Shown here: positions 1 to 64,000 of the stretch, in pieces
Numbering within the stretch: position 1 is the first letter of the stretch
How the letters are laid out: every line of letters begins with the position of its first letter
NCBI RefSeq assembly: GCF_024359545.1
Contig: NZ_JAKQZG010000009.1
Span: 1 to 64,000, forward strand
Source: Jiella marina
Lineage (GTDB): Bacteria > Pseudomonadota > Alphaproteobacteria > Rhizobiales > Rhizobiaceae
Length of the DNA stretch: 64,000 bases
Reading direction: 5' to 3'
Position numbers and translations under genes: made by a program
The notes under the pieces: model-generated
Seen by the model: only the letters and a program-made list of their open reading frames with translations
Databases searched by the model: none
What the model was told of the DNA's origin: nothing

Positions 1-308
1 TACGCTTCGTGGAATGCCACTGCTGAGACCAGAGCTGATAGGCGCAGCCAATTTCTTAGCGCATCATTCGCTTTCAGCCACTGATCAACAGTTTGTGGAA
101 TTCTAGATACATCGGCGCCGCTGGCATGGAAAAGTGTGGCTGTTGAAGCTCCCTTATTTGATTTTTTTGCCTGCCGAGCGAGATATCGCGCGTTTTCTGT
201 CATCACAACGAATGACCAAAAGTGTTCATTTATCTCGGTTTGGCGGTCGTTGAATTCATTGATGGCAATGCTTCTAGGTCGAAGCGGAATATATCTGCCG
301 AAAGCCAT
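1..308 (-). CDS. Hypothetical protein, C-terminus cut by window edge
   Basis: The frame is open from an ATG at 308 to the left edge (about 102 residues seen), so the C-terminus is outside the window. An in-frame TAG lies just upstream of the ATG and AGAGGG precedes it at suitable spacing, so the start is well fixed. The protein begins MAFGRYIPLRPRSIAINEF and looks mostly helical and soluble, with no signal peptide. I do not recognise the family. It follows the gene at 344-889 on the same strand after a 35-base gap, so the two are probably co-transcribed. The DNA is clearly AT-richer than the core genes to the right, which suggests horizontal acquisition. Confidence 0.6.
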   Translation of the reverse strand, partial: MAFGRYIPLRPRSIAINEFNDRQTEINEHFWSFVVMTENARYLARQAKKSNKGASTATLFHASGADVSRIPQTVDQWLKANDALRNWLRLSALVSAVAFHEA

Positions 309-343
309 CGCAACCCTCTATGCCAGCTCCGCATCTGCGCAAA

Positions 344-889
344 TCAATCCTTCGCCCTCGCGTGCTCAAGCGCGGCCGCCAACTGACGATCCACCCACTC
401 CTCTGTAATGCCGTACTTCTCGCGCTGCGGGCGCATCGCCTCTTCGAGTTCGGTGTCGATCGCGCTGAACCGCTCGATCGCATCCTCGCACTCGACAATC
501 ATGCGTGTACGGCCGGACCGGTTCAGAAAGTCCTCGTCGTGCTCGCGGAAGAAGCTGTGCGCCAGGCGGTCGCGCTCGACCTTGGCGGTACGGAGGCGGC
601 CCAGCAGATCGGGGTGCAGCCCGAGCGGCTCCAGCGCGCGTAGCATGTTGCCGAAGGTCTTCGCGAGCTCGATATCGTAGGCGCGGTCGAAAGCCTCCTC
701 CCAAGCTGATCTGTCCTTGTGTTCGCGCATGGTCGGCAGCATCCGAGCGAAGATGACAGCGTTGACCATCCCATGCTCGAGTACCTGCGCCTGATACATG
801 GCTAGGCCGTAGCGCGAGTAGACCTCCCGGATCTGCTCAGATTTTGTGTCCCCGGCAGGCCAGATCGACCCAGGTGGATATCCTTTCAT
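344..889 (-). CDS. Hypothetical protein with a HEPN-like R-x4-H motif
   Basis: This is a 181-residue soluble, charged, helix-rich protein. A GGAGGTGA Shine-Dalgarno lies directly before tandem ATGs at 892 and 889; the spacing favours 889. Around residues 105-112 it carries ERDRLAHSFF, which fits the R-x4-H pattern of HEPN ribonuclease and toxin domains. That match is only a short motif, so the HEPN assignment is inference. It is the first gene of a two-gene minus-strand unit with the edge-truncated gene at 1-308. HEPN proteins often work beside a partner gene in toxin-antitoxin or phage-defence pairs. I cannot name a function. Confidence 0.65.
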   Translation of the reverse strand: MKGYPPGSIWPAGDTKSEQIREVYSRYGLAMYQAQVLEHGMVNAVIFARMLPTMREHKDRSAWEEAFDRAYDIELAKTFGNMLRALEPLGLHPDLLGRLRTAKVERDRLAHSFFREHDEDFLNRSGRTRMIVECEDAIERFSAIDTELEEAMRPQREKYGITEEWVDRQLAAALEHARAKD

Positions 890-1226
890 CATTCACCTCC
901 GCCGTCCGTCAGGTGTCGAGCATGTCAGCGGCCTAAGCAACTTTAGACCGGCGCCCTATTCCGCCAGGATGGTCTTGAGTTGGCCGATGATCAGTAACCA
1001 ATGCAGCGTTTGGGACCCCTTGTCTTTAAACTGCCTAGTTAGCAGCTTCAGGGGGCTAAGCGAGGCGCGTCAATCGAATGTCCGCTTCCAGGTTTTTTCG
1101 TTTCGGGCCTGAATGACCATCATCGGCGCATAGCCGTCGAGCGTCAGGCGTCAAATAACGCGAGTTCGCTCTTTGCGATAAAAACCCCCGCTTCCTTTCT
1201 CCAACAATCCTTGTATAATCGCATGC
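890..1226. other. Intergenic region between the accessory pair and the ars operon
   Basis: About 335 bases with no convincing gene. It holds divergent 5' regions: the ribosome binding site of the minus-strand gene ending at 889 and the arsR promoter at its right end. Short open stretches here lack good starts and codon bias. Confidence 0.5.
1214..1219 (+). promoter_or_regulatory. Candidate -10 box of the ars operon
   Basis: A perfect TATAAT lies only 7 bases before the arsR ATG at 1227. No clear TTGACA-like -35 is seen at 17 bp. Transcription would begin at or next to the ATG, so the message may be leaderless; no Shine-Dalgarno is present. The ArsR operator probably overlaps this stretch, as is usual for autoregulated arsR genes. 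Confidence 0.5.
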
Positions 1227-1646
1227 ATGGATGATCAGACTGCCGTCACTGCCGTCACTGCCCTCACCGCTCTTGCCCATGCCGACCGGCTACGGGCGTT
1301 CCGTCTGCTCGTGCAGGCCGGGCCCAGCGGTCTGCCGTCGGGGGAGATCGCCGAGCGGCTGGCGATCGCGCCGACGCGGATGAGTTTTCATCTGGCGGGG
1401 CTCGACCGGTCGGGGCTTGCCCATTCCTGGCGGGAGGGGCGGCAGGTCCGCTACGCCGTGCGCTTCGAGGCGATGCGCAGCCTGCTGGCCTTCCTCTCGG
1501 AGGATTGCTGCGCCGGGCATCCCGAGATCTGCGGCGTCGGGGCGCCGCTGTCGCAAGGCTGTGGCGAGACGGGGTCAGAATGCGGCGAGACGGTCGAAGA
1601 GCCGGCCGATCGAGGTTCGTTCTTGGGAGGAAGCGACGATGGGTGA
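1227..1646 (+). CDS. arsR: ArsR-family arsenic-responsive repressor
   Basis: A 139-residue winged-helix repressor expected to bind its own promoter and leave on binding arsenite. Residues about 12-95 form the ArsR fold, with the recognition region around LPSGEIAERLAIAPTRMSFH. A cysteine cluster follows (EDCCAGHPEICG), with more Cys downstream, which is the probable As(III) site of the rhizobial ArsR subgroup rather than the classical helix-3 ELCVCDL site. It heads the operon arsR-arsC-aqpS-arsC-arsH and its end overlaps the next gene by 8 bases. The first codons contain a 9-base unit repeated about three times (TAVTAVTAL). There is no ribosome binding site before the ATG. Confidence 0.93.
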   Translation: MDDQTAVTAVTALTALAHADRLRAFRLLVQAGPSGLPSGEIAERLAIAPTRMSFHLAGLDRSGLAHSWREGRQVRYAVRFEAMRSLLAFLSEDCCAGHPEICGVGAPLSQGCGETGSECGETVEEPADRGSFLGGSDDG

Positions 1647-2163
1647 GCCTTACAACGTTCTGTTTCTGTGCACCGGCAATTCGGCGCGTTCGATCATTGC
1701 CGAAAGCATCATGAATCGCGATTTCGGCCAGCGCTTTCGCGCCTTTTCGGCCGGCAGCCACCCGCGCGGCGAAGTGCATCCGCTGGCGATCGACCTGCTC
1801 AAGCGGCTGAACTATCCGACCGACAGCCTGCGCTCGAAATCCTGGGAGGAGTTCGCCGAGGGGCAGGACGGCGCGCCGGAGCTCGATTTCGTCTTCACCG
1901 TCTGCGACGACGCCGCCGGCGAGGCCTGCCCGGTCTGGCCCGGCCAGCCGATGAGCGCCCATTGGGGCGTTCCCGACCCTGCGAAGGTGGAAGGCACGCC
2001 GGGCGAAAAATCCTTCGCCTTCGCGGAGACCTACCGGCAGATGAACAATCGCATCTCGATCTTCGCGAGCCTGCCGATCGCGAGTCTCGACCGGATCGGC
2101 CTGAAACGGCGGCTCGAAGCCATCGGCGCGGGAGAGGCCCAGCCCAGACAGGAGACCGCGTGA
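1639..2163 (+). CDS. arsC: Low-molecular-weight phosphatase-type arsenate reductase
   Basis: A 174-residue enzyme of the thioredoxin-coupled ArsC class, which shares the low-molecular-weight tyrosine phosphatase fold and reduces arsenate to arsenite in the cytoplasm. The N-terminal P-loop LFLCTGNSARS gives the C-x5-R catalytic signature (Cys11). Further cysteines occur in VFTVCDDAAGEACPVW, as in this class. The ATG at 1639 follows GGAGG and overlaps the end of arsR. The end overlaps aqpS by four bases (GTGA), implying translational coupling. A second, unrelated arsenate reductase lies two genes downstream, so the operon encodes two different chemistries for the same step. Confidence 0.9.
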   Translation: MGEPYNVLFLCTGNSARSIIAESIMNRDFGQRFRAFSAGSHPRGEVHPLAIDLLKRLNYPTDSLRSKSWEEFAEGQDGAPELDFVFTVCDDAAGEACPVWPGQPMSAHWGVPDPAKVEGTPGEKSFAFAETYRQMNNRISIFASLPIASLDRIGLKRRLEAIGAGEAQPRQETA

Positions 2164-2873
2164 GCAGCGAGCCCGAATTCGATCTTCCCCGTCGCCTCGT
2201 CGCCGAGGGTCTCGGCACGGGGTTGCTGGTGGCGACCGTCGTCGGCTCCGGCATCATGGCCGAACGCCTGACCGGGGACACGGCGCTCGCGCTTCTTGGC
2301 AACACGCTGCCGACGGGCGCGATCCTCGTCGTGCTGATCACCATTCTTGGGCCGATCTCGGGGGCGCATTTCAACCCGGCTGTCACCCTCGCCATGTTCC
2401 TGCGCGGCGCGCTCGGCACGCGCTCCGCGGCCTTCTACGTCCTCGCGCAGATCCTCGGCGGCCTTCTTGGCACCGTCGCCGCACATCTCATGTTCGAACT
2501 GGCGCCGCTGGATTTCTCGGCGCATGCCCGCACCGGCCCGGCGCAATGGTGGGCGGAGATCGTTGCCACCTTCGGTCTTCTCGCCGCGATCCTGGGGGGC
2601 TTGCGCTTTGCGCCCCACGCCATCCCCTGGCTGGTCGGGCTCTATATCACCGCCGCCTACTGGTTCACGGCCTCGACCTCCTTCGCCAATCCGGCGGTGG
2701 CGATCGCCCGCGCCTTCACCGACACGTTTTCCGGCATCAGGCCCCTTGACGTTCCCGCCTTCGTGATTGCGGAATGTCTCGGCTCCGTCCTTGCCGTTCT
2801 CCTGTTCGGCTGGTTGCTCAATCCGGGAACGCCCCTGACCATCCGCGGCGCGCTCCGGGCGCCGGCGGAATAA
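2160..2873 (+). CDS. aqpS: MIP-family aquaglyceroporin for arsenite
   Basis: A 237-residue inner-membrane channel with six expected helices and the two NPA half-helix motifs HFNPAVTLA (near residue 65) and FANPAVAIA (near 178). In Sinorhizobium meliloti, AqpS in an ars operon lets arsenite made by ArsC flow out down its gradient; the same role is inferred from the same context here. It starts with GTG at 2160, overlapping the arsC stop. No ArsB or Acr3 pump gene is in this operon, which fits the AqpS strategy. Confidence 0.9.
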   Translation: MSSEPEFDLPRRLVAEGLGTGLLVATVVGSGIMAERLTGDTALALLGNTLPTGAILVVLITILGPISGAHFNPAVTLAMFLRGALGTRSAAFYVLAQILGGLLGTVAAHLMFELAPLDFSAHARTGPAQWWAEIVATFGLLAAILGGLRFAPHAIPWLVGLYITAAYWFTASTSFANPAVAIARAFTDTFSGIRPLDVPAFVIAECLGSVLAVLLFGWLLNPGTPLTIRGALRAPAE

Positions 2874-2914
2874 ACGTCGAGACCCTCCCTTTCACAGGCA
2901 GAGTGAGATTGCCG

Positions 2915-3331
2915 ATGAGCGTGACCATCTATCACAACCCGCAATGCGGCACTTCCCGCAACACGCTGGCGATGATCCGCCAGTCCGGCGTGGAACTGGA
3001 AGTGGTCGAATATCTGAAGACGCCGCCGAGCCGCGAGACGCTGATCGAGCTTCTCGACATGATGGAGATGCAGCCGCGCGACATCCTGCGCATCAAGGGG
3101 ACGCCCTATCACGAACTCGGCCTCGACGATCCCATGCTCTCCGACGAAGAACTGCTGCAGGCGATGATGGAGCACCCGATCCTCATCAACCGGCCGATCG
3201 TCGTCACCGACAAGGGCGTGAAGCTCTGCCGGCCCTCCGAAACGGTGCTGGATATCCTGCCGAACCCGGAGATCGGCGCCTTCACCAAGGAAGACGGCGA
3301 AACGGTTTCGCCGCGAACCGAGCCGAACTGA
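2915..3331 (+). CDS. arsC: Glutaredoxin-type arsenate reductase
   Basis: A 138-residue member of the ArsC/Spx thioredoxin-fold family that reduces arsenate using glutathione and glutaredoxin. The catalytic Cys11 is in [11 protein letters not shown]. The conserved arginines expected for substrate binding are visible in ILINRPIVV and KLCRPSE. The ATG at 2915 follows a 41-base gap after aqpS. It differs in fold and electron donor from the phosphatase-type ArsC at 1639-2163. arsH follows 10 bases after its end. Confidence 0.95.
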
Positions 3332-3341
3332 TTGCCTCAAT

Positions 3342-4097
3342 ATGAATGACGACATGCCCTCGCACGGCGCCCCTTCCGGCGCCGAGGCGCTTTCCTTGCC
3401 GAATATCGTCGAAGGCGCGCTGCGCCCCATCGACGCCTCGCTTTACGCCGCGCCGGACGATCCGCTGCATCCGCCGCGTGTCCTGACGCTTTACGGCTCT
3501 CTGCGCGAGCGCTCCTATTCGCGGCTCTTGTCCGAAGAGGCCGGCCGTCTTCTCACCTGGTTCGGCTGCGAGGTGAAGACCTTCGACCCGCATGGCCTGC
3601 CCCTGCCCGACGCCGCCGAACCGGATCACCCGAAGGTCAAGGAGTTGCGTGATCTGGCGAACTGGGCCGAAGGCATGGTCTGGGTGAGCCCGGAGCGCCA
3701 CGGCGCGATGACCGGCATCATGAAGGCCCAGATCGACTGGATCCCCCTGGCGGTTGGCGCCGTGCGCCCGACCCAGGGCAAGACCCTGGCGGTGATGGAG
3801 GTCTCCGGCGGGTCCCAGAGCTTCAATGCGGTGAACCAGCTGCGCGTCCTCGGCCGCTGGATGCGGATGGTGACGATCCCCAACCAGTCCTCGGTCGCCA
3901 AGGCCTTCAACGAGTTCGACGAGGCCGGCCGGATGAAGCCGTCGGCCTACTACAACCGCGTCGTCGATGTCTGCGAGGAACTCGTCAAGTTCACCTACAT
4001 GACCCGCGGCCGTTCCAGCGCCCTCACCGACCGCTATTCCGAGCGCGTCGAAAGCGCCGAGGAGCTGTCGAAGCGGGTGAACCAGCGGACGATCTGA
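3342..4097 (+). CDS. arsH: ArsH NADPH-dependent FMN organoarsenical oxidase
   Basis: A 251-residue flavodoxin-like protein. ArsH enzymes bind FMN, use NADPH and oxidise trivalent organoarsenicals such as methylarsenite to less toxic pentavalent forms. The FMN phosphate loop is visible as [11 protein letters not shown] near residue 50, with the ArsH-typical [19 protein letters not shown] later. It is the last gene of the ars operon, 10 bases after the glutaredoxin-type arsC. Its length is normal for the family. Confidence 0.95.
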
Positions 4098-4208
4098 ACG
4101 CAGGCACCGGATGACGGTGGTATGGTCTTGCTGAAGAGGTTTTCATCATGACTCCTGAGCGCTGTCGCCCCGGCGCTCCGGGCGCTGAGTGGCGAGGCCA
4201 TTGACGCT

Positions 4209-4222
4209 GTACCGTACGGTAC
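4209..4222. promoter_or_regulatory. Palindrome upstream of ilvD
   Basis: GTACCGTACGGTAC is a perfect 14-bp palindrome, followed at once by another CGGTACCG dyad. It sits about 45 bases before the ilvD start in the arsH-ilvD gap. It could be an operator for ilvD, but no known regulator site matches it. Confidence 0.35.
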
Positions 4223-4265
4223 GGTACCGGATGCATGAATGACCGAAAATTCGAAGGACGCGCCC

Positions 4266-6110
4266 ATGCCCGCTTACCGCTCCCGCACCACGACCCATGG
4301 CCGCAACATGGCCGGCGCCCGCGGCCTGTGGCGGGCGACCGGAATGAAGGACGGCGATTTCGGCAAGCCGATCATCGCCGTCGTCAACTCCTTCACCCAG
4401 TTCGTGCCGGGACACGTCCATCTGAAGGATCTCGGCCAGCTCGTCGCCCGCGAGATCGAGGCGGCCGGCGGCGTCGCCAAGGAATTCAACACCATCGCGG
4501 TCGATGACGGCATCGCCATGGGCCATGACGGCATGCTCTACTCGCTGCCGTCGCGCGAAATCATCGCCGACTCGGTCGAGTACATGGTCAACGCCCATTG
4601 CGCCGACGCCATGGTCTGCATCTCCAATTGCGACAAGATCACCCCCGGCATGCTGATGGCGGCGCTGCGCCTCAACATCCCGGTGGTCTTCGTCTCGGGC
4701 GGGCCGATGGAGGCCGGCAAGGTCGTCTGGCCGGATCAGCGCGAGACGAAGCTCGACCTCGTCGACGCCATGGTCGCCGCCGCCGACGACAGGATTTCCG
4801 ACGAGGATGTGCAGACGATCGAACGGTCCGCCTGCCCGACCTGTGGCTCCTGCTCCGGCATGTTCACCGCCAATTCGATGAACTGCCTGACGGAAGCTCT
4901 CGGCCTCGCCTTGCCCGGCAACGGCTCGACGCTCGCCACCCACGCCGACCGCCGCCGCCTCTTTGTCGAGGCCGGTCATCTGATCGTCGATCTCGCCCGG
5001 CGCTATTACGAACAGGAGGACGAAAGCGTCCTGCCCCGCGCGATTGCCAGTTTCTCGGCCTTCGAGAACGCCATGACCCTCGACATCGCCATGGGCGGCT
5101 CGACCAACACCGTTCTGCACCTCCTCGCCGCCGCGCAGGAGGCCGAGATGGACTTCACCATGGCCGACATCGACCGGCTTTCCCGCCGTGTGCCGGTCCT
5201 GTGCAAGGTCGCCCCCGCCATCGCCAATGTCCATATGGAGGACGTCCACCATGCCGGCGGCATCTTCGGCATCCTGGGCGAACTCGACCGGGCGGGGCTG
5301 CTGGCCACCGATACGCCGATGATCCACGCACCCTCCTTGTACGACGCGCTGGAACGCTGGGACGTCAAGCGCACCGAAAGCCGCACCGTCTACGACTTCT
5401 ATCGCGCGGCCCCCGGCGGCGTGCCGACGCAGACCGCTTTCAGCCAGGAGCGCCGCTTCGACAGCCTCGACACCGACCGCGAAGGGGGTGTCATCCGCTC
5501 CGCCGAACATGCTTTTTCCAAGGATGGCGGGCTTGCGGTGCTCTACGGCAATCTCGCCGAGGATGGCTGCATCGTGAAGACCGCCGGCGTCGACGATTCC
5601 ATCCTCGTCTTCTCCGGCCCCGCCCGCATCTTCGAAAGCCAGGATGCCGCCGTCAAAAGCATTCTGAGCAACGAGGTCAGCCCCGGCGACATCGTCCTCA
5701 TCCGCTATGAGGGCCCGCGCGGCGGGCCCGGCATGCAGGAAATGCTCTATCCGACGAGCTATCTGAAATCGAAGGGTCTTGGAAAGGCGTGCGCTCTCGT
5801 TACCGACGGGCGTTTTTCTGGCGGCTCGTCGGGGCTTTCCATCGGTCACGTCTCGCCGGAAGCTGCCGAGGGCGGGCTGATCGGACTCGTCGAGGAAGGC
5901 GATACGATCGAGATCGACATCCCGAATCGCCGCATCCACCTTGCTGTCGAAGACGCGATCCTGGCCGAGCGCCGGACGAAGATGGAAGCGCGCGGGAGCG
6001 AGGCCTGGAAGCCGGCCGAGCCGCGCAAGCGCAAGGTGACGAAGGCGCTCAGGGCCTATGCCGCCATGACGACAAGCGCCGCTTACGGCGCGGTCCGCAA
6101 GGTGGATTGA
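4266..6110 (+). CDS. ilvD: Dihydroxy-acid dehydratase
   Basis: A 614-residue cytoplasmic Fe-S enzyme of branched-chain amino acid and pantothenate-precursor synthesis, converting dihydroxyvalerate to ketoisovalerate. The start [19 protein letters not shown] is family-typical and is preceded by GAAGGA; an in-frame upstream ATG at 4239 is less likely. Cluster-ligand cysteines are visible in [11 protein letters not shown] and [18 protein letters not shown]. The C-terminal half keeps [19 protein letters not shown]. Its product ketoisovalerate is the substrate of PanB, encoded convergently downstream. Confidence 0.97.
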
Positions 6111-6228
6111 GCGCCCCGGGGAGAGGCGAGCTGATAAAGATCCACAAGACCGTCTGCGCATCGCAGGCGGCTCGACCATGGCCGCGATCGTTCCCGCCGA
6201 CTGATCCAAGCGCCTCGCGATGTTGCCA

Positions 6229-6254
6229 GCCAGTCAGGTCCAGACCTGACTGGC
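6229..6254. terminator. Perfect hairpin between convergent ilvD and panB
   Basis: GCCAGTCAGGTC and its exact complement GACCTGACTGGC are separated by two bases. It lies between the ends of two convergent genes, where a bidirectional terminator is expected. There is no long T run, so the terminator role is inferred from position and stem strength. Confidence 0.5.
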
Positions 6255-6273
6255 CAAGCTCTATATCGCCGCC

Positions 6274-7092
6274 TCAGCCCCTCGCCTTGTAGACATGATC
6301 GGTCGAGGGAAAGCGCCGCTCGCGAACCTCGTCCGCATAGGTCTGAACCGCTTCCGTGATCGCGTCGCCGAGGGCGGCATAGCGCTTGACGAAACGGGGG
6401 ACGCGCTCGGTGAGCCCGAGCATGTCCTCCAGAACCAGGACCTGACCGTCGCACGCAGCCGAGGCACCGATGCCGATGGTCGGGATGGGGATCGTGCGGG
6501 TGATTTCGTCGGCAAGAGGCTCGACCACGCCTTCGACCACGACCGCGAAGGCGCCGGCCTCTGAGATCGCGACGGCATCGCCGAGGATCTTCTCGCGCGT
6601 CGCCTCGTCATGACCCTGGCTGCGAAAGCCGCCCAGCGCGTTCACCGCCTGGGGCGTCAAGCCAACATGGGCCATGACGGGAATGCCGCGACTCACAAGA
6701 AAAGCGATCGTTTCGGCCATGTGCACACCGCCTTCGAGCTTCACCGCACCGCAGCCGGTTTCCGCCATCAGCCGCGAGGCGGATCGGAACGCCTCTTCGG
6801 GCGAGGCCTCGTAGCTGCCGAAGGGCATGTCCACCACCACGAGCGACGAGACCGTGGCAGAGACCACGGCCCGGCCATGGGCGACCATCAGGTCGAGCCC
6901 GACGCCCAAGGTCGAGGCCATGCCATGCTCGACCATGGCGAGGCTGTCGCCGACCAGCATGAAATCGACGATCGGATCGACAAGCCTGGCGGTGATCGCG
7001 CTGTAGGCAGTCGTCGAGACGATCGGCGTTGCGCCCTTGCGGGCAAGAATTTCCGGCGCGGTGCGCCGCTTGACAGGCTTCTGCATACTCAT
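6274..7092 (-). CDS. panB: 3-methyl-2-oxobutanoate hydroxymethyltransferase
   Basis: A 272-residue TIM-barrel enzyme that adds a hydroxymethyl group from methylene-tetrahydrofolate to ketoisovalerate, giving ketopantoate. Motifs include the start of the fold ([15 protein letters not shown]), metal-binding [14 protein letters not shown] and AHVGLTPQ. It begins inside the end of panC with a 4-base overlap, so panC-panB form a coupled minus-strand operon. Length is normal. Confidence 0.96.
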
Positions 7093-7973
7093 GGGGCCAA
7101 GATGGTCCGGCCTTGCGCGCTCGGCAATAGCGGCATGGCCTCGCGTTGATCGATCAGCAGAACCGAACCGGCCTGGGCGGTGACGAGGATCACCACCGGC
7201 CGGTCGATCGACTGCACCTCGCCGAGATCGTGCGCGTCGCGGATATCCAGCGAACGAAGCCGGACCGCGGCCTCGCCGGCGATAAGGCTTCGCATTTCGG
7301 CAAGGACCGGTTCGACCTCGCGCTCACCGCTCCCGATTCGCCGGGCGCCCGCTTCGAGCGCGGCCGAAAGAACCCGGGCGGCCTTCCGGTCCTCCGCCGA
7401 AAGCCGGACATTGCGCGAGGACATGGCCAGCCCGTCCGGTTCGCGCACCGTGGGAACGCCGACGATCTCGATCGGAAAGTTCAGGTCCGCGACCATCTTC
7501 CGGATCACCGCGAGCTGCTGAAAATCCTTCTCGCCGAAATAGGCGCGGTCCGGCCCGACGATGTTGAACAGCTTGGCGACGACCGTCGCGACGCCCGAGA
7601 AATGGCCCGGCCGGACTGCACCGATCAGGATGTCGCCGAGTGGCTTCAGCGAGACGGTGGTCTGAAGCGGCTCGGGGTAGATCTCTTCGACCGGCGGCGC
7701 GAAGACATAGTCGACGTCGAGACCGGCCAGGAGCTGAAGATCGCGTTCGGCGTCGCGGGGATAGGATGCGAAATCCTCGTTGGGCGCGAACTGGGTGGGA
7801 TTGACGAAGATCGTCACGACCACGCAATCGGTCTCGGCCTTGGCGCGGCGCACCAGTTCCAGATGTCCGTCATGGAGATAGCCCATGGTCGGCACGACGC
7901 CGATCGTCTCGCCGGCCTGCCGGCGCTCCTTCAGCGCCGCCCTAAGGCTCGGGATATGTTCGAATGTCTGCAC
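7089..7973 (-). CDS. panC: Pantothenate synthetase
   Basis: A 294-residue cytoplasmic ligase joining pantoate and beta-alanine with ATP. The nucleotidyltransferase signatures are visible: [15 protein letters not shown] (HxGH-like, residues about 26-40), [17 protein letters not shown] and MSSRN. First gene of the panC-panB pair on the minus strand; its stop overlaps the panB start. Divergent from the MFS gene to the right. Confidence 0.97.
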
Positions 7974-8170
7974 GGCTTTCCGTCCGCCTCCTTGCGGAAG
8001 AGCCTTCTAGCGGCTCGAGCCGTCCCGGGAAAGGTCACCGCTTCGCTGCCCATCGATCGCGGCTGCACCATCGCATTCGCTGATGGGTGTCATGACGAGA
8101 AAGCGATTTTGCCGCGGACCGCTTGCGGCTATGAACGATGACAACCGCCATGTCGAGAGGCCGAGGGAAG

Positions 8171-9400
8171 ATGGTCAAGACAGCCGAAAGGACACCGGCC
8201 GAGGGTGTCACGCTCGCAATACTCGCCGGTTGTGTCATCACGCTCCTGACTTTCGGTCCGCGCTCGGCGATGGGCTTCTTCCAGATCCCGATGCTCACCG
8301 ACAATGGCTGGAACCGAGACGATTTCGGCCTTGCCATCGCCATTCAGAACCTGTGCTGGGGCTTCGGCCAGCCGCTCTTCGGCGCGATCGCCGACAAGTT
8401 CGGCACGGCCCGGGTACTGCTCCTGTCGGGCCTTCTTTATGCCAGCGGCCTTGCTCTGACGGCAGTCGCGCCCTCGCCCTTCTTTTTGACCGTCGGCTCG
8501 GGTGTTCTAGTCGGCCTCGCGATTGCCGCCGGCTCCTTCGGCGTGGTGCTGGCCGCCTTTGCCCGGCGGGTTTCGGCCGAGCAGCGCTCCTTCGTCTTCG
8601 GCCTCGGCACGGCGGCGGGTTCGGCCGGCATGTTCGTCTTCGCGCCTCTGTCCCAGGCTCTGATCGAAAGCTATGGCTGGTCGGATTCGCTTCTCATTCT
8701 CTCGGTCCTCATGCTCCTCGTGCCGATTCTGGCGCTGGCGCTTCGTGGCAATGGCCGGAATTCCGGGAATCTCGCAGCCGAGATCGATCAGACGATGGGT
8801 GCCGCCCTGCGCGAGGCCTTCGCGACACGCGGCTATGTGCTCCTGACCTCGGGCTTCTTCGTCTGCGGCTTTCAGGTCGCCTTCATCACCGCGCACTTTC
8901 CGGCCTTTCTCGCCGATATCGGCATCGCACCGGTCTGGGCAGTGACCGCCATGGCTCTGATCGGCTTCTTCAACATCATCGGTTCGATCGCCTCGGGGAT
9001 CATCGGCCAGCGCACCTCGAAGCCGCATTTCCTCGCCTGGATCTACATCGCGCGCTCGATCGTCGTCACGGCGTTCCTGCTGACGCCGATCACGCCGGCG
9101 ACCGTCGTCGTCTTCTCGGTGGTCATGGGCCTTCTCTGGCTGTCGACCGTCGCACCGACCAATGCGCTCGTCGCCATCATGTTCGGCACCCGCTATCTCG
9201 GCCTCCTCGGCGGCGTGGTCTTCCTGTCCCACCAGATCGGCTCGTTTCTCGGCGTCTGGCTCGGCGGCTACCTGTTCGTGCGCACCGGTTCCTACGACGC
9301 GGTGTGGTGGATCGGCGTCGTCCTCGGCCTGTTCGCCGCACTGGTGCACTGGCCGATCCGCGAAGAACCCGTGGATCGTCCGGCGCTGGCGGCTGCTTGA
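8171..9400 (+). CDS. MFS transporter, monocarboxylate/oxalate-like
   Basis: About 409 residues with 12 predicted membrane helices and the MFS loop motif GAIADKFGTARVLL after helix 2. The general pattern resembles the OFA/monocarboxylate branch of the major facilitator superfamily; the substrate is unknown. I chose the ATG at 8171 because GAGGGA lies just before it, although the spacing is short; an upstream in-frame ATG at 8138 is possible. It stands alone between panC (divergent) and recO (convergent). Confidence 0.85.
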   Translation: MVKTAERTPAEGVTLAILAGCVITLLTFGPRSAMGFFQIPMLTDNGWNRDDFGLAIAIQNLCWGFGQPLFGAIADKFGTARVLLLSGLLYASGLALTAVAPSPFFLTVGSGVLVGLAIAAGSFGVVLAAFARRVSAEQRSFVFGLGTAAGSAGMFVFAPLSQALIESYGWSDSLLILSVLMLLVPILALALRGNGRNSGNLAAEIDQTMGAALREAFATRGYVLLTSGFFVCGFQVAFITAHFPAFLADIGIAPVWAVTAMALIGFFNIIGSIASGIIGQRTSKPHFLAWIYIARSIVVTAFLLTPITPATVVVFSVVMGLLWLSTVAPTNALVAIMFGTRYLGLLGGVVFLSHQIGSFLGVWLGGYLFVRTGSYDAVWWIGVVLGLFAALVHWPIREEPVDRPALAAA

Positions 9401-9422
9401 GTGCGATAACGGACCTCCGTTC

Positions 9423-10178
9423 CTAATCTGCGGAGACGATAGCCTCGACGGAAAGAGGCATCGCTCTGATACAGGCCGCAAGGAAGCCGCTGCGCGCTTC
9501 CGGCTCCTTGAGGCCGCGCGGTTCGAAGACGTTGCGGCCGAGGAAATAGCCGGTCAGCCGGAAGGCTTCGGCAAGCTCCGTCATCTCCTCCTGACGCCCT
9601 TCCTCCACCAGAAACGCTGGCAGCGGCAGAAGCTTGTCGTGCCAGGGCTGGCCGGCCTCGCGGCTGACCGCCCGCCCGGTGCGCGGCGAGACATAGACGA
9701 GATCGTGGGTCTGGCCGGTCGCGGCGCATTGCGCGAGATCCAGACCGAAGCCGAGTTCTTCCAGAAGGGCGAGTTCGAAGCGCAGCATGAGCGCGGCGGT
9801 GGTCTCGGCGTCGCCGAGATGATCGAGGATCACGGCCAGCCCGTCGAAGAGCCGCGGATGCGGATCGCGCTCGGCGAGAAGCCTCAGATGGGCGCCCGCG
9901 AGTTGCACCGCATTCAGCGCAGCCGCGCTGTTCATCAGCGATGCCGTGCGCTGGACCACCGGCTCCAGGACGAAGGTGCCCATATGCTCGTGCAACCGAG
10001 CCCGCCAATGGGCCTCGACCGTATTGCCCGGTTGGAGCACCGGCTGTTGCCGGCGCGAGCGCCCGCCGCGCACGATGCCGAGATGCCGCCCGCGCGAACG
10101 GGTCATCACCTCGGCGATGACGCTGGATTCGCCATGGCGCCGGATGCCCAGAACGATCGCCTGCTCACGCCATTCCAT
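9423..10178 (-). CDS. recO: DNA repair protein RecO
   Basis: A 251-residue RecO, which loads RecA onto SSB-coated single strands with RecR. The N-terminal OB-fold region begins MEWREQAIVLGIRRHGESS, typical of alphaproteobacterial RecO, followed by a helical C-terminal domain. It is the last gene of the lepB-rnc-era-recO group and starts 21 bases after the era stop. Length matches the family. Confidence 0.93.
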   Translation of the reverse strand: MEWREQAIVLGIRRHGESSVIAEVMTRSRGRHLGIVRGGRSRRQQPVLQPGNTVEAHWRARLHEHMGTFVLEPVVQRTASLMNSAAALNAVQLAGAHLRLLAERDPHPRLFDGLAVILDHLGDAETTAALMLRFELALLEELGFGLDLAQCAATGQTHDLVYVSPRTGRAVSREAGQPWHDKLLPLPAFLVEEGRQEEMTELAEAFRLTGYFLGRNVFEPRGLKEPEARSGFLAACIRAMPLSVEAIVSAD

Positions 10179-10199
10179 GGCCGGTCCTCGGCAGGAGCC

Positions 10200-11144
10200 T
10201 CAACTTGAAAAGTCGAGACCCATTTCTCGGTAGCGCTCGGGATCGTCGCCCCAGTTCTCGCGCACCTTCACGAACAGGAAGAGATGGACCTTGGTGTCGG
10301 CCGCTTCCATGATCTCCTGGCGGGCGGCCTGACCGATGGCCTTGATCGTCTCGCCCTTGTGGCCGAGCACGATGCGCTTCTGGCTGTCGCGTTCCACATA
10401 GATCGTCTGTTCGATGCGCACCGACCCGTCGGGTCGGGTTTCCCAGAGCTCCGTCTCCACATGGGAGGCGTAAGGCAATTCCTGATGGAGCCTCAGATAG
10501 AGCTTTTCCCGGGTGATCTCGGCCGAAAGCTGGCGAAGCGGCAGATCTGAGACCTGATCCTCGGGATAGTACCACGGACCTTCGGGAAGTTCGGCCGCGA
10601 GCCAGTCCATCAGGTCGGCGCAGCCCGAACCCTCCAGGGCCGAGATCATGAACACCCGGTCGAATTCGACCCGCTCGGTGATATCCTTGGTGAGGCCGAG
10701 CAGCTTGTCGCGCTTGATCCGGTCCACCTTGTTCAGAAGCAGGACCTTGCGCTGCCGCGTCTCCTTCAGACGCTCCAGAATGCGCTCGACATCCTCGCTG
10801 ACGCCGCGCTCGGAATCGACGATGGCCATGACGATGTCGGCATCCTTGGCACCGGACCATGCGGTGCGGACCATGGCCCGGTCGAGGCGCCGCTTCGGCT
10901 TGAAGACGCCCGGCGTGTCGACGAAGACGATCTGGGTGCCCTTATGCATGGCAATGCCACGCACCAGCGCCCGCGTGGTCTGGACCTTGTGGCTGACGAT
11001 GGTGACCTTGGTGCCGACCAGACGGTTGACCAGGGTCGACTTGCCGGCGTTCGGCGCGCCGAGCAGGGCGACGAAGCCGGAACGCCGTCCTGGCGCTTCG
11101 CCCGCTGCCTTCTCCCCATCCTGGTCCATAGGCTGATCGTTCAA
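10200..11144 (-). CDS. era: GTPase Era
   Basis: A 314-residue ribosome-assembly GTPase that binds the 3' end of 16S rRNA. G1 is GAPNAGKST (about 29-37), G3 is DTPGV, G4 is NKVD and G5 includes SALEG. The C-terminal KH domain is recognisable by RIVLGHKGETIKAIG. Its start overlaps the rnc stop by four bases (ATGA), so it is translationally coupled to rnc. An alternative start lies five codons in. Confidence 0.97.
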   Translation of the reverse strand: MNDQPMDQDGEKAAGEAPGRRSGFVALLGAPNAGKSTLVNRLVGTKVTIVSHKVQTTRALVRGIAMHKGTQIVFVDTPGVFKPKRRLDRAMVRTAWSGAKDADIVMAIVDSERGVSEDVERILERLKETRQRKVLLLNKVDRIKRDKLLGLTKDITERVEFDRVFMISALEGSGCADLMDWLAAELPEGPWYYPEDQVSDLPLRQLSAEITREKLYLRLHQELPYASHVETELWETRPDGSVRIEQTIYVERDSQKRIVLGHKGETIKAIGQAARQEIMEAADTKVHLFLFVKVRENWGDDPERYREMGLDFSS

Positions 11145-11851
11145 GCTTCGTCCTTCCAGACACCTTCCCGCCTCAAGACGGCGGCGGCGGCTTCCTGTTC
11201 TGCAATGCGTTTCGACCGACCGCGCCCGATTCCCGGCTCCACGTCGGGCACGACGACCCTGATCGTGAACTCCGGCTCATGGTCGGGGCCAGTCCGCTCC
11301 ACCAGTTCATAGCGCGGCGGGGTCGGCGCGGTCTGATGCGCCCATTCCTGCAGCGCGGTCTTGGCGTCACGCCGAGCCGCGACGTCGGCGTCGAGCCGAT
11401 CGCCCCAGTGGCGTTCGACGAAGTCGCGGGCCGTTTCGAGGCCTTCGCCAAGATAGATGGCGGCGATCAGCGATTCGACGAGGTCTGCGCGAATGTTGCG
11501 GGTACGATCGCCTTTAAGCTTCTTGAGATCCGCGCCCTGGCGCACATAGTCGAACAGACCGATCTCATCGGCGATCTCGGCGCAGGCTTCGGCGCTCACC
11601 AGAGCGTTCAGCCGCAACGAAAGCTCGCCCTCGTCGGCATTGGGAAACTGGGTGAACAGGCGTTCGGCGACGATGAGCCCAAGCACGCGATCACCCAGGA
11701 ACTCCAGGCGCTCATAGCTTCGCTCGTCTCCGCCATTGCCCTGCAGGCTCGAATGGGTCAGCGCCCGCTCGAAGCGCTCGCGATCGCGGATCGGAACGCC
11801 GATGGCTTGCTCAAGGTCGTCGAGCGTCTTCTTGCGCGTCAGCCGAGCCAT
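11141..11851 (-). CDS. rnc: Ribonuclease III
   Basis: A 236-residue double-strand-specific endoribonuclease for rRNA and mRNA processing. The catalytic signature is ERLEFLGDRVLGL (about residues 48-60); a second acidic site appears in DLVESLIAAIY. The double-stranded-RNA-binding domain fills the C-terminus. I chose the ATG at 11851 (MARLTRKKTLDDL), which overlaps the lepB end by 13 bases; a GTG 14 codons upstream is possible. Neither has a strong Shine-Dalgarno. Confidence 0.96.
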   Translation of the reverse strand: MARLTRKKTLDDLEQAIGVPIRDRERFERALTHSSLQGNGGDERSYERLEFLGDRVLGLIVAERLFTQFPNADEGELSLRLNALVSAEACAEIADEIGLFDYVRQGADLKKLKGDRTRNIRADLVESLIAAIYLGEGLETARDFVERHWGDRLDADVAARRDAKTALQEWAHQTAPTPPRYELVERTGPDHEPEFTIRVVVPDVEPGIGRGRSKRIAEQEAAAAVLRREGVWKDEA

Positions 11852-12597
11852 GTGAAGATGCGGCTGGGCCTGAGATCGGTCGGCCAATTCCACAATTCGA
11901 GCGGCGAGACGTCGTCCTTGATCGAGAAGAAGATCACCCGTGCCTTGCCGACGAAATTCTCGAACGGCACGTAGCCGACGTCGAACCGGCTATCGAGCGA
12001 ATTGTCGCGATTGTCGCCCATCATGAAGTAATGCCCGTCGGGCACGACGAATTCGCGGGTGTTGTCGCCGGCGGAATTCGGGCTGAGGTCGAGGGTCGTA
12101 TAGGAGATCCCGTTCGGCAGCGTCTCGCGATATTGCTGGACGAGCGTCCCGTCATCGGCGACGAATTCGCCTGCCGGCTCGCGCTCCACGTTCTCGCCAT
12201 TGATCGAAAGGATGCCGTTCGTCACGCGGATATGGTCGCCCGGAAGCCCGATCAGGCGCTTGATGTAGTCGGTGTCCTCCTCATTCGGCTTGCGGAAGAC
12301 CACCACGTCGCCGCGTTCCGGATCCGAGGCGAGGATCCGACCGTCGAACAGGTCCGGAGACAAGGGAAAGGAGTATTTGGAGAAGCCGTAGCTCCATTTC
12401 GAGACGAAGAGATAGTCCCCGACGAGCAGGGTCGGCATCATCGAACCCGAAGGAATGGAGAAGGGCTGGAACAGGAAAGTCCGGATGACGAGGGCCAGCA
12501 GAAGTGCCTGGATGATGACCTTGATGGTCTCGCCGAAGCCGCCCTTTTCCGTCCGTTCGGCCTGGTCGACCATATTCATCTCTTTTCGACTGTTCAT
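11839..12597 (-). CDS. lepB: Signal peptidase I
   Basis: A 252-residue membrane protease that removes Sec signal peptides. One N-terminal membrane segment (about residues 26-42) is followed by the catalytic serine in IPSGSMMPTLLVGD and the lysine in DYIKRLIGLPGDHI. GDNRDNSLDSR is also conserved. Starts at 12597, 12579 or 12573 are all possible. In related genomes acpS usually lies immediately upstream; here only 64 bases separate lepB from the DUF2062 gene. Confidence 0.96.
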   Translation of the reverse strand: MNSRKEMNMVDQAERTEKGGFGETIKVIIQALLLALVIRTFLFQPFSIPSGSMMPTLLVGDYLFVSKWSYGFSKYSFPLSPDLFDGRILASDPERGDVVVFRKPNEEDTDYIKRLIGLPGDHIRVTNGILSINGENVEREPAGEFVADDGTLVQQYRETLPNGISYTTLDLSPNSAGDNTREFVVPDGHYFMMGDNRDNSLDSRFDVGYVPFENFVGKARVIFFSIKDDVSPLELWNWPTDLRPSRIFTWLG

Positions 12598-12661
12598 CTC
12601 GCAGCAGCGCTGCCCGAGCGCCTTCTACCGGGTCGCAACCATCGTCGCAACTTACCATGCA

Positions 12662-13312
12662 TCAAAGTTTGTCCGCAGACGACCGGGCTACAGTTCGGCC
12701 GAGCTTCTGCGGCGCGCCGTGGCCGGCAAGCCTCCCGACCAGCGCCTTGGGCGCATCCGCCAGAGTGGCGCCTCCGTTGGCGATGCGTCTCTGCCGGTGG
12801 GCCTGGAAGCTCTTCGCCGCAACGCGGACGACGGCATAGGAGATCACGCCGGCCAGGAGGCCGAGCGGGATTGATCCGACGAACATCGGCTTGACGATCG
12901 GCTCCCAGATCGCCCCCAGATTCATCGGCGACAAGGAGCGCTCCAGATTGGCCGGCGCTTCGACATCGACGGTGGGGTCTGTCAAAAGCCGATGGCCCAC
13001 CTCGAAGGTCGCGCCCCAGATGAACGGGAATGTCAGCGGATTGCCGACCGCCGTTCCAAGCGCCGCCGCGGCCATGTTGCCAGCGATCAGATAGGCGATG
13101 GCAAAGGCGATCAGGAAGTGAAAGCCGATGAAGGGGGTGAAGGACGCCACGACGCCGGCCGCAAAGCCGGCCGCGATGGCGTGCGGCGCCGCATCGAGTC
13201 TGAGGACCCGCTTGTGAAAATAGTGATAGGAGCGCCGGAAGGACCGGCGCGGCCACAACCACGTCCGAAGACGTGACCAGAAGCTTTCAGGCACACGACG
13301 TCGAAACAGCAT
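12662..13312 (-). CDS. DUF2062 membrane protein
   Basis: A 216-residue integral membrane protein of the DUF2062 family, with an amphipathic, basic N-terminus (MLFRRRVPESFWSRL) and helices around AGFAAGVVASFTPFIGFHFL, plus a conserved GNPLTFPFIWG. The family has no assigned biochemical role. I chose the ATG at 13312, with GGAGAG upstream; the frame stays open to 13387. It lies between rsh and lepB, the usual rhizobial setting except that acpS is missing. Confidence 0.82.
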   Translation of the reverse strand: MLFRRRVPESFWSRLRTWLWPRRSFRRSYHYFHKRVLRLDAAPHAIAAGFAAGVVASFTPFIGFHFLIAFAIAYLIAGNMAAAALGTAVGNPLTFPFIWGATFEVGHRLLTDPTVDVEAPANLERSLSPMNLGAIWEPIVKPMFVGSIPLGLLAGVISYAVVRVAAKSFQAHRQRRIANGGATLADAPKALVGRLAGHGAPQKLGRTVARSSADKL

Positions 13313-13716
13313 GGCCGTCGAACTCTCCATTCCATCATCGAGCCACGCGGCCCGCTTCGTCCCGCCGATCGCGAGGACCCGGCTCACGCCGGCCCCACAG
13401 CGAAGAAGGGCACATCACCACCTTGAAGTTCCCGCACCAGGAAATCGCAATAACCTGCTCCGGTTCTGAACAGCGACGCCTTCGGGCTCGACGCTTCTTG
13501 CACGGGGAGCTTATCCGAGGCCGCAGTCGGAACAAGCGCATCAGAGACACACGGCCTCAGAAAGCCCTCACAGCCTTCGATTCGCCAAGTGATTGATGCC
13601 GACCCGGTCGAGCGAGGCGGCTATGTGCTTCACCCGGCGAAATTGCGGCGAGCGTCAAGGGAATCGTTCCTTCCGGCTCAATCCGCCCGATGGCGTTTCC
13701 GGCCTCCGTCCGCTGC
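13313..13716. other. Non-coding gap between rsh and the DUF2062 gene
   Basis: About 400 bases with no convincing gene on either strand. Short frames at 13335-13550 and 13557-13739 lack recognisable motifs and ribosome binding sites. It presumably carries the promoter for the DUF2062-lepB-rnc-era-recO group. Confidence 0.5.
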
Positions 13717-15930
13717 TCAACCGTTGACGCGCGTAACATCCGCGACGCAGGGCTTGGCGCGAAGCTGGCGGAGGGTCTGGTTGAGATGCTGGATGTCCCA
13801 GACCTCGAGTTCGATCACCATCTTGGTGAAGTCCGGCGCCGTGGAGACCATCGACAGATTGTGGATGTTGGCGTCGTTGACGGCGATGGTCTCGGCGATC
13901 TCCGCGAGCGAGCCCGGTTCGTTGCGCGCCGACAGGGTGATCCGCGCGGGAAAGCGCTCCTGCAGCGCATCGTCGATATCCCAGCGCACATCGATCCAGC
14001 GGTCCGGCTCGTCGTCATAGGCCGTCAGCGCCGGGGACTGGATGGGATAGATGATGATCCCCTTGCCCGGCTCGATGATGCCGACGATGCGGTCGCCCGG
14101 AACAGCCCCGTCCGGCCCGAAATGCACCGGCAGGTCGTCACCCGCGCCGCGGATGGGAATGGCCTTGCCGTTTCTGCGGTCCTTCGACTTGCCGCGCCCC
14201 GGCATGCGGAAGATCATGCCGGCAGCGGTCCGCAGATTGAACCAGCCCTCGTCTTCGCTCTTTTCGGGCCGGCGGGCGGCCCGGCTTTCCTGATAGTCCG
14301 GAAAGGCGGCGCGCAGCACGTCGGACGACTTGAGCTCCCCTCGCCCGATCGCGGCCAGCGCATCCTCCACGTCGCGATGGCCGAGCTTGCCGAGAAGCGG
14401 TTTCAGCGCCTCGCGGGAGAAGGTCTTGTTGGACCGCGCATAGGTACGCTCGAGGATCTGCTGGCCGAGACCCGAATACTGCTTGCGGATCGAGGTGCGC
14501 GCCGCCCGGCGGATCGCCGAACGCGCCTTGCCGGTGACGGCGATGTTCTCCCAGGCCTGGGGCGGGGTCTGGCCCCTGGCGCAGATGACCTCCACCTCGT
14601 CGCCATTGGCGAGTTCGGTGACCACCGGCATGATCCGGCCGTCGATCTTGCAGCCGACGCAATTGTCGCCGACATCGGTGTGGACGGCATAGGCGAAGTC
14701 GATAGGGGTCGCCCCGCGCGGCAGCGCGATCAGCTGTCCCTTGGGCGTGAAGCAGAACACCTGGTCCTGGAACAGTTCGAGCTTGGTGTGCTCCAGGAAT
14801 TCTTCCGGATTGTCGCCTGCCGCCAGAAGCTCGATCGTCCGGCGCAACCAGCCATAGGCGTTGGAATCCTTCGACAGATGGACGTGGCCGGCCTCGTCGG
14901 CATCCTTGTAGAGCGCATGGGCCGCGACGCCGTATTCGGCGACCTCGTGCATCTCCCGGGTGCGGATCTGCAACTCCACGCGCTGGCGGGAGGGTCCGAC
15001 GATGGTCGTGTGCAGCGAGCGGTAGTCGTTCTGCTTGGGCGTCGAGATGTAATCCTTGAACCGCCCCGGCACCATCGGCCAGGTCCGGTGAACGATGCCG
15101 AGGGTGCGGTAGCAGGCCTCCTCGGTGTCGACGATGACCCGAAATCCGAAGATGTCCGAGAGCTGCTCCAGCGAGATCGCCTTGCGCTGCATCTTGGAGA
15201 AGACCGAGTAGGCGGTCTTCTGGCGTCCGTAGACGGTAGCGGCGATGCCGTTTTCCTTGAGCTTGGCGGTGAGGTCCCGTTCGATCGCCGCGATCGTCTC
15301 GGCATGGCGCTCGCGCAGTTCCGCCAGCCTTGCCGTGATCGTCGTATAGGCATCGAGATTAATGTGCCGGAAGGCCAGCGCCTCCAGCTCGTCACGCATG
15401 TCCTGCATGCCCATGCGTCCGGCGAGCGGGGCATAGATGTCCATCGTCTCCTGGGCGATGCGGGCGCGCTTTTCCGGCGCCATCGGACCGAGCGTGCGCA
15501 TGTTGTGGAGACGGTCGGCCAGCTTGACGAGAAGCACCCGGATGTCGTCGGCGATCGCCAGCAGGAGCTTTCGCAGATTCTCCGCCTGGGCCGCTTTCTT
15601 CGACACGAGATCGAGGCGCTTCAGCTTGGTCAGGCCCTCGACGAGCTGTCCGATCTTCGGCCCGAAGAGCTGGTCGATCTCCTTTCGGGTGGCATCCGTA
15701 TCCTCGATCGTGTCGTGCAGGAGCGCGACGGCCACCGTCGCCTCGTCGAGATGCATCTCGGTGAGGATCGCAGCGACTTCGAGCGGGTGCGAGAAATAGG
15801 GGTCGCCGCTGGCGCGCTTCTGCGAGCCATGCTTCTGCATGGCGTAGACATAGGCTCGATTGAGAAGCGCTTCGTCGAGCTCGGGCTTGTAGGCCGCGAC
15901 CTTTTCGACGAGTTCATACTGCCGCATCAT
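13717..15930 (-). CDS. rsh: Bifunctional (p)ppGpp synthetase/hydrolase
   Basis: A 737-residue RelA/SpoT homologue that makes and degrades the stringent-response alarmone. Domain order: HD hydrolase (HPLEVAAILTEMH and VALLHDTIEDT, about residues 47-80), RelA/SpoT synthetase (about 235-350, with TPKQNDYRSLHTTI), TGS (about 390-450) and a C-terminal ACT domain. The HD-signature HDTIED is intact, so hydrolase activity is expected. Length fits the single Rsh of Rhizobiales. It follows rpoZ on the same strand. Confidence 0.96.
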   Translation of the reverse strand: MMRQYELVEKVAAYKPELDEALLNRAYVYAMQKHGSQKRASGDPYFSHPLEVAAILTEMHLDEATVAVALLHDTIEDTDATRKEIDQLFGPKIGQLVEGLTKLKRLDLVSKKAAQAENLRKLLLAIADDIRVLLVKLADRLHNMRTLGPMAPEKRARIAQETMDIYAPLAGRMGMQDMRDELEALAFRHINLDAYTTITARLAELRERHAETIAAIERDLTAKLKENGIAATVYGRQKTAYSVFSKMQRKAISLEQLSDIFGFRVIVDTEEACYRTLGIVHRTWPMVPGRFKDYISTPKQNDYRSLHTTIVGPSRQRVELQIRTREMHEVAEYGVAAHALYKDADEAGHVHLSKDSNAYGWLRRTIELLAAGDNPEEFLEHTKLELFQDQVFCFTPKGQLIALPRGATPIDFAYAVHTDVGDNCVGCKIDGRIMPVVTELANGDEVEVICARGQTPPQAWENIAVTGKARSAIRRAARTSIRKQYSGLGQQILERTYARSNKTFSREALKPLLGKLGHRDVEDALAAIGRGELKSSDVLRAAFPDYQESRAARRPEKSEDEGWFNLRTAAGMIFRMPGRGKSKDRRNGKAIPIRGAGDDLPVHFGPDGAVPGDRIVGIIEPGKGIIIYPIQSPALTAYDDEPDRWIDVRWDIDDALQERFPARITLSARNEPGSLAEIAETIAVNDANIHNLSMVSTAPDFTKMVIELEVWDIQHLNQTLRQLRAKPCVADVTRVNG

Positions 15931-16054
15931 GGGCTTGCGTCAAGAGCTCCAGCGTTGTCGGAACGAGAAAAGGGGGCATCGCGCATGCCCGCGACACCCC
16001 CTCCAATATAGTGATGATACCCGGCCAACCGAAAGAGGCGACCGGCTCGTACCA

Positions 16055-16486
16055 TTAATAATCGTCGGTCTTTTCGGGCGGAACGAGACCCTCAATGCCG
16101 GCGAGCAGATCCTCTTCAGACATGCGGTCGAAGGAGACGGGCTCGGCATCCTCGGCGGCCGGCTCGGTCGCGGCCGGAATCTCGGCAGCGACGTCCTCGA
16201 CCAGACGCTGGTTCTCCTCCCGCTGCTCGGTGTCGGGGCGCGGCTCCGGCTCGTCCACCTCGACATGCTTCTGCAGCGAATGGATGAGGTCTTCCTTGAG
16301 ATCACCCGGCGACAGGGTCTCGTCGGCGATTTCGCGAAGCGCGACGACCGGGTTCTTGTCGTTGTCGCGGTCGACGGTTATGTTCTGGCCTTGAGAGATC
16401 TGGCGCGCCCTGTGGCTGGCCAGAAGAACCAGTTCGAACCGGTTGTCGACCTTGTCGACGCAATCTTCTACGGTGACGCGGGCCAT
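16055..16486 (-). CDS. rpoZ: RNA polymerase omega subunit
   Basis: A 143-residue omega subunit, which helps fold beta-prime and can mediate ppGpp effects. The family N-terminus [20 protein letters not shown] and the helix [12 protein letters not shown] are clear; the C-terminal half is an acidic tail typical of alphaproteobacterial omega. It lies 124 bases upstream of rsh on the same strand, the standard linkage. Confidence 0.96.
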
Positions 16487-16815
16487 GCCTGTCTCCTGAA
16501 ACTGACGAATTCGGTGGCTGAATTTTCGACATAGACGTTTCGCGGCAGCGCCACAAGGGGCATACCGCGCGAGAAGACGCTATTCGCCTATCACATTTCG
16601 CAGCCCGACCCCGAATCTCCGCACATACACCGCAAGTTTACCAGCCGAACCGCCGAAACCGTGAGCTGGCCGTCCCTCCGACCTTTGCGCCTTGCAGCCG
16701 CCACAAGATTTCGATAACGCCCAAGGGGACAAGGGTCGTCCGAGCGAAATATTTCCGCGAATCGACGATCGCGCCTTAGACCTGTTCAAAAATTTCCCAC
16801 GGAAGTTGCACTAGT
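16487..16815. other. Divergent promoter region of rpoZ and the NYN gene
   Basis: About 330 bases between divergent starts. It is AT-rich near the NYN start and has GGAAG before that ATG. A short minus-strand frame at 16580-16789 shows no motif and is rejected. Confidence 0.5.
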
Positions 16816-17400
16816 ATGTTTGATCAACGCGAGAAACTTGCTCTCTTCATTGATGGCGCGAATTTATACGCTACGTCAAAAAATCTTGGATTCGATATAG
16901 ACTACAAGAAAATGCTGACATGGTTTCAGCGTCAATCTTATGTTCTTCGCGCCTATTACTATACCGCCCTGATCGAAGATAACGAGTATTCCTCGATCCG
17001 ACCCCTGATCGACTGGCTCGACTACAACGGTTACCGAGTGGTCACCAAGCCGGCGAAAGAATTTACCGATCAGTCCGGCCGTCGCAAGGTCAAGGGAAAC
17101 ATGGACATCGAACTGGCGATCGATGCCATGGAGCTGGTGGAAACGGTCGATCACTTCGTCCTGTTCTCCGGCGACGGCGACTTCCGCTCGCTGGTGGAAG
17201 CGCTGCAACGCAAGGGCCGCAAGGTCTCGGTCGTCTCAACCCTGTCCTCCTCGCCGCCGATGATCTCTGACGATCTGCGTCGTCAGGCCGATCACTTCAT
17301 CGACATCGTCACGCTCAAGGGCGACATCGGCCGCAACCCGGCCGAGCGTGAAGCGCGCAATCCGCGTCGCAACGAAGTCGAGGACGACGACGATTACTGA
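16816..17400 (+). CDS. NYN-domain (LabA/DUF88-like) putative ribonuclease
   Basis: A 194-residue protein with a PIN-like NYN nuclease fold. Acidic metal-site positions are visible in LALFIDGANLY (Asp13), GNMDIELAIDAMEL and LFSGDGDFRSLVE. It ends in a low-complexity acidic tail (EVEDDDDY). NYN proteins are predicted RNases; the target is unknown. The smpB/dapA-side location is typical for Rhizobiales, so it is probably core. The UDG gene follows after 30 bases and may be co-transcribed. Confidence 0.88.
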   Translation: MFDQREKLALFIDGANLYATSKNLGFDIDYKKMLTWFQRQSYVLRAYYYTALIEDNEYSSIRPLIDWLDYNGYRVVTKPAKEFTDQSGRRKVKGNMDIELAIDAMELVETVDHFVLFSGDGDFRSLVEALQRKGRKVSVVSTLSSSPPMISDDLRRQADHFIDIVTLKGDIGRNPAEREARNPRRNEVEDDDDY

Positions 17401-17430
17401 GCCGACGTCCGCAAGGCTTCCGTTCAGGAT

Positions 17431-18117
17431 ATGACGCTGGACCACCCTCTCGCCGGAACCGCTGCCGAGCCCGCTCGCGACTGCCCGCGCTGTCCCCGAC
17501 TCGTCGGCTTCCGGGAGGAGTGGCGGCACAAGGAGCCGGAGTGGCACAATGCGCCGGTTCCGACTTTTCTGCCGACGGAGGGACCGGACTCGGTCCGGCT
17601 TCTGATCGTGGGGCTCGCGCCGGGTCTGCGCGGCGCGAACCGCACCGGTCGCCCGTTCACCGGCGACTATGCCGGCGACCTGCTCTACGCCACCCTCGGC
17701 CGCTTCGGCCTGGCACGCGGGTGTTTCGAGGCTCGCCCGGACGACAGTCTGGAACTCATCGAGACCGCGATTACCAATTCGGTCCGCTGCGTGCCGCCGG
17801 AGAACAAGCCGGTCGGTGGGGAAATCAACAATTGCCGCAGCTTTCTGAACGAGACGATCGCCCGGTTTCCGAAGCTTTGCGCCATCGTCACGCTCGGCAA
17901 GATCGCCCATGACTCCACCGTCCGGACGCTGGGCGGCCGGATCGCCGCGCATCCTTTCCGACACAACGAGCCGACAAAGGTCGACGAGCTTATGCTGTTT
18001 CCGAGCTATCACTGCTCGCGTTACAACACCAATACCGGCCGACTCACGACCGAGATGTTCGAAGCGGTCTTTGCATCGGTGCGTGAGTATCTCGACGAAA
18101 AGGACCGGTCGTCCTGA
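17431..18117 (+). CDS. Uracil-DNA glycosylase, family 5 (UDGb)
   Basis: A 228-residue base-excision-repair glycosylase of the Fe-S uracil-DNA glycosylase group. Cysteines in CPRCPRLV near residue 22 fit the Fe-S ligand start. The active-site motif GLAPGLRGANRTGRPFTGD matches the family-5 pattern, and PSYHCSRYNTNTGRLT is the second motif. Further cysteines occur in NSVRCVPPENKPVGGEINNC. It follows the NYN gene on the same strand. Confidence 0.9.
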   Translation: MTLDHPLAGTAAEPARDCPRCPRLVGFREEWRHKEPEWHNAPVPTFLPTEGPDSVRLLIVGLAPGLRGANRTGRPFTGDYAGDLLYATLGRFGLARGCFEARPDDSLELIETAITNSVRCVPPENKPVGGEINNCRSFLNETIARFPKLCAIVTLGKIAHDSTVRTLGGRIAAHPFRHNEPTKVDELMLFPSYHCSRYNTNTGRLTTEMFEAVFASVREYLDEKDRSS

Positions 18118-18155
18118 CAATCAGGGCTCCCGGTCCGCTCGTAATTGTCAGCCGA

Positions 18156-18503
18156 TCAGTAGAAGCAGCGATAGCCCGCATAGGCGTCGCCGATACCGGC
18201 GCGGCGGAACTGGCGTGCCCGGTTCTGGGCGGCCCGCTCACCCATCGGCCCGCTGCCGACGACATAGAGGCCGGTGCCTGCATTGGGGCTGTCGGAATTG
18301 TCGATGTCGAGGACCCGGGCACCCAGACGACCGGCGCGGCGCTCCGCCGAGCGGTAGCTTCGGAATGCGCCCGCAAAGGCATAATAGCCGCAGGCTGCCG
18401 CCACCTGGTATTCACCTGAACTGGTGTAGGCCTCGGCGGCCCGGGGCATGGCCGCCGTTGCGCCGACGGTGCCGGCGACGAGCATGATCATCAGTGTCCG
18501 CAT
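18156..18503 (-). CDS. Exported small protein with SPOR-like region
   Basis: A 115-residue protein starting MRTLMIMLVAG after a strong AGGAGG. A Sec signal peptide of about 25 residues ends near AAEA-Y. The mature part has an alternating pattern (CGYYAFAGAFRSYRSAERRA then GLYVVGSGPMGERAA) reminiscent of SPOR domains that bind denuded peptidoglycan, but this is weak inference. Two cysteines (CGYY and YRCFY near the end) could pair. It converges with the UDG gene. Confidence 0.7.
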   Translation of the reverse strand: MRTLMIMLVAGTVGATAAMPRAAEAYTSSGEYQVAAACGYYAFAGAFRSYRSAERRAGRLGARVLDIDNSDSPNAGTGLYVVGSGPMGERAAQNRARQFRRAGIGDAYAGYRCFY

Positions 18504-18608
18504 GGTTTCCTCCTGCCGTTTGCGATTGCCCCGTACGGGGTGTCGCAACGTAATTGGAAGCCTCAGACGCGTCGATGCAGTAAAGCGCCCGCCTGACCTG
18601 CAAAATGA

Positions 18609-19079
18609 TCACACCTGCTTCAAAAGCCGCTGTTTCTGGCGGTTCCAGTCGCGCTCCTTGATGGTCTGTCGCTTGTCGGGAGCGTTTTTGCCCTTGGCGA
18701 GCGCCAGCAGGAGCTTGGCGGTGCCGCGCTCGTTGAAGTAGATCTTGAGCGGCACCAGGGTCATGCCGTCCCGCTGCACCGCGCCGGCGAGCTTGTTGAG
18801 CTGCGAGCGGTGCACGAGGAGCTTCCGTCGCCGCTTCGGATTGTGGTTGAAGCGGTTGGCCTGGAGATATTCCGGCAGATTCGAATTGATCAGCCAGAGT
18901 TCGCCTTCCTCCTCGGTGGCATAGGCCTCGGCGATCGAAGCCTTGCCGCCGCGCAGCGACTTCACCTCGGTACCGGTCAGTTGCAGGCCGGCCTCGAGCG
19001 TGTCGACGATCTCATAATTGAATCGCGCCTTGCGGTTCTCCGCGGCAACATTGCTATCGGCTGATTTCTTCTTCGCCAT
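18609..19079 (-). CDS. smpB: SsrA-binding protein
   Basis: A 156-residue partner of tmRNA in rescuing stalled ribosomes. Family motifs: [36 protein letters not shown] and the basic C-terminus [19 protein letters not shown]. It sits 93 bases downstream of dapA on the same strand, the common order in this group. The tmRNA gene itself is not in the window. Confidence 0.97.
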
Positions 19080-19172
19080 GGTTCTCCAGGAGGCCTCAGG
19101 GCTTCCTGACCTCTTTCTCGAGCGTGATCATCGGGTCTCGCATGTGCCTTTGAAGCGACCCGGACGTCTCGC

Positions 19173-20054
19173 TCAGGTGATCAGGCCGGCATGCCGCAAT
19201 GCTGAGTCGATCGTCTCGGCCGTCGCCGCTTCGACCGGCACCAGGGGCGAGCGCAGCGTATTGCGAATCTTGCCGAGACGCGACAGCGCATATTTCACGC
19301 CGGCCGGGCTTGGCTCGATGAACAGGGCCTTGTGAAGCGGCATCAGACGGTCCTGATAGGACTGCGCCGTCTGATAGTCGAACTCGGCGCAGGCCGCCTG
19401 GAAGTGCGAACACAGCGCCGGTGCGACATTGGCCGTGACCGAAATGCAGCCATGCCCGCCATGGGCGTTGAAGCCAAGCGCCGTCGCGTCCTCGCCCGAA
19501 AGCTGGACGAATTCGGTGCCGCAGGCGGCGCGCTGCTCCGAGACCCGGTCGACCTTGGAGGTCGCGTCCTTCACGCCGATGATATTGGCATGATCGCGGG
19601 CGAGGCTCGCCATCGTCTCCGGTGTCATATCGATGATCGAGCGGCCGGGAATGTTGTAGATCAGGATCGGCAGGGAGACCGCCTTGGCGATCGCCGAAAA
19701 GTGCTGATAGAGGCCGCGCTGGTTCGGCTTGTTGTAATAGGGCGTCACCACAAGGAGACCGTCGGCGCCCGCGCTCTGGGCGAAGCGGGCAAGGTCGATC
19801 GCCTCGATCGTGTTGTTCGACCCGGCGCCGGCGATCACGGGAACGCGACCGCCCGCCACCTTGACGCAGACGTCCACGACACGTTTGTGTTCGTCATGGG
19901 TGAGCGTCGGGCTCTCCCCGGTCGTACCGACCGGCACGAGACCGGTCGAGCCTTCGGCGATCTGCCACTCGACGAAATCGGCGAACACGTCCTCGGCGAA
20001 GCTGCCATCCTCGGCAAACGGGGTCACCAGCGCCGGAATCGAGCCATTGAACAT
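19173..20054 (-). CDS. dapA: 4-hydroxy-tetrahydrodipicolinate synthase
   Basis: A 293-residue lysine/diaminopimelate pathway aldolase condensing pyruvate and aspartate semialdehyde. Signatures: [11 protein letters not shown] near residue 42, [17 protein letters not shown] with the catalytic tyrosine, and the Schiff-base lysine in IIGVKDAT (about residue 162). Normal length. It is upstream of smpB and divergent from the lytic transglycosylase gene. Confidence 0.97.
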
Positions 20055-20361
20055 TTTCTACTCCCACTCGCTCCTGACGCTGTCTCGGATTTGCATTGGC
20101 AATCCTGGAACAGGCCGCAAGACATCATGCAAGACCGCCTCGACCGCGCGAGGCAGCAAAGTGCAGACCGCCATAAAGCTTTCGTCAGGACGCGGCAACA
20201 TATGGAAGCCAATCGGCGGAAACAAGCACGGGAAGGCATCTTCGTTCGCCATCCGCTCCGACCAGAGTAACCGGCTTTTAAGGGCGATCGTGAGAGATTT
20301 GAAAACCAATCCGGCAGTTGATCTGCCGGCGCACCGTTCCGTTTTCGGACCTTTCGAGGGT
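20055..20361. other. Divergent promoter region of dapA and the transglycosylase
   Basis: About 307 bases between divergent starts. The reading frame of the right-hand gene extends back through it, but no signal peptide or family sequence appears until 20362. No other gene is evident. Confidence 0.5.
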
Positions 20362-22551
20362 ATGGCCATGCCAGGATTCGCCCCTGCCAGCCAGTTGATC
20401 TCCGCCGCGCTCGCCCTTCTGCTTGTCGGGCAGCCGGCTCTCGCAGAGACCGCGTTCCTGCCCGATTACGGGCCGATGCCGACGGCCCGGCCGAGCGGGA
20501 TGACGGCCGGCGTCTCGATCGATCCGGGCCGCTTCGGCGGCCAGGTGCGGGCGCCTGCGATCGCCGCGATTCCCGTTCCCGCCCCCCAGCCCGCTGCCCC
20601 GCAAAGCGCCACCGCCTTCACCGCCTCGATCGCCACGCTGACGCCGCGGCTCGACCCGGTGCGCGCCTTGCATGGCGAGTTGAAGGAAGGGCTGCAGGCG
20701 CTGTCGGATCGAAATCCGACCAAGGCGCGGGCGATCCGCGAGGGCATGGCGCCCGGAACGCTTGACCGCGACATCCTGACCTGGGCGATCGCGGTAACGG
20801 GCGGCGACAATGTGCCGGCCATTGAGATTGCCGCGGCGGCCCGCAGCCTGACGGGCTGGCCCGGTCTGAAGAAGCTGCGGATCAATTCCGAGAAGGCGAT
20901 CTACCGCGAGAAGCGGCCGGCTCGCGAAGTGCTGCAGGCCTTTTCGAACAGCATGCCCGAGAGCCCCGAAGGCGTGATGGCGCTGGCGCGCGCCTGGATC
21001 GAGGTCGGCGAGGTCGGCCGCGCCAAGCAGATCATCGGCCAGACCTGGCGCACAGAGCGTATGAATCGCTCGACCGAAAACGAGATGCTGTCGACCTTCG
21101 GCACACTTCTGAGCAAGGCCGACCACAAGCACCGCATGGACATGCTGCTCTACGCCGACCGAATCACGGACGCGGCGCGTGCGGCCAAGCTCGCCGGCGC
21201 GACGAAGCTGCACGCGGCGCGTGCCGCCGCCATTCGCGGCGAGAGGAATGCCGGCAGCCTGCTCAACGCCGTACCCAGTTCCCAGCGCTCCGATCCGGGC
21301 TATCTGTTCGCGCTGGTCGAATATTACCGCAAGGCCCATAAGGTCGAAGCGGCGGCCGACATCATCCTCAAGGCGCCGCGCGATCCGGCGGCCCTGGTCG
21401 ATCCCGACGCGTGGTGGAACGAGCGCCGCATCATCGCGCGCGATCTGCTCGATCTCGGCAAGGCCAAGACCGCCTATCAGATCGCCGCCGGACATTCCGC
21501 CCAAGACGACGTCGAGGCCGTGGAAGCGGAATTCCACGCCGGCTGGATCGCGCTGCGCTTCCTGAATGACCCGTCGACGGCGAGCCGACATTTCGCCAGG
21601 ATCATCGAACGCTCGAACAAGCCGCTGTCGCTTTCGCGCGGCTATTACTGGCTGGCGCGCGCAGCCGAAGCGGCCGGCTCCAGCAATGCCGGCGGCTACT
21701 ATCAACGGGCCGCCCATTACGGCGCGACCTATTACGGCCAGCTCGCAGCGGCGCGGCTGGGCCGCAATCCCGGCGCGATCGAGTTTCCCAGCCCGTCCGA
21801 TGCCGAGCGGCAGCGCTTCGCCTCGCGTCCGGCGGTCCGGGCAATCCAGCGCCTGGAACAGATCGGCTCGGACTGGCGCGCCGACATTCTCTATCGCGGC
21901 CTGGCCGACGAACTCGACAGCCCTGGCGAACTCGCGCTCCTGTCGGTCATGGCGGAGCAGCGGGGCGACCATCACCTCGTGCTGCAGGTCGGCAAGCTCG
22001 CCTATTGGCGCGGTGTCGACGCCCCGGCCCTCGCCTTTCCGATCGGCGTGATCCCGGCGAGCGCCAATATCTCGGCCTCCGGCAAGGCCCTGGCCTATGC
22101 CATCGCGCGGCAGGAGAGCGCCTTCAATCCCAAGGCCCGCTCGCATGCTGGCGCGCTCGGCCTCCTGCAGTTGATGCCGGGGACCGCCAAGAGCATGGCC
22201 CGCAAGGTGGGCGTCGCCTACTCGCCCGCGCGATTGACCAGCGATCCCGGCTACAACGCCACGCTGGGGGCGCGCTATCTCGGCGACCAGATCGACAATT
22301 TCGACGGCTCCTACGTGCTGACCTTCGCCGCCTACAACGCGGGTCCGCGCCGGGCACGCGAATGGATCGAGCGCTTCGGCGATCCGCGCGGAAAGCCGCT
22401 CGATCAGGTGATCGACTGGGTGGAGCGCATCCCCTACACCGAGACGCGCAACTACGTGCAGCGGATCATGGAGAACTATCAGGTCTACAAGATCCGTCTG
22501 GGGGCCGGCTTCTCCATCGAGCGCGACCTGCGCTTCGGCCGACGGGGCTGA
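20362..22551 (+). CDS. slt: Soluble lytic murein transglycosylase
   Basis: A 729-residue periplasmic enzyme that cleaves peptidoglycan to anhydro-muropeptides. The start MAMPGFAPASQLISA after GAGGG gives a signal peptide ending near PALAE. A long alpha-solenoid of helical repeats (about residues 90-560) precedes the C-terminal catalytic domain, whose glutamate is in IARQESAFNPKARSHAGALG, with LLQLMPGTAK and FAAYNAGPRRAREW following. Length and layout fit the Slt70 group. The frame is open far upstream, but the signal peptide fixes the start. Confidence 0.93.
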   Translation: MAMPGFAPASQLISAALALLLVGQPALAETAFLPDYGPMPTARPSGMTAGVSIDPGRFGGQVRAPAIAAIPVPAPQPAAPQSATAFTASIATLTPRLDPVRALHGELKEGLQALSDRNPTKARAIREGMAPGTLDRDILTWAIAVTGGDNVPAIEIAAAARSLTGWPGLKKLRINSEKAIYREKRPAREVLQAFSNSMPESPEGVMALARAWIEVGEVGRAKQIIGQTWRTERMNRSTENEMLSTFGTLLSKADHKHRMDMLLYADRITDAARAAKLAGATKLHAARAAAIRGERNAGSLLNAVPSSQRSDPGYLFALVEYYRKAHKVEAAADIILKAPRDPAALVDPDAWWNERRIIARDLLDLGKAKTAYQIAAGHSAQDDVEAVEAEFHAGWIALRFLNDPSTASRHFARIIERSNKPLSLSRGYYWLARAAEAAGSSNAGGYYQRAAHYGATYYGQLAAARLGRNPGAIEFPSPSDAERQRFASRPAVRAIQRLEQIGSDWRADILYRGLADELDSPGELALLSVMAEQRGDHHLVLQVGKLAYWRGVDAPALAFPIGVIPASANISASGKALAYAIARQESAFNPKARSHAGALGLLQLMPGTAKSMARKVGVAYSPARLTSDPGYNATLGARYLGDQIDNFDGSYVLTFAAYNAGPRRAREWIERFGDPRGKPLDQVIDWVERIPYTETRNYVQRIMENYQVYKIRLGAGFSIERDLRFGRRG

Positions 22552-22658
22552 GGGCTGCTGGACGGCATTGCGGCTAGCGTTTTGCCGCTGGCCAAGCCAC
22601 GCTTCTAGAATAGATGCCGCTCGACGGAGACCATGGGTCGTCAGCGGAGAAGCGCCGA

Positions 22659-23537
22659 ATGTTAGCCTCGACGGACACGTTCGAGACCTTCACCTACGAG
22701 CATGACGGACTGCGGCTTTCCGGCCGCAGCCTCGGACCGGAGACATCGTCATCCCTGCCGATCGTCTGCCTGCCGGGTCTCACCCGCAATTCCCGCGACT
22801 TTGACGCCATGGCGCTGGCCATCCGCTCCCTCGATCCCGATCGTCGGATCGTCGCCTTCGACTATCGCGGCCGCGGCCACTCGCAATATGCCACCGGTGC
22901 CGAGGCCTATACGGTCCCTGCCGAGGCGGCCGACATCCTCGCCGGTCTCGACCATCTGAAGATCGACCGCGCCGTCTTCGTCGGCACGTCTCGCGGTACG
23001 CTGGTCATCCACCTCCTGGCGATGATGCGGCTCGAAGCGATCGCCGCTGCGGTCTTCAACGATGCGGGGCCGAAGATCGAGGCCGAGGGCCTGCGATTGA
23101 TCCGCGACACCGTCGGGGTGGTCGAATCCTTCCCCGACTGGCCGAGCGCCGTCGACGCTCTGGCGACATCGCTCGGCCCGGCGTTTCCTGCCATGACGCG
23201 CGCAGACTTCGAGCGGATGGCCCGCGCCGGCTACGTCGAGCGCGATGGCCGCATCGTCGGCGACTACGATCCCCGCCTGCTCGAACCCTTGCGGACCATC
23301 GATCTCGAAAACGGCCTGCCGGAACTCTGGGAGGCCTTCGACCTGATGAAGGACGTGCCGCTCTTGGTCATTCGCGGCGAGAACTCGACGCTCTTTTCAG
23401 CCTCGACGGTCGACGCAATGAAGGCCCGGCACGGCAATCTCGAATCGATCGAGGTGCCGGGTCAGGGGCATGCACCGTTTCTGGAGACGGCCGGACTGCC
23501 GGCGAAAATCGCGAGGTTTGCGGGCAGGATCAGCTGA
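22659..23537 (+). CDS. Alpha/beta hydrolase
   Basis: A 292-residue soluble hydrolase. The nucleophile elbow is FVGTSRGTL (Ser111), the oxyanion region is VCLPGLTRNSRDF, and the catalytic histidine is in GQGHAPFLE near the end; an acid follows the VIRGENS strand. AFDYRGRGHSQ is typical of the family. The substrate cannot be told. I chose the ATG at 22659, with GGAGA upstream. It follows slt on the same strand and converges with pheA. Confidence 0.88.
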   Translation: MLASTDTFETFTYEHDGLRLSGRSLGPETSSSLPIVCLPGLTRNSRDFDAMALAIRSLDPDRRIVAFDYRGRGHSQYATGAEAYTVPAEAADILAGLDHLKIDRAVFVGTSRGTLVIHLLAMMRLEAIAAAVFNDAGPKIEAEGLRLIRDTVGVVESFPDWPSAVDALATSLGPAFPAMTRADFERMARAGYVERDGRIVGDYDPRLLEPLRTIDLENGLPELWEAFDLMKDVPLLVIRGENSTLFSASTVDAMKARHGNLESIEVPGQGHAPFLETAGLPAKIARFAGRIS

Positions 23538-23628
23538 ACATTCGCATAGGCTGACGGGAGGCCATGCAATAATTGCCGAGCGCTCTGATCCGACAGCAAG
23601 ATATGTTTGCGAGCTGCACCGACATTCT

Positions 23629-23657
23629 CCTCATCCCGGACCTAATCCGGGATGAGG
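23629..23657. terminator. Perfect hairpin between convergent genes
   Basis: CCTCATCCCGGA and TCCGGGATGAGG form a perfect 12-bp stem around a 5-base loop. It lies between the convergent hydrolase and pheA genes. It resembles REP-type palindromes common in alphaproteobacteria, so it may be a dispersed repeat acting as a terminator. Confidence 0.5.
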
Positions 23658-23764
23658 ATGCGGATGGGCAAAGCCTCGCCAGCTTCGCGTGAAAGGACGT
23701 ATCGTGTCAGGCCTCCCACACTGGTATCGCCGCGCAATCTGCGGTCTTCGCAATCCTTTTCCGC

Positions 23765-24730
23765 CTACTCCCCCGGCAGGAGCAGAGCCTGCCGATCATC
23801 CGACGCCCGATAGACGCCGAGGTTGCGGTATTCGGCCGAGAAGAAGCGGAGTTCTTCGAGGGCCCGGCCGAGAGCCGGATCGTGAGGATGGCCTTCGACG
23901 TCGGCGTAGAAGAGCGTCGCCGAGAAGCTGCCGCCCAGCTGGTAGCTTTCGAGTTTCGTCATATTGATGCCGTTGGTCGCGAATCCGCCGAGCGCCTTGT
24001 AGAGGGCGGCGGGAATGTTCTTCACCCGGAAGACGAAGGTCGTCACCACGTCGCGGCTGACATAGTTGCGTCCGTCATCGCTCACCGAGGGCTCGCGCGG
24101 CGCCCAGAGGCTCAGCCGGCACTCATCGGGATCGGCAAAGGGCTGCTGGCCAGGATTGGCGAGGATGACGAAGCGCGTGACGTTGTTCGATGCGTCCTCG
24201 ACGTCCTCCTCAATGATCGACAGCCCGTAATATTCGGCCGCCAGGCGCGGTGCGAGCGCCGCCCGACTCTTGTCTCCCACTTCCGAGACCTCGCGCGCTG
24301 CCCCCGCGGTGTCGCCGGCAACCTGCGGCTTCCAGCCATTGGCGCGCAGATATTTGCGGCACTGCCCAAGCGCGTGGATATGGCTGTAGACGCTTTTGAT
24401 CTCGGCGCGCGCGACGCCGGGAAGCGCCATCAGTTGAAAATGGATCGGCATGAAGTATTCGCCGACGATCTGAAGCCCCGAATCGGGCATCAAGAGATGG
24501 ATGTCGGCGACGCGGCCGGCGAGAGTGTTCTCGATCGGGATCATCGCGCGCACGACCTGACGCTCCCGGCCTTCATGCTCGACCGTTCCGTTGCGCACGG
24601 CGGCGAAGGCGTCGTCGAAGGACGGGCATGGCAGCGCGGCGTAGCGATCGCCGAAGACGGTCTTGATCGCCATGTCGGAGTTGGCGCCGGGTTCGCCCTG
24701 GAAGGCGATCATCGGGCGGTCGTCGCTCAT
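23765..24730 (-). CDS. pheA: Prephenate dehydratase
   Basis: A 321-residue enzyme converting prephenate to phenylpyruvate. The catalytic domain begins IAFQGEPGANSDMA and includes IPIENTLAGRV and the TRF motif in NNVTRFVIL; a C-terminal ACT domain (VKNIPAALYKALGGFATNGI, then LESY) gives phenylalanine feedback. There is no chorismate mutase domain, so it is monofunctional. I chose the ATG at 24730, four bases after the kdsB stop with GGAG spaced correctly; an in-frame ATG at 24745 overlaps kdsB. Confidence 0.95.
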   Translation of the reverse strand: MSDDRPMIAFQGEPGANSDMAIKTVFGDRYAALPCPSFDDAFAAVRNGTVEHEGRERQVVRAMIPIENTLAGRVADIHLLMPDSGLQIVGEYFMPIHFQLMALPGVARAEIKSVYSHIHALGQCRKYLRANGWKPQVAGDTAGAAREVSEVGDKSRAALAPRLAAEYYGLSIIEEDVEDASNNVTRFVILANPGQQPFADPDECRLSLWAPREPSVSDDGRNYVSRDVVTTFVFRVKNIPAALYKALGGFATNGINMTKLESYQLGGSFSATLFYADVEGHPHDPALGRALEELRFFSAEYRNLGVYRASDDRQALLLPGE

Positions 24731-24734
24731 CTCA

Positions 24735-25463
24735 TCATGCTCCATAGATCAGGCGCGCGCGGATCAGATCGTCGGGTCCGTCGACGCCGAGGGGCACGGT
24801 ATCGACGATCTCGCCATCGATTCGCATGCCGTTTTCCAGGGCGCGCAGCTGTTCCAGCTTCTCGCGCCTTTCCAGAACCGATGGCTCCAGAGCGACGAAG
24901 CGCTCCAGGCTCTCGCGCCGGTAGGCGTAGAGCCCTATGTGATGGTAGAGGGGGCCCTCCCCCCAGGGTGCCGTCGCGCGGGTAAAATAGAGGGCGTGGA
25001 GCCTGGTCTCCCCGATTGGTGATCCGACCAGTTTCACGACGTTCGGGTTGTCCCGCTCCTCGAGTTCCGAAATGACCGCCGCCAGGGTCGCAATATCGCA
25101 TTGCGGGTCCTCGAGCGGCGCGACGGCGCGGCGGATCGTCTCCGGCTCGATGGTGGGCAGATCACCCTGCACGTTGATGATGGTTTCGACTTCACGCTTT
25201 GGATCAAGTGCCATCAGAGCTTCGTGAATGCGATCCGATCCGGACTGGTGATCGACCGAGGTCATCACCGCCTCGAAACCGGCCGCCACGACCACCTGGC
25301 GGATCTCCTCCGCATCGGTCGCCACGACCACGCGGCCGGCATTGGCGGCGCTGGCGCGCTCGGCGACACGCACGATCATCGGTTTGCCGGCGATGTCGGC
25401 CAGGGCTTTCTTCGGAAGACGCGTCGAACCGAGACGCGCGGGAATGAGGACAAGGGTGGACAT
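24735..25463 (-). CDS. kdsB: CMP-KDO synthetase
   Basis: A 242-residue cytidylyltransferase that activates KDO for lipopolysaccharide core synthesis. The nucleotide-binding start [20 protein letters not shown] is diagnostic, and [19 protein letters not shown] and [10 protein letters not shown] are conserved. Upstream member of the kdsB-pheA pair. The ATG at 25463 matches family starts; a few extra in-frame codons precede it. Confidence 0.96.
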
Positions 25464-25651
25464 GGGTGCGTCTTCAACCACTCTCTAAGAATTCCAATCT
25501 TGAATGCCGCCTTGTGGAGTGACAAAAGGTGGCGCCGACGCGGCTCTTACAGGTGTTGCTTTGAAACGGCAAAAGACCTAGGTTCCGCGCGATTTTGCCG
25601 GGGGTGCGCCAGAGGTGGCGCCGAAAGTTCAGGAGAGGGTTGGTCCCGCCA

Positions 25652-26923
25652 ATGAATTCGTTTGAAGCAAATAAGATCTTCGGAGCCGTATTGGGCACGA
25701 TCTTCGTCCTGTTCGGCGGCAGCCTGCTGGCCGAGGGCTTGTTTCATTCCGAAGAACCTGAAGTCCCGGGTTATGAAATCGTCGTCGCCGAGAGTGCCGA
25801 GGGCGATGGCGACGCTGGCGCTGCTCAGGAGGAAGCCCCCTCGATCGCGGCCCTCCTGCAGAACGCGAGCGCCGATGCCGGCGCCAACGTGTTCAAGAAA
25901 TGCGTCGCCTGCCACACCGGCGAAAAGGGCGGCGCCAACAAGATCGGCCCGCATCTTTGGGGCGTCGTGATGCGTCCGATCGCCGAGGTCTCCGACTTCT
26001 CCTACTCGTCCGCGATGCAGGATTTCTCCGAGGGCGGGTCGGTCCAGTGGGACTATGAGCATCTCAACGGTTTCCTCGAAAATCCTCAGGGTTACATGTC
26101 GGGAACGGCCATGGGCTTCGCGGGCGTGAAAGATGACGAGGATCGCGCCGATCTGATCGCCTATCTCCGCTCGCTGGCAGATGAGCCTGCTCCGCTGCCG
26201 GAAGCGCCTGCGGAAGGTGCCGCGGATGCCGGTGACGAGCAGACCGCCGAAGTCACCGAGCCCGGCACGACCACGAAGATGGGCGCCGGCGGCGAAGAGG
26301 CACAGGCGACGCCCGATGCCGGCCCGGCGAACGCTGCTCCGACCGAGAGCGGCGACGAGACCACCACGGCCGAGATGTCCGCCCAGAATAACCAGCTCGA
26401 CACGAGCGCAGACGACGCGGCCGGTTCCGAGGCAGCACAGTCTGATGCCGCTGCTTCGGGAAGCTCCGAGGAACAGGCGGGAGATGCGGATGCGGCCGAA
26501 GGCTCCGGCGATCAGCCCGAGGATGCGGCGGCTGCGTCCGGTGACGAGGCGCAGCCGGCCGAGGAAGCGACCCAGACCGCCATGGCCGGCGACCCGGCGG
26601 CGGGCGAGAAGGTGTTCAACAAGTGCCGCGCCTGCCATGCGGTCGGCGAAGGCGCTGCGAACAGGATCGGCCCCGAGCTGAACGGCATCGTCGGCGAAGC
26701 CGTCGCCGAAGTCGAAGGCTACAGCTTCTCCTCCGCGCTGCAGGAGTATGCGCAGGAGAACCCGACCTGGACCGTCGAGAACCTGCATGCCTGGCTGAGT
26801 GATCCGCGGGGTCTGGTGTCTGGCACCAAGATGGTCTTTCCCGGCCTGAAGAACCAGGAAGACATCGACAATGTCATCGCCTATCTCGCGACCTTCGACG
26901 AGAGCGGGGCCCAGAGCCAGTAG
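25652..26923 (+). CDS. Membrane-anchored two-domain cytochrome c
   Basis: A 423-residue protein with an uncleaved N-terminal membrane anchor (about residues 8-28, FGAVLGTIFVLFGGSLLAEG), two class I cytochrome c domains, and a long acidic, Ala/Glu/Asp-rich linker (about 175-310). Heme sites are CVACHTG (about residue 88) and CRACHAVG (about 325); methionine ligands probably lie in MSGTAMGF and VSGTKMVFPG. The family usually has one such domain of about 180 residues, like CycM that feeds oxidases, so this looks like a domain duplication. AGGAGAGG precedes the start. A strong terminator follows. Confidence 0.92.
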   Translation: MNSFEANKIFGAVLGTIFVLFGGSLLAEGLFHSEEPEVPGYEIVVAESAEGDGDAGAAQEEAPSIAALLQNASADAGANVFKKCVACHTGEKGGANKIGPHLWGVVMRPIAEVSDFSYSSAMQDFSEGGSVQWDYEHLNGFLENPQGYMSGTAMGFAGVKDDEDRADLIAYLRSLADEPAPLPEAPAEGAADAGDEQTAEVTEPGTTTKMGAGGEEAQATPDAGPANAAPTESGDETTTAEMSAQNNQLDTSADDAAGSEAAQSDAAASGSSEEQAGDADAAEGSGDQPEDAAAASGDEAQPAEEATQTAMAGDPAAGEKVFNKCRACHAVGEGAANRIGPELNGIVGEAVAEVEGYSFSSALQEYAQENPTWTVENLHAWLSDPRGLVSGTKMVFPGLKNQEDIDNVIAYLATFDESGAQSQ

Positions 26924-26955
26924 TTCGGCGGCTCCAAAGCTTTCGACATCGCACG

Positions 26956-26985
26956 AAAAGCCCCGGCCAAGCCGGGGCTTTTTTC
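26956..26985 (+). terminator. Rho-independent terminator after cytochrome c gene
   Basis: A GC stem (GCCCCGGC/GCCGGGGC) with a CAA loop is followed by six T residues, 32 bases after the cytochrome stop. Confidence 0.93.
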
Positions 26986-27163
26986 TGTTTCACAGGGCAA
27001 CTCAGATCCTGTCCTGAAGAGAGGCAGGCGCCCACAAAGGGTTGCCATGGACCCGCTCGCGCCAAGATGAAGGAATCGTCACTTGGCAAGCAAGCGGTGA
27101 AATCGCCATAAAGCGCGGCGACGATTGCGTTTCTTGAACCGACACAGCAATGGAGATCAGCCT

Positions 27164-29113
27164 TTGCCGATCGCGACACGCCTGCTTCGCATTCTCGCCG
27201 GTTCATCCCTGGCCATCAGTGTCTCGTTGTCTGCCGCGAGCGGCCAGGAGACCAGACCCGCAGAAAACGAAACAGCCCAGGCCGCGTCCGAAGCGCCGGC
27301 GACCGGCGAAGTCGAAGCGGGCGAGTGGCACACGTCAATCTCCCTCATCAAGCCGTCGCGCTATCCGGATGACTTCGAGCACTATGACTACGTCAATCCC
27401 GATGCGCCCAAGGGCGGATCTCTGAACAGCGTCGTCATCGGCTCCTTCGATTCGTTCAATCCCTTCGTCGTGCGCGGCACCCCGGCCGCCGGGCTGGTTA
27501 CCTTCGGCGGCGGCCTGCTCTACGACACGCTGATGGAGCAATCGACGGAAGAACCCTCAACCTCCCATGCGCTGATCGCCGAAGCGATGCGTTTTGCCGA
27601 CGACTTCTCCTCCGCGACCTTCCGCCTGAACCCGAACGCGCATTGGCATGATGGCGAGCCGATCACCGTCGAGGACGTGATCTGGAGCTTCGACACGCTG
27701 AAAGAACTCCACCCGCAGTGGGGCGCCTACTACAAGAATGTCGTGAAGGCCGAGCAGACCGGCGAGCGCGAAGTGACCTTCACCTTCGACCAGACCGGCA
27801 ATCGCGAATTGCCCAACATCATGGGCGACCTGACGGTGCTTCCGAAGCACTGGTGGGAAGGCACCGGCCCCGACGGCCAGCCGCGCGACATCTCCGAGCC
27901 GACGACCGAGACGCCGCTCGGATCGGGCCCGTACCGGATCAAGCGTTTTGATATCGGTCAGTCGATCCAGTGGGAGCGGGTCGAGGATTATTGGGGCGCC
28001 GACAATCCGACCCGCGTCGGCCGCTACAATTACGACACCATCGCCTACACCTATCTGCGCGACGCCAACGCCGCCTGGGAAGCCTTCAAGAAAGGCGGTC
28101 TCGACGATTACCGGCTCGAAAACCGTTCGCAGCGCTGGTCGGAAGGCTATGATTTCCCCGCGGCACAAAACGGCGAGGTGATCCGGACGACCATCCCGGA
28201 TCACCAGGTCGAATCCATGCAGGCCTATGTCCTGAACAACCGTCTGGAAAAGTTTCAGGACCGGCGCGTGCGCAAGGCGCTGACGCTCGCCTATAATTTC
28301 GAGGAGATGAACCGGACGCTGTTCTACGGTCTCTACGAGCGGATGGACAGCTATTACGACAATTCGGAACTCTCGGCCACGGGCCTGCCAAGCGAGCGCG
28401 AGCTGAAATTCCTCGAACCGCTCCGCGATCAGATCCCGCCGGAAGTCTTCACGGAGGAATTCGAGCTTCCCGACTATTCCGAGGCGAGTGCCGCCCGGAC
28501 CTATCTGCGCGAAGCGTTCGAACTGTTGAAGGAAGCGGGCTACGAGCGTCGCGGTACGCAGCTCGTCAATGCCGAGACAGGCGAACCGTTCACGATCGAG
28601 TTCCTGGGCAGCGACCCCACCTCCAGCCGAACGATGGAACCCTACGCCCGAAGCCTGGAGCGGCTCGGCATCGGCACCAATGTGCGGATCGTCGACACCA
28701 ACCAGTATATCGAGCGGATCACCAATTTCGACTTCGAGATCGTGGGTATGAAATATTACCCGCAGTCGCTGTCGCCCGGCAACGAGCAGCGTGATTTCTG
28801 GTCGACCGCCGCCGCCGACAGCCCCGGCAGCCGCAACTATGCCGGCATCAAGAACCCTGCGATCGAGACCCTGATCGACAACATCGTCTATGCCGAGAGC
28901 CGCGAGGATCTGGTCGCGGCGACGCGAGCCCTCGATCGCGTGATGCTGTGGGAGTATTACGTCGTCCCGCAGTGGTACAATTCGGATGTCTGGCTCGCCT
29001 ATTGGGACAAGTTCGGCATGCCTGAGGAACGTCCCGACTACGCCACCATCGATCCGTATTCCTGGTGGGTGAAATCGGCCGAGAGCGGCACCGACGCGGC
29101 GGCGGCCAACTGA
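27164..29113 (+). CDS. yejA: Peptide ABC importer solute-binding protein, first copy
   Basis: A 649-residue SBP_bac_5 family protein of the YejA branch, which binds peptides and microcin C-like compounds in the periplasm. It appears to start with TTG at 27164, with GGAG upstream, giving a Sec signal peptide (ATRLLRILAGSSLAISVS). The YejA features HYDYVNPDAPKGG, TFGGGLLYDTLM and PLGSGPYRI are clear. Its stop overlaps the next gene, a second YejA with a Tat-type signal. In Sinorhizobium meliloti a yejA1A2BEF operon is required for tolerance of host antimicrobial peptides; the same role is plausible here. Confidence 0.92.
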   Translation: MPIATRLLRILAGSSLAISVSLSAASGQETRPAENETAQAASEAPATGEVEAGEWHTSISLIKPSRYPDDFEHYDYVNPDAPKGGSLNSVVIGSFDSFNPFVVRGTPAAGLVTFGGGLLYDTLMEQSTEEPSTSHALIAEAMRFADDFSSATFRLNPNAHWHDGEPITVEDVIWSFDTLKELHPQWGAYYKNVVKAEQTGEREVTFTFDQTGNRELPNIMGDLTVLPKHWWEGTGPDGQPRDISEPTTETPLGSGPYRIKRFDIGQSIQWERVEDYWGADNPTRVGRYNYDTIAYTYLRDANAAWEAFKKGGLDDYRLENRSQRWSEGYDFPAAQNGEVIRTTIPDHQVESMQAYVLNNRLEKFQDRRVRKALTLAYNFEEMNRTLFYGLYERMDSYYDNSELSATGLPSERELKFLEPLRDQIPPEVFTEEFELPDYSEASAARTYLREAFELLKEAGYERRGTQLVNAETGEPFTIEFLGSDPTSSRTMEPYARSLERLGIGTNVRIVDTNQYIERITNFDFEIVGMKYYPQSLSPGNEQRDFWSTAAADSPGSRNYAGIKNPAIETLIDNIVYAESREDLVAATRALDRVMLWEYYVVPQWYNSDVWLAYWDKFGMPEERPDYATIDPYSWWVKSAESGTDAAAAN

Positions 29114-30990
29114 TGGCGGCGCTGACCACTCTCACTCGCCGGCGCTTCGGTCAGTTGGCGCTGGGAGCGGGCGCGGCGACGCTGCTGTCGCGCCACGCGT
29201 TTGCCCAAGTGCCGGCCGACACGCCACTCCACGGCCTTTCGGTCTTCGGCGATCTCAAATACGGGCCGGACTATACGCATTTCGACTATGCGGATCTCGA
29301 TGCTCCGTCCGGCGGTCAGATCAATTTCGCCGTGGCCAACTGGACGCTCAACCAGTCGCCGATCACCTTCGACACGCTGAACACCTTCGTCCTGAAGGGC
29401 AATGCGCCGCCGCGCATGGAGTATCTCTACAATGGCCTGATGACCGGCGCGATGGACGAGCCTGACTCGGTCTATTGCGCGCTCGCCGAGAGCGTCACCC
29501 TGTCGGAGGACCGCCGTCGCTTCACCTTCGTCCTGCGGCCGGAGGCCCGCTTCTCGACGGGCGAGCAGGTGACCGCCGAAGACGTCGTCTTCTCCTACGA
29601 AACCTTCAAGGCGGCCGGGCATCCGAGCCTGCAGGTCGCGCTCAAGAATCTCGACTCCGTCACGGCCAACGCAGACGGCAGCGTCACGCTTGCGATGAAC
29701 GACCGGCAATCCTATCCGGACGCCCTGTCGACGCTCTCCTTCGCGATCCTGCCTGCGTCCTATTTCGCAGATCGCGACTTCGCCTCCGTCAGCAGCGAGA
29801 TAATTCCGGGCTCGGGCCCCTACGAGGTCGGGGCCTACGAGTTCGGTCGCTTCATCGAATACCGCAAGCGGGACGACTATTGGGCGAAGGACCTGCCCTT
29901 CGCCCGTGGGCTGGACCATTTCGACACGCTGCGGATCGACTTCTTCCGCGACCGGCAGCCCGCGCTCGAAGCCTTCAAGAAGGGGCTGATCACCTTCCGC
30001 GAAGAGTTCACGACAAAGGACTGGGCGACGGAATACACCTTCCCGGCCGTCCAGCGCGGCGAGGTCGTGCGCAGCGAGATCCCCGGCGAGAAGCGGCCGC
30101 GCTTCCAGTGCTGGGCGCTGAATCAGCGGCGCGAGCGCTTCGCCGATCCGCGCGTGCGCCGGGCGATCAACATGTGCTTCGACTTCGAATGGACCAACGA
30201 GAACATCCTGTTCGGATTGCGCATCCATTCCGATTCGCCCTTCCAGCAATCGGAGTTCGTGGCCGAGGGAACGCCGTCCGAAGCCGAGCTCAAGCTTCTC
30301 GAACCCTTGCGCGGCCAGATTCCCGACGAGGTCTTCGGCGAGGTCTGGGTGCAGCCGGTCAGCGACGGTTCCGGCCGCGACCGCGAGATCCTGCGCGAGG
30401 CGATCCGCCTGTTTTCCGAAGCCGGCTGGACCCGCTCCGGCGGCCGCCTGGTCAACGAAGCGGGAGAGCCCTTTCGGCTGGAATTCGTGACGCGCGGTGC
30501 CGAACAGCAGCGGGTCTATTCGAAATTCTTCGAGACGCTGCGGACCATCGGCCTCGACGCCTCGATCCGCCTCGTCGACGAAGCGCAATATCAGGACCGG
30601 CTGAACCGCTTCGACTTCGACATGGTGCTGGCGGCCTTCAGCCTCGGCGCCACGCCGTCGAAGGAGAGCCTGACCCTGTTCTTCGGCTCCGATTCGCGCG
30701 ATCGCATGGGCGGCTACAATTATCCGGGCATGGCGAGCGAAGCCGTGGACAGCCTGATCGACACGATCGGCGCCGCTACGAGCCGGGAAGAACTCGTTAC
30801 CGGCATGCGGGCTCTCGACCGGGTCTTGCGCTGGCGGCTCGACTGGCTACCGAACATCACCGCGCCCGGCCACTTCGTCGCCTACTGGGACATGTTCGGC
30901 CGCGGCCCGCTGAAGCCCGACTATGCCTGGCCGGTCGAACGGCTGTGGTGGTTCGACGAGGAAAAGGCCAAAGCGCTGGGCAAGGCCTGA
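29113..30990 (+). CDS. yejA: Peptide ABC importer solute-binding protein, second copy
   Basis: A 625-residue SBP_bac_5 protein related to its upstream neighbour (HFDYADLDAPSGG, VLKGNAPPRMEYLYNGLM, GSGPYEVGAYEFGR). The N-terminus has a twin-arginine pattern (TRRRFGQLALGAGAATLL), unlike the Sec-type first copy. The ATG shares its A with the TGA of the first yejA (TGATG), so the pair is translationally coupled. The two copies may cover different ligands; this is inference. yejB follows after 142 bases. Confidence 0.92.
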   Translation: MAALTTLTRRRFGQLALGAGAATLLSRHAFAQVPADTPLHGLSVFGDLKYGPDYTHFDYADLDAPSGGQINFAVANWTLNQSPITFDTLNTFVLKGNAPPRMEYLYNGLMTGAMDEPDSVYCALAESVTLSEDRRRFTFVLRPEARFSTGEQVTAEDVVFSYETFKAAGHPSLQVALKNLDSVTANADGSVTLAMNDRQSYPDALSTLSFAILPASYFADRDFASVSSEIIPGSGPYEVGAYEFGRFIEYRKRDDYWAKDLPFARGLDHFDTLRIDFFRDRQPALEAFKKGLITFREEFTTKDWATEYTFPAVQRGEVVRSEIPGEKRPRFQCWALNQRRERFADPRVRRAINMCFDFEWTNENILFGLRIHSDSPFQQSEFVAEGTPSEAELKLLEPLRGQIPDEVFGEVWVQPVSDGSGRDREILREAIRLFSEAGWTRSGGRLVNEAGEPFRLEFVTRGAEQQRVYSKFFETLRTIGLDASIRLVDEAQYQDRLNRFDFDMVLAAFSLGATPSKESLTLFFGSDSRDRMGGYNYPGMASEAVDSLIDTIGAATSREELVTGMRALDRVLRWRLDWLPNITAPGHFVAYWDMFGRGPLKPDYAWPVERLWWFDEEKAKALGKA

Positions 30991-31132
30991 GCAAGGCGGC
31001 TCCGCGAGGATGCCGCCGCCCCGCAGTTTTGCACGCCGCCAAGCTTTTGGTTAACAACGGGGAAATTCGGGATAGCCCGAAGACGCCGGCTCTTTTGACG
31101 AGCAGCACAGTAACCGGAGACGCTTCACCCGC

Positions 31133-32263
31133 ATGGGCGCCTATATCCTCCGCCGTCTTCTGTTGATGATTCCGACCCTGCTCGGCATCATGGCAATCTC
31201 CTTTCTCGTCGTGCAATTCGCGCCGGGCGGGCCGGTCGAGCAGGTCATTGCCGGGCTTCGCGGCGAAGCCGGCGGGGCGACGGACCGCGTTTCCGGTGGC
31301 GGCAGCGATTTCGGCGGCAGCCAGGGCGGCGGAGAGAATTCCAGCTATCGCGGGGCACAAGGGCTCGACCCCGAATTCATCGCCAAGCTCGAACAGCAAT
31401 TCGGCTTCGACAAGCCGCCGCTCGAACGCTTCGGCCTGATGCTGTGGAACTATGCGCGCTTCGATTTCGGCGAGAGCTATTTCCGATCCGTCTCGGTGAT
31501 CGATCTGATCATCGAGAAGATGCCGGTCTCGGTCTCGCTCGGACTTTGGATCACGCTTCTGTCCTATGCCATTTCGATCCCACTCGGGATACGGAAAGCC
31601 CTTAAGGACGGGTCGAGTTTCGACATATGGACATCGGGCGTCGTCATCGTCGCCTATGCGATTCCCGGCTTCCTCTTCGCCGTGCTTCTGATCGTCCTGT
31701 TCGCCGGCGGGTCGTTCTTCGATTGGTTCCCCTTGCGCGGTCTCTTGTCCGACGGCGTACGGGGCGACTGGTGTGCCCTCTGGTCGAGTTCGGCCGACCT
31801 GCCGCGCTGCGTCACACAGACGATCCCCGATTATTTCTGGCATCTGACGCTGCCGCTCATCGCTTTGTCGCTGTCTGCCTTCGCGACGACAACGCTCTTG
31901 ACCAAGAACTCCTTCCTCGACGAGATCCGCAAGCAATACGTCACCACGGCACGGGCGAAGGGCCTGACGGAGCGACGCGTGCTCTATGGCCATGTCTTCC
32001 GCAATGCGATGCTGATCATCGTGGCGGGCTTTCCCGGCGCCTTCATCTCGGCCTTCTTCACGGGCTCGCTCCTGATCGAGACGATCTTCTCCCTCGACGG
32101 GCTGGGGCTGCTCGGCTTCGAATCGATCTACAAGCGGGACTACCCGGTCGTCTTCGCGACGCTCTACATCTTCTCGCTGCTCGGGCTCGTCACCACGCTG
32201 ATTTCCGACCTCACCTATACCTGGATTGATCCGCGGATCGATTTCGAGAAGCGGGAGGTGTGA
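31133..32263 (+). CDS. yejB: Peptide ABC importer permease
   Basis: A 376-residue inner-membrane permease of the binding-protein-dependent type with about six helices. It starts [19 protein letters not shown], typical of YejB/DppB. A Gly/Ser-rich periplasmic loop (about residues 45-75) follows helix 1, as in YejB. The cytoplasmic EAA-like coupling loop is [20 protein letters not shown]. It sits between yejA and yejE. Confidence 0.95.
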
Positions 32264-32265
32264 CC

Positions 32266-33513
32266 ATGGACGACGCACTCAAGGATCGCCTCAGGAACGA
32301 CCCGTCGAACCGTCAGCGCACCGACGAGGACAAGGCCGCCGAGATCGCCCGCGACGAGACCTCCGGCATCGGGCAGATGCTGCCCCAGGGCGCCGTCGAT
32401 GCCGGCAAGGTCAAGCGGCCGCGGCTGTCGCCGCTCAACAAGCGCCGCTGGCAGAACTTCAAGGCCAATCGTCGAGGCGTCTGGTCGCTGTGGATCTTCG
32501 CGATCCTCTTCGTCCTGACAATGTTCGCCGAATTCATCGCCAACGACCGGCCGCTTCTCGTCGAATACAATGACGAGTTCTACTACCCGGTCTTCGTCGA
32601 CTATCCGGAAGAGGTCTTCGGCGGCTTCCTGCCCGTCACCAACTATCGCGACCCGTTCGTTCAGGACGAGATCGAGGCGAATGGCTGGATGGTCTGGCCG
32701 CCGATCCGCTACTCCTACAACACGGTGAACAACGAGATCCCGACGCCGGCCCCCTCCCCGCCCTCCTGGACGATGAGCGAGGAAGAACGCTGCCAGCGCT
32801 ATCCGGGCGGTGTCGACGATCCGAACTGCACCTTCGGCAACATGAACTGGCTCGGCACCGACGACCAGGCGCGCGACGTCATGGCCAGGCTGATCTACGG
32901 CTTCCGCATATCCGTGCTGTTCGGCCTCGTGCTCACGGCCGCATCGGCGGTAATCGGCGTCGCGGCCGGGGCCATCCAGGGCTATTTCGGCGGCTGGGTC
33001 GATCTCCTCTTCCAGCGATTCATCGAGATCTGGTCGTCGATCCCGGTTCTCTATCTGCTGCTGATCATCGCGGCGATCCTGCCGCCCGGCTTCTGGATCC
33101 TGCTCGGGATCATGCTGCTGTTCTCCTGGGTCGCCTTTGTCGGCGTGGTGCGGGCGGAGTTCCTGAGAGCGCGAAACTTCGAATATGTGAACGCGGCGAA
33201 GGCCCTCGGCGTCGGCGACTGGACGATCATGTTCCGCCATCTCCTGCCCAACGCCATGGTGGCGACGCTGACCTTCCTGCCCTTCATCCTGAACGGCTCG
33301 ATCACCACCTTGACCTCGCTCGACTTCCTGGGCTTCGGCCTGCCGCCGGGCTCGCCATCGCTCGGCGAACTGCTCGCCCAGGGCAAGAACAATCTGCAGG
33401 CGCCCTGGCTCGGTTTTTCCGGCTTCATCGTGATCAGCCTGATGCTCTCGCTGCTGGTCTTCATCGGCGAGGCGGTGCGCGACGCCTTCGACCCGCGCAA
33501 GAGCTTTGGTTGA
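32266..33513 (+). CDS. yejE: Peptide ABC importer permease
   Basis: A 415-residue second permease. A long cytoplasmic N-terminus rich in charged residues precedes helix 1 (WSLWIFAILFVLTMFAEFIA, about 72-91), then a large periplasmic loop and the transmembrane core with coupling loop NAAKALGVGDWTIMFRHLLP. The ATG at 32266 is chosen over a GTG at 32260 because GGGAGG is spaced properly only for it. Near-contiguous with yejB and yejF. Confidence 0.95.
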   Translation: MDDALKDRLRNDPSNRQRTDEDKAAEIARDETSGIGQMLPQGAVDAGKVKRPRLSPLNKRRWQNFKANRRGVWSLWIFAILFVLTMFAEFIANDRPLLVEYNDEFYYPVFVDYPEEVFGGFLPVTNYRDPFVQDEIEANGWMVWPPIRYSYNTVNNEIPTPAPSPPSWTMSEEERCQRYPGGVDDPNCTFGNMNWLGTDDQARDVMARLIYGFRISVLFGLVLTAASAVIGVAAGAIQGYFGGWVDLLFQRFIEIWSSIPVLYLLLIIAAILPPGFWILLGIMLLFSWVAFVGVVRAEFLRARNFEYVNAAKALGVGDWTIMFRHLLPNAMVATLTFLPFILNGSITTLTSLDFLGFGLPPGSPSLGELLAQGKNNLQAPWLGFSGFIVISLMLSLLVFIGEAVRDAFDPRKSFG

Positions 33514-33529
33514 GGCGAGGTCTGACGGC

Positions 33530-35188
33530 ATGATGACACCTATCCGATCTTCTGGCAGGACCAGCTCGAGGCTCCTCTCGGTCGAGAACCTCTCCGTCGC
33601 CTTCCACCAGGGCGGCAACACGACGCTTGCTGTCGACGACGTCTCCTTCTCCATCGCGCCCGGCGAGACGCTGGCGCTGGTGGGCGAGTCCGGTTCCGGC
33701 AAGTCGGTTTCGGCGCTGTCGATCCTCAAGCTTCTGCCTTACCCGGCCGCGAGCCACCCCGGCGGGGCGGTCTATTTCGACGACGAGAACCTTCTCGACG
33801 AGGACGACACCGATCTGCGCAAGGTGCGGGGCAACCGCATTTCGATGATCTTTCAGGAGCCGATGTCCTCGCTCAACCCGCTCCATACGATCGAGAAGCA
33901 GGTCGGCGAGGTCCTGAAGCTCCATCGCGGTCTGTCGGATCGCGCGGCGCGGGACAGGACGCTGGAACTGTTGAACCAGGTCGGCATCCGCAATGCCGAG
34001 GAGCGGCTCGGCGCCTATCCGCATCAGCTCTCCGGCGGCCAGCGCCAGCGCGTGATGATCGCGATGGCGCTCGCCAACGAGCCCGACCTTTTGATCGCCG
34101 ACGAGCCGACCACCGCCCTCGACGTCACGGTTCAGGCGCAGATCCTGGAACTGTTGAAGAAGCTCCAAGCCGAGCACGGCATGGCGATGCTCTTCATCAC
34201 CCATGATCTCGGCATCGTCCGGCGCATCTCCGACCGGGTCTGCGTCATGTATCGCGGCAAGATCGTCGAGGAGGGGCCGACCCGCACGATCTTCGAAAGC
34301 CCACAGCACGACTATACCAAGCACCTGCTCGCGGCCGAACCGAAGGGCCACCCGCCCGCGGCCAACGCCAATGCGCCGGTGGTCATGGAAGCCAAGGACC
34401 TGAAAGTCTGGTTTCCGATCCGCAAGGGGCTGCTGCGCCGGGTCGCAGGGCATGTAAAGGCCGTCGACGGCATCGACGTGACGGTGAGAGCCGGCCAGAC
34501 GGTCGGCGTCGTGGGGGAATCCGGCTCCGGCAAGACGACGCTCGGGCTGGCACTTTGCCGGATGATCTCCTCCAATGGCGAGATCCTCTTCAACGGCGAG
34601 CGGATCGACAATCGCTCCCTGGGCGACATGCGGCCGCTGCGCGAGAAGATCCAGATCGTCTTCCAGGACCCTTACGGCTCGCTCAGCCCGCGCATGTCCG
34701 TCGCCGACATCGTCGCCGAGGGGCTGAAGATCCACGAGCGGGGATTATCCGCCGACGAGCGCGACAGGCGCGTCGTCGACGTGCTGCGCGAGGTCGGCCT
34801 CGATCCGACGGCGCGATTCCGTTTTCCGCACGAATTCTCCGGCGGTCAGCGCCAGCGCATCGCGATCGCCCGGGCGATGGTGCTGAACCCGCGCTTCGTC
34901 ATGCTGGACGAACCCACATCGGCGCTCGACATGAGCGTGCAGGCGCAGGTTGTGGACCTGTTGCGCGATTTGCAGAAGCGGCACGACCTCGCCTATCTGT
35001 TCATCAGCCACGACCTCAAGGTGGTTCGCGCGCTGGCGAACGAGGTGATCGTCATGCGCGGCGGCGTGGTCGTCGAACGCGGACCGGCCGAGGAAATCTT
35101 CGAGCGGCCGCGCACCGACTACACCAAGGCATTGATGGCGGCCGCCTTCGACATCGAGGCTGCGCCGCAAGGAGTGGTTTCCCAATGA
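33530..35188 (+). CDS. yejF: Peptide ABC importer double ATPase
   Basis: A 552-residue protein with two fused nucleotide-binding domains. Domain 1 has Walker [11 protein letters not shown] (about residue 53), signature [15 protein letters not shown] and Walker [13 protein letters not shown]. Domain 2 has [10 protein letters not shown] (about 330), [15 protein letters not shown] and [11 protein letters not shown]. Both look catalytically complete. The stop overlaps the next gene (ATGA), tying the Nudix gene into the operon. Confidence 0.96.
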
Positions 35189-35844
35189 GCGGACATTACC
35201 GCGACCAGCTGGCCGACCAGCCGCTCGACGTCGAGATCCTGTCGCAGGAAAGCGTCTATGAGGGCTTTCGCCGCTACAATGTGATGAGGCTCAAGCATGC
35301 GGCGCTGAGTTCGGATGCGACGATCGGGCCGATGGACCGGGAATATCTGAGCGTCGGCAAGGTCGCCGTGATCATTCCCTACGATCCGAAGTGCGACGCG
35401 ATCGTGGTGATCCGGCAGTTCCGCACCTGCGCGGCGATCGCGACGCCCAACGCGGCGGCGCTGGAACTGCCGGCGGGACTCGTCGACCCGGGTGAGACGC
35501 TGGAATCCACGGCATCAAGGGAACTGACCGAGGAAACCGGCCTTGAGGCGCTCGCCATCGAGCGCTGCTTCTCCATGCTGCCCTCTCCGGGTCTCGTCGA
35601 CGAGCAGGCGACGGTGTTCCTCGCGATCGTCGATGCGGGAAAGCTGAGCGATACGGCGGGCAAAGCCGACGAGCACGAGGACATCCGCCCCATTCTCGCC
35701 CCGGTCGACCAGCTTCTGGAAGCTGTCGACGAGGGTCGCGTCGAGAACGGCTATCTCATCACCTGCGCAAACTGGTTCGCACGCAAGGGTCGAGCCCGCG
35801 CCCAGGCGCTGCAGGGCACGCTGTTCGACGCCGAGGAGATGTGA
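35185..35844 (+). CDS. Nudix hydrolase, ADP-ribose pyrophosphatase-like
   Basis: A 219-residue pyrophosphohydrolase. The Nudix box is G-x5-E-x7-RELTEETGLEA (about residues 97-119, beginning GLVDPGETLES), intact for Mg binding. The fold before it (VAVIIPYDPKCDAIVVIRQF) resembles the ADP-ribose/GDP-mannose group. It overlaps the yejF stop by four bases and the reductase start by one, so it is co-translated. The reason for linkage to the peptide importer is unknown. Confidence 0.9.
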   Translation: MSGHYRDQLADQPLDVEILSQESVYEGFRRYNVMRLKHAALSSDATIGPMDREYLSVGKVAVIIPYDPKCDAIVVIRQFRTCAAIATPNAAALELPAGLVDPGETLESTASRELTEETGLEALAIERCFSMLPSPGLVDEQATVFLAIVDAGKLSDTAGKADEHEDIRPILAPVDQLLEAVDEGRVENGYLITCANWFARKGRARAQALQGTLFDAEEM

Positions 35845-36785
35845 TGGCAGTTCTCCTCTCCGTCACCGGCTTCGATCCCTCCCGCTGGTGGGAAGCGCTC
35901 CACAACGCGGCGCCCGAGCGCAAGATCGTCGTTGATCCTGCCGCTGCCGGCGACGAGCCGATCGACTACGCCGTCGTCTGGAAACAGCCGCCGGGCCTGC
36001 TGGCGACGCTCCCGCATCTGAAAGCGGTGTTCTCTCTCGGGGCAGGCGTCGATCACATTCTTGCCGACCGCGATCTGCCGGACGTACCGATCATCCGGAT
36101 CGTCGCCGACGATCTGAAGGAGCGGATGAGCGAATACGTCGTCTGGCGGGTGCTCGATCACTTCCGCCGCGGCCGGGCCTATCGCCAGCAGCAGATGCAG
36201 AAGATCTGGCACGAACGCATGCAGCCGGCCGCCCGCGAAATCACCGTCGGCATCATGGGCCTCGGCGTCCTCGGCCAGGACGCAGCCGAGAAGCTGCGCG
36301 TCATGGGATTTGAGGTCACCGGTTGGAGCCGTCGCGAGAAGACGGTCGAGGGCGTGACCACGTTTGCCGGAAACGCCGGCCTTCCCGCCTTCCTTGAAAG
36401 TGCCGACATCCTCGTCGTGCTCCTGCCGCTGACGGCCGACACGCGCGGCATCATCGATGCGACGCTGCTTGCCGGCCTCAGGCGCGAGACGCCGCTCGGC
36501 GGGCCGGTCCTGATCAATGCTGGACGCGGCGCTCTTCAGGACGAGGCGGCAATCCTCGAAGCGCTCGACAGCGATCGCCTGATGGAAGCTTCGCTCGACG
36601 TTTTCACCGTCGAGCCCCTGCCCTCCGATTCGCGGCTCTGGATTCATCCGAAGGTGTTCGTCACCCCCCACGCCGCCGCCCTCTCCGATCCCGACGCGCT
36701 GGCGCCGATCGTCATGCGCCAGATCGCGGCCCATGAGCGCGGCGAAGCCCTGAACAATCTCGTCGACCGGTCGGCCGGCTACTGA
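35844..36785 (+). CDS. Glyoxylate/hydroxypyruvate reductase, GhrA-like
   Basis: A 313-residue D-2-hydroxyacid dehydrogenase. The NAD(P)-binding glycine motif is IMGLGVLGQDAAE (about 137-149), followed by GWSRR, which favours NADPH. Catalytic residues fit INAGRGALQDE (Arg), the FTVEPLP (Glu) stretch and VTPHAAA (His). It starts at an ATG overlapping the Nudix stop, with GAGGAG upstream, and appears to be the last gene of the yej operon. Confidence 0.9.
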   Translation: MAVLLSVTGFDPSRWWEALHNAAPERKIVVDPAAAGDEPIDYAVVWKQPPGLLATLPHLKAVFSLGAGVDHILADRDLPDVPIIRIVADDLKERMSEYVVWRVLDHFRRGRAYRQQQMQKIWHERMQPAAREITVGIMGLGVLGQDAAEKLRVMGFEVTGWSRREKTVEGVTTFAGNAGLPAFLESADILVVLLPLTADTRGIIDATLLAGLRRETPLGGPVLINAGRGALQDEAAILEALDSDRLMEASLDVFTVEPLPSDSRLWIHPKVFVTPHAAALSDPDALAPIVMRQIAAHERGEALNNLVDRSAGY

Positions 36786-36938
36786 AACGGCGTCGGGTCG
36801 CCCTACGGTCCCGCGGACGATCCGGAGCGTCTTTCGGGCCATTGGCCGGGCTCGACTATTGATTTTCCTGTGGTGTTGCGGTGAAGCGGGAGCGTGGGAC
36901 TCGTCAGCCTTCCCGGTCCGCCTGAACAAGGAAATGTC

Positions 36939-37526
36939 ATGTCGACGCGAGACATCGTCCTCATCGCCCTCTTCGCCGCGCTGATGGCGGCTCTCGGCGC
37001 CTTCCCTCCGCTGATGATCCCCGCGATCGGCGTGCCGATCACCGCCCAGTCGATGGGGCCGATGCTGGCCGGCGGCATCATCGGGGCAAAGCGCGGCGCC
37101 TTGTCGATGCTGCTCTTCGTGGCCCTCGTCGCCGTGGGCCTGCCGCTTCTGCCGGGCGGACGCGGCGGATTGGCGATCTTCGCCGGCCCGACCGCCGGCT
37201 TCATTCTCGGCTGGATCGTCGCCGCCTTCGTCATCGGCCTGATCGTCGAGCGTTTCTGGCGAAAGCTCAACTTCGTGATCGCCTTTCTGGCCACGATCGT
37301 CGGCGGGGTCGGCATCCTTTACGCCATCGGGATTCCCTGGATCGCGCTCGTCGGCGGCGTCCCCTTCAACACCGCCTTCACGGGCTCGTTGGCCTTCATC
37401 CCCGGCGATCTGATCAAGGCCGGTCTGGCCGCCGCCGCGATCGTCATGGTCAAGCGCGCCTACCCGATGATCACTCCGGCGGGGGACGAAGCCTGGCGGG
37501 CGGCACGGCCCGATGTTTTCGATTGA
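36939..37526 (+). CDS. bioY: Biotin ECF transporter substrate-binding component
   Basis: A 195-residue membrane protein with about six helices, starting MSTRDIVLIALFAALMAALG after AAGGAA. IGVPITAQSMGPMLAGGIIG is the family-typical N-terminal signature, and LPLLPGGRGGLAIFAGPTAG is also conserved. BioY binds biotin and works with BioM and BioN, whose genes follow directly; the end overlaps bioM by 14 bases. I saw no clear BioR site upstream. Confidence 0.95.
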   Translation: MSTRDIVLIALFAALMAALGAFPPLMIPAIGVPITAQSMGPMLAGGIIGAKRGALSMLLFVALVAVGLPLLPGGRGGLAIFAGPTAGFILGWIVAAFVIGLIVERFWRKLNFVIAFLATIVGGVGILYAIGIPWIALVGGVPFNTAFTGSLAFIPGDLIKAGLAAAAIVMVKRAYPMITPAGDEAWRAARPDVFD

Positions 37527-38187
37527 GGACGTTCGCCTCGACCGCGGCGAGCGGACAGTGCTCACCGGCATCAACCTCGAACTCGGTGAGCATCGCATCG
37601 GCATCATCGGCGCCAACGGTGCCGGCAAGAGCAGCTTCGCGCGGCTCCTGAACGGACTGGTTCTGCCGACGGAGGGGAGCGTCTCGATCGACGGGCTGAA
37701 CACGAGAAGGGACGCCAAGGCCGTTCGCCGCAAGGTCGGCTTCCTGTTCCAGAATCCGGACAACCAGGTCGTCTATCCGACGGTCGGGGAAGATCTCGCC
37801 TTCGGCCTCAAGGGCCGTGGCTTGTCGAAGTCCGAGATCGCCGAACGCGTCACCCGGACCTTGCAGCGGTTTTCCCTTGCCGGTTTCGAGGACCGGCTGG
37901 TGCATGAACTTTCCGGCGGCGAGCGGCAGATGGTGGCGCTTGCCGGAGTCATGATCCTGCAGCCAGAGTGGCTGGTTCTCGACGAGCCGACAACGCTCCT
38001 CGACCGCAGGAACACGAAGACGATCATGGAGGCGGTGGGCAACCTCGATCAGCATGTCATCCTCGTCACTCACGATCTCAGTCTTCTCGACCGGTTCGAT
38101 CGGGTTCTCGTCTTCGAGGCGGGGCGCGTCGTCGCGGATGCTCCGCCCAAAGAGGCGATCGCCGCCTATCTGCGAATCGTCGAATGA
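37513..38187 (+). CDS. bioM: Biotin ECF transporter ATPase
   Basis: A 224-residue ATPase of the ECF/cobalt-type group. Walker A is GANGAGKSSF (about 33-42), the Q loop is VGFLFQNPDNQVVYPTV, the signature is LSGGERQMVALAGVM and Walker B is LVLDEPTTLLD. It overlaps bioY and bioN, giving a tightly coupled bioY-bioM-bioN operon. Confidence 0.96.
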   Translation: MFSIEDVRLDRGERTVLTGINLELGEHRIGIIGANGAGKSSFARLLNGLVLPTEGSVSIDGLNTRRDAKAVRRKVGFLFQNPDNQVVYPTVGEDLAFGLKGRGLSKSEIAERVTRTLQRFSLAGFEDRLVHELSGGERQMVALAGVMILQPEWLVLDEPTTLLDRRNTKTIMEAVGNLDQHVILVTHDLSLLDRFDRVLVFEAGRVVADAPPKEAIAAYLRIVE

Positions 38188-38774
38188 TCGCGGGCCTCTA
38201 TCGGCCGGGCGACAGCCCGATCCACCGCCTCAAGGCGGCTTGGAAGCTCGCCGCCCTGCTGCTGCTCGGAACGGTGCTCCTGTCGCTCCCGTCGCTCTGG
38301 CTGGCCGGGCTGAGTCTCCTGGCGGTCATGCTCGGATATGCCGTGGCGGGTTTCGGCGTCGGCGTGATGGAAAAGCAGATCAAGCCGGTGGCGGTGATCC
38401 TGATCATCCTCTTTGCCGCGCAGCTCTGGCTTGAATCCCTCGCGGGAGGCATTCTGCTTCTCCTGCGCTTTACCACCCTGATCCTCGCGGCCGGGCTGGT
38501 GACATTGACGACCCGGACGAGCGATCTCGTTGCGTCTATCGAGCGGGGCCTTTCCCCACTCGGCCGGCTCGGCGTCGATGTCAGCCGCATCAGCCTGGCG
38601 ATTTCGCTTGCGATCCGCTTCATTCCTGCCGTCGGCCAGATCGTCAGCGACGTTCGCGAAGCCCAGATCGCCCGGGGGCGACGTCCCTCGCCCCTGACCC
38701 TCGTCGTGCCCGTCATCATCCGGCTGTTGAAGATGGCCGACGCCGTCGCCGAAGCGATCGACGCCCGCTCCTGA
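38184..38774 (+). CDS. bioN: Biotin ECF transporter transmembrane component
   Basis: A 196-residue CbiQ/EcfT-type membrane protein. Helices flank LSLPSLWLAGLSLLAVMLG, and the cytoplasmic Ala-Arg-Gly motif that contacts the ATPase appears as DVREAQIARGRRP. The ATG overlaps the bioM stop by four bases. It completes the three-part biotin importer. Confidence 0.95.
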   Translation: MIAGLYRPGDSPIHRLKAAWKLAALLLLGTVLLSLPSLWLAGLSLLAVMLGYAVAGFGVGVMEKQIKPVAVILIILFAAQLWLESLAGGILLLLRFTTLILAAGLVTLTTRTSDLVASIERGLSPLGRLGVDVSRISLAISLAIRFIPAVGQIVSDVREAQIARGRRPSPLTLVVPVIIRLLKMADAVAEAIDARS

Positions 38775-38821
38775 GCGTGGCTCCGATCGGTCAGCGGATG
38801 CTGGCTTTCCCCGTACCGATC

Positions 38822-38856
38822 GGGATAACTTCCCATCGCAAACAGGGAAATTTCCC
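38822..38856. promoter_or_regulatory. Twin palindromes upstream of an ABC importer operon
   Basis: GGGATAACTTCCC (38822-38834) and the perfect palindrome GGGAAATTTCCC (38845-38856) lie with centres about two helical turns apart, 47 bases before the solute-binding gene. Spaced dyads like these suit a dimeric repressor or activator. The regulator is unknown. Confidence 0.45.
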
Positions 38857-38902
38857 CTATTTTGCCGCTGCAAATTCCGCCGATTTCGGGAGGATCGACG
38901 AT

Positions 38903-39889
38903 ATGCGAATCTTGCGCGCTGCCTTTGCTGCTGTTCTGGTGCTCGCCACGTTCCACGTGGCCCACGCACAGGAAAACGAGACCGTCCGCGTCGGCGTCCT
39001 CAAATACGGGACCGTCAATTGGGAACTCGACGCCATGCAGCGCGCCGGGATGGACGAGAAGTTCGGGATCGACCTGGAAGTCGTGCCCTTTGCCGGTGAG
39101 AACGCCTCGACCGTGGCCCTGCAGGCCGAAAGCGTCGACATGATCGTCTCCGACTGGCTCTGGGTGTCGCGCCAGCGCGCCGACGGCGCCGATTACACTT
39201 TCGTGCCCTATTCGACCTCCGTCGGCTCGCTGATGATTCCGGGCGACAGCGACGTTCAGAATCTCGGTGACCTCAAGGGCAAGACGATCGGCGTCGCCGG
39301 CGGTCCGCTCGACAAGAACTGGCTCCTGATCCAGGCGCTGGCCGAAAAGGAATACGGGGTCGATCTGTCGGCCGAGAACGAGATCGCCTTCGGCGCACCG
39401 CCTCTGCTCGCCGAAAAGGCGCGCTCGGGTGAGCTGGATGCGGTCTTGAACTTCTGGCACTATGCCGCCAGGCTCGAAGCCGAGGGCTTCCGCACGCTGA
39501 TCTCCGGCACCGAGGCGGCGATGGAGATGGGCACCTCCGGTCCGGTCGCGGCGATCGGCTGGGTCTTCCGCGACAGTTTCGCCGAGGAGCATCCCGAGGC
39601 CGTCAACGGCTTCCTGAAGGCCGACCAGGCGACGAAGGAGCTGCTCGCCAGTTCCGACGAGGCCTGGCAGGAATTGAAGCCGCTGATGAAGGCCGACAGC
39701 GAGGAGGCCTTCGAGACCCTGCGCGATCGCTACCGGGAAGGCATCCCTTCGCGCTCCGGCGCGGAAGAAGCCGCGGATACGGAGAAGCTTTACGAGGTGC
39801 TGGCAGAGATCGGCGGCGAGAAGCTGGTCGGGCCGTCCCCGACGCTTGTCGAGGGCACCTATTTCGACGACACGAAGAATGGCTCTTGA
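38903..39889 (+). CDS. ABC solute-binding protein, SsuA/NMT1-like
   Basis: A 328-residue periplasmic protein with a cleavable signal peptide (RILRAAFAAVLVLATFHVAHA) after GGAGGA. The fold is the NMT1/SsuA group used for sulfonates, nitrate, thiamine precursors and others. Conserved stretches include GVLKYGTVNWELDAMQ, DMIVSDWLWVSRQRA and LKGKTIGVAGGPLDKNWLL. The ligand cannot be told. The stop overlaps the permease gene by 11 bases. Confidence 0.88.
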   Translation: MRILRAAFAAVLVLATFHVAHAQENETVRVGVLKYGTVNWELDAMQRAGMDEKFGIDLEVVPFAGENASTVALQAESVDMIVSDWLWVSRQRADGADYTFVPYSTSVGSLMIPGDSDVQNLGDLKGKTIGVAGGPLDKNWLLIQALAEKEYGVDLSAENEIAFGAPPLLAEKARSGELDAVLNFWHYAARLEAEGFRTLISGTEAAMEMGTSGPVAAIGWVFRDSFAEEHPEAVNGFLKADQATKELLASSDEAWQELKPLMKADSEEAFETLRDRYREGIPSRSGAEEAADTEKLYEVLAEIGGEKLVGPSPTLVEGTYFDDTKNGS

Positions 39890-40682
39890 GGCAGAAGCAC
39901 CCGCATCGGATCGCACGGGTTTCGTCACTGCGCTGAAGCCCGGTGTCGTCACCGCCGTCTCGCTGCTCGGCCTGCTCGCCATCTGGTGGGTCGCGGCCGA
40001 GATCGCCGACAGTCGCGTTCTGCCGACGCCGCCCGAGGTCGCGAGCGCCTTCTGGCAGGACGCCGCGACCGGAGAACTGTTCTTTCACCTCGCCATGACG
40101 CTGATGCGCGTGGCAAGCGCCTTCATTCTCGCCATGGTGCTTGGATCGGCCATCGGCATCGCGCTGGGCATGAGCAGGCAGGCCGATCGCTTCTTCGATC
40201 CCTGGCTGATCCTGTTCCTGAACATCCCGGCGCTGGTGGTGATCGTGCTCGCCTATATCTGGTTCGGCCTGAACGAGGTGGCGGCCGTCGGGGCAATCGC
40301 TGTCAACAAGATCCCGAACGTCGTCGTCACCATGCGCGAAGGCGCCCGCGCTCTCGACCGGGACCTCGGCGAAATGGCCCGGGTCTACCGCTTCTCAAGC
40401 TTCAAGACGCTGCGCCACGTGGTGCTGCCGCAATTGCAGCCCTATTTCGCCGCCGCCTCGCGCTCCGGGATCTCGCTGATCTGGAAGATCGCGCTGGTCG
40501 TCGAACTCCTGGGGCGTTCGAACGGTGTCGGATTCCAGATCAATCTCTATTTCCAGCTCTTCGACGTGGCCGCGATCCTTGCCTACACGCTGGCCTTCGT
40601 CGCCGTCATGCTGATCATCGAGTTCGCCCTTGTCCAACCTTTCGAAGCCTACTCCACCCGCTGGCGGCCGCGACGCGCTTGA
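39879..40682 (+). CDS. ABC importer permease, SsuC/TauC-like
   Basis: A 267-residue permease with about six helices. The coupling loop is MARVYRFSSFKTLRHVVLPQ. It begins MALEAEAPAS inside the end of the binding-protein gene and its last 53 bases overlap the ATPase gene, so the three genes are one unit. The substrate is unknown. Confidence 0.9.
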   Translation: MALEAEAPASDRTGFVTALKPGVVTAVSLLGLLAIWWVAAEIADSRVLPTPPEVASAFWQDAATGELFFHLAMTLMRVASAFILAMVLGSAIGIALGMSRQADRFFDPWLILFLNIPALVVIVLAYIWFGLNEVAAVGAIAVNKIPNVVVTMREGARALDRDLGEMARVYRFSSFKTLRHVVLPQLQPYFAAASRSGISLIWKIALVVELLGRSNGVGFQINLYFQLFDVAAILAYTLAFVAVMLIIEFALVQPFEAYSTRWRPRRA

Positions 40683-41388
40683 GGTCGAGATCCGCAACAA
40701 GGCGTTTCAGGGCGCCGATGGCAGCCGGGTGGAGGCGATCGCGGAGATTGCCTTCCGGGTCGAACCGGCAAGCTTCGCGACGCTGATCGGCCCGTCCGGC
40801 TGCGGCAAGACCACGACGCTTCGGATCATTCTCGGCCTCGAACAGCAGTTTGAAGGCCGGCTCCGATTTCCCGACGACGGCGCGCGCGTAGCGGCTGTCT
40901 TTCAGGAGCCCCGGCTCCTGCCCTGGCGCACGGTGGAACAGAATGTCCGCCTCGCCCTGCCTGAGACGGAAAAGGGCGCCGATCTCGATATCTTGTTCGA
41001 AATCCTCGGGCTCGATCAGATGCGCTCGCGTTATCCGGGGGAGCTCTCGCTGGGCCTTGCCCGCCGCGTCGCGCTCGCGCGCGCCTTCGCCATCAAACCG
41101 TCGCTTCTCGTCCTTGACGAGCCGTTCGTCTCGCTCGACGAACAGACGGCGACGCGACTGCGCCAACTCCTGATCGAGGTCTGGTCGGCCCGCCCGACCA
41201 CGGCTCTGATGGTCACACACAATCTGCGGGAGGCGGTGCAGCTCTCCGACCAGATCATCTTCCTGACCGAGCGGCCTGCGCGAGTTCGCGGCATCCATCG
41301 GCTCGACAAGCCGCGTGCCGAACGTGATACGCGCTGGCGGGAGACAACCCTGTCGTCCCTCGCCAAGCGCTATTCCGGAGTGCTGTGA
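40630..41388 (+). CDS. ABC importer ATPase with altered signature motif
   Basis: A 252-residue ATPase. Walker A GPSGCGKTTT, Q loop VFQEPRLLPWRTV, Walker B LLVLDEPFVSLD and H loop MVTHNLREAVQ look normal. The LSGGQ-type signature reads LSLGLARRVALARAF, so the first Gly and the Gln positions are replaced. The start is apparently TTG, deep inside the permease gene. The stop abuts the stop of the convergent DUF1344 gene. Confidence 0.9.
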   Translation: MSNLSKPTPPAGGRDALEVEIRNKAFQGADGSRVEAIAEIAFRVEPASFATLIGPSGCGKTTTLRIILGLEQQFEGRLRFPDDGARVAAVFQEPRLLPWRTVEQNVRLALPETEKGADLDILFEILGLDQMRSRYPGELSLGLARRVALARAFAIKPSLLVLDEPFVSLDEQTATRLRQLLIEVWSARPTTALMVTHNLREAVQLSDQIIFLTERPARVRGIHRLDKPRAERDTRWRETTLSSLAKRYSGVL

Positions 41389-41646
41389 TCAGAGCACCCG
41401 AAGCTCGGGCTGGTCCTGCGATTGATCGGCCTCGTCATAGATGACGACGACCATCATGCCCTGGGCGATCGCGCCGTAGTCGAAATCCGGTGGCAGATCG
41501 TACACCTCGCCGTCGCTGAGCTTGATCTGCGAACGCTCCGGATCGATCGATTCGATCACGCCGTCGCTTTCGGCCGCCATGGCTGGAATCGACAGGGCGA
41601 CCGTCAGGAAAGAGCTTGCGAAAAATGCCAGAATACGCCTCGTCAC
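41389..41646 (-). CDS. Exported DUF1344 protein
   Basis: An 85-residue protein with a signal peptide ending at AMAAES. The mature part (SDGVIESIDPERSQIKLSDG) is the small beta-rich DUF1344 domain, common in Rhizobiales and of unknown function. It is convergent with the ABC operon, the two stops being adjacent. Confidence 0.85.
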   Translation of the reverse strand: MTRRILAFFASSFLTVALSIPAMAAESDGVIESIDPERSQIKLSDGEVYDLPPDFDYGAIAQGMMVVVIYDEADQSQDQPELRVL

Positions 41647-41937
41647 GACCTTGACCTCACTTGCAGCTTCCCTTCCTTCCAGCCCGCTTCGCGTCGGTTC
41701 CGGGAGCGTTACTGGGAACGCTTCGGGCGAGACGAACCGGGCCGTCGTTCACAAGGCACAGACTTGTCCTCGATTGTGTCCAAAGTCGTACGCCGCGATG
41801 ACGTTTTGTGTCTGAAAATTTGACCGCGGTGCGAGAGGCGGAATATGCAACGAATTGGTCGATATGCGGGCTGCAGATCGTAAGATCGCAGCCGCGGCGG
41901 CTGGGTTGAACACTATTCTGAAAGCCTCCGGCCCCAT

Positions 41938-43038
41938 ATGTCCCACAACAGTTTCGGCCATCTCTTCCGCGTGACGACCTGGGGCGAGAGCCACGGGATC
42001 GCCATCGGCTGCACCGTCGACGGCACCCCGCCGGGGATCCGCTTTTCCGAGGCCGATATCCAGGCCTATCTCGACCGCCGCCGCCCCGGCCAGTCGCGCT
42101 ACACGACCCAGCGCCAGGAGCCGGACGCAGTCCGGGTTCTCTCCGGCGTCATGCCCGGCGAGACCGAAGGCGAGTTGATCTCCACGGGCACGCCGATCGC
42201 GCTGCAGATCGACAACACCGATCAGCGCTCGAAGGACTATTCCGACATCGCCAAGCGCTACCGGCCGGGCCACGCCGACGTCACCTATGACGTCAAATAC
42301 GGTATTCGCGATTATCGTGGCGGCGGCCGCTCCTCGGCGCGCGAGACCGCAATGCGCGTTGCCGCCGGTGCGATCGCGCGGCGCATCGTGCCGGCTCTTC
42401 GTGTGCGCGGCGCGCTCGTTGCGATCGGCGACCTCTGGGTCGATCGTTCCCGCTGGGATTGGGCGGAGGTCGATCGCAATCCCTTCTTCTGCCCCGACGT
42501 GGAGACCGCGAGCCGTTGGGCGGAGCATCTCGACGGCGTACGCAAGCGCGGCTCGTCGATCGGTGCCGTCGTGGAGATCGTGGCAGAGGGCGTGCCGGCG
42601 GGTCTCGGCGCGCCGATCTACGGCAAGCTCGACGCCGACATCGCAGCAGGTCTCATGTCGATCAACGCCGTCAAAGGCGTCGAGATCGGCGACGGCTTCG
42701 CGTCGGCCGCCCTTTCCGGCGAAGACAATGCCGACGAGATGCGCCCGGGCCCCGACGGCAAGCCGGAATTCCTTTCGAACCATGCCGGCGGCATCCTCGG
42801 TGGCATCTCGACCGGCCAGCCGGTTGTCGCTCGCTTCGCGGTCAAGCCGACCTCCTCGATCCTGACGCCGCGACAGTCGGTCGACGCCGACGGTCAGCCG
42901 GTCGACGTCATGACCAAGGGTCGCCACGACCCTTGTGTCGGGATCCGTGCCGTCCCCGTCGGCGAGGCCATGGTCGCCTGCGCGATTGCCGACCATTACC
43001 TCAGAGACAGGGGACAGACGGGACGGAACAGAACTTAG
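41938..43038 (+). CDS. aroC: Chorismate synthase
   Basis: A 366-residue FMN-dependent enzyme giving chorismate from EPSP. Family signatures: [40 protein letters not shown] and [20 protein letters not shown]. The product feeds prephenate and so PheA (23765-24730). Normal length. It stands alone with a 290-base upstream region in which I see no gene. Confidence 0.98.
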
Positions 43039-43115
43039 CTGTCGCGCGGGCGGGCCGTTCGGGGCATGATAGGCTCGGCGATTGAACAATCTTGGGAAAA
43101 CGTTAGCTCGATCTG

Positions 43116-44042
43116 ATGCACACCCGGTTCTATCATCATGAAATCTTCGCCGAGCACCTGACCGGCCCGGGCCATCCCGAGCGCCCGGATCGCATGAAGG
43201 CCATCGCAGCGGCACTCGAAGCCGAAACCTTTCATCTCCTCGACAGGGCCGAGGCACCGGAAGGAGCGCTCGAGTCGATCTATCGCTGCCATCCGGAGAA
43301 CTACGTCCGCAAGGTCGCGAAAACCATTCCTGAAGAGGGGATGGGCCGGATCGACGCCGACACGATCGTCAGTCCGAAGAGCTTCACGGCCGCACTGCAC
43401 GCCGTCGGGGCGGCTACCGCCGCCGTCGACGACGTGATGAGCGATCAGGCGCAGAACGTCTTCGTTGCGGCCAGGCCCCCGGGCCACCATGCCGAAGCTG
43501 TGACGGCGATGGGTTTCTGTCTGTTCAACAACGCGGCCATTGCCGCGCGCCATGCCCAGGCCGTCCATGGGCTGGAGCGGGTCGCGATCATCGACTGGGA
43601 CGTCCATCACGGCAATGGCACCCAGGACATCTTCTGGTCCGACAAGACCGTGATGTACGCCTCGACCCACCAGATGCCGCTTTATCCCGGTACCGGCGCC
43701 AAGGACGAGACCGGCGCCGGCAACATCGTCAACGCGCCGCTTTCCGAGGGCGACGGAGGCGAAGCGTTCCGGGAGGCCTTCAATCACCGCATCCTGCCGG
43801 AACTGGAAGTCTTCGAGCCGGATCTCGTCATCATCTCGGCCGGCTTCGACGCCCATTGGCGCGACCCGCTGGCCGGCATCAATCTGACGGAGGCCGATTT
43901 CGACTGGGCGACGGGCAAGCTTCTCGACATTGCCGACCGCTTCTCCAAGGGCCGGCTTGTCAGTCTGCTGGAGGGCGGCTACGACCTTCAGGGACTCGCC
44001 TTTTCGAGCGCGGCCCACATCAAGCGCCTGATGACCGGCTGA
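43116..44042 (+). CDS. Histone deacetylase family (acetylpolyamine amidohydrolase-like) protein
   Basis: A 308-residue zinc amidohydrolase of the HDAC fold. Catalytic features: ARPPGHHAEAVTAMGFCLFN (His-His), IIDWDVHHGNGTQDIFW (zinc ligands Asp and His), VIISAGFDAHWRDPL (Asp) and LEGGYDLQGLA. Bacterial members deacetylate polyamines or small acetyl compounds; the true substrate is unknown. It sits just upstream of xseB-dxs, a common linkage in this order. Confidence 0.92.
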   Translation: MHTRFYHHEIFAEHLTGPGHPERPDRMKAIAAALEAETFHLLDRAEAPEGALESIYRCHPENYVRKVAKTIPEEGMGRIDADTIVSPKSFTAALHAVGAATAAVDDVMSDQAQNVFVAARPPGHHAEAVTAMGFCLFNNAAIAARHAQAVHGLERVAIIDWDVHHGNGTQDIFWSDKTVMYASTHQMPLYPGTGAKDETGAGNIVNAPLSEGDGGEAFREAFNHRILPELEVFEPDLVIISAGFDAHWRDPLAGINLTEADFDWATGKLLDIADRFSKGRLVSLLEGGYDLQGLAFSSAAHIKRLMTG

Positions 44043-44118
44043 CCGCCGCACCTTGCGCCTTTCCACCAAGCCGATCGCCCGGTGACTCGACCGGACCAGG
44101 AATGAGAGGATTCGTCCC

Positions 44119-44391
44119 ATGGCCGAAACCGCCGAAGCCAAGCTGCCGGCCGACGATTCCGACATCAAGCGCATGAGCTTCGAGGATGCGATCGCAGCCC
44201 TGGAGCGGATCGTGACCGATCTGGAGCGCGGCGACGTGCCCCTCGACATCTCGATCCGGATCTACGAGCGCGGCGAGAAGCTGAAGAATCATTGCGACCG
44301 TCTCTTGTCCGCCGCCGAGGACAAGGTGGAGAAGATCAAGCTCAATCGCGCCGGCAAGCCGACAGGCACCGAACCGCTCGATCCGGGCTGA
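44119..44391 (+). CDS. xseB: Exodeoxyribonuclease VII small subunit
   Basis: A 90-residue coiled-coil subunit. [20 protein letters not shown] and [20 protein letters not shown] are family-typical. The large subunit XseA is not in this window. It lies 76 bases after the deacetylase gene and 262 before dxs. Confidence 0.95.
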
Positions 44392-44653
44392 GGGGATGAA
44401 AGCCCCCATGCCGCGGCGAAAAGCAGCAAGCTCATGAAATTTTACGCAAGATTGAGCGCGCACATGGCCGCGGGGTTGCGGACAGAGGCTTGAAGAGCGC
44501 ACTCTGTAACCGATTTAAGCTGCCGAGCTGCCTCTTGAAGCATCAGTTCGCTTCGGCAAGCGCGAGACTTGCAGCCGCACCCCCACTCGGGAGGTGCCGG
44601 CTAAAACGATCTCGTCGGGCAGTTCGGATGTGTCATTGAGAGGTCTTTGCCCG

Positions 44654-46570
44654 GTGCCAGACAGTACGAATACGCCGCTCCTCGATCAGATTGCCTCGCC
44701 GGTCGACCTTCGCAAACTGGACGAGCACCAGCTGAGCCAGCTGGCCGACGAGCTTCGCGCCGATCTGATCGAGCAGATCTCCAAGACCGGCGGCCATCTC
44801 GGTGCCGGTCTAGGCGTGGTCGAACTGACCGTGGCGCTGCATTACGTCTTCAACACGCCCGACGACCGGCTGATCTGGGACGTCGGCCATCAGGCCTATC
44901 CGCACAAGATCCTGACCGGCCGCCGCGACCGGATGACAACGATCCGCCAGGAGGATGGGCTTTCCGGTTTCGCCAAGCGGGCGGAAAGCGAATATGACGC
45001 CTTCGGCGCCGGCCACTCCTCGACCTCGATCTCGGCCGGCCTCGGCATGGCGGTGGCGCGCGACCTTTCCGGCGGCACCAACAATGTCATCTCGGTCATC
45101 GGCGACGGGGCGATGAGCGCGGGCATGGCCTATGAGGCGATGAACAATGCCGGCGCGCTCGACGCCCGCCTGATCGTCATCCTCAACGACAACGACATGT
45201 CGATCGCCCCGCCCACCGGGGCGATGAGCCACTATCTTGCTCGGCTCGTTTCCGGCAAGACCTACCGGACCTTGCGCGACCGCGCCAAGAACTTCACCCG
45301 GCACCTGCCGGACTTCATGCGCGAGGGCGCCCGGCGCACCGAGGAATACACCCGCGGCTTCTTCACAGGCGGCACGATGTTCGAGGAGCTCGGCTTCTTC
45401 TATGTCGGGCCGATCGACGGCCACGATCTCGACCATCTCCTGCCGGTTCTGAAGAATGTGCGCGATGCCAAGACCGGCCCGATCCTGGTCCATGTCATCA
45501 CCAAGAAGGGCAAGGGCTACGGACCAGCCGAAAGCTCGGACGACAAGTATCACGGCGTCTCGAAATTCGACGTGATCACCGGCGCCCAGGCCAAATCCAA
45601 GGGCAATCTTCCGAGTTATACCGGCGTCTTCGCCGAAAGCCTGATCCGCGAGGCGGAGGAAGATGACAAGATCGTCGCCGTGAACGCCGCCATGCCGGCA
45701 GGCACCGGCCTCGACAAGTTCGGCGCCCGCTTTCCGGGCCGGACCTTCGATGTCGGCATTGCCGAGCAGCATGCCGTCACCTTCTCGGCCGGCCTCGCCG
45801 CCGAAGGGTACCGCCCCTTCGCAGCTATCTATTCGACCTTCCTGCAACGGGCCTATGACCAGATCGTCCACGACGTGGTGATCCAGAAGCTCCCCGTTCG
45901 CTTTGCCATCGACCGCGCCGGCTATGTCGGTGCCGACGGTCCGACCCATGCCGGTTCCTTCGACATCTCCTATCTGACAGCCCTTCCCGACATGGTGGTG
46001 ATGGCGGCCGGCGACGAGGCGGAACTGAAGCACATGGTGCGCACCGCCGCCGCCTATGACGAGGGCCCGATCGCCTTCCGCTATCCGCGCGGCAACGGTG
46101 TCGGGGTCGAGATGCCGCAGCGGGGCGAACTCCTGGAAATCGGCAAGGGCCGCGTCATGAAGGAAGGCTCGAAAGTCGCGATCCTCTCCTTCGGAACGCG
46201 GCTGGCCGATGCCTTGAAGGCCGCCGGGGAACTCGACGGATTCGGGCTTTCGACGACCGTCGTCGACGCCCGCTTTGCCAAGCCTCTCGACACGGCCCTG
46301 GTCGCCCGGCTCGCACGCGAACACGAGGTTCTCGTCACCGTCGAGGAAGGCGCGGTCGGCGGCTTCGGCTCGCAGGTGATGCAGTTCTTGGCCATGAAGG
46401 GCCTGCTCGACAGCGGCCTGAAGATCCGTCCAATGGTCATGCCTGACCGCTTCGTCAATCAGGCCGCGCCCGATGCCATGGTGAAGGCGGCAGGGCTCGA
46501 CGCGAAGGCAATCGTCGACACGGTGTTCCGGGCGCTCGGCGAAGAGGCGAACCGGGTCCTGCAGGCTTGA
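44654..46570 (+). CDS. dxs: 1-deoxy-D-xylulose-5-phosphate synthase
   Basis: A 638-residue thiamine-diphosphate enzyme making DXP for isoprenoids and thiamine/pyridoxal. Motifs: [37 protein letters not shown], the TPP-binding [15 protein letters not shown], and the pyrimidine-domain [21 protein letters not shown] at 44654 gives the family start ([12 protein letters not shown]). In relatives tlyA often follows; here ppa follows after 200 bases. Confidence 0.97.
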
Positions 46571-46770
46571 GCGCCGAGCCGCGCGAGACGTCGCGCGGGA
46601 TGCTCTCTCCGACGAACGGGTCGGTTGCGCAGGGTGGCGAGAGCGGGTAATCAGCCCGCCATCGAGGGCGCCTGCGGCCAGCGGCGTGGCGAACGGTTTC
46701 GCCGGCCAGACTCGCCTTGCGGGAATTGGCTTCAGCGCGTGTCTTCGCCAAAACGTTTGAGGAGCCATCC

Positions 46771-47313
46771 ATGCGCATCGACGCCATCGCCCGCGGCAAC
46801 AATCCCCCCGACGACATCAACGTCATCATCGAAGTGCCTCTGGGCGGCCAGCCGATCAAGTACGAGATGGACAAGGAGGCCGGCTGCCTCGTCGTCGATC
46901 GCTTCCTCTACACGCCGATGACCTATCCCGGCAATTACGGCTTCGTGCCGCATACGCTGTCCGACGATGGCGATCCGATCGACGTCCTGATCTGCAACAC
47001 GCGGCCGCTCTTTCCCGGCTGCGTCATCAATTGCCGGCCGATCGGCGTCCTGGTGATGGAAGACAACAAGGGCGTCGACGAGAAGATCATCGCCGTGCCC
47101 TCGCCCGACCTCACCCAGCGCTATTCGAAAGTGTTCGAGTACAGCGACCTGCCCGAGATCACGCTGAAACAGATCGAACATTTCTTCGAGCACTACAAGG
47201 ATCTAGAGCCCGGCAAATGGGTCAAGATCGGCGATTGGGGCGGTAGCGAAAAGGCCCGCAAGCTGATCAGCGAAGCGGTCGAACGCGCCGGCCAGCAGCC
47301 GAAGGCCGTCTGA
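46771..47313 (+). CDS. ppa: Inorganic pyrophosphatase
   Basis: A 180-residue soluble family-I enzyme. Active-site signatures: [39 protein letters not shown] and [24 protein letters not shown] precedes the ATG at 46771, which fixes the start. Confidence 0.97.
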
Positions 47314-47784
47314 ACGAGGCCACGAAGAGCCCCGACGTCGGAAATTCGTCAGGAAGGCCGCTCAGCGGTCGAAGGCTTCGGTCGCGGCGGAATTGCCCGC
47401 GACCGGCCTGAAAGACAGCGATACCGATCCCGCTGCGAGAGGGCCGATCGCATACGACAGCGCGTTGCGTTTGCGGCTGCTCGGCCAGAGCGCCGCGCGT
47501 CCGATTTGACACGCGAAAGGCGCCCTCGCTCATCGGATCAGCGCTTTGCGAAAATCGCTCCGATCTTGCGCCGGCGCTCTTGCCGGCCCGAGGACTTTCG
47601 CGACGGCGTTCGGCCGGTGACGCTAAGAGCGCGGCCATCCGCTGCACCTCTTGTTTTTCGATAAACTCGGCCGGGTTCGCTCCATGCGAAAACTGCAAAT
47701 CTGACATGCAATTTGCTGCCCTTTATTCAGGCAGTAATGAACAATAATTAGGCGGTATCAACCCATGAGGATGGAGTCCCTCCA
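47314..47784. other. Non-coding gap before the DUF1127 gene
   Basis: About 470 bases. Apparent frames, such as one on the minus strand at 47267-47707, are Arg/Ser-rich with no motif. The right end turns AT-rich and contains a CTGCC-N9-GGCAG dyad (47716-47734) that may be a regulator site for the mini-gene that follows. Confidence 0.45.
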
Positions 47785-47934
47785 ATGTTCCGCGAATTTG
47801 CCAAACGCTTCAAATCGATGCGCGCCGCGCACTCCGACATCATCGCCCTGCAGCGCATGGACGACCGTTCGCTCGAAGATATCGGCCTCACCCGTGCGCA
47901 GATCCGGCGCGCTGTTCGCTACGGTCGCAGCTAA
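47785..47934 (+). CDS. DUF1127 (YjiS-like) mini-protein
   Basis: A 49-residue basic protein, MFREFAKRFKSMRAAHSDII..., ending AVRYGRS. The helical core (LQRMDDRSLEDIGLTRAQI) is the DUF1127 signature. Some DUF1127 proteins in alphaproteobacteria bind RNA and influence sRNA turnover and phosphate or carbon responses. GGAG precedes the start. It is too short for most automatic length cut-offs. Confidence 0.9.
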   Translation: MFREFAKRFKSMRAAHSDIIALQRMDDRSLEDIGLTRAQIRRAVRYGRS

Positions 47935-48039
47935 GCAGCTTGTTGAAGCGCAAGACGGGCAACGGCACCGGTTCTGATCGGCCGACCATGCCCACGACCG
48001 ACAGCGTGCTGTTCCGGCGTCCCTGTCGCGACAATTGAG

Positions 48040-48080
48040 ATCGGCCGTTCGACGAGATCGATCGGCCGATTTCCTTTTCC
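48040..48080 (+). terminator. Candidate terminator after DUF1127 gene
   Basis: ATCGGCCG (48040-48047) pairs with CGGCCGAT (48063-48070) across a 15-base loop and is followed by TTCCTTTTCC. It is convergent with the next gene, so it may end transcripts from the left. Confidence 0.45.
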
Positions 48081-48149
48081 AGGCCCCGCCCAACTACGAG
48101 GCAGCCACCGGCAGGCCAGCGGAATTTGCACAATACTTGGTCAATTACC

Positions 48150-48767
48150 CTATCGACCGACGGCCGTCGCGCCCGCCGCGAGATTTCCGACCTGACCAAG
48201 GAAGCGGGCCGGATCCGATCCGCAGACGAAATCGACCGCTTGCTCGTCAGCCAACTGCCGCGCCAGTGTGTTGGCGTCGCGATTGGCGCTTGCGTCGACA
48301 TAGCCCACTGTGCAGCCTGGCACGCCTGGTCGGCCGATCCGGTAGACGCCAAGCACCTGGGCGCGTTCCGGCGGCACACTACCCGCATCGAGATGGAATC
48401 TGAGGATCGCGGCAAAGGGCTCGCCGTCGATCAGTCGCCATTCGATCGTCTCACCGGGTTCGTTGAAGGCGGAGAACGTGTCGAAGTCTCTGTTCTTTGC
48501 GCCGAAGTCGACGTCGAAGCGCAGATCACCCTCCGACAGATAGACCGTGATCCCCTCGTAGCCCGGACAGAGGAAGTCCGCACCGCCGCCTTCCTCCGAC
48601 ACGTTCTCGATATGGCACCGATCGAGATCAAGCTTCGTATAGGCGCTGTCGAAGGACGCTGCCTGGACCGGCATGGCGAAAAGTCCGGCGGCAAGCGCGG
48701 AAGCCGTGAGCCTAGGAAGAAGTCTCTCCCCGACCGACTTGGAGGCGAAACATGCGATCGAGGACAT
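48150..48767 (-). CDS. Exported hypothetical protein
   Basis: A 205-residue protein starting MSSIACFASKSVGERLL after GGAGAAG. A signal peptide ends near MPVQAAS. The mature part is acidic with four cysteines spaced as two likely disulfides (DRCHIEN, DFLCPGYE, GCTVGYVD, DFVCGSD). I do not recognise the family. It follows the DUF167 gene by 23 bases on the same strand. Confidence 0.75.
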   Translation of the reverse strand: MSSIACFASKSVGERLLPRLTASALAAGLFAMPVQAASFDSAYTKLDLDRCHIENVSEEGGGADFLCPGYEGITVYLSEGDLRFDVDFGAKNRDFDTFSAFNEPGETIEWRLIDGEPFAAILRFHLDAGSVPPERAQVLGVYRIGRPGVPGCTVGYVDASANRDANTLARQLADEQAVDFVCGSDPARFLGQVGNLAAGATAVGR

Positions 48768-48790
48768 CCGCGCTTCTCCGGCTGAGCGCC

Positions 48791-49108
48791 TCATGAGCCG
48801 AGACGCTGAACGACCGAAGCGAGATTAGCAGCCTCCCCTGAAATGCACAGGGTCTTCTGCCGCGCGGTCTCTCCGCTGGTGATGGCGATGGCGGATTTCG
48901 GCAGCTTCAATGTCTTGGCCACAAGCGCGATGAGCGCCTTGTTGGCCTTGCCGGATTCCGGCACGGCGCTGACGCGAACTGCAAGACGCACGCTGCCGGC
49001 CGCGTCCGCGACGGGGCCCTCGACAGCGTCCCTGGAGGATCGCGGCGTCAGGCGCACATAGAGGAGGAGATCCTCGCCCGAGGGCTGCAGGTAGGCAGGT
49101 TCCGCCAC
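48791..49108 (-). CDS. DUF167 (YggU) family protein
   Basis: A 105-residue cytoplasmic protein. RLTPRSSRDAVEGP, VRVSAVPESGKANKALI and LPKSAIAITSGETARQK are the YggU signature. Function is unknown, but linkage to yggT is conserved and is seen here 23 bases away. Confidence 0.92.
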   Translation of the reverse strand: MAEPAYLQPSGEDLLLYVRLTPRSSRDAVEGPVADAAGSVRLAVRVSAVPESGKANKALIALVAKTLKLPKSAIAITSGETARQKTLCISGEAANLASVVQRLGS

Positions 49109-49131
49109 ATCCTCTCCCGCAAGGCAGACTG

Positions 49132-49434
49132 TCAGATCCCGGCCCGGTAGATCGCCGGGTTGATGTACTGCGAGATCAGGATCTGCAGGAACATGATGCC
49201 GAAGAGGACGACCAGAGGAGAAAGATCGATGCCGCCCAGATTGGGCATGAACCGGCGGATCCGCCTATAGACCGGCTCGGTTAGCTGCCAAAGGAATCGG
49301 CCGATCGCGTCCACGACCGGATTGCCCGGATTGACGATATTGAACGCGTAGAGCCAGGACAGGACGGCCGAAGCGATGACGATCCACCAATAGAGATTGA
49401 GGGCCTGATAGAGAACGAAAGTGACTGCGAGCAT
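49132..49434 (-). CDS. YggT family membrane protein
   Basis: A 100-residue protein with two hydrophobic segments ([20 protein letters not shown] and [17 protein letters not shown]). [20 protein letters not shown] and [13 protein letters not shown] are conserved. I chose the ATG at 49434; one seven codons upstream is possible. It precedes the DUF167 gene, the usual order. Confidence 0.88.
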
Positions 49435-49608
49435 CGATCCGGTGCCTTGGTTCATCGGTCGTTGCCGATGTAGACATCCGCAGGTGTCGGCGCAAGCAAG
49501 ACGGGCCTCGAGCGTTAATTTGCGCGCCGCAAGCGCCTTGAGCTGGCCACGCGAAATTCGTTGACAGCGCGGCCCCGCTGGCTCTAAAAGCCGCCAGCAT
49601 CGGTGGAC

Positions 49609-49684
<76 letters not shown>

Positions 49685-49802
49685 ATTGCCGCAACTACGC
49701 ACATAAATTAATGATTATAACGATTTAGATGAAATGCCGTCTGCGGTTTGTACCCACTCCGCGTACCCAAGCGGCTACCACTTCACAAATGTCATAGATC
49801 GT

Positions 49803-50159
49803 CTACCGCTTTATAGCGGGACACAGTTCGGGGTTTGCGCGACGTTGGAGCAGTATCATGGCAGCGGCTCGACTACGTTCAAGTTCGACGAATTTATCTG
49901 CAAGCGAATACTCTGGCGGCGTGGTCTGGTCTCTTTTGGCATGATACCAGTACGCTTCAAGCTTCTCTGATTGGCATACACCTTCGGCTGCGGTAACCGT
50001 GTCGATCAAACTATAACAATCCGCTGCAAAATCCTCTGCAGCGTCTTCTAAGCATACCGCGTATTTTCGAGGAGCATTGTCGCTCTTTGCTTGTGCCCCA
50101 GCCATTGACGGCATGAAAATAACAGGCATCGCCAGCAAACAATTCTTGTATTTAGCCAT
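49803..50159 (-). CDS. Exported hypothetical protein, island cargo
   Basis: A 118-residue protein with a signal peptide (KNCLLAMPVIFMPSMAGAQA). The mature part has four cysteines (YAVCLED, ADCYSL, GVCQSE, ELCPAI) and resembles small lysozyme-inhibitor-like exported proteins only in general style. I do not recognise the family. The DNA is AT-richer than the core. It converges on the tRNA. Confidence 0.6.
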   Translation of the reverse strand: MAKYKNCLLAMPVIFMPSMAGAQAKSDNAPRKYAVCLEDAAEDFAADCYSLIDTVTAAEGVCQSEKLEAYWYHAKRDQTTPPEYSLADKFVELERSRAAAMILLQRRANPELCPAIKR

Positions 50160-50198
50160 TTTTCCAAATCCACCGAAAAAACTAAGCTATACGCGATC

Positions 50199-50802
50199 CT
50201 AAGTGCGCGGCTGTCCCATTGGCAAGCTCGACGCGGGTCGCTCCTGCTTCAGGATGCCAAAGACACTTGCGCGACCAATACCAAGCTGCGCGGCGATCTT
50301 ATCTGCGGACAGCCCGTCGGCCTTCAAGCGAACCACATCATCCGCCCGCCTTGCGTCGCGCGGTCGGCTGTCTGCCCTTATAAACCCCCTTGGACTTCGC
50401 CTTGGCGATCCCCTCGCGTTGCCGCTCCCACATCATTTCGCGCTCGAACTCTGCAACTGAGCCCAGCACATTCATCATGAGCGTTCCCGTGGCATTGCTG
50501 GTGTCGAGGTTCATCGCGAGGATGCGGAGCGTCACGCCCTTGGTGTCTAGGCGCTCCCTCAGGTTCACCAGATCGCGCACAAAGCGAGCGAAGCGATCGA
50601 GCTTGGTGACGACGAACACGTCCCCCTCCCGAACATACTCGAATGCAGCCTCAAGCTGGGGGCGCTCCTTTGATACCGACGAGATTTGCTCGGCGAATAT
50701 CTTGGTGCATCCGGCAGCCTCCAGTTCCTTCTTCTGAGCGCCCAGACCGGCCTCTTGATCCACCGTCGACGTGCGAGCGTATCCGACGATTGCGTTGGCC
50801 AT
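50199..50802 (-). pseudogene. Frameshifted serine recombinase (resolvase/invertase)
   Basis: The first 154 codons encode the catalytic domain of a small serine recombinase: VGYARTSTVDQ with nucleophile Ser12, VTKLDRFARFVRDL, and SVAEFEREMMWERQREGI. The frame then ends at GRQPTARRKAGG. The expected C-terminal helix-turn-helix (LKADGLSADKIAAQLGIGRA) continues in another frame to a TAG at 50199-50201. The break is a 4-bp tandem duplication (CGCC twice on the plus strand, 50343-50350); removing one copy restores a family-length protein of about 197 residues. Such enzymes resolve or invert mobile elements. Confidence 0.85.
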
Positions 50803-51376
50803 AACGATCAGCCTCCAGTCTCAAATGACACTTCAAAGGACCGGTTCCTGACACCGCCGCCGGGGGAACACATTGTCGAAGCATATACGTAAATGGCCCG
50901 ACAAATTTTTCCAAAAAGGTCGCAGGGACTGCGAAAGCTCTTGGCCGAATGCAACTGTCGCTGTTGGGCCGAAAGGAGACGGTCACCAGTGTGGGCGACG
51001 GTCACCCGAAACCCTCATTTGCTTGATCGCCGACCTTCAACGCTCTTTCCGGGCGGTTCTGTCACGTTTGGATTGTCCAACAGCCCCTCACCCATGATGG
51101 GCGGGCCTCGTTAAAATTTGAAGCGCGGGGTGTATCCAATTCTCACCTATTGGGGTCTCAGTTCTCCTCGGCATGGACACGTCTTGAAACGCTTTTAACA
51201 AGGTTCTTTGAAGCGCTTAACGCAGCGGAATTCCGTGCTATGATGGCTTGCAATACGCTCCGTCTCAAAGACAGTCGATTTTGTAACGATCAGCGGCTTG
51301 CTCCAATTGAGCAGGGGCTTTTGTGTTCCTTGCGGACTCGGAGATGATTGGAGCGATTGTCGATCGGAGGAGAAGC
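50803..51376. other. Non-coding gap within the island
   Basis: About 570 AT-richer bases between divergent genes. No frame has a recognisable motif or ribosome binding site. The right half contains the paired repeats at 51184-51221 and the leader of the ClpP-like gene. Confidence 0.45.
51184..51221. promoter_or_regulatory. Paired direct repeats upstream of the ClpP-like gene
   Basis: TTGAAACGCTTTTAAC (51184-51199) and TTGAAGCGCTTAAC (51208-51221) are imperfect direct copies 24 bases apart, the second containing the palindrome AAGCGCTT. They lie about 160 bases before the gene start and could bind a regulator. Confidence 0.35.
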
Positions 51377-53050
51377 ATGATCGACGGTTCTCTTCCGCGC
51401 CAGCGTGATCGACGCTTCGGTCGCGCGCTTCTGGGTAGTTTCCTGATTGTCGTTGCAAGCGGCGTCTCGGCGAGCGCCGCCGATATCGAGCTCGTCATGG
51501 CAGGGCCTGTTGCATCTCAGGATGGGGAGGTCATTCGCGGATGTAATCTAAGACTGTCTGGCCCGATTGGTTCAGGAGATGCGCAAGCCCTCGAGACGGC
51601 ACTGGAGGACTATCCAGCCTGGTCCCAGAGACAATCGGCGATCTCCGACCTTCCCCAACCTCCCATCGATGCTCCTCCGCCGCTGGTTCTCTGTCTCGAA
51701 GGTCCTGGCGGAAACTACGCTGAAGCGGTTCGCCTTGCTCGGATCGTCAGGACAAAGGCGATCGGCACGCATGTCGAGCCCAACAGGACATGCGTGTCGG
51801 CCTGTGCGCTGACCTTTCTTGCCGGGACGGTTCGATACTATGAGGGCGAGATCGGCCGCTGGCGCTTCATCGCACCGAGTGCTCGGCTGGGTTTCCATGC
51901 GGTGTCGCTGAACATTGCCGAGGGCGACTATGACGCGCGAGCTGTGGCGCAAGCCTATGCACTGGCGTCGGAAGCGATCGGTGATCTCGTTTCCCTGCTG
52001 CAGGTGGGCGAGGGATTGGTCGGCGGCGGCGGTTGGCTTGAGCCATCGCTCGTCGCGACCATTCTTTCCACCCCGAGCACGACCATGCGCTACGTCGAGA
52101 CCGTGGAAGACGCGGGGCGCTGGGGCATTTCGATATCGCCATTGCCACCCGCTTCGGTAGACGCCCGCTCTGCCAGCATCGCGTGCCATAACGCCTTCGC
52201 CTGGTCGGACATCGACACCGGCGCACCGTTCTACGACGTCGACGGCGGTCGCCGGGCGGCTGAGGATTTCCGGGCAGAAGCTTATCCGTTTAACGACCAA
52301 TCCCGCCGCGAGACAGGTTTCCAACTCCCCTTTAACGAGCTTCGGAATGTCAACTGTCGCGCGGTCGTTTCAGGACTTCGCCCGGAGATACACAATACGA
52401 GCGACGCCACGGGCGGTGGACCGGCGCTTGCCAGCGGTTGGCTGGCCTTCTACCCGCATGACAGAGCCATCGCGACGCTTTCGCTCGGGGACTCCCATGA
52501 GATGTTGGCCAAGCCGGAGACCAGTGGCAGCGGCGGGAATGCGACCGCACCGGCAGAACTCAGCAACTTGGTCTCACAAGAGCCGCCCTCCCAGGTCGAT
52601 GGAGAGTGCCGCAATGGCATGCAATGGACAGGCGGTTGGGCGGGCGCTGCGCTCGTCGAGGCCATCGCCCATGCCAGTTACCGGACATGTAATGGAGACG
52701 CTGGGGCGGTCGTTCGTCTCGAATGCGACCACAAGACCGGTGATATCACCATGACTGTCCTGCCCCAATTCCTCGCCGAGTCGCGCGCCGACCCCCAAGA
52801 TATCGAGATCACGATCGACGGCACGCCGATCAGGCTCGCTCGACAAAAGGGTCCGAGCAGCAGCGATGTGGGCGTTTTCGGGGTCGGACGGGGAAGTGGC
52901 CTGATCGAACGCCTCAAGCAGGGCAGTGGAGCACGGGTCGATGTCGGAATCGCCACGTTTGAATTTCACCTGACCGGCTCATCTCGAGCGATCGAGGCGA
53001 TGAACGCGGCGTGCACGGCTCAGACCGCAAAGCTGAACGAGCGGCCATGA
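51377..53050 (+). CDS. Exported ClpP/crotonase-fold protein (COG3904-like)
   Basis: A 557-residue protein starting MIDGSLPRQRDRRFGRALLG after GGAGGAG, with a signal peptide ending near SASAAD. Residues about 55-200 look like the periplasmic ClpP-like group: LVLCLEGPGGNYAEAVRLA, then HVEPNRTCVSACALTFLAG, where Ser141 takes the place of the ClpP nucleophile. The C-terminal third, with paired cysteines, is of unknown type. Peptidase activity is not proven. The stop overlaps a small WGR-like frame. It is the main plus-strand gene of the island. Confidence 0.75.
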   Translation: MIDGSLPRQRDRRFGRALLGSFLIVVASGVSASAADIELVMAGPVASQDGEVIRGCNLRLSGPIGSGDAQALETALEDYPAWSQRQSAISDLPQPPIDAPPPLVLCLEGPGGNYAEAVRLARIVRTKAIGTHVEPNRTCVSACALTFLAGTVRYYEGEIGRWRFIAPSARLGFHAVSLNIAEGDYDARAVAQAYALASEAIGDLVSLLQVGEGLVGGGGWLEPSLVATILSTPSTTMRYVETVEDAGRWGISISPLPPASVDARSASIACHNAFAWSDIDTGAPFYDVDGGRRAAEDFRAEAYPFNDQSRRETGFQLPFNELRNVNCRAVVSGLRPEIHNTSDATGGGPALASGWLAFYPHDRAIATLSLGDSHEMLAKPETSGSGGNATAPAELSNLVSQEPPSQVDGECRNGMQWTGGWAGAALVEAIAHASYRTCNGDAGAVVRLECDHKTGDITMTVLPQFLAESRADPQDIEITIDGTPIRLARQKGPSSSDVGVFGVGRGSGLIERLKQGSGARVDVGIATFEFHLTGSSRAIEAMNAACTAQTAKLNERP

Positions 53051-53169
53051 GTGCGCAGTTCAACCTCATGGAGAGTTTGGCGGCATCCCTGCCGCCGCGG
53101 CTCTATCTGTGCCGGGTCAATTTCGAGCGGCGCATGTCGCGGTTCTACGTCTTGGCGATCGAGCGCTGA
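53047..53169 (+). pseudogene. Short WGR-domain-like stub
   Basis: A 40-codon frame overlapping the ClpP-like stop by four bases (ATGA). LYLCRVNFERRMSRFYVLAI resembles the first strands of WGR domains (pattern L-x-R-I-x5-M-x-RFY), but it stops before the Trp-Gly-Arg core. It is either a truncated WGR gene or a small coupled peptide. The match is by eye only. Confidence 0.4.
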
Positions 53170-53306
53170 CGGGGTGGGAGTCGATGTGTGAACTGGCGCC
53201 GGGGGCCAACGCCGATCGGCGCGGGGTCACATTGCTAAGCGTCTGAAATAGGAGCGGAGCGCACCATGAAACGGGGTCATAGTGTTTCGCCGAACCAAAC
53301 GCGGGG

Positions 53307-53684
53307 CTAACCTTGAGCGCCGAGCGCCCGTTTGAGCGCTTTCGTGATCTCACTTGCCTGTGCGGGCTTCTCGCACCGGGGGATATGCTCGAAACGGGCC
53401 GGGATGGAAGACGTGTCGTACCCGGTCGTGAAGACGAAAGGCACCTTGCGTTCCACCAGCCTGTCGGCTGCAGGGTAGACCATTTCGCCGCGCAGATTGA
53501 TGTCCAGTACGGCGGCGTCGATGTCGGCGGTCTTTTCGAGCAGGTCGAGGACCCTGTCGAGAGAGGGAACCGGTCCAAGCACCCTAGCTCCGACGGCGGC
53601 GAGTTCAGTGGCGAGCTGATCGGCCATCATGTATTCGTCCTCCGCGACGAGGACGTTTCGTTCTCGCAGGTCAAACTCCGTCAC
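53307..53684 (-). CDS. Single-domain response regulator
   Basis: A 125-residue receiver domain with no output domain. Acidic pocket VLVAEDEYMM, phospho-acceptor Asp in AAVLDINLRG, Thr in FVFTTGYD and Lys in RCEKPAQ are all present. It starts with GTG at 53684, with CAGGAG upstream, overlapping the end of the kinase ATPase fragment by 14 bases. Its partner is presumably the adjacent HWE kinase. Confidence 0.88.
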   Translation of the reverse strand: MTEFDLRERNVLVAEDEYMMADQLATELAAVGARVLGPVPSLDRVLDLLEKTADIDAAVLDINLRGEMVYPAADRLVERKVPFVFTTGYDTSSIPARFEHIPRCEKPAQASEITKALKRALGAQG

Positions 53685-54060
53685 GTCGATCTGCTCCTGT
53701 GCGTTTGGAAACAGGGATCGAGATCGTACAGTGTACTCCCTCGACACCCATCTCGAGGCATGTCCTGGCATTGAGCTGGTAAGGCAGCGCCCGTTCGATC
53801 AGTTCGCGGCCCTGGCCCGTCCCCGTGGGCGAAGCGCCCTGCGGAGGCATCGTCACACCGCTCTCGCGCCAGTCGATGTGCAGCCACGGTTCGGCTGTCT
53901 CTTCCGGCTGTTCGTATGTCCATCTCACATCCAAGCGCCCGGCAGGCTGCCCGATGGCACCGTATTTGACAGCATTGGTCATGAGTTCATGCAGGGCCAT
54001 TGCGAGCGTCTGCACGGTGGAGGACCGCAGAAGGATGCCCGAAGGGCCGTCCAGGGTCAC
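53671..54060 (-). CDS. HWE kinase ATPase domain, separate reading frame
   Basis: A 129-residue frame holding the catalytic ATPase half of an HWE histidine kinase: N box MALHELMTNAVKYG, the W-x-E motif in HIDWRESG, and G box TGTGQGRELIERALPYQL. Its GTG overlaps the stop of the upstream kinase gene (GTGA). It has no Shine-Dalgarno of its own. It is either the frameshifted C-terminus of that kinase or a translationally coupled partner subunit. Confidence 0.75.
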   Translation of the reverse strand: MTLDGPSGILLRSSTVQTLAMALHELMTNAVKYGAIGQPAGRLDVRWTYEQPEETAEPWLHIDWRESGVTMPPQGASPTGTGQGRELIERALPYQLNARTCLEMGVEGVHCTISIPVSKRTGADRRDGV

Positions 54061-57000
54061 GCGGTGAGAATCGCCCCGATCGTCAGGAATTCCGCCTCGA
54101 GCAATTCGTCGAAGCTCACCCGGTCGTGCTCTTCCAGCCGGGACAAGAGCCGCTGCGCCCGTGTCAGGGCTTCCAGACGAGTGCGGAAGCGGGATCGAAA
54201 GTCGGCAATGTCCGCGCTCGTGCGCGCCGTCTTGTCGGCGACTGACTGCACGACCCCGATCAGGTTCATCGTGCGGTGCTGCAATTCGCCGATCAGCACT
54301 CTCTGGCGCTCCTCCATTTCGCGCCGCTCCGTCATGTCGGCGATGGCCCCAGCCATCCGCACTGCTGATCCGGATTCATCGTAGAAGAACCGGCCGCGGG
54401 CAGAGAGCCAGTGCACGGACCCGTCGGGGTGGACGACGCGGAATTCGTGCTCGTATTCGACGCCGGTCTCCTGCGCTCGGCGCAATGTCGCCTCGGTTTC
54501 CTCGCGGTCCTCGGGGTGGATGCGCGCCGCCCAAACCTCGTAGCTCGGCGTCACTTCGCCGACATCATAACCTTCCATCCGGAAATGCTCGTCCGACCAG
54601 TGCACGACGCCAGTCCGCAGGTCCCAGTCCCAGAGTCCCAGGCCGCCGACCTCGACGGCGCTGCGCAGTCGCTGCTCGCTCTCACGCATGGCCATTTCGG
54701 CGCGTCGGCGCCCCGTGACGTCGGTGATCGTTCCCCGCAACCGGCTCGGGACGGGACCGGACGGGCCGGTGCTGCGCTCGATGCTCCCCTTCATCTCGAC
54801 CCAACGGATTTCACCGGTGGGACGGACAATCCGGTGCTCATAAGATAGACTGTTGCCGCCCTTTGCCGTAAGCAGCCGTTCAGCCATCCCGTCGAAGCCA
54901 GCCCGATCCTCGGGATGGATGAAGTCCGGCGTACTGCCCGCAGGGGGTGGCTCGGCGTCGGGCGGGTAGCCGACGATCTCCCGCATCTCTTTCGACCAGT
55001 AGCAGTAACCGGTCCGGAGATCGCAGTCGAAGATTCCGATATTGGCAGCGCTGGTCACGTCCCTGAAACGTTCCTCGCTTTGCTCCAGGGTCTTCTGCGC
55101 CTGGCGCTGCTCGATGAGGTCGGCCGCCTGCCGGGCGAGGAGATCGAGAAAACGCAGTTCGCTGTCGCTCGGCCGATGCCGCGCCGCCTGCCAATGCGTG
55201 TTCAACATACCGATCGGCACGCCGGTCCGCGAGACAAGCGGCGTCGCCTGCGCCGAGTGATAGCCGGCATCGACATGCATCAGGCACGCCGCATCGGTTC
55301 CGTCGTCATCGAAATCAATGAGTGTGCGCTGCCCGGTCCTGAGCGCAATTCCGCAGGCGGTTCGGCTGTCGGCGTCGACGCGGTGGAAGTGATCCGTCAT
55401 GTTGCGCTCGAACCCCCGCGCCACCAAGAGGAGGAGCGAATTGGTCACGGGGTCATAGAGCTGGACAGTCCCCGCGTCGGCGCCGGTGATGGCAATCGCG
55501 GCGGACAGGATTTCCTCGTGGATCGCCGGCAGGCTCTCTTCGGTGACCATGCGTTCCGCCAGATTGCGCAGCAGGGTCGTGCGCTCCAGCTCGACCGCCA
55601 TCTGTTTCTGGCTGTCGCGCAAGGCCGCTTCCGCGCGGGCGCGCTGAACCGCTGCCCAGATACGCTCGGCAACGGCTTCCACCAGCGCGACTTCGGCATC
55701 GGTCCATATGCGGGGCTGAGTCTGGTGGACATTGATGTTCACGAGGAAACGGCCGGCGACCACCAAGGGTACACTCAGGCCGGCCCTGATTCCGATGGCC
55801 GCGAGCGCCCCGAGATCGGACCGGGCGTATGGCGGTTCCCCGACATCGTCGTAACGAACCGTCTTGCCTGCCCGCAGATCGTCCAGCAGCGGCCCGCTGA
55901 AATCCCTCAGCTTCAAGACAGTGGGGTGGGGCTGCTCACCTTGTGCCGCCCAGCCTGGGCGAATATTCGCGACACCGGCCCCCTCGTCGATCTCCGCAAA
56001 GACGACGCGGGAAGCCGCCAGCCGTTCCCCGAGCATCCGGCTGGCGACGGAAATGACCGCCTCCGCGTCCTCCGCCGCACCGAGCCGGTCACTCAATTGC
56101 AGCAGAAAGGCCTGCCGCTCCTCGCTCTCGCGCCGGGCTTCTTCAGCCGCCTTTCGCACGGAAATATCGCGCCAGAACACCGCCAGGCCCTCGGAGACCG
56201 GGTAAGCGCGCATCTCGAGCCAGTTGATCTTGCCGCCGGGCCATTCGTAGCGATGCTCCAGGGAGACAGGCGTCTGCTCGGCCAGCGCATGCTTGTAGAG
56301 CCGGCCGAGTTCGGTGTCTTCGGAGCCCGGATAGACCTCCCAGTGGGTCCGGTCGCGGATGTCTTCAAGCGAGCGCCCGTCGAGCCGCAGTGCCGCCTCG
56401 TTCTGGGTGATGATCCGAAAATCGTGGTCCATCAGACCGAAAGCCTCGTCCATGCCGTTGAGCACGTTGCGAAGCCGGGCGTCGGTGCGGCGGGCGTCCG
56501 TCCTGTCCTCGATCGCCAGCAGGATGAGCTGCAAGTGGTCGACCCTGCGCGCATTCAGAACCATCGTCCGCCAGCCGATCTCCTCGAACTCGTGCTCGAC
56601 CCGGAAATCGTTGAATGCATCATTGTCAGGCAGCACGCTTTCCAGCAGATCGCGGAGCTCGGGAATGTCCCACTGGCCGTTGCCCAGGTCGTAGACCTTG
56701 CGCCCCTTGGTCTCGGCGGGGTCGACCTTGAACGTCTCGTAGAAGGTCTCGTTCGCCGCCTCGACGCGCAGATCGCTGGTGAGGATCAGGAGCGGGTCGC
56801 GCGAGGCGTCGACGATCTTCTCGGCGAGTTCCTTCTGCCCCTCCAGTTCCTCGCGCGCCCGCTCGCGCTCGGTGAAATCCTCGAACGAAAGCAGGATGCT
56901 GTCGTCACGGTCGTCGCCCTTCATCCGGTAGGCATTCAGGAGCATGACACGACGGCCGATCTGCTCGAACTCGTGCTCGACGCGGTAGTCCGTCACCTCC

Positions 57001-57272
57001 CCGCTATTCGGGAGGATGTCTTCGAGCAATCGTTTGAGTTCGGGAATGTCCCACTGGCCGTTGCCCAGGTCGTAGATCTTGCGCCCCTCTGTCTCGGCTT
57101 CATCGACATCGAAGGCAGCATAGAAGGCACGGTTTGCACGTTCCACGGAAAGCGCGCCGCTCAGCACGATCAGCGGCTGGCGCATCGTCCGAAGGATCGC
57201 CTCAAGGTACAGGTGGTCCTGCTGTTCCTCCTGCAACAAGTCGGCCGTCCCGCTGGGGCCGAAATCTATCAT
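54057..57272 (-). CDS. Multi-PAS/GAF HWE histidine kinase, lacking its ATPase domain in frame
   Basis: A 1071-residue soluble sensor. Approximate layout: PAS1 20-140, PAS2 145-265, PAS3 268-385, GAF1 395-545, GAF2 560-720, PAS4 735-860, PAS5 870-990, then the HWE dimerisation/phosphoacceptor helix (LIGELQHRTMNLIGVVQ, His near 1004). It stops at FLTIGAILTA, exactly where the ATPase domain should begin; that domain is in the next frame (53671-54060). PAS1 and PAS2 share nearly the same sequence (KIYDLGNGQWDIPEL and KVYDLGNGQWDIPEL). No membrane segment is seen, so it senses cytosolic signals such as redox or light. Confidence 0.85.
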   Translation of the reverse strand: MIDFGPSGTADLLQEEQQDHLYLEAILRTMRQPLIVLSGALSVERANRAFYAAFDVDEAETEGRKIYDLGNGQWDIPELKRLLEDILPNSGEVTDYRVEHEFEQIGRRVMLLNAYRMKGDDRDDSILLSFEDFTERERAREELEGQKELAEKIVDASRDPLLILTSDLRVEAANETFYETFKVDPAETKGRKVYDLGNGQWDIPELRDLLESVLPDNDAFNDFRVEHEFEEIGWRTMVLNARRVDHLQLILLAIEDRTDARRTDARLRNVLNGMDEAFGLMDHDFRIITQNEAALRLDGRSLEDIRDRTHWEVYPGSEDTELGRLYKHALAEQTPVSLEHRYEWPGGKINWLEMRAYPVSEGLAVFWRDISVRKAAEEARRESEERQAFLLQLSDRLGAAEDAEAVISVASRMLGERLAASRVVFAEIDEGAGVANIRPGWAAQGEQPHPTVLKLRDFSGPLLDDLRAGKTVRYDDVGEPPYARSDLGALAAIGIRAGLSVPLVVAGRFLVNINVHQTQPRIWTDAEVALVEAVAERIWAAVQRARAEAALRDSQKQMAVELERTTLLRNLAERMVTEESLPAIHEEILSAAIAITGADAGTVQLYDPVTNSLLLLVARGFERNMTDHFHRVDADSRTACGIALRTGQRTLIDFDDDGTDAACLMHVDAGYHSAQATPLVSRTGVPIGMLNTHWQAARHRPSDSELRFLDLLARQAADLIEQRQAQKTLEQSEERFRDVTSAANIGIFDCDLRTGYCYWSKEMREIVGYPPDAEPPPAGSTPDFIHPEDRAGFDGMAERLLTAKGGNSLSYEHRIVRPTGEIRWVEMKGSIERSTGPSGPVPSRLRGTITDVTGRRRAEMAMRESEQRLRSAVEVGGLGLWDWDLRTGVVHWSDEHFRMEGYDVGEVTPSYEVWAARIHPEDREETEATLRRAQETGVEYEHEFRVVHPDGSVHWLSARGRFFYDESGSAVRMAGAIADMTERREMEERQRVLIGELQHRTMNLIGVVQSVADKTARTSADIADFRSRFRTRLEALTRAQRLLSRLEEHDRVSFDELLEAEFLTIGAILTA

Positions 57273-57457
57273 CGCTCCACCCTGCAGTTGAGCGCATGAT
57301 AGTGCGTTTCGCGCTCACGGTACAATCTTGCACCCTGCTTGAGAGTACGGTCTCAGGAACCTCCCGGCTTGGCGGGGATCTGCTTATGCAGCGCCCGGTC
57401 TGGAGACATCCGGGATCACGGGAAAGCCGAGGCGAAACATGGAACGACCCGCCGCGG

Positions 57458-58129
57458 TTACGGCTCCACGGTTCCGACCTTCTCCGTCAACGGCACGCGG
57501 ATGGTGCAGCGGAACCCATCCTGCTCGAACACGAACACCGTCCGGGCGTCGAGTTCGTAGCGGAGCATCTTTGTCAGCACTTCCATTCCGAAACCGTAGT
57601 GCGTGGGCTGCTCCACGCCGGTTGCATCGCGCTCCTGCCATGTCAAAGTCAGGGTCGTGTCGGTTTCCTCCTCCACAACGCTCCATTCGACATCGAGCCG
57701 TCCCTTCCGGGTGCCGAGGTCGCCATGTTCCACGGCGTTGACGGCGAGTTCATGAATGGCCAGCCCGAAGACCTGCCCGCCTCTGGCTTTCAAGATCACC
57801 CGGGGCCCGGTCAGCGAAACCTGCTCGCCTTCGCCGGCCCTGTAGAAGGACAACTCGTCGGCGATCAGCTTGTGCAGGTCGACGCCTCCGCTTTCGTCGG
57901 CTTGCGCCTGGGCACGGGCGAGTGCATCCATGCGATCTTCCACATGGCCGACATACATTTCGATGTCGCGTTCGGTCTCTGTCGACTTGCGGATGATCAT
58001 CCGCAGCATCGCCACGGTGCTGCGCAGCCGGTGCCGAAGTTCACCCGGAGCATCACGCTGATCGAGAAGACGCCGGAGCCGCCTGTTGTCGGCCTCGAGT
58101 TCGGCGAGGCGCGTGGTGAGATCGCTCAT
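57458..58129 (-). CDS. Small soluble HWE/HisKA_2-type histidine kinase
   Basis: A 223-residue kinase with an N-terminal coiled coil (LAELEADNRRLRRLLDQ), a phosphoacceptor region GELRHRLRSTVAMLRMII, an N box LAIHELAVNAVEHGDLG and a W-x-E motif in LTWQERD. There is no sensor domain beyond the coiled coil. It lies 185 bases upstream of the large PAS kinase on the same strand and may cross-talk with it or share the response regulator. Confidence 0.85.
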   Translation of the reverse strand: MSDLTTRLAELEADNRRLRRLLDQRDAPGELRHRLRSTVAMLRMIIRKSTETERDIEMYVGHVEDRMDALARAQAQADESGGVDLHKLIADELSFYRAGEGEQVSLTGPRVILKARGGQVFGLAIHELAVNAVEHGDLGTRKGRLDVEWSVVEEETDTTLTLTWQERDATGVEQPTHYGFGMEVLTKMLRYELDARTVFVFEQDGFRCTIRVPLTEKVGTVEP

Positions 58130-58175
58130 GGGATGTCTCGTCAGTCGCTTCGGTTCAACGAAAGATGGCGATGCA

Positions 58176-58898
58176 TCAGGTCACAACAGGCTCTGCCGTC
58201 TGAAGATAGGTTCCGTCAAAGGACGAAAACTCCCGCAAGCCTTCGAGATCGAGAATGGTCAGTCGGCGCTTGCGCAGAGAGATCAGGCCGCGTTGCCGCA
58301 ATTCAGCCAGCGAACGATTGGTCTGAACCACCGAAAGGCCGAAGAGGTCGCTCAGGGCGCTCTGCGTCACAGGCATGTCGTAACTCAGCCCATCGACGCG
58401 GCCGGCCATCGCCAGGCGCAGATGAAACTCGCAGAAGACATGCCCGAGGCGCTCGGTCGCCAACCGACGCCCGAGGCTGATCATATGCTCGCGCTCGATG
58501 GCGGTCATGGCGAGCAGGTCCCACCACAAGGCCTCTTCGATACGAGGGTGTTCACGAGCGGCCCTTCTGATTGCGGAGAGCGGGATGCGGGCGAAGACCA
58601 CCGGCGTCAGGGTGGCAAGCGCATGATCCATGAAACGCGGAAGCACGCCGAACGGCTCACAAAGATCTCCCGGCAGAAAGATCGAAGTGTTCAGTCGCTT
58701 GCCGTCCGGAAGCACCTTGTATCGGCAGGCCCAACCATCGAGAATCAGGATGATCGAATGCGGCTCGGTACCTTCGGCAACGATGTCTCTTCCCGCCTCC
58801 GCGCGCTGGGTCCGCCGCGCAAGTTCGATCAGGATCCGTTCGTCGGCATCGGCCAGTTGCGCCCCGTGCCGAGCTTCTTGAGGAAGGGTTGGACCCAT
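58176..58898 (-). CDS. Crp/Fnr family transcription regulator
   Basis: A 240-residue regulator: cyclic-nucleotide-binding fold (about 25-130, with SIILILDGWACRYKVLPDGK) and C-terminal winged helix (TQSALSDLFGLSVVQTNRSL). No FNR-type N-terminal cysteine cluster is seen. Crp/Fnr genes next to HWE kinases are common in alphaproteobacteria. I chose the ATG at 58898; the frame is open to 58991 and the start is not firm. Rightmost gene of the island. Confidence 0.87.
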   Translation of the reverse strand: MGPTLPQEARHGAQLADADERILIELARRTQRAEAGRDIVAEGTEPHSIILILDGWACRYKVLPDGKRLNTSIFLPGDLCEPFGVLPRFMDHALATLTPVVFARIPLSAIRRAAREHPRIEEALWWDLLAMTAIEREHMISLGRRLATERLGHVFCEFHLRLAMAGRVDGLSYDMPVTQSALSDLFGLSVVQTNRSLAELRQRGLISLRKRRLTILDLEGLREFSSFDGTYLQTAEPVVT

Positions 58899-59071
58899 AC
58901 AGGACTGTTGAGAGGGAAAGTCAAACCATGTTGCCCGCCCCCGGATGTTACCACGTGCCAGGCACGAAGTGTTTCCACCGCAGGGTTCCAAGCGGCCTCG
59001 TTTCTACTCAGGTTATTTGCGCCAGTATAGCACCAATAACTCTTGCGCTCATTAACCTATGAAAAGGCCAA

Positions 59072-59088
59072 CCCCCTCAGCTCCATCA
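59072..59088. repeat. attR-like repeat of tRNA-Ala 3' end
   Basis: CCCCCTCAGCTCCA then TCA, matching the tRNA-Ala 3' end at 49668-49684 except one base. It lies in an AT-rich spacer between the Crp/Fnr gene and the penicillin-binding protein gene. Confidence 0.7.
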
Positions 59089-59160
59089 GACCTTCTCCAT
59101 CAAACCGAGATTCCGACGACCAGATCCGACGCGGCACGCTCTGCACGCAGGCTGCTGCGG

Positions 59161-60357
59161 CTATAGCTCGCGCTCAAGGGCATTGAGCAGGCGGAATCGC
59201 AGCTTGCCGGTGTTGCCGCCGAGCGAGATCACGAAGGGCACGTCTCCGTGCCTGGAGGTTCTGACGTAACCCGCCAGGGTCTTCACATTCGAGATCGTGC
59301 CGGTCTTGTAGCGCGAGCCGCGTCGCGTCTTGCGGAGCAGATCGGCATGAGGCGCGAAGTCCTGAAGCATACGGGCCAGGCCGCGGGTGGTGAAGCGATT
59401 GTCGCGGCTGATGCCCGAGCCCTCGACGAGATGGATTCCGTCGGCAAGCTCATGCTCGGCGAAAATCTTGCGGGCGACGGCGAGCGATTTTTCGAGGCTC
59501 ACCGGCCCGCCCCGGCGATGGGCGCCGATCTCCAGAAAGATCTGGTTGGCGATGTAGTTGTTCGAGCCGAGCAGCATCTGCGAAATGATCCCGGAAAGCG
59601 GACGCGACTGGCGGTGCACGTGAACCGGATCGAACCCTTCGGGCACGGAGCCGACCGAAACCTCGCCTTCCATCGTCCCACCTTCACGCTCGATGAAGGC
59701 GGCAAGAAGCTCTCCGGCATAGCGCAGGCCCACCTCGGGATCTTCCTGGGCGAGGCTGATGCGGCCCCGTCCGCTCCGCGGTCCCCGTGCCCGGAACTGG
59801 CTGATCGCCAGCGGCGTGATCGGCGTCTGCTCCTCGGCCGAGCGAACGGTCTTGCCGCGGCGCAGGGCGTGGATCGTATTGAAATTCACGGCAAAGGCCG
59901 CGTTGAGGGCGTCATAGGCCTCGCCCGTGTCCTCAATGCCGGGAATGCGCAGATCGTCCGGATAATAGCTCGCGTCGACGACGAGGCCGGTGAGCGGCTC
60001 CTCGCCCACGGCTGCGACGAGATCGGGCGAAAGCAGCGCCAGCTCCTCCGATACCAGGAAGGGATCGCCGCCGCCGCGCACATAGAGCACCCGCTCCTCG
60101 TCCAGATAGAACCGGGTCTCGAAGCGATAATCCGGCCCCAGAACCTCCATCGCCAGCCAGGCGGTAACGAGCTTGGCGACGGAAGCCGGCACGAAGGACC
60201 GGTCCGCATTCTGTGCGACCAGTTCGTTGCCCTCCTCGTCGAGCACGAGAACCAGCCCCGAGGGCGCGAGGGCGGCGATCGTCTCCTTCGGCCCGGCCGA
60301 GGCGGGCACGAGCAGCAGAAGCAAGGCTGAGAGGGCGGCAAGCACTCGAGGCAACAT
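59161..60357 (-). CDS. D-alanyl-D-alanine carboxypeptidase, S13 (DacB-like)
   Basis: A 398-residue penicillin-binding protein starting MLPRVLAALSALLLLLVPAS, a signal peptide. Active-site motifs: S-x-x-K in FVPASVAKLVTAW, S-x-N in LLGSNNYIANQ and K-T-G in YKTGTISNVKTLAG. The overall pattern fits class C / family S13 endopeptidases that trim peptidoglycan. It lies just outside the island repeat. Confidence 0.88.
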   Translation of the reverse strand: MLPRVLAALSALLLLLVPASAGPKETIAALAPSGLVLVLDEEGNELVAQNADRSFVPASVAKLVTAWLAMEVLGPDYRFETRFYLDEERVLYVRGGGDPFLVSEELALLSPDLVAAVGEEPLTGLVVDASYYPDDLRIPGIEDTGEAYDALNAAFAVNFNTIHALRRGKTVRSAEEQTPITPLAISQFRARGPRSGRGRISLAQEDPEVGLRYAGELLAAFIEREGGTMEGEVSVGSVPEGFDPVHVHRQSRPLSGIISQMLLGSNNYIANQIFLEIGAHRRGGPVSLEKSLAVARKIFAEHELADGIHLVEGSGISRDNRFTTRGLARMLQDFAPHADLLRKTRRGSRYKTGTISNVKTLAGYVRTSRHGDVPFVISLGGNTGKLRFRLLNALEREL

Positions 60358-60362
60358 GGGAG

Positions 60363-60962
60363 TCAGGCTCCGAAAATGTGTGCGGCGTTCGCTTTCGAGT
60401 CTATCGGCAGCGACGCCCGGCGCCAAATCCGGCCGATCGAAGCGTCGCCATTTGCGGTCCGGTCGCCGAACGGCCGGCGAAGCGGTTGGCTCGCAAGCAA
60501 TATCCGGCGTGCTGACCGAACGGCGTCTGCCGGCGAAGCGGTGAGATTATCGCGGCAGGTGACGAGGCCCTTGTGATAAGGAAAGCGTGCCCGCTGCAGC
60601 GGGTCGGGGCCGGTGAAGATCAGCCGCGTTCGAAAGGCGACCGGGCTCACCACCATCAAGAAGGGCCGCAAGCTCCGATCGCTCGGCAGGAACATCGGCC
60701 GATCCAGATAACGTCGCTCATCGCGCACCCATGACGGGATCGGCAGCCCCCACCGTCTTGCCAAGTGCTCGCCAGCTCTACCGAGAAAGGCGTCGGCCTC
60801 GGGCCTGTCCAGGAGGCGAGGTTCTGGCCGAAGCATCGCGGCCTGACGATCCTTTTCTCCATCGGCGCCGTAGAAGCTGTCCAGAAATTCGAGCAAGTGA
60901 TGATACCGGTAGGGATCCTCGACTGCCCTGGCCGCCACCTGGCTGAGCGTTTGCGGTCTCAA
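60363..60962 (-). CDS. Hypothetical partner of the broken nucleotidyltransferase
   Basis: About 199 residues. I chose a TTG at 60962, with GAGGAG 10 bases upstream inside the end of the nucleotidyltransferase pseudogene; the frame is open to 61028. LARRWGLPIPSWVRDERRYL and FRTRLIFTGPDPLQRARFP look conserved, while the last third is Arg-rich and may be degenerate. Genes of this type follow DUF6036-like nucleotidyltransferases and may form a toxin-antitoxin-like pair. The role is unknown. Confidence 0.55.
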   Translation of the reverse strand: MRPQTLSQVAARAVEDPYRYHHLLEFLDSFYGADGEKDRQAAMLRPEPRLLDRPEADAFLGRAGEHLARRWGLPIPSWVRDERRYLDRPMFLPSDRSLRPFLMVVSPVAFRTRLIFTGPDPLQRARFPYHKGLVTCRDNLTASPADAVRSARRILLASQPLRRPFGDRTANGDASIGRIWRRASLPIDSKANAAHIFGA

Positions 60963-60966
60963 GGCT

Positions 60967-61516
60967 TCAGCGCTCCTCAACGATTGAGGAGAGCCACGAG
61001 AGAACCGCCGCAGAGGGCGTCTCGCCAAGAATGGTTTCGTAGATCTCGCACAGCGCTCGCATGTCTGTCAGACCGAGATGCTACGCCAAGGATCGGGCAC
61101 GTCGAGATCGCGGTCGCCCCGATCGAGATTTTGCAGGGCCTGCAGCTTCATCACCAGGAGATAGCGAGACGACGCGAGAAGAACCCGCAGCCCAGGTTGT
61201 CCTTCGGAAGGATAGTTGCCAGCCGCCTCGAAGAGATCATCGGTCTCATGCAGGGGGGTGTACATCCCGACGGCGTTGTTGAGCCAGTTCTCATCGAGGC
61301 CCATTGCCTCCGCGACAAGGGTGATCGACGGGCGGATTGCCACCTCGTCATAGCCGTCACGAACGACGGCATCGACATCTTCGGTGCCGCGGCGCCACTC
61401 GAACTGCATCATCAGGGCACTGCCCCATAGACGGCAATTTCGACGAAGATACCCCGCCGGGCAAGATCTTCGCCGAGGAGCGTGAAAGCCTCGATCAGGC
61501 GTGCCCTGGACAGCAT
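60967..61516 (-). pseudogene. Broken DUF6036-like nucleotidyltransferase
   Basis: Frame 1 starts MLSRARLIEAFTLLGEDLA and runs to EIAVYG, then stops. The expected GGSALMMQF continues in the next frame; one G is missing from a G run (61423-61426 on the plus strand). That second frame encodes GTEDVDAVVRDGYDEVA and YPSEGQPGLRVLLASSRYLL, then a second shift and an in-frame TAG (61081-61083) precede the natural end HLGLTDMRALCEIYETILG. The fold is that of an AbiEii/DUF6036 nucleotidyltransferase, often a toxin-antitoxin component. Several lesions point to true decay rather than one sequencing error. Confidence 0.8.
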
Positions 61517-61527
61517 GGAAAGGCCAC

Positions 61528-62016
61528 CTATCCCGGATGCTTGTGGATCGGGTCGACCCAATACACCTCTTCCGGCTTTTCGACCGGATCGACATCGGTG
61601 ATGTTGACCACCACCGCCTCATTGTCGGAGCGCACCAGCACGCATTCCAGCGGCGCGGCCGGATCGGCGTTGATTTCCTGATGGGGCACGAAGGGCGGCA
61701 CGAAGATGAAGTCGCCGGCCTCCGCCTCCGCGACGAATTCCAGCCGCTCGCCCCAGCGCATCCGCGCCTTGCCGCTGAGCACGAAGATCACGCTTTCGAG
61801 TTCGCCATGGTGATGCACGCCGGTCTTGGCGTCCGGCTCGATCGTCACCGTCCCCGCCCAGATCTTCTGCGCTCCGACCCGGGCATGGTTGATCGCCGCC
61901 TGGCGGAACATGCCGGGGGTCTGGGCGGTGTTGGAGTCGAGCTTGTCGCCCTTGATGACACGCACGCCGTCGTGCTTCCAGCGGGGTTCGGCGGTGTCGT
62001 GTGTGTGTTCGGTCAT
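61528..62016 (-). CDS. Cupin-domain protein
   Basis: A 162-residue protein starting MTEHTHDTAEPRWKHDGVRV after GGAGGAG. The cupin metal motif is TGVHHHGELESVIFVLSGKA, with the second motif near GDFIFVPPFVPHQ. The family includes many small-molecule enzymes and binding proteins; the substrate is unknown. It lies 11 bases upstream of the nucleotidyltransferase pseudogene. Confidence 0.85.
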   Translation of the reverse strand: MTEHTHDTAEPRWKHDGVRVIKGDKLDSNTAQTPGMFRQAAINHARVGAQKIWAGTVTIEPDAKTGVHHHGELESVIFVLSGKARMRWGERLEFVAEAEAGDFIFVPPFVPHQEINADPAAPLECVLVRSDNEAVVVNITDVDPVEKPEEVYWVDPIHKHPG

Positions 62017-62122
62017 GGTGGTGCTCCTCCCTCCGTGGTGCTGGTATCGTATCGGGAGATGTGGCGGCGCAAAAGCCCGAAGACGGGCCGGCCTCTGAGG
62101 CGTCTCCCGCCCTCTCCGCTTC

Positions 62123-62260
62123 GTCATCCTCGGCCCGCAGGGACGGGGATCCATGCCTCTGTCTTCGCACTCCGCTTCGGTGCAGAAGAGGCGCCTATCC
62201 GGCACCGAAATGCCGCTCAGCCGGCGAGGCATGGATCCCCGTGCTACGCACGAGGATGAC
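62123..62260. repeat. Palindromic element, copy A
   Basis: 138 bases with near-complementary ends: both arms share GTCATCCTCG and CGGGGATCCATGCCTC around a variable 9-11 bases. A second copy in the same orientation is at 62671-62809, so the pair flanks the GIY-YIG gene. It resembles a MITE or REP-type element. Confidence 0.75.
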
Positions 62261-62314
62261 GAAGCGGTGGGGTCTATCTCTGTTCGAAGGACCGCCGGCG
62301 GCGCCGTTGCGCGC

Positions 62315-62602
62315 CTACCATCCCCAGCCGCGGTAGAGTTCCTCCCATTGCGGGTTCATGCCCTCGATCAGCGCGATCTTCTTCGCCCGGGACCATTTCT
62401 TCAACGCCTTCTCGCGGGCGATAGCGTCGCGAATGTCGAAGTGCTCCTCGTACCAGACGAGACGCTTGCAGCCGTAGCGGCTCGTGAAACCCTTCGTGAT
62501 CTCGTTCTTGTGCTCATGGACGCGCCGTCCAAGATCCGACGTCACGCCGATATAGAGCGTGCCGTTCCTTTGACTCGCCATGATGTAGACGTGCCCGGCC
62601 AT
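62315..62602 (-). CDS. GIY-YIG nuclease family protein
   Basis: A 95-residue YhbQ-like protein. The GIY-YIG core is VYIMASQRNGTLYIGVTSDL, with Arg in LGRRVHEHKNE, YEEHFDIRDAIAREKALKKW and the C-terminal NPQWEELY. The start MAGHVYIM is preferred over an upstream in-frame ATG. It lies between two copies of a palindromic element, 54 and 68 bases away. Small GIY-YIG genes of this type are often associated with repeats in alphaproteobacteria. Confidence 0.9.
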   Translation of the reverse strand: MAGHVYIMASQRNGTLYIGVTSDLGRRVHEHKNEITKGFTSRYGCKRLVWYEEHFDIRDAIAREKALKKWSRAKKIALIEGMNPQWEELYRGWGW

Positions 62603-62670
62603 GGCGCGAGCGTTGCGTGCGGCGGTATCGCCGTCAAGGATGTTCCGCACCGACGCAACACCAACACTCC

Positions 62671-62809
62671 GTCATCCTCGACCCGCAGGGTCGGGGATCC
62701 ATGCCTCTTCGGTTCTGCTACAGATTCGGTGGAGAACAGGCACCTTTCCGATACCGAAACGCCGCTCAGCCGGCGAGGCATGGATCCCCGTGCTGCGCAC
62801 GAGGATGAC
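62671..62809. repeat. Palindromic element, copy B
   Basis: 139 bases with the same arms as copy A (62123-62260) and a partly conserved centre (CGCCGCTCAGCCGGCGAGG occurs near the right side in B, and a close match in A). Same orientation as copy A. Confidence 0.75.
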
Positions 62810-62981
62810 GACCTGAATGAGCGATACCCCAACATCCTGAGCGTGGGGTTTGTCATGAAATGAAGTCACAGGAGCTGAACGTTACCGAATAGGCATGATA
62901 GCGGCACCGGAAACGTCAAGCTCCCCTCTCGCCATTTGCAGAGATGCAGGCGGTTGGACGCCCGTCGGCGTAACGAGAGCC

Positions 62982-63188
62982 TCAGACCTCCATGAAACGG
63001 GCCTGACTGACCGGGGCCGGGACCGCGATCCCGTCTTCTGCAAGCCCATCGAGATGAAACCGGATGGCTGAGGCAATCTCGCGCTCAGCCTCCTCAAGGG
63101 TCGCAGCCGTCGCAATGCAGCCGGGAAGGTCGGGGACGTAGGCCGCATAGTTGTCACCAGCTTTTTCGATTACCACGGCGTATCGCAT
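62982..63188 (-). CDS. HicB-family antitoxin-like protein
   Basis: A 68-residue protein with the HicB partial-RNase-H fold: MRYAVVIEKAGDNYAAYVPD then LPGCIATAATLEEAEREIAS. No DNA-binding tail and no HicA toxin gene is seen on either side, so it is an orphan. Such orphans occur widely as neutral regulators or remnants. Confidence 0.85.
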   Translation of the reverse strand: MRYAVVIEKAGDNYAAYVPDLPGCIATAATLEEAEREIASAIRFHLDGLAEDGIAVPAPVSQARFMEV

Positions 63189-63223
63189 CGATCATTCCTG
63201 TCCAAGAATGGCATTGGCCCCCG

Positions 63224-63412
63224 TTAGGAATTCTCCGTATCGCGTCCATCGGGCTCCGTTGCCACGCCCTTGAACTTGCCGGGAGTCTGCTTGACCTCCA
63301 TCAACTGACCGGTGCGCTCGTCGCGCTTCTGAAAATGCCCATCAGGCCTCTGAAACTGAGTCCTGGCTGTAATTGCGCCTTTCCGATATCCCTTGCCACT
63401 GTTCGTAGCCAT
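63224..63412 (-). CDS. Small hypothetical protein
   Basis: A 62-residue basic protein starting MATNSGKGYRKGAITARTQF after GGAGAG; it ends FKGVATEPDGRDTENS. This kind of short, Gly/Lys/Arg-rich protein recurs in mobile regions, but the family has no known role. An upstream extension of the frame to 63601 lacks support. Confidence 0.65.
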   Translation of the reverse strand: MATNSGKGYRKGAITARTQFQRPDGHFQKRDERTGQLMEVKQTPGKFKGVATEPDGRDTENS

Positions 63413-63583
63413 CACATTCTCTCCATAGTTAGTCAGAGGAGAAAACTCTCTTCTAGTTGCATAGTATTCCTGTTTTGTTCCAAACTCAGTGACCGAGTGG
63501 GCTATGGGCGTAGTTTTCCACAGCTTTCGACACAGTTTGGAAAGGCGGTCTCTCGGTGGTGATAGGCCAGTCTTTTCTGCGGC

Positions 63584-63617
63584 TTTTTCCGCGCCGCCCA
63601 AGACGGCGCGGAAAAAA
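63584..63617. terminator. Strong bidirectional terminator
   Basis: TTTTTCCGCGCCG pairs with CGGCGCGGAAAAA around a 7-base loop, giving a GC stem with U tracts in both directions. It sits between two minus-strand small genes. Confidence 0.9.
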
Positions 63618-63659
63618 CCATGATTGACCGCCAGGGCTCTGGCGAGTACTCAGGAGTCA

Positions 63660-63887
63660 TCAAGACTCAGGGCAGAAGCCATGCTGTCCGAAAGGCCGAC
63701 TGAGAGGTACGAGGACATTCTCAGTCGAACCATCACTCCAGATGCGGCACTCGATCAACTGGCCATTCATTGCCCTCGTGTAGGGCTGCCGAATGCTAGC
63801 GATAACGTAACGTCTGGATGTCTTCTCCGATGTTAAGCTCCCGGTAAGTTTGCGCCGATAGATTTCGAGACTAATAATCTCGCCCAT
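63660..63887 (-). CDS. Small hypothetical protein
   Basis: A 75-residue soluble protein starting MGEIISLEIYRRKLTGSL after GGAGAAA. The start resembles a large class of short alphaproteobacterial proteins (MGEII-x-L-x2-YRRR) of unknown role. Moderate support only. Its downstream edge meets the terminator at 63584-63617. Confidence 0.5.
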   Translation of the reverse strand: MGEIISLEIYRRKLTGSLTSEKTSRRYVIASIRQPYTRAMNGQLIECRIWSDGSTENVLVPLSRPFGQHGFCPES

Positions 63888-63925
63888 AGGATTTCTCCGC
63901 TCGCTGGGGAATATTGGGGTGAGTT

Positions 63926-63967
63926 GCGCCGTGCCGATGGATCAGATCGGCGCGGCGCTTTCTTTTT
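63926..63967 (+). terminator. Rho-independent terminator with no obvious upstream gene
   Basis: GCGCCGTGCCGAT pairs with ATCGGCGCGGCGC (one G-U) around a 7-base loop, followed by TTTCTTTTT. No plus-strand gene precedes it, so it may end a small RNA or an antisense transcript starting after 63840. Confidence 0.75.
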
Positions 63968-64000
63968 GCGTATTTCACATTACTCTTCCTTTCTATGGAT

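Follow-up and report, generated by a model that had tools for sequence, protein, structure and literature searches.

The window, the 64,000-nucleotide stretch of DNA analysed here, carries a small GIY-YIG nuclease gene between two palindromic elements, E1 and E2, with the following features.

62123..62260, plus strand: palindromic element E1 (REPIN-like, two inverted hairpin arms, 138 bp; DNA fold z -7.70)
62123..62153, plus strand: E1 left arm, GTC-hairpin-CCA, ACCC/GGGT-type stem with substitutions (weakest fold, z -1.41)
62232..62260, minus strand: E1 right arm, GTC-hairpin-CCA, GTGC/GCAC-type stem
62315..62602, minus strand: small GIY-YIG nuclease gene (ATG start 62602, alternative GTG start 62650; PF01541, E=1.3e-17)
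62671..62809, plus strand: palindromic element E2 (REPIN-like, 139 bp; DNA fold z -7.59)
62671..62701, plus strand: E2 left arm, GTC-hairpin-CCA
62781..62809, minus strand: E2 right arm, GTC-hairpin-CCA

The gene is intergenic, encodes about 95 amino acids and, with the ATG start, is separated from E1 and E2 by gaps of 54 and 68 bp, as described in the initial annotation of a GIY-YIG gene flanked by two 138/139-bp palindromes in the same orientation. It is the sole small GIY-YIG gene found in the 5.08-Mb window genome, where the second PF01541 match is a 774-residue open frame that is probably UvrC. Which of the conserved GIY-YIG residues are catalytic is general knowledge for the superfamily, and in an alignment of 141 family members, including that of the window, residues Y4, Y15, R25, H29, E62 and N81 were conserved at 97% or more. 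The active site of the window nuclease, as judged from these putative catalytic residues, is intact. Membership of a named NCBIfam family was rejected, with the group I intron type homing endonuclease TIGR01453 scoring 22.2 bits against a cut-off of 56.05, as was membership of a named anti-phage defence family, for which PADLOC gave only a weak UzuA match (E=0.027). The sole match in a PHROGs profile search was the homing endonuclease phrog_5123 (E=0.00096), and the solved UPF0213 structures 1zg2 and 1ywl matched with E=0.0017 and E=0.015. A HicB-like antitoxin gene (PF15919, E=8.3e-13) lies at 62982-63188 on the minus strand, with no HicA partner recognised among the few neighbouring open reading frames scanned; a REPIN of the window's type (type A, below) is also found near the matching gene in genome G193.

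E1 and E2 are 86% alike across their full length, and each consists of two inverted hairpin units of the form GTC-AT[stem-loop]AT-CCA. The arms had been described as near-perfect inverted repeats, which holds for their perfect outer (12 bp) and inner (16-17 bp) blocks and fails for the divergent middle between them, where left arm differs from right. As the left and right middles are nevertheless each self-complementary, each arm is itself a hairpin (CTCGACCC-gca-GGGTCGGGG and CTCGTGC-gca-GCACGGGG), the left unit with an ACCC/GGGT stem and the right with a GTGC/GCAC stem, both with substitutions. This two-stem design is kept in the six complete copies read in the window genome (E1, E2, one on contig C38, two on C13 and one on C1). 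When the whole elements were folded as single-stranded DNA, none of 200 shuffled sequences was as stable as either E1 or E2; the single arms gave z scores of -1.41 (E1 left), -3.83, -3.12 and -3.05.

Placement of the elements in the window genome

About eight elements of this kind are present in the window genome, of which six are complete, one is divided between two contig ends and one is a lone arm. The strict arm-type pattern matched 11 times genome-wide, four of these inside E1 and E2, and the generic arm pattern matched 31 times, with no match to the reversed control pattern. In a genome of 5.08 Mb, two of eight elements would come to lie within 75 bp of a single gene with a probability of about 2e-8, an estimate that assumes uniform placement and ignores the preference of the elements for intergenic DNA. 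Five further REPINs in the same genome have another stem type, GTCATCCCGGCCTTGAGCCGGGATCCA; no nuclease matching them was found in the window genome, making them orphan elements. They lie at:

C3:104596-104732
C3:106393-106529
C12:453656-453790
C40:207212-207343
C41:150079-150214

Two contig ends in this genome (C12:560073-560102 and C2:1-124) carry complementary pieces of one palindrome, and the assembly seems to break inside it.

Enrichment of hairpin units at one GIY-YIG subfamily

Nuclease matches were present in 66 of 190 genomes sampled across the class (1 to 11 each). From the 123 class matches outside the window, 109 were taken as loci; the 14 left out comprised 13 weak, partial or broken matches and one of full length (G064:C173). 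Across the 109 loci, hairpin units occurred at 3.96 per kb within 100 bp of the gene, compared to 0.12-0.19 per kb at a distance of 2-6 kb. When hairpins with any perfect 8-bp stem were counted without regard to the GTC and CCA ends, their density was 3.80 per kb near the gene against 0.38, and 60 of the 107 near hairpins found in this way were bordered exactly by GTC and CCA. At subfamily loci, defined by at least 65 bits to the window protein (n=94), a unit lay within 250 bp of the gene in 50 cases, compared to 3.6% of 3267 control positions chosen at random in the same loci. Units were found on both sides at 29 of these 94 loci (control 0.03%), with opposite orientation in 26 of the 29 (binomial p=8e-6). 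Eighteen of the 26 have GTC outermost, so that the gene occupies the place of the REPIN spacer; the window arrangement differs, with the gene between two whole REPINs.

The idea that any GIY-YIG gene attracts hairpins was ruled out, as only one of 15 distant GIY-YIG genes (<65 bits) had a unit within 250 bp, and two of 15 within 400 bp. With the strict motif, no unit is found within 250 bp at 44 of the 94 class loci; variant ends account for some of these, and others may really be without a unit. In a separate phylum-wide draw, which included other classes, 14 of 27 new loci had a unit within 450 bp, at least one of which (L222) looks like a chance match. Palindromes that were frequent and randomly placed with respect to GIY-YIG genes, the outcome that the initial annotation had named as contrary to its proposal, were ruled out by the genome-wide and class-wide counts: the elements are few in the window genome, and they concentrate at one GIY-YIG subfamily in that genome, in its genus, in the class and at part of the loci elsewhere.

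Correspondence of nuclease type and hairpin stem

The window's genus contains several nuclease types, of which type A is that of the window. Type A units read GTCATCCTCGRCCC.../GTCATCCTCGTGC..., type B units are GTCATCCCGGCCCCCGAGCCGGGATCCA-like and type C units carry GTCATTCTCGGGCCCCGTCCCGAGAATCCA; the type D gene has no unit in G198 and one unit in G192. All four types occur together in G192, each beside a different stem (that of type D from its one unit). The cognate relationship was tested with the 82 genes that have near units, out of 141 tested, in 58 genomes, with locus L220 left out. Stem identity was 0.96-0.98 for the 32 pairs from different genomes with at least 80% protein identity, and 0.64-0.68 for 47 same-genome pairs at 50-70% protein identity, no better than between genomes. 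The overall correlation was weak (Mantel rho 0.17) and was reached by none of 500 permutations, the match fading below about 70% protein identity.

The 32 close pairs comprised 14 of type A, 10 of type C, 6 of type B and 2 from elsewhere, 30 of them from the window's genus. Types B, C and D lie in conserved synteny within the genus, so that for the 16 pairs of types B and C the stem match is partly a matter of descent. Eleven type-A pairs at different places still share the stem, with a mean identity of 0.95 (lowest 0.88). These comparisons suggest that the stem follows the nuclease type, close relatives sharing it across genomes and same-genome paralogues not, and we regard nuclease and hairpin as very probably a cognate nuclease-target pair.

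Repeat number also varied with the presence of the gene. Strict type-A arms numbered 11, 5, 5, 12 and 9 in genomes with a type-A gene and 1, 0, 3, 1 and 0 in genomes without (exact one-sided p=0.004), and 26 of the 42 arms in the five gene-bearing genomes lie within 800 bp of the type-A gene. Type-C arms numbered 24, 22, 14, 69 and 23 with the gene and 1, 0, 5, 34 and 9 without (p=0.048). The 34 type-C arms of G195, an assembly with no type-C gene, speak against a simple gene-repeat rule; several of these matches lie within about 650 bases of a contig start, and it is possible that the type-C gene of G195 is on a lost assembly piece. Type-C units have divergent spacers and a near-constant length (119-130 bp, with 13 of 21 units at 128). 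As 20 type-C regions were chosen by an exact arm pattern, their arm identity is given by construction and it is the spacers and the length that are informative.

Two further observations concern multiple copies. Genome G123 has 11 nuclease-family matches, several of them flanked by clearly different stems, making it a good natural test set for specificity. In G192, the end of C7 and the start of C27 carry two slightly different type-A copies at contig ends (L202 and L203), the outer flanks of which match the two sides of a single G194 locus; they are probably a tandem pair across an assembly gap.

Changes of place of the gene with its repeats

With the same repeat, the type-A gene was found at three non-syntenic places in the genus: the cupin/HicB locus of the window, a place common to G195 and G196, and another common to G192 and G194. 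Synteny was judged from 2 to 7 kb of sequence on either side of the gene, and from shorter flanks near contig ends. In eight congeners the cupin gene is present with no nuclease within 1.5 kb, and the cupin locus of G196 has two type-A REPINs without the gene.

In Azospirillum lipoferum 4B, a 507-bp REPIN-nuclease-REPIN unit lies between sufB and sufC and is absent in all five aligned relatives, the closest of which are 95-96% identical. The sufB-sufC alignment gave no base-precise junctions and no evident target duplication. Base-precise REPIN insertion sites were also sought in alignments of type C and type B loci, where presence and absence were visible and the junctions blurred. By alignment, Shinella sp. 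PSBB067 carries a different nuclease type with another repeat in the sufB-sufC gap, where its record is unannotated, and the annotation of Sphingomonas parapaucimobilis places a DUF559 gene under a match in this gap. The gap is a possible insertion hotspot (L397, L408).

The suggestion that the composite unit could spread with its palindromes is supported by the non-syntenic type-A positions and by the empty site in relatives of Azospirillum, which indicate that the cassette changes place; we consider it highly likely to be mobile. As vehicles, phages were rejected (the nuclease was present in none of 50,697 phage records), as were plasmids in the main role (33 of 72,556 plasmid records, several of them chromosomes or megaplasmids by length).

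Homologues beyond the class

Members of the family were seen in Alpha-, Beta- and Gammaproteobacteria; in addition, one plasmid each from Bacteroidota and Cyanobacteriota carries a homologue that has related repeats next to it. The homologue in Neisseria gonorrhoeae is 58% identical over 86 amino acids (104 bits) and sits among GTCATTCCCGCG..CGGGAATCYA units. On the 2.17-Mb N. gonorrhoeae record, which is filed as a plasmid and is a chromosome by length, there are 63 strict repeats, eight of them within 900 bp of the homologue, compared to about 0.06 expected if they were uniform. The 28-nt Neisseria-type repeat also occurs in records labelled as many phyla (at least 116 stretches), a good part of which are contigs of metagenome-assembled genomes and possibly misbinned. 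A nuclease homologue was found at 5 of the 80 loci read among these stretches, in three cases within 30 bp of the repeat.

Ten named genomes yielded 12 homologues of at least 65 bits, seven with a unit within 250 bp and five without. Those with a unit were in N. gonorrhoeae, Nitrosospira, Rickettsia rhipicephali (one of two), Sphingopyxis (one of two), Lysobacter (two of two) and Altererythrobacter (one of two); neither of the two Flavobacterium homologues had one within this distance. Ten of the 33 plasmid-collection records were opened, and nine of them were scanned for units, six of which had a unit (Rhizobium, N. gonorrhoeae, Azospirillum, Aeromonas, Sinorhizobium and Photobacterium) and three of which did not; Novosphingobium pNL2 had no unit by the GTC-hairpin-CCA motif. 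Beside the homologues of Planktothrix and Spirosoma, inspection by eye showed related GTCAT palindromes that end differently. On Planktothrix agardhii plasmid p1 (L396) the homologue has an MmeI-type restriction enzyme on one side and the DISARM helicase drmA on the other.

A proposed nuclease and target as a probable minimal mobile cassette

We consider it likely that the window carries a site-specific GIY-YIG nuclease which, with its own hairpin target, forms a minimal mobile cassette, REPINs being the gene-less relatives. The gene would encode a small site-specific nuclease with the hairpin unit GTC-AT[stem-loop]AT-CCA as its target, and four target copies, as two inverted pairs, would then lie directly beside it, with different nuclease types pairing with different stems. 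The target is probably read as a folded single strand, by analogy with the Ssn nucleases (below), with a single-strand hairpin as the substrate. Gene and flanking targets together would make up the cassette, to which the dispersed palindromes could stand as MITEs do to a transposon, and cuts repaired from REPIN-bearing DNA may spread the elements.

This reading draws on the observed architecture, the enrichment at the gene, the nuclease-to-stem correspondence, the greater number of repeats where the type-A gene is present and the changed position of the cassette; cleavage of the hairpin by the window nuclease and its preference for single strands are inferred. Since the same gene-repeat pairing, with different enzyme types and different repeats, recurs in many bacteria, it suggests that the nuclease acts on the repeats and that both travel together as a tiny mobile unit. 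That the nuclease itself drives the spread is possible, though we would lean slightly the other way. The initial annotation had proposed that the nuclease cuts near the palindromes, which fits the matching of nuclease to stem and the intact active site, with cleavage being putative; if the biochemistry reported for Ssn applies, a single-stranded hairpin is a likelier substrate than the double-stranded cruciform that it proposed.

A resident single-strand nuclease might instead cut incoming or replicating DNA at the repeats and so shape gene exchange, in a housekeeping or barrier role; the repeats would then serve the cell as marks, and the cassette would not be a selfish element. We give this a real, if minority, chance, as the homology to the Neisseria protein with the same kind of repeat and the syntenic types B, C and D speak for it; the patchy presence across the class with up to 11 matches in one genome, the coexistence in one genome of nuclease types with different repeats, and the unit inside the suf operon argue against it. 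It is improbable that the GIY-YIG genes are bystanders in repeat-rich intergenic DNA, with the repeats moved by another enzyme (such as a RAYT-type Y1 transposase) or acting as ordinary terminators or RNA elements. Orphan REPINs do exist and REP/RAYT systems are a known precedent for such elements, but the units are about 25-fold concentrated at the gene when counted by motif, or 10-fold when hairpins of any kind are counted, they are placed on two sides in inverted orientation and nearly absent around other GIY-YIG genes, and their stems match the nuclease. Least probable is a structure-specific resolvase that cuts the double-stranded cruciform regardless of sequence, as first proposed for this locus, since the invariable GTC and CCA ends, together with stems that differ by nuclease, suggest that sequence is read, and the nearest units at some loci are single arms without a partner nearby, very stable though the palindromes are.

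Returning to the cassette of nuclease and target, genomes with several paralogues show which stem pairs with which nuclease, and they therefore offer a first list of candidate sequence-specific hairpin nucleases, the specificity of which might be readable from the flanking DNA.

Comparison with known systems

Bacterial genomes commonly contain REP-like palindromes, and the REP/REPIN elements that go with RAYT transposases are a known precedent for paired inverted hairpin repeats. To our knowledge, it is unclear what moves such palindromes where no RAYT is evident; the gene-repeat pairing described here supplies each repeat type with a candidate enzyme and can be tested directly. The likeness to REP/REPIN systems lies in paired inverted hairpins that form a longer palindrome, a constant short 5' motif, the multicopy state, a gene flanked by its own repeats and the existence of orphan copies. 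The differences are that the window enzyme is a GIY-YIG nuclease, whereas RAYT is a Y1 HUH transposase, and that GTC takes the place of the GTAG-like 5' motif of REPs. GIY-YIG enzymes hydrolyse DNA without a covalent intermediate so, if the nuclease drives movement, joining would have to come from host repair or recombination, unlike RAYT. We entertain tentatively, at somewhat less than even confidence, a second, RAYT-independent class of REP system, in which tiny GIY-YIG nucleases would each read and cut their own hairpin and thereby mobilise the gene-bearing cassette and gene-less REPINs; if so, dRS3/NTS-type and 'GTCATNCC...GGNATCCA' repeats would be parasites or domesticated tools of the nuclease around which they lie. 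In the main text of the RepRanger survey of REPs, the words 'RAYT' and 'nuclease' have no occurrences (PMC12306157). Among the matches listed in our literature search, and as judged by the listings, there was no paper on GIY-YIG genes beside REP, RAYT, dRS3, COG2827 or intergenic palindromes.

GIY-YIG homing endonucleases (TIGR01453, phrog_5123) share the catalytic domain, but the window protein scores far below the TIGR01453 cut-off, its small gene is intergenic and flanked by repeats, and no target gene is interrupted. The small UPF0213 proteins (1zg2, 1ywl) have the same domain as the window nuclease. GIY-YIG genes distant from that of the window (<65 bits), which may include UPF0213 members, are mostly without flanking hairpins (one of 15 with a unit within 250 bp).

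The closest likeness is to the homologue of N. gonorrhoeae, which we take to be Ssn, a site-specific single-strand GIY-YIG nuclease. Ssn reportedly cuts single-stranded DNA at NTS repeats (Chenal, Veyrier and colleagues, 2025), and its homologues reportedly number in the thousands and differ in specificity. In Neisseria, cleavage at the repeat reportedly shapes gene exchange, with Ssn modulating natural transformation. The window pair resembles this family in its small GIY-YIG protein, in which the catalytic residues are kept, and in having multiple copies of a GTC-hairpin-C(C/T)A repeat gathered around the gene, both here and in Neisseria. Unlike Ssn with its NTS or dRS3-like repeats, the repeats here are paired in inverted orientation and the two stems of a pair differ, gene and repeats change place together, and one genus holds several nuclease-repeat pairs. 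With intact catalytic residues, homology to the Neisseria protein and a multicopy hairpin repeat concentrated at the gene, the window pair has the features of the Ssn family, as far as sequence can tell, and probably represents an alphaproteobacterial nuclease of the Ssn type that is packaged together with its target in a minimal mobile cassette. To that family it would add inverted two-stem targets, the coexistence of several nuclease-repeat pairs within a single genus, and a cassette of gene plus target that changes place.
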